A DNA stretch of 39,039 nucleotides from Bacteroidales bacterium (GTDB taxonomy: Bacteria > Bacteroidota > Bacteroidia > Bacteroidales > UBA932), in assembly GCA_028691975.1 (NCBI GenBank), contig JAQUYF010000014.1, positions 1-39,039 on the forward strand, in the 5' to 3' direction. Each line of letters opens with the position of its first letter. Positions within the stretch are counted from its first letter, which is position 1. The notes beneath the pieces were generated by a model. That model was given only the letters and a program-made list of their open reading frames with translations, had not been told where the DNA came from and did no database searches. Below, one piece after another: positions 1 through 39,039 of the stretch. Made by a program: the position numbers and the translations under genes.

Positions 1-142
1 GCATTTTCTTTAAATAATCAGTAGCATTTGTCGAATCTGTCAATGCTTCCACTACGTCAACTACAGAGAAATACCACTGTTGTTCTTCTTCATTCCATGC
101 GGAACGAATTTTTTTATCTTGAAAAAGTTTGATGTTGTTCAT
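1..142 (-). CDS. BRO-N / phage antirepressor-like protein, N-terminal part only
   Basis: Only the first 47 codons lie in the window; the gene runs off the left edge. The visible start reads MNNIKLFQDKKIRSAW, followed by a WYFSVVDVVEALT segment. This matches the start of the BRO-N domain found in phage antirepressors and DinD-like proteins, where the phrase resembles 'VRSVWnee..WYFSvvDVv..LT'. BRO-N is generally a DNA-binding domain in phage and mobile-element regulators. The ATG lies 2 nt beyond the TAA of the cas12a gene (TAA-TT-ATG), so the two are very probably co-transcribed and translationally coupled. No Shine-Dalgarno is visible. I cannot see the C-terminal domain, so whether it is an antirepressor, a DinD-type protein or a Cas12a-associated regulator is open. 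Confidence 0.75.
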   Translation of the reverse strand, partial: MNNIKLFQDKKIRSAWNEEEQQWYFSVVDVVEALTDSTNATDYLKKM

Positions 143-144
143 AA

Positions 145-3100
145 TTAGTGATTGTTATAAGGTTTTTGTTGTGCAAACTGCAGCCATTCCTTATTCGTTA
201 TGGCAAGTGTTATCTTTCTCACATCTTCCGCCTTCTTTATTTGTTCAATTACCCATAGCCCTTTCCGAGCAATATTATATGCACCATTTGCATCGGCATT
301 TTTCGGCAAAGTATCAGGGCACTGGCGGCTATCATAAAATTCACCTTTTTCATTTGCCACAGGAGAAACCAAATAATCGGTGTCAGTGCCTGTAATGCTG
401 TTGCGCATTTGCAGCGTAATTTTCAGCAGATGTAGCAAGCCTTCCCAAAACGGTTTGCCTGTTTGTGTCAGAATTTTTGCTTTTAAATCTCCGGAATAAT
501 CATTATTAAAGAACTTTTTAAATTCTTCGGTCAAATTTACTTCCCTGTTATCCCACTGATTGTTTTTTTCGGGATTACGGAACGTTTCTATACGGTTGCC
601 GTAGGTGCAAAGTGTCCATTTAGTGCGCGTACCTTCGGCTTTAGCGGTAAATTTGTTGTAATCGAAAGCAAATTCAAACCAATCTTTGTCGGCATTGTAT
701 TTTATACTGTTGAATTTTTCAAAAAAGGCTTTTGCCTTGTCTTCGTTTTCGTAACAAGTGTAGAACAAATCTACAAATCCGGTTGTTGGGTCCATTTTGC
801 TGGTATTCCATGCCGGAATGTAAAATAGGAAACCGCTTTGCTTGTCCAACTTTTGGAAACTCTCGAATTTGTTGGTGAGTTGGTAAGCGTGCAAAAGTCC
901 GCCTTCGGAATCAGCATCAACTTTCTTATCAACCAAATAATTCAGCTTGTCAATCAATTTATGTCCAAATTGTTGATAAACGGATTTTTCTACCTTTTGC
1001 CGACCACGTATAAATCCGGGATTCAAATCTTCCAACACCACAATGGCATTGTATTGCACCATTAATTGTGTGATTTTGTGAATTACCTGACTTAAATAAC
1101 CTTCTTTCAATTCTTTGATATTTTCAATGGTTTGCCAACTCTCTCGGGCTTTCTCACGTTCTTTTTCTTTCACGTCAAGCAAATCATGATAGTTGGTTTT
1201 ATAGGTGTTACCATTGTATTCATTCACAATCTCATTAAGCGAAAACTGTTTTTTGATATTGCCGTTCAAATCAATCAACGTAAGGTAAAGCAAATGCCTT
1301 TCGCCGCGGTCGATGCCGATAATGTGTGTGGCGTTGCTCTCTTTGAGAAATGTATTCACCTTTTCGTTGATATCGTTTATGCCTTCTGCCTTAAAATTCA
1401 TAGTTATTGGCACATGAAACTGAAATTTGTCAACCGTATAGCGACGGTCTTTGATAATGGGATAGTCAAATTTATCCTTTAACTTATCGTAATGGTGTCC
1501 TTTTTGCATGACTTCATCACTCCAACCGATAGACTTTTTGCGATAAAAGACTTTCGCCCGACCATTGAGTTTATAAACTACATTTGCCAAATTTTGTTCG
1601 TCAAACAGCATTTTCCAATATAGTGTGTGCATATTGGGTGTGCCTTTGCTGAAAGGTGAAAAATCCTTGTTATAGATTTGAAAAAGATAGAGCTTGCCTT
1701 CATCTACAAGTTGATTAATGTAGGATTCAGAAACTTTGCAGAAACTGATTTTATAGCCTTGCTGCTCCACTTCACGATAAAACCCGCTTAAATCTTCATA
1801 ACTGTTTGTATTTGAAAATTTGAATCCGAAATTTTTCCAATCTTCATGTTTGTTAATAGAACTTTTAAAGAAATCTATCAATTTATGGCAATCATCAATA
1901 TTAAAAGTTGCGCCTTTTTTATGCGTTTCATTGGCATAATTATCCTGTATATCTTTGCTTGGAGCAAATTCATCAATACGCGATTTTGAGAAAAATACTT
2001 TTGGCAACATTTTATTTGCGCCGGGCAACAATTTATAATCCATTTTTTCGTAACATTCGCCATCGTTCTTTATATTCTCCGGTTTAAAGATTTTGTTGTA
2101 CTTCTTGTTCATTATGCCCAAGTAATACAATCCGTTTTTGCGAAGAATGACGCTTGCATTGTCGGATTCTTTATTGACATCCCAACCGTCGAGTAAGGTG
2201 GAGTTCTCAAAATTAAGTTTTATCTTCTCGTCGGAATATGGCTTGCGTGTAGCATAGTTGCGCACTTTATTATAAAGGGGTGTTATGCTGTCCAAAATTT
2301 CTACAATCGTAGAGAATTCGCCGTAAAAACGCTCGTCCTTGTCGGATTCGTCGCCGTTTCCCAATAACGGTTTAACAAAACGTTGCAGGTTTTTCAAAGC
2401 ATCAAGCAAATCTTTGACTTTAGCAATATTGACTTTGTCCTGCGAGAGATTCTTATTTTGAGGATAAGATGTATTCAGTAAATCTTTTACCTCGGCATAC
2501 GATTTCTCAATTTTGTCGAGGATATTGCATTTCTGTTTCGTTTCCTTATCGGTCAGTTCCATTCGCTCAAAATAATCCTGCACGCATTCCTCCTTTTGGA
2601 CGGCTTTCAAACAATCGTTAATATACCCGATAGAAATGCTATCGAAAGATTTCAAATATTTGTTTTTACGTTCTTCATATTTCTCCGCTTTTTCGTTTTT
2701 CTTTTGAGGATTATTGTTTACAAAATCCGCCTCAATAGCTTTCGTTATTATGTTCCAATCCCCAAATAGTTGTTGCGATATGTTGGTGAGCGATAAATCG
2801 TTACGAAGGTAGATTTTGCTTAAATCATATTCTTTCAAATTAAGCAATAGATTTTTCAGCGAATGTTCGCCACTTAGAACTTTTTCGTTTATTTCTTGAT
2901 AACATTTTTCAATGTTTTCCAATACCTCATTATCATTATTAAATTCTTCCGGCAGCCACGAAATAGCGTTGCGGTCGCTCAAAATCTGCTTAAATAATGG
3001 TTTAAACTGCAAGCGTTGGCTCCTATCGGTTTGCTGTTGATTGTAAAGATTGATGTATTCGTTCAATCCCTGAATTTTAGGCTTGCCCTGCTCTTCTGCC

Positions 3101-3853
3101 CTGCCTCCTATGACTGCATTGTAAACATCTATCTGCATTTGAGTCAATACTTCGGAATAATAATTCAACTTAAACATATCGGTAATTTCGTTCACGTTTA
3201 AATATTCCGACATTTCATCATAGAGCTTTGTAAAATTATTTTTAACGTCAGTTGCCGCCACTTTCTCAAAAGTCGATATGTTATCAATAAATTTGGGCAA
3301 GTTTTCGTGAATCAAACGATATGCAATAGCCGTCGATTTTGTCTCATCTGAATACATATTTTGGCGATTTTTATGAAAACCGGTGAAATAGGTTGTAAAT
3401 TGTTCAAACTCTTTTATCAAAGACTTCGTCTGTCACAAAATCCAACAAATCTTCCTTAATAAGTTCCTTTTGGTCAATACGTTTAAAGCATTCATCTTCC
3501 TTTAATTGTTTAACTATCTGTTTCCTCAGCGTTGTCTGTATTTTTTCAAAAGTCTTTTTTTGAGATTCTTCAAGCTTTCCCATTTTATAATAAAGGCTGT
3601 ACTCCGTCAACGAATCAGCTTTTCCATCATCTTCAAGTTTCAACTTAAAATCTGATAGAGCTCTTTCAATATAAGCTTTGTGATATTCGTCAATAATTTT
3701 TTTAACTTCATTGTAACTCTCTGCTCGATGTTCATCTTGCGTAAGTAACTCATTTTGTTGGATTTTCTCCAGCGTTTTTCCGACGGGCCTCAACTCAAAA
3801 CGCAGTGTTTTACTCAATTGATAGAGGTTTTTGAATTCGTTTAATGTTTCCAT
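145..3853 (-). pseudogene. cas12a: Cas12a (Cpf1) type V-A CRISPR effector, interrupted by one frameshift
   Basis: Two overlapping frames (down to 3404, then from about 3420 to 145) together give a full-length Cas12a of about 1235 residues, within the usual 1200-1300. The N-terminus has the family signature YQLSKTLRFELRPVGKTLE. After correction, RuvC-I Asp is about residue 848 (GIDRGERH), RuvC-II Glu about 941 (VLEDLN) and RuvC-III Asp about 1187 (NADANGAYNIA). The Nuc-domain Arg (ETFRN) and the crRNA-processing His and Lys (FHVPITMNFK) are also present. The ATG at 3853 (METLNEF) aligns with known N-termini; an in-frame ATG at 3886 would add 11 residues. The family cuts DNA guided by crRNA. 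The break needs removal of one base near 3412-3421 and nothing else looks damaged. It may be a recent mutation or a sequencing error. No cas4, cas1, cas2 or array is seen. By eye the region is more AT-rich than its neighbours. Confidence 0.93.
3410..3421 (-). other. Frameshift site in cas12a
   Basis: Read on the minus strand, the first frame runs DFVTDEVFDKRV and stops at TGA. The frame shifted by one base reads LIKEFEQFTTYFTGF, which matches the Cas12a segment seen in relatives as 'LvnSFngFTTaFTGF'. Deleting one T from the coding TTT run (plus-strand AAA at 3419-3421) gives EV-LIKEFEQF, the better match. Deleting one A from the coding AAAA run (plus-strand TTTT at 3412-3415) would also restore the frame. 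Both are homopolymers, typical places for indels or sequencing error. The second frame could in principle start at TTG 3420. Confidence 0.85.
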
Positions 3854-3982
3854 TTCGGTTAATAATTTAGTGTTGTTCAATAACATAGATATACTGGTAG
3901 TATTGCCTGGCTATGCAGGCTTCCGCACAAGGACTTATAAAGTTAAGAATTTATTTCGATGTATATCTGTTATCCGGTCGGA

Positions 3983-4017
3983 TTTGGATTCATCTTTATA
4001 AAGTTTTTGTACCTTTG
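3983..4017 (+). promoter_or_regulatory. Bacteroidetes-type promoter for the DUF3784-PH-thioredoxin gene
   Basis: A -7 element TACCTTTG lies at 4010-4017 and matches the Bacteroidetes consensus TAnnTTTG. A TTTG at 3983-3986 is a possible -33 element, though the 23-nt spacing is slightly long. Transcription would start near 4024, about 16 nt before the ATG at 4040. This argues against the in-frame upstream ATG at 3959, which would precede the promoter. Confidence 0.55.
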
Positions 4018-4039
4018 GAGGGAAAAAATTATTACTATC

Positions 4040-5218
4040 ATGAATACTGCATATATCATTATCGGGCTGGTGTTTATCGTCCTCGGGTTCCTTGTTAAAA
4101 GATTTCCCGTCCTGATCGCAGGATACAATACGATGTCTAAAGAACAGAAAGAAAATGTTGATGTCAACGGATTAGGACGTTATATGCGCTGGTGTCTAAT
4201 ATGTCTCGGATGTGTGGTAATCGCCCTGTCTATCATCTTCACACTTTTGCATTTAACTGCATATTTGAGCCTGGTGATAATTGTTTTATTGTTTGTAGTG
4301 TTGCCTTTCGTAGTCGTTGGAGCAACCAAATACGACCACAACGAAAAGAGACGTCCCCGTATAATATACGTAGCTTTCATCGTTATCTTCATTGTACTTG
4401 TTGTAAGCGGTTGTACATGGCTGTTAATATATGGCTCAAAACCCACCGTAGTAAGTGTCAATGACTCCGTCATCAGATTTGAAGGTATGGAAAGAAGTAC
4501 GTTGAAAGTGACTGCTATAGCATCAGTCGAACTCACTGATTCCATCCCTGCTATCAGGGGTAAAGTTAGGGGATTTGATTATATGAGTGTCAGAAAAGGC
4601 AATTTCCGACTTAATGATTATGGCATCTGCAAGATGTACACCCATTCCTCAAAGGGGCCATATATCCTGATCAAAACGATCGACGACAAAACATTCATCA
4701 TCAATTACAAAGAACCGGAAAAAGTGAAAGAGTTGTACGACAGAATTTGCGCAGCGCAGACAAGAGGCTATATTGTGAAAATCGGTGACATGGTGCCGAA
4801 CTTTGACATAGTAACTCCGGATGGCGTTAAAGTCAACATTGACTCTCTGAGGGGCAAGGTTGTGATGCTCCAGTTTACCGCATCATGGTGTGTAGTCTGC
4901 CGCAGAGAGATGCCTCACATCGAAAGCGATATTTGGCTGAAGCTAAAGGATAATTCTCAATTTGCCCTGTATGGTATAGACTTAAAGGAGACTCCGGAAG
5001 AGATAGCCGCTTTTACTGCCGCGATCCCTGTCACCTACCCTGTCGCACTTGATCCTGAAGGAGCAATTTTCGGGCTCTTCTGTGAAGCAGAAGCCGGTGT
5101 AACGAGAAACATTATACTGGACCGCACAGGTAAAATCATTAAACTCACAAGGCTCTATGACGAGGCCGAATTCTCTTCTATGGTAGAACTCATCAATCGG
5201 GAACTTGCTAAGGAATAA
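4040..5218 (+). CDS. DUF3784 - PH-like - TlpA-type thioredoxin fusion, membrane anchored
   Basis: A 392-residue protein in three parts. Residues 1 to about 135 hold several membrane segments and the DUF3784 hallmark GYNTMSKEQKENVDVNGL. After another membrane helix ending in GCTWLLIYGS comes a region of about 115 residues resembling bacterial PH domains (ending KEPEKVKELYDRI). The last 150 residues are a TlpA/AhpC-type thioredoxin fold with the active site WCVVC (Cys285 and Cys288). Such domains act as thiol-disulfide reductants in the cell envelope. DUF3784 with a PH-like domain is familiar in this phylum; I do not know the added thioredoxin domain as a standard arrangement. I chose ATG 4040 because it begins a clean membrane helix and follows the promoter at 3983-4017. 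Substrate unknown. The gene ends 3 bases before the convergent beta-barrel gene. Confidence 0.8.
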   Translation: MNTAYIIIGLVFIVLGFLVKRFPVLIAGYNTMSKEQKENVDVNGLGRYMRWCLICLGCVVIALSIIFTLLHLTAYLSLVIIVLLFVVLPFVVVGATKYDHNEKRRPRIIYVAFIVIFIVLVVSGCTWLLIYGSKPTVVSVNDSVIRFEGMERSTLKVTAIASVELTDSIPAIRGKVRGFDYMSVRKGNFRLNDYGICKMYTHSSKGPYILIKTIDDKTFIINYKEPEKVKELYDRICAAQTRGYIVKIGDMVPNFDIVTPDGVKVNIDSLRGKVVMLQFTASWCVVCRREMPHIESDIWLKLKDNSQFALYGIDLKETPEEIAAFTAAIPVTYPVALDPEGAIFGLFCEAEAGVTRNIILDRTGKIIKLTRLYDEAEFSSMVELINRELAKE

Positions 5219-5220
5219 TT

Positions 5221-6474
5221 TTACTGAATATAAAATCTTACGCCGGCCAGAAGTTTGACATCCAAGGGGTTGCTGCTGCGAATTGTAGTGACCTTGCACT
5301 CATTCGGAAAGTAGTACAGACCTCCTGCCTCAAGGTATATGCCGGCAAGTTTGTCAAAGTTGTACTGAATACCAACAGCCCCGGACAGCGACCAGAAGAT
5401 CGAATTGATGGCCTGCATCTTTTTGCCGTCAAGCTCAGCGTATATACATTTTTCGCCCATACCGCCGGCGTTAAGATAGGCATTGAAGCTCCCTCCCTGA
5501 TAGAAATCCCAGCTTGCACTCAACGGAATGCCGATGAAGTGCAATTTCTGCACACTTGTATTCGCAGAAGAGGTCAGGTCTGAAACCAGTAGAGAATAAG
5601 TCACACCCGTACCTGCGGAAATACGTTTTGTCAAATATTTGTTAACGGAAAGTCCTACACTGATCGGCAGATGGTGTGTGTAAGAATATTTATCAAGATT
5701 GTTAAAAAATGTACCATTGCTGTATGACAGATAGTTGACACCCTCTATTGATGTGTTTCCAATAATCTTGTCAATAGGTACCGGATCTGAATATTGATTG
5801 TTAATAATGGCACTTGCGGCATCACCTTGTACCAGATTATCGGAATAATAGCCCCCGCCCAGATTGTGATTCCAACTGTCAGCATTTGCTCCCGATATCA
5901 TTCCTCTCAGACCCACAGCCCACTTGCCGGAAGTTTTACTCCTCATTTTGGCATCTTCAGCATCCTCTTTTGCAATTGCCTGTGCCAACAGTTCACTCCA
6001 ATTTGTAACGGTGTCACTATCGTCGGACTTCTTCTCAACAACTGTAATCTTCTCTTTATATTCGGCATCAATCTCACTCTTTTGCTGCTCCTTCCTATTA
6101 GACTCATTCACAGAATTAACCTCATCGTACACAGGCACTTTAGCAATGGCAGGCCTCTTTTCCATCGCAGCAAGAGATTGAGGAGCCGGAACCGACATAT
6201 CTACATTTACATTAGCATAGTTCTGCACAATGGTAACAGTAGGCTCATTTACAGCCCCCTGACGGGAAATAGATCTCGTAGCAAAAAACACAACTGCTAT
6301 CGCGGCCGCCACGGAAGGGACAAGCCAGCTTACGCGAACCAGCCTCTTTCTGCGAAGAGCAGAGCGATCCATATCCTGCCGCAGGCGTTCCCATCCGTTG
6401 TCCGGAAGCGACTCACCGTAGTCACCAAGCGACTGTTTCAAGGCATCAACCCATTGTTCGTCTTTTCTTTTCAT
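5221..6474 (-). CDS. Sigma-factor partner protein: one membrane helix plus C-terminal outer-membrane beta-barrel-like domain
   Basis: A 417-residue protein encoded directly after the ECF sigma gene. Residues 1 to about 45 are charged and would be cytoplasmic (DNGWERLRQDMDRSALRRKRL). A membrane helix follows (SWLVPSVAAAIAVVFFATRS), then a low-complexity linker rich in Lys, Glu and Ser. The last 230 residues show alternating aromatic and Gly-rich strands (VGLRGMISG, ISAGTGVTYS, AGVRFYIQ), like PorT/OmpA-type barrels. The helix and position suggest an anti-sigma role for the N-terminus; the barrel-like domain suggests an outer-membrane or periplasmic sensing part. ATG 6474 is preferred over a TTG at 6492; it lies 14 nt after the sigma stop codon. 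The arrangement of sigma gene plus helix-barrel protein recurs in Bacteroidales, but the signal is unknown. Confidence 0.7.
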   Translation of the reverse strand: MKRKDEQWVDALKQSLGDYGESLPDNGWERLRQDMDRSALRRKRLVRVSWLVPSVAAAIAVVFFATRSISRQGAVNEPTVTIVQNYANVNVDMSVPAPQSLAAMEKRPAIAKVPVYDEVNSVNESNRKEQQKSEIDAEYKEKITVVEKKSDDSDTVTNWSELLAQAIAKEDAEDAKMRSKTSGKWAVGLRGMISGANADSWNHNLGGGYYSDNLVQGDAASAIINNQYSDPVPIDKIIGNTSIEGVNYLSYSNGTFFNNLDKYSYTHHLPISVGLSVNKYLTKRISAGTGVTYSLLVSDLTSSANTSVQKLHFIGIPLSASWDFYQGGSFNAYLNAGGMGEKCIYAELDGKKMQAINSIFWSLSGAVGIQYNFDKLAGIYLEAGGLYYFPNECKVTTIRSSNPLDVKLLAGVRFYIQ

Positions 6475-6488
6475 ACTATTACGTAAAC

Positions 6489-7046
6489 TCAAATTGTCTT
6501 ATTTACTGCATCAATATATGTGTTAATTTTTCCTGCAAGCATCTTCTTAGCCCTTGAAAGTTGCGAAGAGGATGACTTTTCATTAATCCCCAAAATCCTT
6601 GCAATCTCTCCATGTGACTTATTTTCAAATATATAAAGATTAAAAACCGTCCTGTACCCATCAGGAAGCTCTGAAATAAGCTGCATTAACACAGATTTGG
6701 GAATGTCAGCGACCTGCTCATCCTTTGGTTCTTCTTCATCAGGAATATCGTTATCTGAAACGGAACTTATCTGCATCAGCTTATTCTTTTTCAGATATTC
6801 AATGGATAGATTAACCATAATACGGGAAGTCCAGGCCCTGAGAGAACCCTCTCCGCGCCAGGAATATTTGTCAAACGAATTGAAAATCTTAATGAAACCG
6901 TCATGAAGCAGGTCTTCAGCGGCAGCACGGTTGCCGGTATATCGAAGGCAGATGGCTAATAAACGAGGGGCGAAGCCCTCATATAGCGCTTGCTGACCGT
7001 TACGATCACGTTTTTTGCATAGTTCCGCGATGTCCTGTTCCCGCAT
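6489..7046 (-). CDS. ECF-type RNA polymerase sigma factor
   Basis: A 185-residue sigma-70 family protein with the two ECF regions. Region 2 spans about residues 22-90, with RAAAEDLLHDGFIKIFNSF typical of the core-binding and -10 recognition helix and RAWTSRIMVNLSIEYL next to it. Region 4 (about 120-175) ends in a helix-turn-helix, KSHGEIARILGINEKSSSSQLSRAKKML, here described by its key positions GEIA, G-I and S-S-QLSRA. ECF factors direct RNA polymerase to a small regulon in response to envelope or external signals. The partner gene at 5221-6474 begins 14 nt downstream and is the likely regulator. Start ATG 7046 is the first in the frame that fits the family. No clear -7 element was found just upstream; TAATTGTG is the nearest (one mismatch). 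Confidence 0.93.
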   Translation of the reverse strand: MREQDIAELCKKRDRNGQQALYEGFAPRLLAICLRYTGNRAAAEDLLHDGFIKIFNSFDKYSWRGEGSLRAWTSRIMVNLSIEYLKKNKLMQISSVSDNDIPDEEEPKDEQVADIPKSVLMQLISELPDGYRTVFNLYIFENKSHGEIARILGINEKSSSSQLSRAKKMLAGKINTYIDAVNKTI

Positions 7047-7203
7047 TTAGTGTTAATTAATATATGTAAACGCACAATTATCAAAAGACTGCACGATACT
7101 TTTCATTATTTTTGCAAAAATAATTGATTTCTCGGTGCAGTATTTGCTAACAATTAAGTTTTATAAGTGTAAGAACAAAAATACAACAATAAAAAATCAA
7201 AAA

Positions 7204-7854
7204 ATGAAGAGAATTAAATATCTTTTACTGCTTGTGATTATCCTTATTCCGGCTATTCAATCCTGCACAATGTATGAACCGGAATCTGTAGCTTTAGTTA
7301 CCATGAAGACAACCGGAACAAACGATTACTATTTTGTGTTAGATGGTGGTAAGACAATGTATGCGAGCGAGAGAGTGAGCTATGCCACGTCTGTCACTCC
7401 TGTTGATGGACAACGTGCCATTATATACTTTACAATGCTTTCAACAAGTATTTCCGGGTACGACTACAATGTCAAACTGTACAACGTCGGTGAACTTCTG
7501 ACTAAAGAGATTGTCACTCTCGACGATCCTGCTCTTGATACTCTCGGACAAGACAAGATCAACCTTACTTCCATCAATATCTCGGGTGGATACATCAATG
7601 TGGAGTTTGCATTCTATTCTGAAGGAAATATCATGCATTCTATCAATATGCTTGATAATCAAACTATTGAACATGAAGGAGACAGCACTTTCCTTGAATT
7701 CAGACATAAGGCTAACGGTGACACCACAGGTACGAAAGCCACAGGCATTGCATGCTTCAAGTTGGGTGCATACGATCCCGCATTATCATCAAAAGATATT
7801 GTCGTCAAGGTACATACATGGGACGGCGATAAAGAATATAAGCTAAGCAAATAG
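7204..7854 (+). CDS. NigD-like lipoprotein
   Basis: A 216-residue secreted lipoprotein. The signal peptide has a hydrophobic core (YLLLLVIILIPAI) and lipobox Cys21 (IQSC). The mature part matches NigD-like proteins of Bacteroidales: an N-terminal OB-like segment (VTMKTTGTNDYYFVLDGG) followed by a beta-sandwich with the characteristic phrases YNVGELLTKEIV and ISGGYINVEF. The family lies on the cell surface or in the periplasm; the original member is tied to a bacteriocin locus but its molecular role is unknown. An upstream ATG at 7135 would add a non-hydrophobic N-terminus before the signal peptide, so ATG 7204 is chosen. A -7-like TATTTTTG is at 7107-7114. The gene is monocistronic and ends at a shared bidirectional terminator. 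Confidence 0.82.
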   Translation: MKRIKYLLLLVIILIPAIQSCTMYEPESVALVTMKTTGTNDYYFVLDGGKTMYASERVSYATSVTPVDGQRAIIYFTMLSTSISGYDYNVKLYNVGELLTKEIVTLDDPALDTLGQDKINLTSINISGGYINVEFAFYSEGNIMHSINMLDNQTIEHEGDSTFLEFRHKANGDTTGTKATGIACFKLGAYDPALSSKDIVVKVHTWDGDKEYKLSK

Positions 7855-7877
7855 AGTAAACACAACCCTGACTTATG

Positions 7878-7908
7878 ATTTGGGAGGAGAGCTATTCTTC
7901 TCCCAAAT
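7878..7908. terminator. Bidirectional terminator between NigD-like and receiver genes
   Basis: The arms ATTTGGGAGGAG (7878-7889) and CTTCTCCCAAAT (7897-7908) pair at 11 of 12 positions around a short loop, with A/T runs on both sides. The right arm also encodes the last residues of the receiver protein at 7892-8260, so terminator and coding end overlap. Confidence 0.65.
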
Positions 7909-8260
7909 TTGCAATAACCACATCCAAAATCATCTCTTTGCGAATCGGCTTTGTGATAAAATCATCGCAGCCTGCATTCAGAGCTTCCCGCTTATTGGAA
8001 TCATTAGCGTATGCCGTTAAGGCGATAATAGGAGTATAATTGTCAAACTCTCTGATTCGACGAGTTGCTTCAAAGCCATCCATAACAGGCATCATGATAT
8101 CCATGAAAATCAGGTCAAATTTCTTATTCCTTAGCGCGTCAATTGCCTCAGCTCCGTTACGGGCACGATAGACATTGTACTCACTTCTAAGCATTAAATC
8201 AATAAGTGTGTAGTTATTATCGTTGTCTTCCGCTACCAATATGTTCTTCTCCTTATCCAT
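7892..8260 (-). CDS. Stand-alone CheY-like response regulator receiver
   Basis: A 122-residue single receiver domain with no output domain. Conserved residues are all visible: acidic pocket E11/D12 (AEDND), phospho-acceptor D54 (IFMDIMMPVMDG), switch T82 (ALTAY) and K104 (ITKPI). The protein would be phosphorylated by a histidine kinase or a phosphorelay and act through protein contacts in the cytoplasm. No kinase gene is adjacent. The sequence resembles receivers found at the C-terminus of hybrid histidine kinases (the phrase MDIMMPVMDG and IALTAYA), so a phosphorelay role is possible. Transcription probably starts from the element at 8284-8312 and ends in the hairpin overlapping the stop codon. 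Confidence 0.92.
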   Translation of the reverse strand: MDKEKNILVAEDNDNNYTLIDLMLRSEYNVYRARNGAEAIDALRNKKFDLIFMDIMMPVMDGFEATRRIREFDNYTPIIALTAYANDSNKREALNAGCDDFITKPIRKEMILDVVIANLGEE

Positions 8261-8283
8261 ATTGCATTTGCTTTTACATCTTG

Positions 8284-8312
8284 TAAAGTTAGCCGAATTA
8301 GCAGATAAACAA
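8284..8312 (-). promoter_or_regulatory. Probable promoter of the receiver gene
   Basis: On the minus strand, TAACTTTA (complement at 8284-8291) is one base off TAnnTTTG, and a TTG (complement at 8310-8312) lies 18 nt upstream. It is 23 nt before the ATG. Confidence 0.4.
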
Positions 8313-8370
8313 TACTATTCGGTAAATTTTTATTACTAATTCGTAAAAAAGACAAATCGTGCATAGCACA

Positions 8371-9993
8371 TCACCTCGCCCTTCTTTCAAAATCACAATA
8401 ATGTGCTCCCCACAGGTCATATCTCAAAAACTGACTCTGTAATTTGACTTTAAACTTTTCAAGATCTCTGTTTTCTTTCCTGCTCCAAAATACCTCCGAC
8501 AGCGCCGACATTCTCGGTAGTACGGAATAGTCTATTCTCTCCGGAGATTCATAGTATTCTGTCCACATACAACCCTGTCCGCCAAGTATGCGAGACTGCT
8601 CATCCTCTGCCAAATTTTCCGGTATCAACTCAAAACCATACACTTTATCTATCGATGTCATTGCCATCGGATAAGTGATATCTTTCTCATCTTCTCTCTG
8701 CTTTGCATTCAAATAGCAGTATTTCATCGGTGTCTGAATCACATAATATCCATCTTTTACCGCTTTTGCGGCACTGCGGGCATCTCTCCAGACCAGCGGG
8801 ATCATATCTTTCGGGGCATCGTGGTCTATTATTTCGTCCCATCCGAGAGCCACCCTGCCACGCTTTGAGACTGTTTCATGTATTCTCTTCGAAAAATAAG
8901 CCTGCACCTGAGCTTCATCCGTCATATTGTGCTCTTTCATAAATTGCTGCGTCAACGGATCTTGTTTCCACCACATAAAGGCACATTCGTCCGCCCCGAT
9001 ATGAATGTATTTACCGGGGAAAACATCCATCAGTTCGTTGAATACGTCTTCGAGAAATTGGAAAGTCTCTTCGCGAGGAGCAAGCACATTATTCTGACGA
9101 TTATATATATTCCACGTAGTGGCAGGCTTTGTCTCTTTATCAGGCTCAGTACCAAATTCCGGATAAGCCGCAAGAATAGCCATAGAATGGCCGGGAACAT
9201 CAATTTCAGGCACTACGGTAACATATCTCTTGGTCGCATATTCCACTACTTCTTTCATCTCTTCGATGGTATAGTATCCGCCGTATCTTGTATGATCCAC
9301 TCCCGTTCCGGGAAATACCCCAATAATTGTTGACTCCCTATATGCACCGTATTCATTAAGACGTGGATGACTTTTACTCTCCATCCTCCACCCCTGATCA
9401 TCTGTCAGATGCCAGTGAAAGTAGTTCATTTTGTGCAAGGCTATGTAATCAATATATTTTTTGATATACTCTATCGGAAATATATGTCTTACCACATCGA
9501 GATGCATTCCGCGGTACTCAAAGCGGGGTTCATCCTCTATAACAATGGCCTGTATGTTAAGATTCTTATCTTTTGAGTCAACAGGAAGTAGTTGAATGAG
9601 TGTCTGTACTCCGTAAAAAAGTCCCGACTCGTTGTATCCGGTAATTGTTATTGTATGTGGCGATACGGAGAGTGAATAAGCCCCCTCAACAGCCTTTTTA
9701 TCCTTTTTAATCTCTAAAACAATACAATTCGCCTTAGCCTTTTTTTTAGATTGCTCTAAACTTAATCCGTAGCAATTAGAGATATACTCCCGTAAATAAT
9801 TTACCGAGTTATCGACTCCTGCACCGGACGCCCTGATTACCGTCTCAGGATTGACAGTAAACTTACCGATAACCACTTGTACGCTCACCGGCTCCGGAAT
9901 AATCTGTGGCGCAGGCATCTGCTGTCCCATAATCATATTTGTTCCCATAACACAAAACAAAATTGTTAATAACATCATTCTAAAGCGTTTCAT
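8371..9993 (-). CDS. Family 20 beta-N-acetylhexosaminidase
   Basis: A 540-residue secreted enzyme with an N-terminal signal peptide (core MLLTILFCVMG, likely cleaved near residue 24). Residues about 30-150 form the GH20b lead domain (IIPEPVSVQV, YGVQTLIQLL). Residues about 155-500 are the catalytic barrel (FEYRGMHLDVVRH, MNYFHWHLTDDQGWR). The catalytic pair Asp335-Glu336 sits in HIGADECAFMWW. The family removes terminal N-acetylglucosamine or N-acetylgalactosamine from glycans by substrate-assisted catalysis, in the periplasm or on the cell surface. Length is usual for simple Bacteroidetes members. The gene stands alone with its own promoter (10020-10051); no sulfatase or SusCD pair is adjacent. 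Confidence 0.95.
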   Translation of the reverse strand: MKRFRMMLLTILFCVMGTNMIMGQQMPAPQIIPEPVSVQVVIGKFTVNPETVIRASGAGVDNSVNYLREYISNCYGLSLEQSKKKAKANCIVLEIKKDKKAVEGAYSLSVSPHTITITGYNESGLFYGVQTLIQLLPVDSKDKNLNIQAIVIEDEPRFEYRGMHLDVVRHIFPIEYIKKYIDYIALHKMNYFHWHLTDDQGWRMESKSHPRLNEYGAYRESTIIGVFPGTGVDHTRYGGYYTIEEMKEVVEYATKRYVTVVPEIDVPGHSMAILAAYPEFGTEPDKETKPATTWNIYNRQNNVLAPREETFQFLEDVFNELMDVFPGKYIHIGADECAFMWWKQDPLTQQFMKEHNMTDEAQVQAYFSKRIHETVSKRGRVALGWDEIIDHDAPKDMIPLVWRDARSAAKAVKDGYYVIQTPMKYCYLNAKQREDEKDITYPMAMTSIDKVYGFELIPENLAEDEQSRILGGQGCMWTEYYESPERIDYSVLPRMSALSEVFWSRKENRDLEKFKVKLQSQFLRYDLWGAHYCDFERRAR

Positions 9994-10019
9994 ATCAGTA
10001 TCAGTTTAAGATGAAACTT

Positions 10020-10051
10020 CAAATTTACGAACAGAAAAGAATTTGGCCAAA
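10020..10051 (-). promoter_or_regulatory. Bacteroidetes-type promoter of the hexosaminidase gene
   Basis: On the minus strand, TTTG (complement at 10048-10051), 20 nt, then TAAATTTG (complement at 10020-10027). This is a full match to the TTTG / TAnnTTTG pattern, 26 nt upstream of the ATG at 9993. Confidence 0.75.
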
Positions 10052-10103
10052 GAATCTGTTGTCAGGAATCAGCCGAAGGATGAGCCGGAGCGACTCCTGT
10101 AAC

Positions 10104-10137
10104 GAAAAAGGCCTCCCGGATTACCGGAAGGCCTTTT
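10104..10137 (-). terminator. Intrinsic terminator after tRNA-Lys
   Basis: On the minus strand the sequence after the tRNA reads AAAAGGCCTTCCGG-TAAT-CCGGGAGGCCTTTTT: a GC-rich stem with a 4-nt loop and a T run. A-rich flanks would let it work in both directions. Confidence 0.8.
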
Positions 10138-10140
10138 CTG

Positions 10141-10213
10141 TGACCCGCTTGGGGCTCGAACCCAAGACCCCAACATTAAAAGTGTTGTGCTCTACCAACT
10201 GAGCTAGCGGATC
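10141..10213 (-). tRNA. tRNA-Lys (anticodon UUU)
   Basis: A 73-nt cloverleaf on the minus strand. Acceptor arms GATCCGC and GCGGGTC pair with one G-T wobble, with discriminator A. The D arm is GCTC-AGTTGGTAGA-GC. The anticodon stem CAACA/TGTTG holds loop CTTTTAA, giving anticodon UUU. The T arm is TTGGG-TTCGAGC-CCCAA. CCA is not encoded. The promoter at 10233-10263 lies upstream and a terminator follows directly. Confidence 0.96.
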
Positions 10214-10232
10214 ATTCTCACGAAAGAGGGTG

Positions 10233-10263
10233 CAAAAGTATGCATTTTGGTTGAGATATGCAA
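10233..10263 (-). promoter_or_regulatory. Bacteroidetes-type promoter of tRNA-Lys
   Basis: On the minus strand, TTG (complement at 10261-10263), 20 nt, then TACTTTTG (complement at 10233-10240), matching TAnnTTTG. The predicted start lies about 13 nt before the mature tRNA 5' end. Confidence 0.7.
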
Positions 10264-10290
10264 TATTTTTTTACAAAATCGGCAAAAGTC

Positions 10291-11454
10291 CTACCACCAC
10301 TCACCTGGCTTACATTCTGTCTCAATCTTGTCCTGAACCTCTTTCGACAAGTTGGCGAAAAAATCTATACCGGTCTTATTTTCTATCTCACGTACCGTAC
10401 AGGCATCTTTTGTGGTCAGATAATTGGGAGATGGCGCTCCATTCAAAAACCAAAAGCCAATGGCATTGTAGGTATCAGTCGATTTGGTGTATTTGAGTAC
10501 AACCTTAAAATACGCCTTAGGAATAGCCACATTTCGTCCTGAATTATCTTTAATATACTCAATTGTAGGACTTTCGGCAGTTGTAATCGCCGGTCCCGTA
10601 ATCACATAGAGAGTATCACAACTTGACCGCCAGTTTCTAACCTTCCCCTCAAGTTCTCCCCAAACTCCGGCATTGAGAGTAGAGTTTTGAGCAGTCATGT
10701 TGGTATAGTAGAAAGTGGCTGTATTAGTAGTCTTGTCAACTGTTCTGTCTGCTGAAGGCAACTGATGACCCCTGTCATAACCATAAACTCCAAAACTTCT
10801 GAAAAGGTGCGGTTGACATCTTGCAGGAATCTTAGGATTATAGCCCCAGGCATCTGTTCTGCCCTCGCTTCCGATATAATCACTTGTCAAAGGATAAGCC
10901 ACCCACCTCGCAATCCTGTTGAGAGTATCATAGCACATCGAGTAGTTGCGCACAATTATATTCTTGATAGAAGTATTATGGTAGATAAAGGCAAGTCCGG
11001 ACTTGGAGTCATACGCAGGAAGCTCAGTCCATTTCTGATAAGTATCTGAAACCAACGTACTCGGCGTGGCATCCGGATTATCCTCAGGATTAGGATTATA
11101 TATTCCTGACTGCGTCAGAAAAACGTGTACCGTCTTGCTTGGAAATGTCACAATTATCTCGGCTGTTCTGCCAACATAACTGTTGTTTTCCGTGTAGGTA
11201 AGAACTATGTCACTGCGGGATCCCTCTCCTTCCGTTGGAGAGACGCTGCACCATGAGGCTGTTCCTGCTTCAGGATAGACGATGCTGATAGTCCACTTCT
11301 CAGCACTCTTGATGGTAATAAATTGAGCTACATTATCATGCTCGACGGACTCCTTGTCGAGCTTAACGCTGCTTACAATAAGATCATCCTTCTTGCATGA
11401 GAGGATGGATACTGCCACGAGCAGCAACAATAGTGTTTTTTTAATATGCTGCAT
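10291..11454 (-). CDS. Secreted DNA/RNA non-specific endonuclease lipoprotein with BACON domain
   Basis: A 387-residue protein. The signal peptide (TLLLLLVAVSILSC) ends in lipobox Cys20. Residues about 25-120 form a BACON-type Ig-like domain (KWTISI, WCSVSPTEGEG, FLTQSG). Residues about 140-380 are a beta-beta-alpha metal nuclease of the NUC1 family with the catalytic motif YDRGHQLPSADR (His230) followed by FYYTNMTAQNSTLN, where an Asn binds the metal. The family cuts single- and double-stranded DNA and RNA. As a lipoprotein it would act in the periplasm or on the cell surface, perhaps to use environmental nucleic acid. Its ATG lies inside the end of the preceding gene (14-nt overlap), so both are translated from one message. 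Confidence 0.92.
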   Translation of the reverse strand: MQHIKKTLLLLLVAVSILSCKKDDLIVSSVKLDKESVEHDNVAQFITIKSAEKWTISIVYPEAGTASWCSVSPTEGEGSRSDIVLTYTENNSYVGRTAEIIVTFPSKTVHVFLTQSGIYNPNPEDNPDATPSTLVSDTYQKWTELPAYDSKSGLAFIYHNTSIKNIIVRNYSMCYDTLNRIARWVAYPLTSDYIGSEGRTDAWGYNPKIPARCQPHLFRSFGVYGYDRGHQLPSADRTVDKTTNTATFYYTNMTAQNSTLNAGVWGELEGKVRNWRSSCDTLYVITGPAITTAESPTIEYIKDNSGRNVAIPKAYFKVVLKYTKSTDTYNAIGFWFLNGAPSPNYLTTKDACTVREIENKTGIDFFANLSKEVQDKIETECKPGEWW

Positions 11455-13030
11455 TTCTTGTTCCTGTCATTGATCCAAAGTCCGCTTTAGACTGAGGAGA
11501 TATTTGATTGCTTGTAGATGTAGAAGTAGCGTAGATGCCGGCAACTCCCTTCAAAGGACCATTTCCTGAAGGGACGGTATCATCTTTAAATGTTGCATAA
11601 CTGGTGGTGTACATGAAGAAATTATCCGTTGCACTTGTACCGACTTTTATGTTGCCCTTTTGCGTGGAGTTGTACATCGCCACGCCTACATGCTCATTAA
11701 GTACCTGCACTCCTTCGATATAGACATACATACTTTCATAATCGCCATTTTTCAGTTCACTGACCGTAATCTTAGTGGCAGATAGTGGAGCATTGGCCTT
11801 AGAAGTCTTGCTGGCCAGATTGTCGGAAGAAGGTTGCGCCTGGAGTAGCCCACCGTAGATAGAAATAGTACCTCCAATCAGACAAACTTCGACCTCATCA
11901 CCCAGATCATAGGAGTGGGCAGATGAAAACCGAACAGTAATACCGCTGTTCTTTGATGTGGCATCCTGTATTACGAGACTCTTATTGTGGATATTGCCCA
12001 CGACTCTGTCGGAGACAACGGTACCTCTTATCTTGATATTCTCCGTAACCGTATAGCCGTTAGTCGCCTGAGATTTAAACGCTCTAACATATGCAATAGA
12101 CTTGAGTTCAGCCTTGGAAGGATCACTCGGCTCTACAACTTTAGCCTCATATCCGAACTTGATATCGTCGAGTCTGTAGGTATTGGACTTGCCGATATAC
12201 CTGAATGCTATATGAAGATTAGTCTGGGTTGCATATCCTGATAAATCCACCACGTGTGTCTTCCACAGGTTCATTGAAGCACCTGACTGATATGTGGCAT
12301 CATAAAGAGTTGTCCATGTAGCCTTTGTGAAATCGCCCGCAAAATCCGTAGATACGACAACGTCAAACTTGGAGTTGTCCGGAGTCTGATAATACCAGGC
12401 TGTTGCAAATGAAAGAGTCTTATATGGAGCATCCTTTACATTAACGGCAGGTAACTTGGCGTATGCCGTAACAGTTGATGCGGAGCTGTTGTACGGAGCT
12501 ATATCCAAATATTTGTCAACAATGGTATCGTTACCGCTTGAGAAAGTTCTTGTCTTGAAACCATAGTTAACATTAGAGTTGTCACTCGTGTAGAACTCCC
12601 AACCCTCGCCTGTATAGACCTTGTAAGCCTCGACTATTGATGAGAAGTCATCACTAAACTGACTGACCCCTTGCAAAACTTTACCTTCCTGGGACACTGC
12701 AACTTCGGCTGTGAGAGTTAAAGTCTTAAAAATAACGGTGGCCGTTCTCGCATAACCTGAATTTGGAAGAATTGTAAGATTGACTGTAGTAGAAGCAGTC
12801 CCTCCGGTAGAAGATGCACTGATCCATGCTGTCTCTGTGTCATCAACTATCTCAACAGTCCATTCCTTGTTGGTTTCAAGCGTTATTGCCTGTGTGCCAC
12901 CGGCAGCAGTGACCGCAACAGTTGACGGATTGACTCTGAGATACGGGGTCTCATTAACAGGATCCTTGCCACATGATGCAAAAAGTACAAAACATAACAG
13001 AATTGTCTCAAATTGTAAAAGTTTCCTCAT
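11441..13030 (-). CDS. Lipoprotein with BACON, choice-of-anchor J-like and DUF5689 domains
   Basis: A 529-residue surface-type lipoprotein with lipobox Cys20 (FVLFASCGKD). Residues about 30-115 are a BACON domain (VTAAGGTQAITLETNKEWTV shows the typical start). Residues about 125-300 form a jelly-roll 'choice-of-anchor J' type domain (FSDDFSS start, LHIAFRYIG and YRLDDIKF near its end). Residues about 310-520 match DUF5689, an OB-like fold (IRGTVVSDR, SLVIQDATSKNSGI, GDEVEVCLIGG). No catalytic residues are recognised; binding of polysaccharide, protein or nucleic acid is possible. The gene leads a two-gene operon with the DRGH nuclease, which suggests help in substrate capture. A -7 element lies 40 nt upstream (13070-13077). 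Confidence 0.82.
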   Translation of the reverse strand: MRKLLQFETILLCFVLFASCGKDPVNETPYLRVNPSTVAVTAAGGTQAITLETNKEWTVEIVDDTETAWISASSTGGTASTTVNLTILPNSGYARTATVIFKTLTLTAEVAVSQEGKVLQGVSQFSDDFSSIVEAYKVYTGEGWEFYTSDNSNVNYGFKTRTFSSGNDTIVDKYLDIAPYNSSASTVTAYAKLPAVNVKDAPYKTLSFATAWYYQTPDNSKFDVVVSTDFAGDFTKATWTTLYDATYQSGASMNLWKTHVVDLSGYATQTNLHIAFRYIGKSNTYRLDDIKFGYEAKVVEPSDPSKAELKSIAYVRAFKSQATNGYTVTENIKIRGTVVSDRVVGNIHNKSLVIQDATSKNSGITVRFSSAHSYDLGDEVEVCLIGGTISIYGGLLQAQPSSDNLASKTSKANAPLSATKITVSELKNGDYESMYVYIEGVQVLNEHVGVAMYNSTQKGNIKVGTSATDNFFMYTTSYATFKDDTVPSGNGPLKGVAGIYATSTSTSNQISPQSKADFGSMTGTRNAAY

Positions 13031-13069
13031 TTTTATGATTTTAAAATATTACTTCAGTGAATACAAGTG

Positions 13070-13077
13070 CAAATTTA
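13070..13077 (-). promoter_or_regulatory. -7 element for the BACON lipoprotein/nuclease operon
   Basis: TAAATTTG on the minus strand matches TAnnTTTG and lies 40 nt before the ATG at 13030. I see no clear TTTG at the -33 position. Confidence 0.45.
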
Positions 13078-13100
13078 TGAATAATAAACGAATCTCGAAA

Positions 13101-13132
13101 TTTGTTGTTGTGGATAAAAATTTATACTTTTA
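13101..13132 (+). promoter_or_regulatory. Promoter of the GlsB/YeaQ-like gene
   Basis: TTTG at 13101-13104, 20 nt, then TACTTTTA at 13125-13132, one base off TAnnTTTG. It is about 30 nt before the ATG at 13163 and divergent from the element at 13070. Confidence 0.5.
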
Positions 13133-13162
13133 CAGAATATTAACAACTAAACATTATTAAGC

Positions 13163-13411
13163 ATGCGGGGTATTATATTATCAATACTGCTTGGTGCCCT
13201 CGCAGGTTACCTTGCCGGTAAGATTATGAAAGGCGGCGGATTCGGTTTTTGGATCAATCTGCTGGTCGGTATCGTAGGTGGTTTTCTCGGTGGAAAAGTA
13301 CTTGGCTGGCTCGGCATTGCATGGGGTTCAACCCTTGTAGGCCAGTTGGTTACGGCTGTCATCGGAGCTGTGTTGCTTCTGTGGATTATTTCTCTGTTCA
13401 AGAAGAAATAG
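13163..13411 (+). CDS. GlsB/YeaQ/YmgE-family small membrane protein
   Basis: An 82-residue protein made of three hydrophobic, Gly-rich helices (IILSILLGALAGYLAGKIM; WINLLVGIVGGFLGGKVLG; LVTAVIGAVLLLWIISLF) with a basic tail KKK. The pattern GALAGYLAGKIMKG and GGFLGGKVLGWLG fits the transglycosylase-associated (GlsB/YeaQ/YmgE) family. These inner-membrane proteins are often linked to stress, but no molecular function is known. A hairpin at 13430-13453 may end the transcript, so it is probably monocistronic, although the M48 gene follows in the same direction. Confidence 0.9.
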   Translation: MRGIILSILLGALAGYLAGKIMKGGGFGFWINLLVGIVGGFLGGKVLGWLGIAWGSTLVGQLVTAVIGAVLLLWIISLFKKK

Positions 13412-13429
13412 CAACACTGTAATATTGAG

Positions 13430-13453
13430 CGCGAGGCCTGCAATATGGCCTCG
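13430..13453 (+). terminator. Hairpin after the GlsB/YeaQ-like gene
   Basis: GCGAGGCC (13430-13437) and GGCCTCGC (13446-13453) form a perfect 8-bp stem with an 8-nt loop, followed by the T-containing TTGTTGTG. The weak T run makes full termination uncertain. An ATG at 13425 overlaps this hairpin, which supports the later start of the M48 gene. Confidence 0.55.
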
Positions 13454-13481
13454 CTTGTTGTGTAAATTAAACTTAAACTAT

Positions 13482-14288
13482 ATGCATAAACATTTATTTA
13501 AAATATTTGCCGCGGTTGTGATAACTGCCACTATTGCAGCCTGCGGTACAGTTGCCATTACGGGCAGAAAGCAGATGCTGTTTTATTCGGACAGTGAGAT
13601 CACATCTCTCGCAGATCAGTCTTACAGCGAATTTATGTCCACAGCCAAAGTCTCTACAAATAAGACACAGTTGGCTATGGTTCAGCAGGTCGGCAAGCGA
13701 ATGACCTCCGCACTTGAGTCATACCTCAAGAGTGTTGACCAGACCAATTATCTTGAAGGGCTTAACTGGGAATACACTTTGGTTCAAAACGATGAAGCGA
13801 ATGCTTTCTGTATGCCAAGTGGCAAAATAGTATTCTATGAGGGCATAATGAAATACACCAACACTGCAGACTTTGTAGCTGTCGTAATGGGGCACGAAAT
13901 AGCTCACGCCGTAGCAAGGCACGGTAACGAGCGTATGAGTCAGGAAGCAATGGTCGGGACCATTGGTTCAGTACTTCAGCAGATGATCTCCAACAATGCT
14001 TCAGCCGGCACACAAGCCCTCTTTAATGTGGCATTCGGTCTCGGTGGCGAATATGGCATCATTCTACCCTATTCTCGGAAACATGAGTACGAAGCAGACA
14101 AGATTGGTCTGATAATCATGGCTATGGCGGGTTACAATGTGGACCAGGCTCCTGTTTTCTGGGAAAAGATGAGTTCCGTCAGTTCTTCCTCGACTCCCGA
14201 ATTTTTAAGTACTCACCCGAGCGACGAAAACAGAATAGCTAAGATTAAGGAAGTTATTCCAGAGGCTAAGACATATATTAAAAAATAG
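13482..14288 (+). CDS. M48-family zinc metalloprotease lipoprotein
   Basis: A 268-residue protein with signal peptide and lipobox Cys21 (ITATIAACGT), so envelope-anchored. The zinc motif HEIAH covers residues 138-142 (VMGHEIAHAVARHG), and the third ligand Glu lies in RKHEYEADKIGL. The family's SDENRIAKI-type end (STHPSDENRI) is present. This is the single-domain Oma1/LoiP type of M48 peptidase, which degrades misfolded or regulated envelope proteins; BepA-like members also have TPR repeats, absent here. ATG 13482 is chosen because it opens the signal peptide; an in-frame ATG at 13425 would prepend 19 non-hydrophobic residues and overlap the hairpin. The threonine aldolase gene starts 13 nt downstream. 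Confidence 0.92.
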   Translation: MHKHLFKIFAAVVITATIAACGTVAITGRKQMLFYSDSEITSLADQSYSEFMSTAKVSTNKTQLAMVQQVGKRMTSALESYLKSVDQTNYLEGLNWEYTLVQNDEANAFCMPSGKIVFYEGIMKYTNTADFVAVVMGHEIAHAVARHGNERMSQEAMVGTIGSVLQQMISNNASAGTQALFNVAFGLGGEYGIILPYSRKHEYEADKIGLIIMAMAGYNVDQAPVFWEKMSSVSSSSTPEFLSTHPSDENRIAKIKEVIPEAKTYIKK

Positions 14289-14301
14289 ACAAAAACAAAC
14301 A

Positions 14302-15324
14302 ATGAGAAGTTTTGCAAGTGACAACAATTCCGGAGTGCATACGGCTGTAATAGAAGCCATTATCGAAGCCAATAAAGATCATGCAGTGGGTTACGGAGAC
14401 GATCCTTGGACAGCCGCGGCTGAAGCCAAAATGAAGGAAATATTCGGACCGGACGTAGCGCCTTTTTTCGTATTCAACGGAACAGGTGCCAATTCAGTAG
14501 CCCTGCAGAGTATCACACGGCCTTTCAATGCCATCCTCTGTGCACAGACAGCTCATATTTTCGTAGATGAATGTGGTGCTCCCGCCAAAATGAGCGGAGC
14601 GACCCTCATTCCCATACCGACAAAAGACGGAAAACTGACGCCTGAGTTGATCAAGCCGCACCTGGTTAATTTTGGCGTATGCCACCATGCCCAGCCAAAG
14701 GCTGTTTACATCTCGCAAGTATCTGAACTCGGCACGGTCTATACAATCGAAGAGGTAAAAGCCATAGCGGATCTGCTGCACTCCCATGATATGTATCTGC
14801 ATATGGATGGAGCACGCCTTGCCAATGCCTGCGTATCCCTCAACTGCTCAATGAAGGCAGCCACAGTAGATGCCGGAGTGGACATTTTGAGCTTCGGTGG
14901 AACCAAAAATGGAATGATGATGGGTGAAGCTGTCGTCTCTTTCAGAAAAGAGATAACCGATAATCTGAAGTTTTACCGCAAGCAATCTGCACAACTCGCC
15001 TCAAAGCAAAGATATTTGGCAGCACAGTTTCTCCCGTATTTGAGCAACAATCTGTGGTGGGACAATGCTTCGCATGCCAATCTGATGGCCCGCAAACTGC
15101 AGCACATACTGCAAAAGTACCCGCAAGTTACCTTCACACAGAAAATGGAGAGCAATCAGCTCTTCTTCACGGCACCGAAAGTTGCCCTCGACGCACTCAT
15201 GAAAGAGTATTTTTTCTACTACTGGAATGAAAATATTGCCGAGGCGCGACTTGTGACATCATGGGACACGACAGAGGATGATCTAAAGGCAATTGAGCAG
15301 AGTCTTGATAAGCTTTTAGCCTGA
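14302..15324 (+). CDS. ltaE: Low-specificity L-threonine aldolase
   Basis: A 340-residue PLP enzyme of fold type I that cleaves L-threonine or allo-threonine to glycine and acetaldehyde in the cytoplasm. Family marks are FASDNNSGVHTAV at the start, VGYGDDPWT, the cofactor-binding MDGARLANA (PLP aspartate) and the Schiff-base Lys202 in SFGGTKNGMM. Length is as expected. It lies 13 nt after the metalloprotease gene, so the two may share a transcript, but no functional link is obvious. A terminator follows at 15359-15395. The symbol is assigned by family; related beta-eliminating lyases are the alternative. Confidence 0.92.
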   Translation: MRSFASDNNSGVHTAVIEAIIEANKDHAVGYGDDPWTAAAEAKMKEIFGPDVAPFFVFNGTGANSVALQSITRPFNAILCAQTAHIFVDECGAPAKMSGATLIPIPTKDGKLTPELIKPHLVNFGVCHHAQPKAVYISQVSELGTVYTIEEVKAIADLLHSHDMYLHMDGARLANACVSLNCSMKAATVDAGVDILSFGGTKNGMMMGEAVVSFRKEITDNLKFYRKQSAQLASKQRYLAAQFLPYLSNNLWWDNASHANLMARKLQHILQKYPQVTFTQKMESNQLFFTAPKVALDALMKEYFFYYWNENIAEARLVTSWDTTEDDLKAIEQSLDKLLA

Positions 15325-15338
15325 AAAAGTAGGATTTT

Positions 15339-15395
15339 AAGGCAGAAAATGCCTTTCTGGGGTGAGTGATTTCACCCCCGAAATTATTTTTTCGT
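15339..15395 (+). terminator. Two hairpins ending the threonine aldolase transcript
   Basis: A first small hairpin AAGGCA-gaaaa-TGCCTT is at 15339-15355. A second, GGGGTGA (15359-15365) with TCACCCC (15372-15378), is followed by a T-rich stretch to 15392. The second is the better intrinsic terminator. The rest of the gap before fabH (about 15396-15500) holds only a loose -7-like ATAAAATTTG at 15441-15450. Confidence 0.6.
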
Positions 15396-15500
15396 CCCAA
15401 TATATTGTGTTTCCCGTAAAAAACAGGTGTTATTCACCACATAAAATTTGCGTCTTAGCCATAAGGGACGAGATTTGCCGGCGAAATAACATAATAAATT

Positions 15501-16457
15501 ATGAATATTATTGGAACAGGATGCGCCCATCCTTCATTAACGGTAACCAACGAAATGCTTTCCGGCTTTCTGGACACAAGCGACGAATGGATTACTACAA
15601 GGACGGGGATCAAAAAAAGACAACTTATTTCTGATGAAAGACTGGAAGATCTCGCTACCGAGGCTGCAACAAAAGCACTTGAAAATGCCGGAGTAGCTGC
15701 AGAAGATCTTGACTACATTATATGCTCTAACGTAATAAACGAGTATATTACTCCCTCATTGAGTTGTATCCTTCAAGGAAAAATAGGAGCCAACTCTCCG
15801 TGTGTTGATTTAAATGGCGCTTGCGCAGGCTTCATATATGCCTTGGATATAGCCAATTCATTTTTTAAAAGTAAAGATATCAAAAACATCTTGATTGTAT
15901 GTGCCGAAGAGCCGACAAGAATGGTGGACTGGAATCAGCGCAACACCTGTGTACTCTTTGGCGATGGAGCCGGAGCCGTTGTCCTTTCCAGAGGTGAGGA
16001 TGTCATGGCAATCAAGCTGACTGCGGTCAGTAAACCTGAGCCGCTCTATCAAATGCGCAAACTTGAACACACACCTTTTATTAATAAGGAAGAGCCGGAC
16101 GGCCCTCTCGTAATGAAAGGGCAGGATGTATTCAAACTTGCCGTAGAATCCTCTAAAAACGATATCAATTCCGTAATCGATGAGTGTGACCTCTCATACA
16201 ATGATGTCAATTACTATCTGCTGCACCAGGCAAATATCCGCATTATCGACACCATTCGCAATACTCTCCAACAGGATGAATCCAAATTTCCTCACAACAT
16301 AGAAAAATATGGAAACACGTCATCTGCAAGCATACCTATCCTTCTTGACGAGCTAAATCGCGATAAGAAACTCAAAAAAGGAGACAAATTGGTACTCTCG
16401 GCATTTGGCGCGGGATTTGTGGCCGGTGCATGTTTACTGAAGTGGTCTAAAGAATAA
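15501..16457 (+). CDS. fabH: 3-oxoacyl-ACP synthase III (FabH type)
   Basis: A 318-residue thiolase-fold enzyme that starts fatty-acid chains by condensing an acyl-CoA primer with malonyl-ACP. The catalytic triad is visible as Cys108 (NGACAGF), His242 (LLHQANIRI) and Asn272 (KYGNTSSAS). Family phrases SDEWITTRTGIKKR and FGAGFVAGACLLKW are present. It is the first gene of a five-gene run (fabH-fabK-fabF-fabZ-fabG), 12 nt before fabK. The primer preference cannot be read from the sequence. A loose promoter-like element lies about 50 nt upstream. Confidence 0.95.
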   Translation: MNIIGTGCAHPSLTVTNEMLSGFLDTSDEWITTRTGIKKRQLISDERLEDLATEAATKALENAGVAAEDLDYIICSNVINEYITPSLSCILQGKIGANSPCVDLNGACAGFIYALDIANSFFKSKDIKNILIVCAEEPTRMVDWNQRNTCVLFGDGAGAVVLSRGEDVMAIKLTAVSKPEPLYQMRKLEHTPFINKEEPDGPLVMKGQDVFKLAVESSKNDINSVIDECDLSYNDVNYYLLHQANIRIIDTIRNTLQQDESKFPHNIEKYGNTSSASIPILLDELNRDKKLKKGDKLVLSAFGAGFVAGACLLKWSKE

Positions 16458-16469
16458 AATATTAACAAT

Positions 16470-17414
16470 ATGATAAAAAGTAGAATTTGTGAATTAACAG
16501 GTATTAAATATCCAATTTTCCAGGGTGGAATGGCATGGGTGTCGGATGCGAGTCTTGCAAGCGCAGTCTCAAACGCAGGTGGCCTTGGTATAATCTCCTG
16601 CATTAATGCAGATGTGGAAACGGTACATAACGAGATAATCAAATGTAAACAACTTACCGACAAGCCGTTCGGTGTCAATATAATGCTTCAAAGTCCAACT
16701 GCTGCGGCAGTTGCTCAGATAGTTGTGGACGAAAAAGTTCCCGTAGTCACTACCGGAGCCGGAATGCCGACCCCTTATATGGAGCAATGGCTCAAAGCTG
16801 GAGTCATTGTAATTCCTGTGGTAGCATCCACGGCAATTGCCGAAAAGATGGAAAGAATGGGTGCAAGCGCAGTTATTGCCGAAGGCGGAGAGTCCGGAGG
16901 ACATATAGGAGAGATGAACACAATGGCACTTGTACCTCAAGTTTGTGATGCTGTAAAGATACCGGTCATTGCGGCGGGCGGAATAGCGGACGGAAGAGGA
17001 ATGGCTGCAGCCTTAATGCTCGGTGCCGAAGGTATTCAGTGTGGTACGCGCTTTCTCTCTGCCACTGAGTGTACAATTCATGAAACGTACAAAAATAAAA
17101 TTATCGAAGCCAATGATACTGCCACAATCGTCACGGGAAAATCTTTAGGGCACCCTGTCCGTTCCCTGAAGACTCCTTTCTCAAGAAAATTTGCTGATAT
17201 GGAAAAAGATCCTTCTCAGACTGATCAGGCTATCATGGAATTTGGCAGCGGCTCGCTACGCAAAGCCGTAAAAAACGGTGATGTCAAGATGGGCAGCTTT
17301 ATGGCAGGACAAAGTGCAGGAATGGTTAAAAAGATACAACCTGCAAAAGAGATAATTGAAGAAATAATACAAGAAACCGAGACCTTGCTTAGAGGTACGG
17401 ATAAATATCTATAA
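16470..17414 (+). CDS. fabK: Enoyl-ACP reductase II, FMN-dependent (FabK)
   Basis: A 314-residue TIM-barrel flavoprotein of the nitronate-monooxygenase/FabK family, responsible for the last reduction of each fatty-acid elongation cycle with NAD(P)H. Key segments are IKYPIFQGGMAWVS at the start, GGLGIIS, the EGGESGGHIGE loop and the FMN-phosphate site AAGGIADGRGMAAALMLGA-EG-QCGTRF. Setting inside a fab cluster favours FabK over a nitronate monooxygenase. FabK is unrelated to the short-chain FabI and is better known from Firmicutes such as streptococci. The gene ends 1 base before fabF. Confidence 0.9.
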   Translation: MIKSRICELTGIKYPIFQGGMAWVSDASLASAVSNAGGLGIISCINADVETVHNEIIKCKQLTDKPFGVNIMLQSPTAAAVAQIVVDEKVPVVTTGAGMPTPYMEQWLKAGVIVIPVVASTAIAEKMERMGASAVIAEGGESGGHIGEMNTMALVPQVCDAVKIPVIAAGGIADGRGMAAALMLGAEGIQCGTRFLSATECTIHETYKNKIIEANDTATIVTGKSLGHPVRSLKTPFSRKFADMEKDPSQTDQAIMEFGSGSLRKAVKNGDVKMGSFMAGQSAGMVKKIQPAKEIIEEIIQETETLLRGTDKYL

Positions 17415-17415
17415 T

Positions 17416-18639
17416 ATGGAAAGAAGAGTAGTTATTACCGGTATGGGAGTTATCTCTCCAATTGGCAACGATGTACAGACATTTTGGAACAACTTGATCA
17501 ACGGAGTATGTGGGATAGATACTATTACGAATATTTCCACGGATGATCTTCCAGTTAAAATAGCCGGTGAAGTAAAAGACTTTGATGCAACAAAATATGG
17601 CATTGATGCCTCAACTGTAAGAAAGAACGACAGATATGCCTTATTTGCCCTCGCAGCAGCCAATCAAGCCATGCGACAAAGCGGTCTGGAAATGGATCCT
17701 GAAAGGTTGGGAGTCTATGTCGGATCAGGTGTGGGAGGTATCCAGACACTTGTCAACGAAACGACAAAACTCAACAACGAAGGTGCCAAATGGATCTCTC
17801 CACTGTTTGTTCCTATGATGATAGCAAACATTGCATCAGGCAACATAGCAATAGCTCACAACGCACAGGGCGTCTGCCTTCCGGTTGTATCCGCATGTGC
17901 TACGGGGACCAACTCAATCGGAGAGGCATTCCATGCAATAAAGTACGGGTATGCCGATGCCATTATTGCCGGGGGTGCTGAAGCTGCAGTATGCCCTCTC
18001 GCTATCGGAGGCTTCGCCAACAGTAAGGCATTAAGCCGTTGCGAAGATCCTAAGAAAGCCTCTCTTCCTTTCGATAAGCGTCGCCAGGGCTTTGTGTTGG
18101 CTGAAGGTGCCGGCATAGTAGTGCTGGAAGAGTATGAGCACGCTGCATTACGCGGTGCACAGATATTCGCTGAGATTTGCGGATACGGCAATAGCTGCGA
18201 TGCCTATCACTATACAGCCCCACGCCCTGATGGCTCGGCTGCCGCAAGATCTATTAAATTAGCTCTTCAAGAAGCTAATTATCAGGAAAATGACATAGTC
18301 CACATTAATGCACACGGGACAGGTACTCCTTTGAATGACAAGTCTGAAACACTTGCCATTAAACTCGCCTTGGGTGAGACTGCCGCTCGACGTGCAGCTA
18401 TCTGCTCTACCAAATCCATGACAGGCCATCTGCTTGGAGCTGCCGGAGGAGTGGAAGTAATAGCTGCTGCATTAGCTCTTAAAGAGGGTATTATCCCTCC
18501 TACGATAGGTTACAGTGAACCGGATCCGGATTGCGACCTTGATTATACTCCAAATAAAGCAAGAAAACTCAATGCTACGCTTGCCCTCTCCAATTCCCTT
18601 GGCTTTGGTGGACACAACGCCTGCATTGCATTAAGATAA
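17416..18639 (+). CDS. fabF: 3-oxoacyl-ACP synthase II (FabF type)
   Basis: A 407-residue elongation condensing enzyme. The Cys-His-His active site is intact: Cys161 (VSACATGTNSIG), His300 (NAHGTGTPLND) and His338 (SMTGHLLGAAGG). The start RRVVITGMGVISPIGND and the end SNSLGFGGHNACI are standard for FabF. It joins malonyl-ACP to acyl-ACP in the cytoplasm. It lies between fabK (1 nt) and fabZ (6 nt). No acpP gene is beside it, although fabF often neighbours acpP in bacteria. Confidence 0.95.
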   Translation: MERRVVITGMGVISPIGNDVQTFWNNLINGVCGIDTITNISTDDLPVKIAGEVKDFDATKYGIDASTVRKNDRYALFALAAANQAMRQSGLEMDPERLGVYVGSGVGGIQTLVNETTKLNNEGAKWISPLFVPMMIANIASGNIAIAHNAQGVCLPVVSACATGTNSIGEAFHAIKYGYADAIIAGGAEAAVCPLAIGGFANSKALSRCEDPKKASLPFDKRRQGFVLAEGAGIVVLEEYEHAALRGAQIFAEICGYGNSCDAYHYTAPRPDGSAAARSIKLALQEANYQENDIVHINAHGTGTPLNDKSETLAIKLALGETAARRAAICSTKSMTGHLLGAAGGVEVIAAALALKEGIIPPTIGYSEPDPDCDLDYTPNKARKLNATLALSNSLGFGGHNACIALR

Positions 18640-18645
18640 GATAAT

Positions 18646-19083
18646 ATGACACGCGAAGAAATAAAAGAATATATTCCGCACAGAGAGCCGATGTTGCTCA
18701 TAGATGAAATAGATATTGACCAGGATCATGTCGGTCACGCAAAATACACCATACGCGAAAATGAATTTTTCCTTCAGGGACACTTTCCGGGACACCCTGT
18801 TGTCCCCGGAGTAATCCTGTGCGAGATTATGGCACAGGCATGTTCTCTTTTAGTAGGAGAATTTCTGAAAGGGAGAACCCCTTTTTATGCCGGCATTGAA
18901 AATGTTAAATTCAAATCTTCCGTCTTTCCGGGAGATACATTTGAAACCACTGCCCGAATAGTAAACCGTAAAGGCATGATGTTTTTTATTGAGGCTGTAG
19001 GAAAAGTGGGTGACAAAGTATGCGTAAAGGGTAATCTGTCATTTGCCCTCATAGATAATGACAAAGTAAAAGAGATGCGATAA
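18646..19083 (+). CDS. fabZ: 3-hydroxyacyl-ACP dehydratase (FabZ)
   Basis: A 145-residue hot-dog-fold enzyme that dehydrates 3-hydroxyacyl-ACP to trans-2-enoyl-ACP. Catalytic His46 lies in LQGHFPGHPVVPG and Glu60 in ILCEIMAQA. The N-terminal YIPHREPMLLID is the usual FabZ opening. It is not fused to LpxC, unlike one arrangement known in Bacteroidetes. Its TAA overlaps the fabG ATG by one base (TAATG), showing translational coupling. Confidence 0.95.
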   Translation: MTREEIKEYIPHREPMLLIDEIDIDQDHVGHAKYTIRENEFFLQGHFPGHPVVPGVILCEIMAQACSLLVGEFLKGRTPFYAGIENVKFKSSVFPGDTFETTARIVNRKGMMFFIEAVGKVGDKVCVKGNLSFALIDNDKVKEMR

Positions 19084-19823
19084 TGGGACTGTTAAATAAA
19101 AAAGTGGCACTGATTACAGGTGCAGCAAGAGGAATTGGAAAAGCAATCGCCCTTAAATTCGCTTCCGAAGGGGCGGACATAGCCTTTACTGATATCAAAG
19201 AAGATGACAACTTTCTGAATACCGTCGGCGAAATCACATCGTACGGCGTAAGGTGCAAAGGATACATCTCAAATGCTGCTGACTTTAATCAAACCCACGA
19301 GTGCATCAACGAAATAGTGACTGATTTCGGCAGAATCGACATTTTGGTTAATAATGCCGGTATCACCCGTGATGGTCTGATACTGAGAATGAGCGAACAG
19401 CAGTGGGATGCCGTTCTGACCGTTAATCTCAAATCGGCATTCAATTTTTCTCATGCCGTCGTTCCGGTAATGAGCAAACAGAAAGCAGGAAGTATTATCA
19501 ACATCTCTTCTATCGTAGGTATCAACGGTAATGCAGGCCAATGCAATTATGCTGCTGCGAAAGCAGGTATGATAGGCCTTGCAAAGTCTATTGCCAAAGA
19601 GATGGGCTCACGCGGAATACGCGCAAATGCCATCGCGCCGGGATTTATTATCACCAACATGACTGCAGTCCTGCCGGAGAATGTTAAAAAGGAGTGGTGC
19701 GATAAAATAGCCCTTCGCCGGGGTGGCACACCGCAAGATATTGCCAATGTTGCCACATTCCTCGGCTCAGAGCTTTCAAGCTACGTCACCGGACAGGTAA
19801 TTGTCTGCGACGGTTGCATGTAA
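19083..19823 (+). CDS. fabG: 3-oxoacyl-ACP reductase (FabG)
   Basis: A 246-residue short-chain dehydrogenase. The NADP-binding TGAARGIG covers residues 12-19, NNAG follows mid-chain, and the catalytic Ser (INISSIVG), Tyr and Lys (YAAAKAGMIG) are present. The ending YVTGQVIVCDGCM matches FabG (usual form 'VTGQvl-vdGGm', here with Cys in place of Gly). It reduces 3-oxoacyl-ACP in the elongation cycle. It is the last gene of the cluster and converges on the DUF4493 lipoprotein gene 19 nt away. Confidence 0.95.
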   Translation: MGLLNKKVALITGAARGIGKAIALKFASEGADIAFTDIKEDDNFLNTVGEITSYGVRCKGYISNAADFNQTHECINEIVTDFGRIDILVNNAGITRDGLILRMSEQQWDAVLTVNLKSAFNFSHAVVPVMSKQKAGSIINISSIVGINGNAGQCNYAAAKAGMIGLAKSIAKEMGSRGIRANAIAPGFIITNMTAVLPENVKKEWCDKIALRRGGTPQDIANVATFLGSELSSYVTGQVIVCDGCM

Positions 19824-19842
19824 ATTAGCTTAAAACGACACA

Positions 19843-20907
19843 CTACTCGAATTGATAGTCCGAGACTGCTTTTATTCCGGATACTCCGAAATAGGCACTG
19901 TCTATCTTTCCTTTGACAAAGACCTTTCGTCCCAAATTGGAAGGATTATCGACCAGATTGAGTACACCTCGAATAGCCTCCTTAGTATATCCTACCGAGA
20001 AGCAGTTCGCTTTCAATGTCTCGGATGCATCCGCAGCTATCGCGAAATGGGTATTTTTAGTAAATGGTCCTATGAAGCTCATGGATGATGTGCTCATATC
20101 TCCTCCTACAATATACCCCCAGACCCACACGGTCTCTCCTATTCTGCTTTTGGCCGCATTTACGGTAAGCGCAGTAGCTGCGGTTGATCCGTCTCCGCCA
20201 TAGTAGCCGTCACCGATAAGTATCTTCTCTGTAATCCGGACTACAGTTGTATCCAGCACTATGCTGAATGATGATTCCGATTTGCTTGTAGATGCGTCCA
20301 GCTCGATGAAGTGAATCTCACCCGCTCCGAATGTACGGCTAAACAGAGCCTGTGTCGAGTCTCCGGCTGCAAAGAAGAAGTCCACATTCGCGGCCTTGAT
20401 ATATGCAATCCGAGTCTCAGAATAAGAATATGGCAGTTTACTTCCCTCCTGGACAATCATAATCTGTCCACCACTGAACTTGTCTGTAAACTTTTGTGTA
20501 AAACTCAGCTTCACTCCGGAGTTAAGTTGTTTGCACAAAAAAGAGACAACAACCCGCTCTCCATTTGACACTACAATTACCTTATGGTCGCCATATTGCG
20601 GGGATTCAAACTCGGGAACATCAAACTCCCGCGAGATAAGTGATATCTCGTAAGTCCCCGAAGGTACCGAGATTTCGGCAGGTCTCTGCCCGTATTTCCC
20701 TGAATAGAGTGTATCACCTGAATTACCTTTTATCGTTAAGATAAAGGCATTTGTATCGAGCATACTGCCCGACTTTGTAAGAGTACTCTCTAACGGTTTG
20801 ACAATGCGGAAAGTGATGGATCCATCCGGTTCCGCTGACTGAGGCACCTTTTGACAGGATGCCAATACTATGGAGGAGATTACCCCCAACAGCACAAATC
20901 TTTTCAT
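19843..20907 (-). CDS. DUF4493/DUF6359-type lipoprotein
   Basis: A 354-residue lipoprotein with lipobox Cys18 (SSIVLASCQK). The N-terminal half resembles DUF4493 (DTNAFILTIKGNSGDTLYSG, VPSGTYEISLISREFDVPEFESPQYG), a fold seen in Bacteroidales surface and fimbria-like proteins. The last 120 residues resemble DUF6359, an OB-like module (VWVWGYIVGG, LNLVDNPSNLGRKVFVKGKI, YFGVSGIK). Function unknown; surface binding is a guess. The start is fixed by a strong Shine-Dalgarno, AGGAGG 4 nt before ATG 20907; an ATG at 20985 in frame lacks one and would precede the signal peptide. The gene stands alone, divergent from the large oxidoreductase. Confidence 0.8.
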   Translation of the reverse strand: MKRFVLLGVISSIVLASCQKVPQSAEPDGSITFRIVKPLESTLTKSGSMLDTNAFILTIKGNSGDTLYSGKYGQRPAEISVPSGTYEISLISREFDVPEFESPQYGDHKVIVVSNGERVVVSFLCKQLNSGVKLSFTQKFTDKFSGGQIMIVQEGSKLPYSYSETRIAYIKAANVDFFFAAGDSTQALFSRTFGAGEIHFIELDASTSKSESSFSIVLDTTVVRITEKILIGDGYYGGDGSTAATALTVNAAKSRIGETVWVWGYIVGGDMSTSSMSFIGPFTKNTHFAIAADASETLKANCFSVGYTKEAIRGVLNLVDNPSNLGRKVFVKGKIDSAYFGVSGIKAVSDYQFE

Positions 20908-21019
20908 ATAACCTCCTATTTTTATGTTAAAATGCGGTGACAAGATAGAAAAAAACAAGTGAACTTCCGCATTTATGCAAATCACAGGTAAAAAAATATC
21001 TTTTGTTAAAAAAAAGTCA

Positions 21020-21027
21020 TAATTTTG
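21020..21027 (+). promoter_or_regulatory. -7 element of the large oxidoreductase gene
   Basis: TAATTTTG matches TAnnTTTG and lies 24 nt before ATG 21052. A TTTG further upstream is only about 14 nt away, so the -33 element is unclear. Confidence 0.45.
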
Positions 21028-21051
21028 TTAAAGACTTAAACAACAAAAAAT

Positions 21052-24000
21052 ATGTATAAAATCACTTCTCACCCTATTCTTGACATTCCACAGGAAGACT
21101 TGGTGGAATTTTATTTTGAAGGACATTTGGTAAAAGGGCAAAAGGGCAACACCATTGCTGCGGCTCTTCATCAGGCAGGATATCCGATACACCAGCATAG
21201 TTTGAAAGAGAGAAACAGGACTCTCGAGTGCGGTATAGGCAAGTGCGGTGCCTGCGAAATGATGGTGGACGGACAGGTACGCCGTATTTGCATTACCAAG
21301 GTTGACAATGTCAAACATGTCGAGAGAATAGGTGATGCCAACGAACACCCTGCAAACGGAGATATGTTTAACAATGTAATCATCGACGAAAAGAAGATGG
21401 ATACGCACAAGAAGATTTACAAAACTTCAGTTGCTATCATTGGAGCAGGCCCTTCCGGACTCGCCGTCAGAGAAGAGTTAAATAAAGCTGGTGTTGACAA
21501 TCTTGTACTCGACAACAACGACAAGATCGGTGGACAGTTTCTGATGCAGACTCATCAATTTTTCTTCTTTGAAAAGGAGCGCAGATTTGGTGGCATGAGA
21601 GGTTTTGACATTGCAAAGACTCTGGCAGGTGAATCACTTGACGGAATTATGCTCAATTGTGTAGTATGGGATATTCTTCAGGATAAGCGTCTTGCCGTCA
21701 AAAATATTGAGACTCAAGAGGTATTCTATGTAGATGCAGATCAATTGGTAATCGCTACCGGTGCTCTACCGTTTATGCCTGCATTTAAAAATGACGATAT
21801 GCCGGGAGTATTTACTGCAGCTGTTGTTCAGAGGATGATGAATAAAGAGTTTACCCTGCTCGGAAAGAATATTCTGACAGTGGGTGCCGGTAATATCGGT
21901 TATTTGACATCATATCAGGCTATGCAGGCCGGTGCTAATGTAAAGGCTATAATTGAGGCTATGCCAAATGAGGGGGGCTTCCCTGTTCAAGCTAACAGGG
22001 TACGCCGTCTCGGTATTCCAATTATGACGTCTCACGTGCTTTTGGAAGCTATTCCTAATAAAGACAGGAGCGGCATCGTAGGAGCAATCATCGCAAAATG
22101 TGAAAATTTTAAACCTATTCCTGGGACGGAACAAAGAATTGACGGCATCGACTGCATCAATATATGTACGGGATTATTACCTGACAATCAGCTCTTTAGA
22201 AAAGGAGTTGAGGTGTTTGGACGTGCATGCCACGGAGTTGGAGACTCTGTTCGTATCGGAGAAGGGACATCAGCTGTTCTTCGTGGAAAACAGTGTGCTT
22301 ACGAAATTATGCAGGATATGGGCAAACGTATCAATTATGATGCTTATCTTGCGCTGTCCAAAGAATATATTGACTCTCAGCAGCACCCTACACGCATTCT
22401 CGAGGCTCCACGCAAACCTTCGGCAGAGCGTATGGCAGAGAAAGGCTTTGTGATGGCAGACTGTCTCTTCGGATTTGCCTGCAACCCTTGCTCGTTTGCC
22501 TGCAAGCATGGTGCTATTACAAAGAGTTCCACATCAGCAGTGCCTATTATCGATTACGATAAATGTATCGGCTGTATGGATTGTGTCTCACAATGTCCGG
22601 GACTCGCCATATTCGGCTACAGAACTGCAAAGAAGCAGTTATACCTCCCTATCGAATACGCAGTTACTGAAGGTAGCGAGGTCTTTTTAGTTGATGACAA
22701 TGGTGCAAAAGTGGGTGAAGGGAAGATTGACAAGGTGCTCATGAAGCCGAACAAGACTAATGTGGCTGTTGTTACAGCTTCAAAGATATACGATGAGAAG
22801 TCTGATGAAGATTTGCTGAAAGCACGCGGCTTTATTGTCAAAGAGAAATACCCTGCACCTCTTGCCATATCACCTGCTGCTGCAGATGATGCCGATACGT
22901 ATATCTGTCACTGCGAGGATGTCAAGTTAAAAGACTTGCTTGCTCTGTTGGGCGACAGAAAGACAATAACCGCACACGAACTGAAGCATATTTCCCGAAT
23001 AGGGATGGGAGTATGCCGCGGAAGTCGCTGCCTTCCAAGAGCAAAACAGGCCCTGCGCAGCTATGGAATTGAGGTGGTGGGAGATTTCACTCCACGAGGC
23101 CCTATGGCTAATCTTGTCGAGATCGGAAATGTATGCAACAGAGATAAGGATGATCAACTGATCACCTCTGCAAAAGTAACGGAAGCCAAGAGTGTTAAAG
23201 TTGGTGCATTTGTCGCAGGTGGTGGCATGGCCGGTTCAGCGACTTTCAGATATTTGGCTCAAGCAGGATACAAACCTGTCCTTATCAATATGGATCACGG
23301 CAGTTCATGGAGAAATATTGCCGGCGGACGCCCTGCATTCTCACTCCCTGCACTTGCCGATATCGCAAACAACAACTTACAGATATTCAAGGATCTGCAA
23401 AAAGAAAGGAATATTGACTTCAAACTCACAAGATATGTAAGCTTTGCACACGATGAGGCTAATTACAAGGCACTTGAGGCATCAATCGCATGGTCTGACG
23501 CTTATATGATCGAGCAGAAAGACTTCTGTCGCGAGATCTCCGAGTATTTCAATCCCAACCTGAAGATCTACTCTCACGCCCTTATCTCACGTGACTGCTG
23601 GCAGGCCACTCCCGGCAAGACTATTGATACCGTACGTCAGATCGGCATCAAGCATGGCGGCGTTGTTTATGAGAATACGGAGCTTGTCAATGTTGCGAAG
23701 GTCGGCGATCTGTATCACATCCTGGTTCGTATGCCTGACGGCAAATATGTAAATTATGAAACAGAGGTATTTGTCAATGCACTTGGCGCAGGAGCAGAGA
23801 AGTTTGCAAGTCAACTCGGCATCGAAACCCACCTCTTCCCTGTTCGACACCAGGCTTTCATTACAAAGAGGCTGCCTCTTATCGGAAAGGATGGCGATTC
23901 TCTGGATATGTTAATTGACAGACGTAAATATAAGGGCTTCTCCGCTGTTTACGGACAGCAGTTGGCTGAGACCGGACAGATTATTGGGTGCGCTTCTCCT

Positions 24001-24324
24001 GCAAACGATGCTACGGATTCGTTCAAGAACTTGAAGGTCAATACTCAATCATTCCTGGAGATTGTGTCTGAAGTATTTACGGACTGGATTCCTAAGTTGA
24101 AAGGAATGAGTTTCCAAGCTACATGGTGCGGCTATTATACAGAGCCGCGCTATATTGTGGACCCTAAGTTAGGATTGTTTGTAGGTATGCGCGGACACGG
24201 CTTCATGTTGTCTCAGTACATTGGCAAGATGTATGTGGATTATCTGCAGGGCAAGCCCGTACCGGATTATTTCCACAAGATGGCTCTCAACGAAGAAGGC
24301 CTGTCAGAGCAGGCTTTCAAGTAA
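21052..24324 (+). CDS. Fused multi-cofactor FAD oxidoreductase (HcnABC/opine-oxidase-like subunits in one chain)
   Basis: A 1090-residue cytoplasmic protein joining modules usually on separate subunits. Residues 12-100: 2Fe-2S domain (CGIGKCGACEMMVDGQVRRIC). From about 124: NAD/FAD disulfide-oxidoreductase domain with two Rossmann motifs (IIGAGPSGLA; TVGAGNIGYL). About 470-515: two 4Fe-4S sets (CLFGFACNPCSFAC; CIGCMDCVSQCPG). About 619-665: BFD-like 2Fe-2S module (CHCED, CRGSRC). From 718: a DAO-type FAD domain (FVAGGGMAGSATFRYLAQAG), with family features to the end. The order matches the gamma, alpha and beta parts of HcnABC, opine oxidase and D-hydroxyproline dehydrogenase. The DAO part would oxidise an amine or imino acid and pass electrons through the clusters. 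Substrate unknown. The gene appears monocistronic. Confidence 0.85.
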   Translation: MYKITSHPILDIPQEDLVEFYFEGHLVKGQKGNTIAAALHQAGYPIHQHSLKERNRTLECGIGKCGACEMMVDGQVRRICITKVDNVKHVERIGDANEHPANGDMFNNVIIDEKKMDTHKKIYKTSVAIIGAGPSGLAVREELNKAGVDNLVLDNNDKIGGQFLMQTHQFFFFEKERRFGGMRGFDIAKTLAGESLDGIMLNCVVWDILQDKRLAVKNIETQEVFYVDADQLVIATGALPFMPAFKNDDMPGVFTAAVVQRMMNKEFTLLGKNILTVGAGNIGYLTSYQAMQAGANVKAIIEAMPNEGGFPVQANRVRRLGIPIMTSHVLLEAIPNKDRSGIVGAIIAKCENFKPIPGTEQRIDGIDCINICTGLLPDNQLFRKGVEVFGRACHGVGDSVRIGEGTSAVLRGKQCAYEIMQDMGKRINYDAYLALSKEYIDSQQHPTRILEAPRKPSAERMAEKGFVMADCLFGFACNPCSFACKHGAITKSSTSAVPIIDYDKCIGCMDCVSQCPGLAIFGYRTAKKQLYLPIEYAVTEGSEVFLVDDNGAKVGEGKIDKVLMKPNKTNVAVVTASKIYDEKSDEDLLKARGFIVKEKYPAPLAISPAAADDADTYICHCEDVKLKDLLALLGDRKTITAHELKHISRIGMGVCRGSRCLPRAKQALRSYGIEVVGDFTPRGPMANLVEIGNVCNRDKDDQLITSAKVTEAKSVKVGAFVAGGGMAGSATFRYLAQAGYKPVLINMDHGSSWRNIAGGRPAFSLPALADIANNNLQIFKDLQKERNIDFKLTRYVSFAHDEANYKALEASIAWSDAYMIEQKDFCREISEYFNPNLKIYSHALISRDCWQATPGKTIDTVRQIGIKHGGVVYENTELVNVAKVGDLYHILVRMPDGKYVNYETEVFVNALGAGAEKFASQLGIETHLFPVRHQAFITKRLPLIGKDGDSLDMLIDRRKYKGFSAVYGQQLAETGQIIGCASPANDATDSFKNLKVNTQSFLEIVSEVFTDWIPKLKGMSFQATWCGYYTEPRYIVDPKLGLFVGMRGHGFMLSQYIGKMYVDYLQGKPVPDYFHKMALNEEGLSEQAFK

Positions 24325-24340
24325 GATATTGTTATAGCTG

Positions 24341-25237
24341 TTATCTCTGCGTACGCAGTTTGTACTCTTCAAGGGCCTTTTTCATTTCAACTCGTCCCAT
24401 TTTAGAGATAGCTTCGGCTTTGTCATAATCAAAAGAGCCATACTTGTTCATCGGTATATCGATGAGGATATCCGGCGGAGTAAGTTGCAATGAAAGTGCT
24501 CCATTTTGCTGAATCATCAGAGAGAAAGATTTGCTGAGCAGAGAGAAATAATTTCTGTCCGGGTGCTCTTTCTCCTCTTTAATCTGCTGCTTGATAAGTG
24601 CGGAAACATCCGGTATTGTCGGCAAAAGAGACTTTTTCTGATCCCTGCGACTGATAGCCACTCGCTTCAGCTCGTGCAAATCATGGCAGTCTCGACCTGA
24701 AACATTGATAGCCACAAGTATATCACCCTGAGTACGTTTAACTCTGTTCAGGGGGATGGGATTGATTACGCCACCATCAACCAGTACCCCGCCATTGTAC
24801 TTGACAGGAGTGAAGAAAGCCGGAATCGAGATCGATGCACGGATAGCACTGTACAAACTCCCGGTATCGAAGACCACCTCCTTACTGTTTTTTACGTCTG
24901 TTGCTACCGCACAAAACGAAGTAGGCAAATCCTCAATCTTGGCATCAGGCACCACCTCCTCAAACTTTTTTATCACCTTTTCGCCCTTAACGAGATGATT
25001 TCTGCCAAGCGACATATCTACCAGTGAAAGCATCTGCCTCGTACTGCGGGTAAACATCCAATCTTTAGCCTGTTCCAACTGCCCTGAAGCATACAGCCCT
25101 CCGATTAAAGCACCCATTGAGGTCCCTGCCACTGAAGTAATTTCAAAACCCTGAGCTTCAAGCTCCTCTATGGCTCCAATATGAGCGAAGCCTCTTGCTC
25201 CACCACTCGATAATACCAAAGCTACTTTTTGTCCCAT
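24341..25237 (-). CDS. Patatin-like phospholipase (RssA/YchK type)
   Basis: A 298-residue lipid acyl hydrolase. The oxyanion loop SSGGARGFAHIG, nucleophile Ser40 (AGTSMGALIGG) and catalytic Asp154 (LVDGGVINPIP) are all present, giving the patatin Ser-Asp dyad. No signal peptide is visible, so it should act in the cytoplasm or on the inner face of the membrane. Length and compactness fit the RssA-like group rather than the large outer-membrane patatins. It lies 30 nt after a small membrane-protein gene, probably on one transcript from the promoter at 25718-25725. Patatins serve as defence effectors in some systems, but this one has its own promoter and looks like a housekeeping member. Confidence 0.92.
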   Translation of the reverse strand: MGQKVALVLSSGGARGFAHIGAIEELEAQGFEITSVAGTSMGALIGGLYASGQLEQAKDWMFTRSTRQMLSLVDMSLGRNHLVKGEKVIKKFEEVVPDAKIEDLPTSFCAVATDVKNSKEVVFDTGSLYSAIRASISIPAFFTPVKYNGGVLVDGGVINPIPLNRVKRTQGDILVAINVSGRDCHDLHELKRVAISRRDQKKSLLPTIPDVSALIKQQIKEEKEHPDRNYFSLLSKSFSLMIQQNGALSLQLTPPDILIDIPMNKYGSFDYDKAEAISKMGRVEMKKALEEYKLRTQR

Positions 25238-25267
25238 ATCATATTTTTTTCAAATGTAAGAAAAATA

Positions 25268-25696
25268 TTAATTGTCCCCATCCAAAGATTTCCCCCAGAG
25301 GTAACCGAATAAAGTCTGAATGCCACCGAAGATAAAATATATGGTTGACATGAAATTGAGAGGGAAGATGATAAACTGAACGATGATCCAAAGCATCAGA
25401 ATGATGCCACAGGACATACTTACTTCGGGGGCATATCTGTGTCTCTTGTATATCAGAACGATCGCAACTGCATTTGTCAAACCGTTGACAATTAGAAGAC
25501 AGATGCCCGGAAAGATAAAGTTGCTGAAAAATATTTCCGGCCACGGAAGTACCTGCATATAACCGAGCAAAGGCCCCATCCCCCAGTCTGCCCCCGCAGG
25601 CGAGATAATCATCATAAGGCCACCGAATATGGCTCCTACTCCGATAAAGTAATGCCAAAAGAGTTGAAAATTGCGATAAAATTTAGAATTTGCCAT
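25268..25696 (-). CDS. Small integral membrane protein of unknown function
   Basis: A 142-residue protein with about four hydrophobic segments (FIGVGAIFGGLMMII; FIFPGICLLIVNGL; MSCGIILMLWIIVQFIIF; TIYFIFGGIQTLFGYLWG). The loop after the first helix contains PAGADWGMGPLLGYMQVLPW. I recognise no characterised family. It has its own -7 element upstream (25718-25725) and is followed 30 nt later by the patatin gene. A second long frame here (25239-25658) gives a charged, low-hydrophobicity product without family features and is taken as a shadow. Confidence 0.75.
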   Translation of the reverse strand: MANSKFYRNFQLFWHYFIGVGAIFGGLMMIISPAGADWGMGPLLGYMQVLPWPEIFFSNFIFPGICLLIVNGLTNAVAIVLIYKRHRYAPEVSMSCGIILMLWIIVQFIIFPLNFMSTIYFIFGGIQTLFGYLWGKSLDGDN

Positions 25697-25717
25697 AACT
25701 GTAATGATTTATGGCGA

Positions 25718-25725
25718 CAAAGGTA
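25718..25725 (-). promoter_or_regulatory. -7 element for the membrane protein-patatin pair
   Basis: TACCTTTG on the minus strand, a full match to TAnnTTTG, lies 21 nt before the ATG at 25696 in the gap after the PP2C gene. A TTG some 23 nt upstream inside the PP2C end may be the -33 element. It separates the kinase/DarT-vWA/PP2C cassette from the next two genes. Confidence 0.55.
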
Positions 25726-25745
25726 CAAAAGGTATGATTACTGAC

Positions 25746-26543
25746 CTACAATCTGGCAAGAGAATAATCATCAACGGAAAGCAAGTTGTCCCGAACCTTA
25801 AGACTCAAGTGCCTGGTAAAGTCACGCTTGCAAAGCATCGTAGTAAATAGACGTTGGAGAATATCAGGCTCAAACCGTAACTTTCTAAGTTTCATGGCAT
25901 TTTTGATATACTGGGAATTACGGCTGCGACTTTCTAAGGCAAGACGCAATTCATCTGCAAAGCGCTCACGATAGGACAACTCGTACATCATCATAATATA
26001 ATGGGCCAGGGCATCACTGGTGACAAACACCGCAGAATACTCATCAGTATGAAACAGACCGCTGCTAAAGCCTTCCCGCAAGAGTTCATCCTTATCATTA
26101 ATCAGATGCGGAGGCTTGTCAAAGTCGGCAAGCGACGTGAAAGAGTGTTCTAAAGAGTGCCTCTCCCAATTGTAATGAAACACTACACTGTCGCCATACG
26201 CCATCCAACGACACTCTTCAGCCGACAATCGCCACACGGCAGCTAACGTTGCATAAGAACCCTCATCATAAAATTTACTCAGCACCATCCCGCCGGCCGC
26301 TCTTGCCATAACCTCACAAGTGCTGTAAAAACTTTCCCAAATGGAACCGAGCCATCTATCCAACTCTTCAAAAAAGACTATGGGAGACAAAGGCAGGTTA
26401 TCCACTAAATAGCGAGACCACTGCTCTGCATAAAGGCCTGCACCCCCTGCCCCGTCAGATACTGCAGCCATATCCGGAAGGGCAATAGCTGCATCTTCAT
26501 TGACAGATCCCTCATTAATCTTCTCGATAGAGACGGGATTCAT
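25746..26543 (-). CDS. PP2C-type Ser/Thr protein phosphatase, third gene of the cassette
   Basis: A 265-residue protein with PP2C motifs in order: NEDA (residues 15-18), metal-binding Asp30 in VSDGAGG, GSYATLAAVW, the YGDSVVF strand, TSDAL and a final DDYS (usual DDxT). The metal-binding aspartates therefore appear intact, so an active Mn/Mg-dependent phosphatase is likely; residues 195-250 are an insertion or extension of unknown role. No signal peptide or membrane helix. Its ATG lies 1 nt after the TAA of the DarT-vWA gene, which implies coupled translation. In kinase/vWA/PP2C gene triads the phosphatase is thought to reverse the kinase's phosphorylation; here the likely targets are the neighbouring kinase or DarT-vWA protein (inference). 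Confidence 0.85.
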   Translation of the reverse strand: MNPVSIEKINEGSVNEDAAIALPDMAAVSDGAGGAGLYAEQWSRYLVDNLPLSPIVFFEELDRWLGSIWESFYSTCEVMARAAGGMVLSKFYDEGSYATLAAVWRLSAEECRWMAYGDSVVFHYNWERHSLEHSFTSLADFDKPPHLINDKDELLREGFSSGLFHTDEYSAVFVTSDALAHYIMMMYELSYRERFADELRLALESRSRNSQYIKNAMKLRKLRFEPDILQRLFTTMLCKRDFTRHLSLKVRDNLLSVDDYSLARL

Positions 26544-26544
26544 C

Positions 26545-27993
26545 TTACAGGCTTTGACCGATATTAGTCGGAGTACCGATATCCATAAGCTGAATCAAAG
26601 TGGAAGCATCCACATTGACAGCCATAGCTACATGACGCTTATCACTCTTGAAGATATCCTGTCGAACCTTAGAGATGTCGGTGTTGTAACGAAGAGGCAA
26701 TAAACTTGACATGGCAAACAGAGCCTTGCCGTGTTCACTTTTGCGCAGCTCATCAGTCGTAACAGGAAAAACAATCTTATTCTCAACCTTGGAATTGAGA
26801 TGTATATTGAACAGCAGCACATTGCCGTCATTGGTAAACATGGATTTCAGCTCATTTGCTATCTGAAGCATATTAGCCTTGGATCGACCATTGAACTCTC
26901 CATCGGTAATATTGATAATTGTAGGAGGATAACAGTCTTTGTCATGATGCTCTAACATCCATTCAGAGAGAATATCGCGTGCCATGGCAAAAGCCTTGTG
27001 CAGATGAGTCCATTTCCCGTCATATCGCGCCTCAAGCCACTGAACCTTCTCAACTTCCTTCTCTTCAATGCCCTTTCTTGTTCGCTTCTCCTCCCGCACG
27101 AGAACCCTCTTGAACGGATTATCCTTCAACTCCTGAGGCGTCACAAACCCTCTACCCTCCAATTCTCCGCTCCATCCGCTGTAGGCCTCTGTACCGTATC
27201 CGATAAGGGCTATATCGTAATAATGTCGCACCTCACTGGCTTTGACACATCTAAGTACAAGTTCATTGATCTGATTGTTAACAACCTGAGCCACAGCCTC
27301 CGCCAGGGTCATCTTCTCACCATTGAACGTTGTCATATACTTCATTGACATAGACTGGTCCACAAGAAAGATAAAAGCAGTCGGAGTGTTACGCGTAATC
27401 TGGGAAGTATAAGGCTCTTTAGATTTGAATTCCAATGGGTTAGTGGGAATAGGAATGCCGAAATTGGCAATATTGGTAATGTACTTCAGCGGAATAAAGT
27501 CGTTGACAAGCACCTCTGCCTGATAATAATCTTCCTCATCTTCATCCACTCCGTAAACCGTAGGCTTAGTCACCGATTGAAAATGTATCCTGACAAAATC
27601 ATCCAGCGTATTGCCTATCTGTGCATTTCTGTCTGCACAATCACGGTCTGAATACATTGTAGAACTCTCAAAGATAACAGCCGGATCAATCTCAAGCACT
27701 ACCGGATTGGAAATGCGCATATCGAGCATGGATTGAAACATCATCGGGTGGTTGGCTGAAAAACCGAGTCTCACACGGTACTGCAGGCTTTTCTGATTGT
27801 CCAAAATCCGTGTATCACGGCTTCTGACAGACTTTTTGATTGTGATTCCGCGATCTTCACACGCTTTCCATGAATAAAGACCACCGCACTTGATAATAGA
27901 ATCGAGATTGTCACGATCTGTAAAGTGATACAATTTCGTAATATTGTATCTGTCCAGAATATGCTTGTACGAGCGCCAATTTGTTCTTTTCAT
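26545..27993 (-). CDS. DarT-like (DUF4433) ADP-ribosyltransferase domain fused to a von Willebrand A domain
   Basis: A 482-residue cytoplasmic protein. Residues about 15-190 resemble DarT/DUF4433: LYHFTDRDNLDSIIKCGGL (NAD-pocket His), RSRDTRIL, VRLGFSANHPMMFQSM, NPVVLEID and YQAEVLVNDFIPLKYI, where Glu160 matches the catalytic Glu. DarT toxins ADP-ribosylate thymidine in single-stranded DNA. Residues about 205-400 are a vWA domain with MIDAS motif DQSMS (Asp212, Ser214, Ser216) and TDGEF (Asp364). A basic stretch REEKRTRKGIEEKEVEKV lies between strands. vWA domains mediate metal-dependent protein contacts. The gene lies 90 nt after the kinase gene and 1 nt before the PP2C gene, with no promoter seen in the 90-nt gap. 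No DarG macrodomain antitoxin is in the window. I do not know this fusion as a described system. Confidence 0.82.
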   Translation of the reverse strand: MKRTNWRSYKHILDRYNITKLYHFTDRDNLDSIIKCGGLYSWKACEDRGITIKKSVRSRDTRILDNQKSLQYRVRLGFSANHPMMFQSMLDMRISNPVVLEIDPAVIFESSTMYSDRDCADRNAQIGNTLDDFVRIHFQSVTKPTVYGVDEDEEDYYQAEVLVNDFIPLKYITNIANFGIPIPTNPLEFKSKEPYTSQITRNTPTAFIFLVDQSMSMKYMTTFNGEKMTLAEAVAQVVNNQINELVLRCVKASEVRHYYDIALIGYGTEAYSGWSGELEGRGFVTPQELKDNPFKRVLVREEKRTRKGIEEKEVEKVQWLEARYDGKWTHLHKAFAMARDILSEWMLEHHDKDCYPPTIINITDGEFNGRSKANMLQIANELKSMFTNDGNVLLFNIHLNSKVENKIVFPVTTDELRKSEHGKALFAMSSLLPLRYNTDISKVRQDIFKSDKRHVAMAVNVDASTLIQLMDIGTPTNIGQSL

Positions 27994-28083
27994 ACGTCTA
28001 TAATTGTTTTTTATTTGTGTCTAAACATCAATTATATCCGTTTTCATAGGTAGAAGATATTGTTAATTAGTTAAATAGAGTTA

Positions 28084-29619
28084 TCATTCAATCAGCTTGG
28101 AGTGCAGCGACAGATCCAGCAACTTTATGAACTTCCCCTTAGTACCTTTAGGAACATATATCGATTGTAACTGACCGCATCCGTAAAATGAGTTAGACTC
28201 CACCGTGTTCAGGGATTCAGGCAAAACGATGCTCTGAAGAGCCGAACAGCCTCTAAATGCAGCTGATCCGATAGAAACCACACCTTCAGGTATTTCCATA
28301 TTAACAAGCGAAGTACAGTCCGAAAAAGTACCAAAGCTGATGGAAGTCACACTCCCCGGCATCTCAACAGTATGCAAAGAGGTGCACCATCTGAAAGCTC
28401 CGTCTTTGATAATTTTGACCGAATGGGGAATGACCGCACACTCGAGGGCCGAACATCCGCTAAAAGCAAACTCACCCAACGCCACAACCGAATCCGGAAT
28501 CGACAGATGTTGCAGAGACTTCTTATTGGAAAAAGCGGAATCACAAATCACCAGAGTCTCCTCAAGTATCGAGTAGTCGATCAACTTATCGGGTCCTTCA
28601 ATAAGAATTTTTCCATCTGAAGAATAAACAGCGCCGTACTCATCTCTGCAGGCACTGCTCCGCAACTCACTGTCAGCCTTGGTTGTGTCAACCTCCACCA
28701 CTTTATTTTGCGGCGGAGCTATCAAAAACCTTACTGCCCAATCCGGCGAAAGATAACCGACAGAGAGAACCGTGACGAACATGGAATAGAGCCGCAACAA
28801 CTCAGGATCTGAAAGCAGGTCATGCAAAGCGCCAAAGACGGCACTTCTGCTCAAGTCTCTATAATCAATCGATGAAAACAGAAGCCTCTCCTGCGCACCA
28901 AACTGTTCATAGAGCCGTGTATCATCGGATATTGCTTTCAGCGAAAGGGCCATGCTCGCAAGAGCAAAATCATCTATCCTCTCATCAAACATGTTTTCAT
29001 CTCTTAAGGGATGTCTGAAATCGGGACTTCCTATTTCACCTGATTTCATTCCTTTCATATCGGGGACAAACATCCCGTCATAATCCACAAGAACCAGAGA
29101 ACCATCTTCCTGTACCATAACATTGTCAGGCTTGATATCGCCATGCGCAAAAGGCTGGCCGATAAGCCATGATGCCATACTGCAAAAATCGAAAGCAAGC
29201 TTCTTAAGTCGAAACTGATCTGTAATGTTGCGGCTGACAAAACGATCCAGATTGCAGCCGTCAACCCACCTCATCAAAACAATGGGGAATTCCCTTTCTT
29301 TACATGATGCTGTATCTACATACAACTCCTTTTCAAGGTAGAGAATACGCACAAAATGAGGAGAATCAACCGACTTTAGATAATTTGCAACGGCTCTGTA
29401 ACGCTCTTCACGCTGGGACTGATCCTTGAGAAAACATCTGACAGCATAGAACTTTCCATCATCCACATCCTCCATCTTGAATACAACAGCAAAATTGCCG
29501 CTGGTCAAAATAGGCTGACCATCTTCGTCCAATACCGGACGAAGGCGAGTTAACTTGCTGAAATTCTGCTCAGGAGAAAGAATTGAGTATAAATATTCGG
29601 AAATTAACGGATAGTTCAT
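28084..29619 (-). CDS. Ser/Thr protein kinase-like protein with BspA-type leucine-rich repeats
   Basis: A 511-residue protein. The kinase domain covers about residues 20-300. The glycine loop is degenerate (LTSGNFAVVF), the usual beta-3 Lys position reads AVRCF with Arg, the catalytic loop is intact (HGDIKPDN, Asp161 and the metal-binding Asn), and the DFG site reads VDYDGMFVP. This AVRCF/DYDG form occurs in a group of bacterial kinases. Residues about 345-490 contain five or so BspA/LRR_5 repeats (phrases GEFAFSGCSALECAVIP, DGAFRWCTSLHTVEMP, SAAFRGCSALQSIVLP). LRR_5 repeats mediate protein binding and could sense a trigger. No signal peptide or membrane helix. It is the first gene of the cassette, with a strong promoter at 29645-29675. 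Confidence 0.85.
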   Translation of the reverse strand: MNYPLISEYLYSILSPEQNFSKLTRLRPVLDEDGQPILTSGNFAVVFKMEDVDDGKFYAVRCFLKDQSQREERYRAVANYLKSVDSPHFVRILYLEKELYVDTASCKEREFPIVLMRWVDGCNLDRFVSRNITDQFRLKKLAFDFCSMASWLIGQPFAHGDIKPDNVMVQEDGSLVLVDYDGMFVPDMKGMKSGEIGSPDFRHPLRDENMFDERIDDFALASMALSLKAISDDTRLYEQFGAQERLLFSSIDYRDLSRSAVFGALHDLLSDPELLRLYSMFVTVLSVGYLSPDWAVRFLIAPPQNKVVEVDTTKADSELRSSACRDEYGAVYSSDGKILIEGPDKLIDYSILEETLVICDSAFSNKKSLQHLSIPDSVVALGEFAFSGCSALECAVIPHSVKIIKDGAFRWCTSLHTVEMPGSVTSISFGTFSDCTSLVNMEIPEGVVSIGSAAFRGCSALQSIVLPESLNTVESNSFYGCGQLQSIYVPKGTKGKFIKLLDLSLHSKLIE

Positions 29620-29644
29620 TTTAGTCCACTTTGGCTTCAGCGGC

Positions 29645-29675
29645 CAAAGTTAGGGAAATTCTATGAAAAACCAAA
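29645..29675 (-). promoter_or_regulatory. Strong Bacteroidetes-type promoter of the kinase/DarT-vWA/PP2C cassette
   Basis: On the minus strand, TTTG (complement at 29672-29675), exactly 19 nt, then TAACTTTG (complement at 29645-29652). Both elements match the consensus. The ATG at 29619 is 25 nt further on. It lies between the end of nqrF and the kinase start, so the cassette need not depend on the nqr promoter. Confidence 0.8.
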
Positions 29676-29691
29676 TATACTAACGGCAGTA

Positions 29692-30954
29692 TCAACCACC
29701 GAAGTCATCATATAAAATGCTGTCTGTCGGCACTCCTATAGAGTCAAGCAGGTTGTTGACTGACTGAACCATCATAGGAGGTCCGCACATAAAGTACAAA
29801 ATATCTTCAGGAGCTTCGTGCATCTTCAGGTACGTCTCATACATCACATTATGGACAAAGCCCGCAACGTAAGGAACACCTGCTGCATCAGCCTCAGGAT
29901 CCGGCCTGTCAAGTGCCAAGTGAAACTTGAAGTTAGGAAATTCTCTCTCAAGAGCGTGATAATCTTCAAGATAGAAAGCTTCTTTCAGGCTACGCGCTCC
30001 ATAAAAGAAGTTGACCTTGCGGGTAGTCTTTTCAGTCTTGAAAAGCTGCATGATATGGCTGCGCATAGGAGCCATACCGGCACCACCTCCAACAAAGACA
30101 AATTCCTGATCTGCAGGCGCATCCTGTGGAATAAAGAACTCACCGTAAGGACCTGAGATATTAACCTTGTCACCGGGCTTCAGTGAGTAAATGTATGAAG
30201 AACAGATACCCGGATTAACCTTCATAAAACCGCCCTTTGCCTTGTCAAAAGGCGGAGTAGCGATACGCACATTCAACTTAATAATGTTACCTTCCGCGGG
30301 ATACGTCGCCATTGAATATGCACGCAGTGTAGGCTCAGGATTAACCATCTTCAGATTGAAAATACCCATCTTCTCCCAATCCGCACGATACTGCTCATCC
30401 ACATCGATATCCTTGTAATCTACGGTAATGGCAGGAACATCCACCTGGATATATCCGCCGGAACGATAGTTTAAAGTCTCCCCGTCAGGTATCTTGACGC
30501 AAAACTCCTTGATAAACGTAGCCACGTTGCGGTTGGAAATCACCTCACACTCCCACTTCTGCACACTCAACACAGAATCCGGTACAAGAATCTTCAAATT
30601 GTCTTTAACCTTCACCTGACAACCGAGTCTCCAATTGTTCTGAATCTGCTTTCTTGTAAAGAAACCGACCTCGGTAGGAAGAATAGTTCCACCGCCCTCG
30701 ATAACCTGACATTTGCACTGTCCGCAACTTCCTTTTCCGCCGCAGGCAGATGGAAGAAAAACCTTCTCAACGGCAAGTGTAGAGAGTAACGAAGAGCCCT
30801 GCCCCACCTCAAGTTCTTTAGCGCCATTATTAATATCAATTTTAACCTTTCCCGAAGGGGTAAGCTTCGTCTTAATAAAGAGAAGCAAAGCCACAAGAAT
30901 CAGCATCAGCAGCAAAAAGGCGACAATCGAAACAATTAAAACATTTAAATCCAT
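29692..30954 (-). CDS. nqrF: Na+-translocating NADH:quinone reductase subunit F
   Basis: A 420-residue electron-input subunit of Na+-NQR. One N-terminal membrane helix (LIVSIVAFLLLMLILVALLLF) is followed by a ferredoxin-type 2Fe-2S domain (CGGKGSCGQCKCQV, plus a later Cys in RLGCQV). Then comes an FAD-binding domain (RAYSMATYP) and an NADH-binding domain (VGGGAGMAPMRSH, FMCGPPMM). It oxidises NADH at the cytoplasmic face and hands electrons to the membrane subunits. A good Shine-Dalgarno (AGGAGG) lies just before ATG 30954. It is the last gene of nqrABCDEF, starting 9 nt after nqrE ends. Confidence 0.97.
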   Translation of the reverse strand: MDLNVLIVSIVAFLLLMLILVALLLFIKTKLTPSGKVKIDINNGAKELEVGQGSSLLSTLAVEKVFLPSACGGKGSCGQCKCQVIEGGGTILPTEVGFFTRKQIQNNWRLGCQVKVKDNLKILVPDSVLSVQKWECEVISNRNVATFIKEFCVKIPDGETLNYRSGGYIQVDVPAITVDYKDIDVDEQYRADWEKMGIFNLKMVNPEPTLRAYSMATYPAEGNIIKLNVRIATPPFDKAKGGFMKVNPGICSSYIYSLKPGDKVNISGPYGEFFIPQDAPADQEFVFVGGGAGMAPMRSHIMQLFKTEKTTRKVNFFYGARSLKEAFYLEDYHALEREFPNFKFHLALDRPDPEADAAGVPYVAGFVHNVMYETYLKMHEAPEDILYFMCGPPMMVQSVNNLLDSIGVPTDSILYDDFGG

Positions 30955-30963
30955 CTCAACCTC

Positions 30964-31581
30964 CTATAACTTAATCCCCATAAAACTCATAAAGGCAATA
31001 CCCATGAGTCCTGTAATTATGAACGAGATGCCAAGTCCCTTAAGTGGCTTGGGCACATTGGAATAGGACAACTTTTCGCGAATGGCGGCCATAGTCACTA
31101 TGGCAAGCATCCATCCAAAGCCGCTACCGAGTCCGAAAGTAAAAGCCTCCCCCACATTCGCATATCCACGCTCCTGCATAAAGAGCGAACCTCCAAGCAC
31201 AGCGCAATTAACCGCTATAAGAGGAAGAAAGATCCCAAGTGATGAATATAGTGTCGGTGAGTACTTCTCCACAACCATCTCCACAATCTGTACAAAAGCT
31301 GCTATAACCGCAATAAATACGATAAAACTCAGGAAGCTCAAATCAAGCGTGGCGTATTCCGGATTGAGCCAGACAAGTGCTCCCGGAGCTAAAATATACC
31401 TGTTAAGCAAGTAGTTGATCGGCAGAGTAACCGCAAGCACAAACACAACTGCGATTCCAAGCCCAGTGGCAGTCTTTACACTCTTTGAGACAGCCAGAAA
31501 AGAGCACATTCCAAGGAAGAATGCGAACACCATATTATCGACAAATATCGACTTTACAAATAAGTTAATATAATCTTGCAT
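30964..31581 (-). CDS. nqrE: Na+-NQR subunit E
   Basis: A 205-residue integral membrane subunit with six predicted helices, homologous to NqrD in inverted topology. Cys26 ([10 protein letters not shown]) and a second Cys in AVNCAVLGG are the ligands that, in studied enzymes, help hold an iron centre between NqrD and NqrE in the membrane. ATG 31581 is preceded by AGGAGG. It lies between nqrD (12 nt) and nqrF (9 nt). The homologous RnfA is the alternative; the flanking nqrA, nqrB and nqrF settle it. Confidence 0.96.
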
Positions 31582-31593
31582 AATCTATTCCTC

Positions 31594-32214
31594 CTATTTT
31601 TCCTGTAAATCCTTCTGCACGCTTCTCTGGATCCATATAATACATCCCACAAGAATCAGTGCCATCGGCGGCAGTATCATTAATCCGTTATTTTCGTAAA
31701 ATCCACCGTTAGCCACATACCAACTCTGAGGGATAATTTGATATCCGAACAGCGTACCGGAACCGAGCAGCTCACGAATAAAAGCGATAAACACAAGTAT
31801 CATCCCATAGCCAAAGCCGTTTGCCAGACCGTCAATCAGAGATGGAATAGGTTTGTTGCCAAGGGCAAAAGCCTCAATGCGTCCCATGATGATACAATTG
31901 GTAATAATCAAGCCGATATAGACTGAAAGCTGCTTGCTGACATCGTAGGCATACGCCTTCAGAAACTGATCAATCAAGATCACAAACAGTGCTACAATAA
32001 GCAACTGGACAATAATTCTGATACGGTTGGGAATCGTATTTCTCAGCATGGAAACTATCATACTTGAAAATCCCGTAACCAAAGTGACGGACAGAGCCAT
32101 CACGCAGGCACCCTTAAGTTGTACCGTAACTGCCAAAGCAGAGCAGATACCAAGTACAAGCACTGTAATAGGGTTCGCTGTAAAAATCGGTTTTCTGTAA
32201 ATATCCTTATTCAT
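31594..32214 (-). CDS. nqrD: Na+-NQR subunit D
   Basis: A 206-residue membrane subunit, about six helices, with Cys24 (LGICSALAV) and a Cys in IITNCIIMGR as the counterparts of the NqrE iron ligands. NIMGR-like phrase TNCIIMGRIEAFALG is typical of NqrD/RnfE. ATG 32214 has AGGAGG upstream. It takes part in electron transfer coupled to sodium export. Gap to nqrC is 8 nt. Confidence 0.96.
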   Translation of the reverse strand: MNKDIYRKPIFTANPITVLVLGICSALAVTVQLKGACVMALSVTLVTGFSSMIVSMLRNTIPNRIRIIVQLLIVALFVILIDQFLKAYAYDVSKQLSVYIGLIITNCIIMGRIEAFALGNKPIPSLIDGLANGFGYGMILVFIAFIRELLGSGTLFGYQIIPQSWYVANGGFYENNGLMILPPMALILVGCIIWIQRSVQKDLQEK

Positions 32215-32222
32215 CTTACCTC

Positions 32223-33095
32223 CTATTTAATTGGAGACGACGTTGCATGCGACGTCTCTGCCTGACAAGAATTAGTGCAAACACCTGTTGTATCGCTGCC
32301 GCAGCAGCATGGAGAATTTTCAGCCTCGACAGCCTCTCTCTTCAGATTGATATACGGCATATACTCCGCAAACCATGCCGCCATCGTCTCCTGTAAAGAT
32401 CTGCTGGTAATTGTAGCGCCTGAGACAGCATCGACCCCATTGGAATTTTCGACTTGTCCTCCACCCTTAACAATGTCAATAGAATGGAACTTTCCCTCTT
32501 TTTCAAGCTTTTTGCCGGCAAACTGAGAATAGAACTTAGGCTTAGCAATCTCTGCTCCAAGACCGGGAGTTTCACTTTTATGGTCGAATATTGCTCCGTG
32601 AAGCGTAGCAAAATCATCCTCAACTGACAAGTAACCCCAGATAGGTCCCCACAATCCGGCACCGTAACACGGGAATATATTTAAATCCATACTGTCTATC
32701 GTGCAAACAAATACGGGAAGCTGCAGCTTAGACTTCAAAGCTTGCGCAGTGGCATCGTCCTTTGCATTGCCGATAGCTTTCATAATATTGTACTGAGCCT
32801 TTAGATCTACATCAAAAGCCTCACCATCAATTACTTTTCCTTCTATATTCAATATGTATGAATTAGTGATGTGCTCAGCATACAGCCCCTTGATATAGGC
32901 GGCCTTATTACTCTTCAGTTGAGCAGCATCTTCTCCCAAAGCAGCCGCATTCAAGATATTCTGCATCTTCTCCAAAGCAATATTTTCCTGCTGCTTCGGC
33001 TTAAGTGCCATAGAGACAAAAGCAAGCACTCCTGCTACCACAACTACCAATATAGTTGAATAGACAATCGTATATAAATTACTGTTTGTATTCAT
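32223..33095 (-). CDS. nqrC: Na+-NQR subunit C with a cysteine-rich C-terminal extension
   Basis: A 290-residue subunit with one N-terminal helix (TIVYSTILVVVVAGVLAFVSMAL) and a periplasmic FMN domain. The covalent flavin site is the Thr in DAVSGATITSRS, matching the SGAT(x)T/S motif. The core ends near PYINLKREA, where many NqrC proteins stop. About 30 more residues follow with CCC-x6-C-x3-C (SPCCCGSDTTGVCTNSC), which I do not know from standard members and which could bind metal. The start ATG 33095 lies 2 nt after the nqrB stop. The end of the gene contains an imperfect inverted repeat (AGACGACG/CGACGTCT near 32231-32255). Confidence 0.96.
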   Translation of the reverse strand: MNTNSNLYTIVYSTILVVVVAGVLAFVSMALKPKQQENIALEKMQNILNAAALGEDAAQLKSNKAAYIKGLYAEHITNSYILNIEGKVIDGEAFDVDLKAQYNIMKAIGNAKDDATAQALKSKLQLPVFVCTIDSMDLNIFPCYGAGLWGPIWGYLSVEDDFATLHGAIFDHKSETPGLGAEIAKPKFYSQFAGKKLEKEGKFHSIDIVKGGGQVENSNGVDAVSGATITSRSLQETMAAWFAEYMPYINLKREAVEAENSPCCCGSDTTGVCTNSCQAETSHATSSPIK

Positions 33096-33097
33096 AG

Positions 33098-34255
33098 TTA
33101 TACCGTTTTAGCTCTATTTAATCTGCGTTTAATATTGGACTGGACCACGTAGTGATCAATCAGAGGAGCAAAAGTATTAGCCAACAGGATTGAAAGCATC
33201 ATTCCCTCAGGATATCCCGGATTAAAGAGCCTGATGGTAACAGCCACAGCTCCGATCAGAAACCCGTAAATCCACTTGCCGGCAGATGTCTGTGCAGAAG
33301 AGACAGGATCAGTTGCCATAAATACTGTTCCGAATGCGAAGCCGCCGAGGAGCAGGTGATAATAGGCAGGAATTGCGAGAGCCGAGTTCGGACCCGGTGC
33401 ACACAGATTGGCAATCACTCCTACGAACAGTGCTCCGAGCACACATGAAAGCATCGTCCTCCAGCTGCCCACTCCGGTATAAATCAAAAATATAGCTCCC
33501 AAAAGTATTGCAACCTTTGAAGTTTCTCCGATTGAACCGGGTATAAATCCGAAGAACATATCTGTAACAGAATAGTTACTAAGCAGTCCTGACAACCCCT
33601 CAGAAGTTTGGGAAAGAGGCGTTGCCCCTGAAAAGGCATCAACTGCCGAAGATGCGCCGGCAACCCAAACCTTATCTCCCGTCATGTGGTTGGGATATGC
33701 AAAGAAGAGAAATGCTCTTGCCAGAAGTGCGGGATTCCAAATATTCATACCCGTACCGCCGAAGATCTCCTTACCGATGATCACTGCAAAAGCTACTGCA
33801 ATGGCAAGCATCCAGAGCGGAGTCGTAACCGGTATAATCAATGGAATGATCAGGCCGGTCACCAAATATCCTTCATTGACCTGATGTCCCTTTATTTGAG
33901 CTGAAGTAAACTCTATGCCGAGACCTACTATATAGGAAACAAGATACAGCGGCAATATTTTCAAAAATCCGTACCAGACAATCGCCCAGAAGCCCATATC
34001 TCCACCGATTGCGAGATTGTGCTGATAGCCGATATTCCACATACCGAACAGTATGCAAGGTACCAGAGATATCATAACCACTGTCATCACCCTCTTCAGA
34101 TCGATGCTGTCCCTGACATGTACACCTTTTGTCGTCACCTTGTCAGGCACAAACAGGAAGCTTTCAAAAGCTTCGAAGGTAGAGTGCAGAAAACTCAATT
34201 TACCGCCCTTGGAAAAGGTCGGTTTCATTTTATCAGTTAATTTTCTAAGTCCCAT
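33098..34255 (-). CDS. nqrB: Na+-NQR subunit B
   Basis: A 385-residue membrane subunit with about ten helices, the main sodium and riboflavin-bearing part of the pump. The covalent FMN site is the Thr in DAFSGATPLSQTS. Other marks are FGGTGMNIWNPALLARAFLFFAYP, read here as GGTGMNIWNP and ARAFLFF, and ATDPVSSAQT near the end. It is slightly shorter than the enterobacterial and Vibrio proteins. AGGAGG lies upstream of ATG 34255. Gap to nqrA is 12 nt. Confidence 0.97.
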   Translation of the reverse strand: MGLRKLTDKMKPTFSKGGKLSFLHSTFEAFESFLFVPDKVTTKGVHVRDSIDLKRVMTVVMISLVPCILFGMWNIGYQHNLAIGGDMGFWAIVWYGFLKILPLYLVSYIVGLGIEFTSAQIKGHQVNEGYLVTGLIIPLIIPVTTPLWMLAIAVAFAVIIGKEIFGGTGMNIWNPALLARAFLFFAYPNHMTGDKVWVAGASSAVDAFSGATPLSQTSEGLSGLLSNYSVTDMFFGFIPGSIGETSKVAILLGAIFLIYTGVGSWRTMLSCVLGALFVGVIANLCAPGPNSALAIPAYYHLLLGGFAFGTVFMATDPVSSAQTSAGKWIYGFLIGAVAVTIRLFNPGYPEGMMLSILLANTFAPLIDHYVVQSNIKRRLNRAKTV

Positions 34256-34267
34256 ATTAACCTCCTC

Positions 34268-35626
34268 TTAAGCCATTTCTTTTAACATCAAGTCAATCCC
34301 CTTTGTGACAATTGACTGAATCTCAATCTTGGAAGGACAGACAAACTCGCAGAGGGCAACATCTTCCTCAATGATCTCGTAGATGCCCAGATTTTCCATC
34401 TTCTCAATATCCTCCGCCAATATAGCTTTAAACAGATATACGGGATAGATATCCATCGGAAGCACCTTAGAATATATCTCGGATACTACGAATGCACGCT
34501 CCTCTCCGTTGGTATTGGTATCCATATCGTACTGCTTTTGGGGAGTAAGCCATGAGAAATAAGAGTGCGATGCACTGAACTTTTTGAGTCTTAAAGGCTT
34601 AACCCATCCGAACATCTCGAAATACCTGCCCTCCGGAATAATTGTAACTAAATTGTTATAAAAGCCCAAAAAGCCGTTTGTGCCAACATTTTCACCCGTC
34701 AAAATATCCCCGCTGATAATCCTCAACTCTCCTTTTGACGTATCAAAATATTCCGCCAGCGAACTCATAGCAATACCCGGGATACATTTGATGTACGAAG
34801 GGTTGAGAGCGGCAGGACCCGCCACCGCAACGGTGCGTCTCATATCATATATTCCGTTCAGGAATAATTTACCTATGGCTGAGACAGACAACAAATCTAT
34901 TGTCCAGATCAGTTCTCCCTTATTGAGTGGGCTGATATGGTTAATCTGCACACCCACATTTCCGGCAGGATGAGGCCCGACAAAAGAGTGGTAAATAACA
35001 TGTTGCAGCTTATGCAGCTCCGTCCCGGCAAAATTACGCGCATCCAGAGAGAGGTGAATTCCTCCGTCAGTCAGCTTATTTAAGACTTCTATTCCCTGCT
35101 GCAAAGCATCAAATTCACTTGAAAATATATAGTCGGGATCCGCTGCAAGCGGTGCCGTGGCCATGCCTGAGATAAATATCGACTTGGGCGTCGTACATGG
35201 ATTTGCAACTACGCCGTAAGGACGTTGTATAATAGCAGGCCATAAGCCGGTTTCAAGCAGTAGCTTGATAATATTCTGACGATCCAAGGTATAGACCTTT
35301 GGAACATCAAAATGCAGATAATCAGTCTCTTTATCGGCCTTAATTCTAATCTCCAACAGCTTCCGTTTCTCTCCGCGAACAATCTCATTCACTACGCCGC
35401 TACATGGGGCACAAAAGATGATCTCGGGATGCTGCTTGTCTGCAAACACGGGGGTACCTGCCTTGACAGCATCGCCTTCCTTAACGAGCAATCTGGGTAT
35501 AATTCCCCTAAAATCAGTGGGTTTGAGTGCAACAACGTCCGGAACAACTGTTTTAGTGACTGTACAGGAGGCGACTCCGCTGATCGGAATATCCAAACCT
35601 CTTTTCAATCTAATGTGTTCTGACAT
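34268..35626 (-). CDS. nqrA: Na+-NQR subunit A
   Basis: A 452-residue soluble subunit on the cytoplasmic face that contacts quinone binding sites. Family marks are LKRGLDIPISG at the start, the biotinyl-lipoyl-like segment LVKEGDAVKAGTPVFADK, ALQQGIEVLNKL and the C-terminal DVALCEFVCPSKIEIQ. ATG 35626 is preferred; a GTG directly before it (35629) would add one residue. It is the first gene of nqrABCDEF, with a -7 element TAACTTTG 43 nt upstream, divergent from the helicase gene. Confidence 0.97.
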   Translation of the reverse strand: MSEHIRLKRGLDIPISGVASCTVTKTVVPDVVALKPTDFRGIIPRLLVKEGDAVKAGTPVFADKQHPEIIFCAPCSGVVNEIVRGEKRKLLEIRIKADKETDYLHFDVPKVYTLDRQNIIKLLLETGLWPAIIQRPYGVVANPCTTPKSIFISGMATAPLAADPDYIFSSEFDALQQGIEVLNKLTDGGIHLSLDARNFAGTELHKLQHVIYHSFVGPHPAGNVGVQINHISPLNKGELIWTIDLLSVSAIGKLFLNGIYDMRRTVAVAGPAALNPSYIKCIPGIAMSSLAEYFDTSKGELRIISGDILTGENVGTNGFLGFYNNLVTIIPEGRYFEMFGWVKPLRLKKFSASHSYFSWLTPQKQYDMDTNTNGEERAFVVSEIYSKVLPMDIYPVYLFKAILAEDIEKMENLGIYEIIEEDVALCEFVCPSKIEIQSIVTKGIDLMLKEMA

Positions 35627-35668
35627 CACTTATTTCTTTAAATATAAATAGTATGCGAAAATGAGGGG

Positions 35669-35676
35669 CAAAGTTA
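35669..35676 (-). promoter_or_regulatory. -7 element of the nqr operon
   Basis: TAACTTTG on the minus strand is a full match to TAnnTTTG, about 43 nt before ATG 35626. A clear TTTG at -33 is missing. It overlaps the in-frame extension upstream of the helicase start, which supports the later start for that gene. Confidence 0.5.
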
Positions 35677-35723
35677 TGGATAAAAAAGGAGATAAATATG
35701 GTTTATTTTTGATTTTTCAAGTC

Positions 35724-35731
35724 TATATTTG
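35724..35731 (+). promoter_or_regulatory. -7 element of the helicase gene
   Basis: TATATTTG matches TAnnTTTG and ends 7 nt before ATG 35739. Transcription would then begin at or next to the start codon, giving a nearly leaderless message; alternatively the real promoter lies further upstream. Confidence 0.4.
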
Positions 35732-35738
35732 CACAACT

Positions 35739-38054
35739 ATGACAGAAAGCGAAAAAAACTATTTAAAGGAGCTTAACGCTGCTCAATATGACGCGGTTAC
35801 GCAGATAGAGGGGCCCTCATTAATAATAGCGGGGGCAGGTAGTGGAAAGACCAGAGTACTTACCTGCAGAATTGCAAATATTTTGGAGCACGGGTGCAGT
35901 CCGGGCAGTGTTCTGGCCCTGACCTTTACAAAAAAAGCAGCCACGGAGATGAAGGAACGTATTGCGGCCCTTGTTGGAGAGAATAAAGCCAAATGGATCT
36001 GGATGGGTACTTTTCACTCTATATTTATTCGCTTCCTGCGGAAAAATGCGGCTCTTTTGGGCTATCCTGAGCAGTTTACAATATACGACCAGTCGGACTC
36101 GCGCAGTGCTATCAGGCAGTGCATCAAGGAGCTACAGTTGGACGACAAGATCTACAAGCCTAATGATGTACAGTCACGGATATCTGTGGCCAAGAATAAT
36201 CTGATTACCTCAGCAGCCTATATCAACAACAGTGAGATTATACAGAATGACTTCGCTGCACATAAAGGACGTATCTGCGATGTCTATTCACTTTACGCTC
36301 AGAAGTGTAAAACTGCAGGAGCCATGGATTTTGATGATCTGCTGCTCAATACCAACATTCTGTTCAGAGACCATCCTGAAGCCTTGGCCGAGATACAGAG
36401 TAGATTTCAGTACATATTGGTAGATGAGTATCAGGACACTAACTTTGCACAGTACCTTATTCTGAAAAAACTTGCCTCCACCCACCACAATATCTGTGTA
36501 GTAGGTGATGACTCTCAAAGTATTTACGGCTTTCGCGGAGCGAGAATAGAAAATATCCTCAACTTCAGAAAGGACTATCCAGATGCGAAAGAGTTCCGTC
36601 TCGAGCAGAACTACCGTTCCACTAAAACTATTGTTGATGCTGCCAACAGTCTTATTTCCAAAAATGAACACAGACTGAAAAAGGAGTGTTTCTCAAAAGG
36701 GGAGTCGGGAGAAAAGATCGGTGTCATCAAAGCTTTTACTGAGCAGGAAGAAGCATACCTTATCGCCTCTTCTATCATTGAAAAGATATATGCAGACAAG
36801 GCCTCTTATGACAACTTTGTGATCCTATACAGGACAAATGCCCAGTCTCGCGCGCTTGAAGAGGCGTTACGCAAGAAAAATCTACCATACCGGGTCTATG
36901 CCGGACATTCGTTTTACGACCGTGCCGAGGTAAAAGATATGCTGGCATATTTCAGACTGCTTGTCAATCCTAAAGATGACGAGGCTCTGCGAAGAGTAAT
37001 CAACGTTCCGGCAAGAGGTATTGGCGACACTTCGCTCGGATACCTTTCTGCTGCTGCGGCCTCTTCCGGCAACTCTCTCTACGACACTCTCTTCCTGCCT
37101 TCTGAGCAGCTTGCCGATGCCGGCTTAAAGGAGACTTCTCTTCGCAAAATGAGAGCATTTGCAGCCATAATTACGGAGCTGCACCAAAAAGCCTCCGCAA
37201 CCGATGCTTATCAACTTGCTCTTGAGGTGGGTAATGCAAGCGGATATCTTATCTCTCTGAAAAATGATACGACTTTTGAAGGACAGGCAAAATTTGACAA
37301 TGTAGAAGCACTATTCAACAGCGTGCAGGATTATGTAGAAGAAGAACGTGAAAATCGTCAGGAGATGGCCGGAGATGGATATGAGCCGGATGAAACAGTG
37401 ATCATGAGCGAATATCTTGAGAATATAGCTCTGCTGTCTGAGGTCGAAAAGGATGATGACGAAAATAAAGAAGAGTCCTCCAATAAGATTACTCTGATGA
37501 CAGTACACGCCTCTAAAGGGCTTGAATACAACTATGTATATATTGCCGGCATGGAAGAAAACCTTTTCCCCTCAGAGGGAAATACAGGCAAAATGGAGAA
37601 TATAGAGGAGGAGCGCAGGCTCTTCTACGTAGCCCTGACACGTGCCCGCAAGTGTGTAACGGTCTCCTTTGCCAACAACCGCATGAAGTGGGGGCAGCGT
37701 GTCAGTAATGCCGTAAGTCGCTTTCTGCGTGAGATAGACGCGACATATCTTGATGACAGCATTGACCTTGATGACTCGGGTCAGGGATCGTTCTCATCTC
37801 ACAGTCAGAATGAATTTCTGACTCCTACCCGTCCGCAGTTCTCTCGTCCGACAGTTCACACTCCGAGTCCGGATTTCAAGCCGGACCCAATTGCCAACCT
37901 TACTGTAGGGCAACGCGTAGAGCATGATAGATTTGGTTTTGGCACGATTATTTCATTTGATGGTGACGGCCCGAATCGTAAAGCACTCGTTGATTTCGAA
38001 GAGGGCGGCAGGAAGACTTTGCTGCTGAAATTTGCAAAATTGCGTATTGTGTAA
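35739..38054 (+). CDS. uvrD: PcrA/UvrD-type superfamily 1 DNA helicase
   Basis: A 771-residue 3'-5' DNA helicase used in nucleotide excision repair, mismatch repair or removal of RecA filaments. Walker A is IIAGAGSGKTR (Lys37), Walker B is LVDEYQDTN, motif III VVGDDSQSIYGFRGA, motif IV LEQNYRST, motif V TLMTVHASKGLEY and motif VI RRLFYVALTRAR. The last 50 residues resemble a Tudor-like PcrA end (VGQRVEHDRFGFGTI, VDFEEGGRKTLLLKFAKL). ATG 35739 (MTESEKNYLKELNAAQ) fits family N-termini; an in-frame ATG at 35661 would add 26 residues and overlap both promoter elements. PcrA versus UvrD naming cannot be decided. Confidence 0.95.
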   Translation: MTESEKNYLKELNAAQYDAVTQIEGPSLIIAGAGSGKTRVLTCRIANILEHGCSPGSVLALTFTKKAATEMKERIAALVGENKAKWIWMGTFHSIFIRFLRKNAALLGYPEQFTIYDQSDSRSAIRQCIKELQLDDKIYKPNDVQSRISVAKNNLITSAAYINNSEIIQNDFAAHKGRICDVYSLYAQKCKTAGAMDFDDLLLNTNILFRDHPEALAEIQSRFQYILVDEYQDTNFAQYLILKKLASTHHNICVVGDDSQSIYGFRGARIENILNFRKDYPDAKEFRLEQNYRSTKTIVDAANSLISKNEHRLKKECFSKGESGEKIGVIKAFTEQEEAYLIASSIIEKIYADKASYDNFVILYRTNAQSRALEEALRKKNLPYRVYAGHSFYDRAEVKDMLAYFRLLVNPKDDEALRRVINVPARGIGDTSLGYLSAAAASSGNSLYDTLFLPSEQLADAGLKETSLRKMRAFAAIITELHQKASATDAYQLALEVGNASGYLISLKNDTTFEGQAKFDNVEALFNSVQDYVEEERENRQEMAGDGYEPDETVIMSEYLENIALLSEVEKDDDENKEESSNKITLMTVHASKGLEYNYVYIAGMEENLFPSEGNTGKMENIEEERRLFYVALTRARKCVTVSFANNRMKWGQRVSNAVSRFLREIDATYLDDSIDLDDSGQGSFSSHSQNEFLTPTRPQFSRPTVHTPSPDFKPDPIANLTVGQRVEHDRFGFGTIISFDGDGPNRKALVDFEEGGRKTLLLKFAKLRIV

Positions 38055-38079
38055 CAAAAAAGTCAAACTTTTTAATTCA

Positions 38080-38095
38080 TGGCACAGGATTTGCA
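38080..38095 (+). promoter_or_regulatory. Sigma-54-type (-24/-12) promoter
   Basis: TGGCACAGGATTTGCA fits the RpoN consensus TGGCAC-N5-TTGCW at every fixed position with exact GG-to-GC spacing. It lies between the helicase stop and the hairpin at 38141-38176, on the strand of the flanking genes. The predicted start is near 38107. No sigma-54 activator gene or clear enhancer repeat is visible in the window. Confidence 0.6.
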
Positions 38096-38106
38096 ACATT
38101 CTAAAT

Positions 38107-38185
38107 CGAAGTTTTTCATAGTTTAAGTTTAGGTTAAGTAACGGGCTACTCTCCGATCTGAAGGAAAGTGGCCCGTGAAATTTTA
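38107..38185 (+). ncRNA. Candidate small RNA from the sigma-54-type promoter
   Basis: From the predicted start about 12 nt after the -12 element, transcription would run through an AT-rich stretch (GTTTAAGTTTAGGTTAAG) and stop at the long hairpin 38141-38176 and its T-rich tail, giving about 80 nt with no reading frame. No Rfam family is recognised. It could instead be an attenuated leader for the gene at 38238, or just the helicase 3' end. Confidence 0.35.
38141..38176 (+). terminator. Long hairpin terminator after the helicase gene
   Basis: The arms ACGGGCTACTCTCC (38141-38154) and GGAAAGTGGCCCGT (38163-38176) pair at 12 Watson-Crick positions with one G-T wobble and one mismatch, around an 8-nt loop. 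The tail GAAATTTTATTG is T-rich but interrupted. Confidence 0.65.
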
Positions 38186-38216
38186 TTGTTATATCAAGAT
38201 TTTTCACTTACATTTG
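38186..38216 (+). promoter_or_regulatory. Bacteroidetes-type promoter of the secreted-protein gene
   Basis: TTG at 38186-38188, 20 nt, then TACATTTG at 38209-38216, a full TAnnTTTG match, 21 nt before ATG 38238. It follows the hairpin closely, so the downstream gene is transcribed separately. Confidence 0.65.
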
Positions 38217-38237
38217 ATATGAATTAACTGTCAAGTT

Positions 38238-39020
38238 ATGAAAAAACTACTATTTATCATTCTTGTTTGCATATCAACATTATCGTATGCGCAAGACTTT
38301 ACCGGTGAGCACATTGGAGCAACCATAAAAGTGAAGTATGCCGGCAGTAAACCTGTTATTACAGATTTTTTCAATGCCTACAACAATTGGTGCATCACAG
38401 CCTGTGACGAAAATGAATATGACAGGACATTTATTGCAAATGCTAAAAAAACTGCTGATATCGCCAATGGTTACCTGAAATATGAGGATAAAAATGCATC
38501 TTCCTCTTATTCATATATTGAATGTTGTTACTGGAATATGTATGAAAAGAGCAAGATTATTTTTGCGGTGAACTATGTAAATGCCTTCTATGCTACGGCG
38601 AATACTATTCGTCTCGATTTTTTTGAGTACGACAAAGCAAGTGCAGTCATGCGCAAGATACTGCCTCCGACAGATATTCTGTATAACTCAGAGCAGTGGT
38701 ACGAACATTTTTCCCCTACCGAAATGCGAAACGTGCAATTCGCTCTACCTCAAAGAGGCAAGGACATAACTGTCTATATTAAGGGATGTAATGAACAGGG
38801 TGAAAGCACATCACATACCGAATATTTAAAATGGAATGGTTGCGGCTTTTCTTCCGAAACTTCCAATGTCGGTCCGTTCATTGATTCACTGTACTATGTC
38901 CTGGCATCAGTCTACAGGTCTCCTGACCTGAGCAGTCAGAAGATAGAGACAGTCCTTAATGGCAAATACGATGGCCGGATAGTGGAAGGATGGCATATCT
39001 CCCGATATGCAGCGATTTGA
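38238..39020 (+). CDS. Secreted protein of unknown function
   Basis: A 260-residue protein with a clear signal peptide (KKLLFIILVCISTLSYAQ, cleavage probably after the Ala of SYA), so exported to the periplasm or beyond; there is no lipobox. The mature part is rich in aromatic residues and Asn/Asp with six or so cysteines (NNWCITACDEN, YIECCYWNMYE, KGCNEQG, WNGCGFS), which may form disulfides. No catalytic motif or known family is recognised. Codon use looks like its neighbours. It has its own promoter (38186-38216), ends 19 bases before the window edge and is complete. What follows it cannot be seen. Confidence 0.85.
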   Translation: MKKLLFIILVCISTLSYAQDFTGEHIGATIKVKYAGSKPVITDFFNAYNNWCITACDENEYDRTFIANAKKTADIANGYLKYEDKNASSSYSYIECCYWNMYEKSKIIFAVNYVNAFYATANTIRLDFFEYDKASAVMRKILPPTDILYNSEQWYEHFSPTEMRNVQFALPQRGKDITVYIKGCNEQGESTSHTEYLKWNGCGFSSETSNVGPFIDSLYYVLASVYRSPDLSSQKIETVLNGKYDGRIVEGWHISRYAAI

Positions 39021-39039
39021 TTCCCGTAAGATATAACTA

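What the first reader, a model, noticed from the sequence alone, without database searches (positions are those of the whole stretch)
25746..29675. Kinase-LRR / DarT-vWA / PP2C cassette: possible undescribed phosphorylation-gated ADP-ribosylation system
Three minus-strand genes form a compact unit with a consensus promoter in front (29645-29675), a 90-nt gap and a 1-nt gap inside, and another promoter right after (25718-25725). Kinase, vWA and PP2C together resemble TerY-P triads, which comparative genomics links to stress and phage defence. Here the vWA protein also carries a DarT/DUF4433 domain with the expected Glu. The simplest model is that phosphorylation, set by the kinase and PP2C, holds back or releases a DNA- or protein-modifying ADP-ribosyltransferase, with the leucine-rich repeats as sensor. 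The system idea is inference; the domains are read from sequence.
Basis: partly seen in the sequence, partly recalled or inferred. Interest (0 to 1): 0.92.

Follow-up and report, generated by a model that had tools for sequence, protein, structure and literature searches.

The report
Phosphorylation-switched ADP-ribosylation cassette, antidote lost
A set of bacterial genes that looks like a phage alarm joins a phosphorylation switch to an enzyme that tags nucleic acid with ADP-ribose; related gut bacteria carry the same set with what looks like an antidote gene, which this copy lacks while its tagging enzyme has changed.

Summary
In detail: kinase-LRR (28084-29619), DarT-vWA fusion (26545-27993) and PP2C (25746-26543) are intact genes matching PADLOC's STK_OB, TerY and PP2C, i.e. 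a TerY-P triad with DarT fused to TerY. A scan of genome contigs gave 26 further full-length fusions, all Bacteroidia; PP2C follows in 26 of 26, a kinase was recognised in 22 of 26. DUF6939 folds like the NADAR antitoxin of DarT1 and was in 0 of 7 TerY loci without DarT. The family looks like a DarT1/NADAR-like toxin-antidote pair built into a TerY-P switch with exchangeable sensors, probably anti-phage. The window copy is the odd one out: no DUF6939 found locally or in its 87%-complete genome, the fastest-changing DarT of the 27 fusions relative to its TerY, and Asp where 26 of 26 relatives have the Asn aligned with DarT1's guanine contact. Its ADP-ribosylation is probably lost or altered. 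Structure prediction of the fusion failed. New variant of known kinds.

The parts
28084..29619 (-). protein kinase with C-terminal BspA-type leucine-rich repeats (511 aa), presumed sensor; HGDIKPDN and DYDG intact, the VAIK-type Lys is Arg61
   Evidence: Pkinase 6.5e-12, LRR_5 1.2e-34; PADLOC STK_OB 2.7e-55 over residues 1-267 of the protein, no OB part; Arg at this site in 3 of 29 readable kinases of the family, the window included
26545..27993 (-). DarT-TerY fusion (482 aa): N-terminal DarT-type ADP-ribosyltransferase (about 1-185), C-terminal TerY vWA with DxSxS (about 195-475)
   Evidence: PF14487 9e-28; TerY 6.5e-51 and DarT 1.3e-15 in PADLOC; PDB 8baq E. coli C7 DarT1 1.8e-5 single sequence, 1.5e-9 with profile; D212, S214, S216, D364, E160 same in 26 of 26 relatives
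27640..27642 (-). codon of Asp118, where 26 of 26 fused relatives have Asn; aligns with guanine-coordinating Asn104 of E. coli C7 DarT1
   Evidence: residue role from PMC11543638 passages; the equivalence is inferred
25746..26543 (-). PP2C-like phosphatase (265 aa)
   Evidence: PADLOC PP2C 2e-9; 0 of 64 near-invariant family positions changed; conserved Asp residues
27994..28083 (-). 90-nt gap where 24 of 26 relatives carry DUF6939 just before the fusion; no trace of DUF6939 seen
29645..29675 (-). Bacteroidetes-type promoter-like match TTTG-N19-TAACTTTG, 25 nt before the kinase start codon
   Evidence: not above chance in number

Best explanation
The cassette belongs to a Bacteroidales family of phosphorylation-switched ADP-ribosylation systems, most likely anti-phage. 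In the family, one or more kinases with exchangeable C-terminal repeat or ligand-binding domains (sensor) and a PP2C phosphatase set the phosphorylation state of a TerY vWA protein that is physically fused to a DarT1-like ADP-ribosyltransferase (effector); the switch releases DarT on infection so that it tags guanine in DNA (or RNA), and the NADAR-like DUF6939 removes tags in uninfected cells. Shown: the genes, their domains, their conserved linkage, the NADAR-like fold of the DUF6939 model, and the linkage of DUF6939 to DarT rather than to TerY. Inferred: the substrate, the direction of the switch, the phage trigger, the antidote role. In the window, DUF6939 is missing, the DarT domain has diverged fast and the residue that should contact the guanine is Asp; I infer that guanine ADP-ribosylation is lost, weak or redirected in this copy, while TerY, PP2C and kinase are kept as a switch that may now act through something else.
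For: TerY-P identity. 26 further full-length fusions; PP2C next in 26 of 26; DUF6939 in 25 of 26 (L046 is cut 66 nt upstream; L040 has it after PP2C; L037 has a shortened copy next to the fusion and a 190-aa copy further upstream); kinase in 22 of 26, two or more in 8. DUF6939: AlphaFold model pLDDT 90.6; best PDB match 8bat Geobacter lovleyi NADAR, Foldseek probability 1.00, E 1.6e-3, TM 0.54, no other match above probability 0.02; E60 and K67 27 of 27 with the 7-residue spacing of NADAR E88/K95, K88 27 of 27, D152 26 of 27 (NADAR roles from PMC11543638 passages). TerY loci without DarT: 0 of 7 examined have DUF6939, 7 of 7 have the kinase. DarT-DUF6939 also occurs without TerY, including beside ZorA/ZorB-like genes, and one locus fuses DarT to a PP2C next to DUF6939 and TerY (L020). 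AbiH, SIR2_2, SLFN_AlbA_2 as neighbours in single examples. Window: DarT part differs at 15 of 77 near-invariant columns, TerY part at 6 of 111 (Fisher p 0.004, smallest of 27 rows, uncorrected); DarT/TerY identity ratio 0.867, lowest of 27, next 0.952; DarT end branch 0.99 against at most 0.65 in the other fusions, TerY end branch 0.45; PP2C 0 of 64. Of DarTs whose gene lies by a DUF6939 and whose site is readable, 34 of 34 have Asn; Asp occurs only in the window and L004/L110, and DUF6939 was found in neither genome. TerY-P reported active against T7-like phages (PMC7699616 passage).
Against: No experiment. The own genome is 86.94% complete and that of L004 65%, so DUF6939 could lie in missing parts; the first own-genome search had a silent control, only one search had positive ones (4 of 4). 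The mapping of residue 118 to Asn104 rests on a profile alignment with a one-residue numbering offset; the equivalent of C7 Arg52 stayed unresolved. DUF6939's Foldseek E-value is above 0.001 and the Pfam NADAR-DarT1 model matches 4 of 6 DUF6939 proteins scanned, all below cut-off. L048 has no kinase within the 8 kb held on each side. Asn without DUF6939 also occurs: L130, L132, L134 (which has an ADP-ribosylglycohydrolase instead), the more distant L112 and L136, and L111, whose genome (G122, 92% complete) shows no DUF6939. L103 has TerY and a diverged DarT-like gene without DUF6939 on its 5.2-kb contig, though its genome has one elsewhere. L050 departs from the family more than the window in absolute count (25 of 191 against 21 of 188), though evenly in both parts and with DUF6939 kept. 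The window's F24, D65, M85 and E160 are intact, so activity is not excluded.
Confidence: 0.5

Rival explanations
1. The window copy is a fully active, phosphorylation-gated DarT system that no longer needs a dedicated antidote, because the kinase/PP2C switch alone keeps it off.
For: All three frames open; Glu160 and other aligned DarT1 active-site positions kept; PP2C and TerY conserved.
Against: Asn-to-Asp at the base-contact site, where Asn104Ala inactivates C7 DarT1; DarT part specifically fast-evolving; 25 of 25 other fusions with enough flank keep DUF6939.
Confidence: 0.17
2. The window DarT has changed substrate (another base, RNA or protein), so that a guanine-specific hydrolase became useless and was lost.
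For: Asp at the site that contacts the base (Asn in DarT1, His in DarT2; PMC11543638 passages); the only other Asp-bearing DarT found, L004/L110 in the same genus, is also without a detected DUF6939; frame intact.
Against: Two cases only; loss of activity explains the same facts; DarTs with Asn and no DUF6939 exist; no substrate evidence.
Confidence: 0.17
3. Ter-type stress or metal response rather than phage defence: the triad senses stress and DarT slows growth by marking host DNA.
For: TerY-P triads are also tied to tellurite resistance and hypothesised metal sensing (PMC11090510 passage); vWA DxSxS conserved; the window cassette sits between an Nqr-type operon (by eye) and a small membrane-protein gene followed by a patatin gene, not in a visible defence island.
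Against: Some relatives carry AbiH, SIR2_2 or SLFN_AlbA_2 genes around the cassette; patchy distribution (TerY match in 11 of 393 genomes of the order). Other ter genes were not searched for.
Confidence: 0.15
4. An ordinary TerY-P triad in which the DarT domain serves only as a nucleic-acid or NAD binding scaffold.
For: TerY with kinase but without DarT exists in 7 loci examined, so DarT is dispensable to the switch.
Against: Catalytic Glu in 26 of 26 other fusions and tight linkage to a NADAR-like gene.
Confidence: 0.08

Closest known systems
TerY-P (TerY-phosphorylation triad; PADLOC STK_OB + TerY + PP2C)
   Same: Same three families in one gene row, all three PADLOC models matched; described as acting against T7-like phages (PMC7699616 passage).
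   Different: Kinase tail is LRR (in relatives also Sel1 or FGE-sulfatase) instead of OB fold or zinc ribbon (PMC11090510 passages); TerY carries an N-terminal DarT; relatives have DUF6939.
DarT1-NADAR (DarTG1) toxin-antitoxin
   Same: DarT domain closest in the PDB by sequence to E. coli C7 DarT1 (8baq); partner in relatives folds like G. lovleyi NADAR (8bat).
   Different: DarT is fused to a vWA protein beside kinase and phosphatase genes; DUF6939 is a separate Pfam family, below the NADAR-DarT1 cut-off; the window has no partner and lacks the base-contact Asn.
KKP (kinase-kinase-phosphatase) module, PMC11341870
   Same: Phosphorylation-switch module with defence against phages (search listing and start of the abstract only).
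   Different: No vWA, ADP-ribosyltransferase or hydrolase in the part of the abstract seen.
Zorya (ZorAB motor)
   Same: The DarT-DUF6939 pair sits beside ZorA/ZorB-like genes in L106 and L139 (ZorA-like also in L002), and DarT with ADP-ribosylglycohydrolase beside such genes in L134.
   Different: No such motor genes among the window cassette's three genes; the ZorAB matches are weak (E 2.8e-6 to 1.5e-13).

Membership tests
TerY-P triad | TerY vWA + PP2C + Ser/Thr kinase in one operon | tested here: met
   PADLOC models TerY 6.5e-51, PP2C 2e-9, STK_OB 2.7e-55 on three adjacent genes; co-transcription not tested
TerY-P triad | kinase C-terminal OB fold or zinc ribbon (variants described in PMC11090510) | tested here: not met
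   STK_OB matched only to residue 267; C-terminus is LRR_5. The tail already differs between described variants, so I read this as a variant
TerY-P triad | phosphorylation controlled by kinase and PP2C; anti-phage activity | not testable with these tools
   needs experiment
DarT1-NADAR (DarTG1) | DarT1-type ART with catalytic Glu | tested here: met
   Glu160 aligned with E152 of C7 DarT1; Glu in 26 of 26 relatives
DarT1-NADAR (DarTG1) | guanine-coordinating Asn (N104 in C7 DarT1) | tested here: not met
   Asp118 in the window, Asn in 26 of 26 other fusions; so the window is not filed as a DarT1 enzyme, its relatives may be
DarT1-NADAR (DarTG1) | NADAR antitoxin in the operon | tested here: not met
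   no DUF6939 in the window or found in the 86.94%-complete genome; classic NADAR families were not searched genome-wide. Met in 25 of 26 relatives if DUF6939 counts as NADAR-like
DarTG2 (DarT2 with macrodomain DarG) | macrodomain DarG next to DarT | tested here: not met
   the two genes next to the fusion are the PP2C and the kinase; neither matches a macrodomain in Pfam
NADAR superfamily (for DUF6939) | YbiA/NADAR fold | tested here: met
   8bat NADAR the only confident Foldseek match (probability 1.00, E 1.6e-3, TM 0.54); one fold search of one model
NADAR superfamily (for DUF6939) | catalytic Glu and Lys (E88, K95 in C7 NADAR) | tested here: inconclusive
   invariant E60 and K67 with the same spacing, not checked residue by residue on superposed structures

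The most novel reading that the evidence does not exclude
DarT-DUF6939 is a portable 'mark and erase' effector pair that bacteria plug into different alarm front-ends: TerY-P kinase switches with interchangeable LRR, Sel1 or FGE sensors, and ZorAB-like motors. TerY-P would then gain a defined output, reversible nucleic-acid ADP-ribosylation gated by phosphorylation, and the window would be a natural case of a retargeted ADP-ribosyltransferase that dropped its antidote after the base-contact residue changed.
Probability: 0.15. Interest if true: 0.82.

Novelty: new variant of a known kind. Interest (0 to 1): 0.62.

Why it matters
TerY-P is reported to act against phages but, in the passages read, without an identified effector. 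These loci tie the triad physically to an ADP-ribosyltransferase and genetically to a NADAR-like gene, which makes the question 'what does the phosphorylation switch control' directly testable. They also give DUF6939, named in none of the held papers, a testable function, and point to lone DUF6939 genes on viral contigs as possible counter-defence.

Tried and rejected
So there is no ART fold check by structure and no fold search of it.

Kinase Lys-to-Arg as a sign of death: rejected as weak, because 2 of 28 other readable kinases also have Arg there (L035, L045) and a Lys one strand earlier is kept in 29 of 29.

Empty site in the genus: of 40 genomes searched with the patatin neighbour, one has a good full-length relative (46%, L108), and no Nqr gene lies beside it in the 16 kb read, so nothing could be said.

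Viral origin of the fusion: no relative in the phage collection or, by pattern scans, in viral contigs.

Rows dropped: G287, whose TerY matches are weak and lie in 1498- and 1583-aa frames, was not fetched; L103 was left out of the seven TerY-without-DarT loci because it has a DarT-like piece; L049 was left out of alignment A2 but counted; L058, L060 and one piece of L059 do not reach residue 118.

Literature: TerY+PP2C+kinase+triad 1 paper; TerY, vWA and defence terms 22 and 50 papers, 20 listed each; DUF4433 with von Willebrand and kinase: 11,324 papers hold two terms, the 20 listed irrelevant by title; DUF4433+vWA 0; DUF6939 0; DarT+TerY 13, irrelevant by title. Papers were seen as listings or as found passages (PMC11543638, PMC11833690, PMC11125620, PMC7699616, PMC11090510, PMC9503650), none whole. 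The 2012 Ter paper of Anantharaman and colleagues and Gao 2020 were not read; they are known here through other papers' passages.

Two notebook entries carry slips: one search gives 17 DarT and 4 TerY deviations (correct: 15 and 6), and says all DarT+TerY loci but the window have DUF6939 (L103 is an exception).
Full report
OBSERVATION. The three genes are present as described. PADLOC assigns STK_OB (2.7e-55), TerY (6.5e-51) and PP2C (2e-9) to the three proteins in order, so the set is a TerY-P triad by the models in use. Pfam adds Pkinase and LRR_5 on the first protein and DarT (9e-28) on residues 22-182 of the second; it barely sees the vWA part and does not see PP2C. The closest solved structure by sequence is E. 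coli C7 DarT1, 8baq (1.8e-5 single sequence; 1.5e-9 with a family profile). In the own genome (G000, 2.01 Mb, 106 contigs, 86.94% complete) no second DarT or fusion was found.

RELATIVES. Of 148 relatives searched with the fusion, 5 genomes matched including the own, and outside the own only through the DarT part. Of 393 genomes of the order, TerY matched in 11, some weakly; three outside the own carry the same fusion. The scan of genome contigs with the alignment of these four gave 32 loci: 26 full-length fusions (L029-L054) and 6 partial DarT matches (L055-L060). It works by short patterns, so 26 is a lower bound. L041, L047 and L054 have the contig lengths of the three found before, and are not counted twice. 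By record title the 26 are Bacteroidales or families of it (Prevotella, Porphyromonas somerae and uenonis, Parabacteroides, Bacteroides, Muribaculaceae, rumen and gut assemblies), except L040, titled only Bacteroidia. Of 398 genomes of the family (some searched before) 9 matched the fusion profile, only the own one over the full length. No relative of the fusion was found among phages or viral contigs; plasmids gave 10 records, none covering both parts.

ANATOMY OF THE FAMILY. PP2C is the next gene in 26 of 26. DUF6939 is in 25 of 26: just before the fusion in 24, after PP2C in L040; L046 is cut by the contig end 66 nt before the fusion. In L037 the copy next to the fusion is shortened (100 of 209 residues matched) and a 190-aa copy lies further upstream. 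Kinases were recognised in 22 of 26 loci (in L043 as a 74-aa piece at the contig end), two or more in 8; L030, L046 and L047 are cut by contig ends (L030 and L047 with LRR pieces there), L048 has none in the 8 kb held on each side. Among 30 kinases longer than 350 aa, the window's included, BLAST against three seed tails gave LRR 18, Sel1 5, both 3, FGE-sulfatase 2, none 2; ten relatives' kinases were checked in Pfam. Of nine neighbouring genes of relatives scanned in Pfam, six had a hit above cut-off: AbiH (L029), DUF1810 (L029), SIR2_2 (L037), SLFN_AlbA_2 (L035), DUF6602 (L038), DUF2971 (L050); two had none and one only a sub-threshold HEPN match.

DUF6939. Pfam PF22075 matches at 1.5e-62 to 9.4e-78 in six proteins scanned; PF22397 NADAR-DarT1 appears in four of the six, below its cut-off (14.1-17.9 bits against 27). 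The AlphaFold model (200 aa, 27 sequences, pLDDT 90.6) has one confident match in 350,542 PDB chains, 8bat Geobacter lovleyi NADAR (E 1.6e-3, probability 1.00, TM 0.54 and 0.50, rmsd 4.6, 18% identity); no other has probability above 0.02. E60, K67 and K88 are invariant in 27 of 27 and D152 in 26 of 27; E60 and K67 have the spacing of C7 NADAR E88 and K95, and K88 and D152 may correspond to K115 and D171, residues needed for antitoxin action there (PMC11543638, passages). The equivalence is inference. Specificity control: of 7 loci with TerY but no DarT (L019, L021, L022, L024, L027, L104, L105), 7 have the kinase and 0 have DUF6939. L103 is an exception to the pairing: TerY and a diverged DarT-like gene on a 5.2-kb contig without DUF6939, whose genome has a DUF6939 elsewhere. 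DarT-DUF6939 without TerY is found in L002, L055, L056, L057, L059, L106, L107, L131 and in the named P. distasonis record NZ_OY725823.1 (L139). L106 and L139 continue with ZorA-like and ZorB-like genes and L002 with a ZorA-like one (E 2e-7 to 1.5e-13); L134 has DarT, ZorA/B-like genes and an ADP_ribosyl_GH gene, without DUF6939. L020 carries a PP2C-DarT fusion, DUF6939, TerY alone and a second PP2C on a 4.3-kb contig, a second, differently built fusion of DarT to the same switch.

THE WINDOW COPY. No DUF6939 is found in six frames of the window or in the genome by two profiles (with a silent control, where the profile found it in 4 of 4 other genomes). The 90-nt gap shows no remnant. Against 26 relatives the fusion departs at 21 of 188 near-invariant columns: 15 of 77 in the DarT part and 6 of 111 in the TerY part (Fisher p 0.004; smallest of 27 rows, not corrected); the DarT/TerY identity ratio is 0.867 against 0.952 or more in the other 26. 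L050 departs at more columns (25 of 191) but evenly (11 of 77 and 14 of 114). The window's PP2C departs at 0 of 64, its kinase at 6 of 83. In the DarT tree the window's end branch is 0.99, the longest among fusions (next L050, 0.65); in the TerY tree it is 0.45, like L040, L041, L050 and L052. The window lies with the fusions in the DarT tree, in a group of 27 rows (support 92/93) that also takes in L130 and leaves out L051, without firm inner order; loss of DUF6939 is the simplest reading.

Residue 118 is Asp in the window and Asn in 26 of 26 fusions. The profile alignment puts it on SEQRES residue 105 of 8baq, and the catalytic Glu on SEQRES 153, which equals the paper's numbering plus one, hence Asn104 (my count on the printed alignment). 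Asn104 coordinates the guanine and its alanine mutant is inactive and non-toxic (PMC11543638 passage). In the wider set, of DarTs lying by a DUF6939 with the site readable 34 of 34 have Asn; Asp occurs only in the window and in L004/L110, a different DarT protein from a genome of the same genus (65% complete) where DUF6939 was not found; three distant ones have Ser (L109, L135, L137). Asn without DUF6939 also occurs: L130, L132, L134, the distant L112 and L136, and L111, whose genome (92% complete) shows none. So the relation is one-way and rests on two Asp cases. Aligned equivalents of other DarT1 active-site residues are kept (F24, D65, M85, E160); that of Arg52 is unresolved.

MECHANISM. 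For the family: sensor kinase(s) and PP2C set the state of TerY; TerY carries DarT; DUF6939 erases. TerY-P is reported to act against T7-like phages (PMC7699616 passage) and is thought to be a phosphorylation switch (PMC11090510 passages). Gating of DarT by phosphorylation is inference from fusion and linkage. For the window: altered or lost transferase with the switch kept; I put lost or weak guanine activity first; retargeting and full activity come behind it at equal odds.

KNOWN OR NEW. A defence finder using PADLOC's models would probably file this under TerY-P. What I did not find in print, in the searches listed, is the DarT-TerY fusion, DUF6939 as its partner, or DUF6939 at all. The library lacks most subscription journals, so a prior mention in comparative-genomics papers is quite possible. 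I rate it a new variant of known kinds.

Noticed in passing
window 145-3886: Cas12a (Cpf1)-type gene near the window edge, split over two minus-strand frames (1091 aa and 160 aa, overlapping at 3404-3420), in a stretch of lower GC (about 0.36 against 0.44). Described only.
   Followed up: partly
L142, L143, L144, L145 (viral contigs of 95-201 kb), each from 6001: Lone DUF6939 genes on large viral contigs without a DarT in the 12.5 kb held: candidates for phage-borne erasers of host ADP-ribosylation. L144 and L145 look alike. Two 735-kb uncultured phage records (LR756501.1, LR756503.1) also match at 30%.
   Followed up: partly
L141 4769-8953: Contig classed as viral with DarT, DUF6939 and two genes that look by eye like ZorA/ZorB, beside a gene that looks like a DNA methyltransferase; these neighbours were not scanned.
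   Followed up: partly
L147 (NZ_CP104891.1) 4950-5504: DUF6939 gene, the second gene after an RHS-repeat protein on a 15-kb plasmid, the position of an immunity gene.
   Followed up: no
L138 2596-6748; L146 (NZ_CP091789.1) 1-5546: DUF6939 near ADP-ribosylglycohydrolase, Nudix and DUF1810-type genes, suggesting a wider ADP-ribose-processing set; no DarT was found in L138, and none is annotated in L146.
   Followed up: partly
L029 10234-11454 and similar genes after PP2C in L035, L036, L038, L049, L053: A recurrent 406-425 aa gene after PP2C (similarity by eye); L029's copy has DUF1810 (6.8e-54) and an N-terminal 'VFGSN..G.H.GGA' stretch without a Pfam match.
   Followed up: no
L110 3745-5367 (G009, same genus): Another DarT-bearing protein (540 aa, DarT at the C-terminus) with Asp at the base-contact position and no DUF6939 found, beside unknown genes.
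   Followed up: partly
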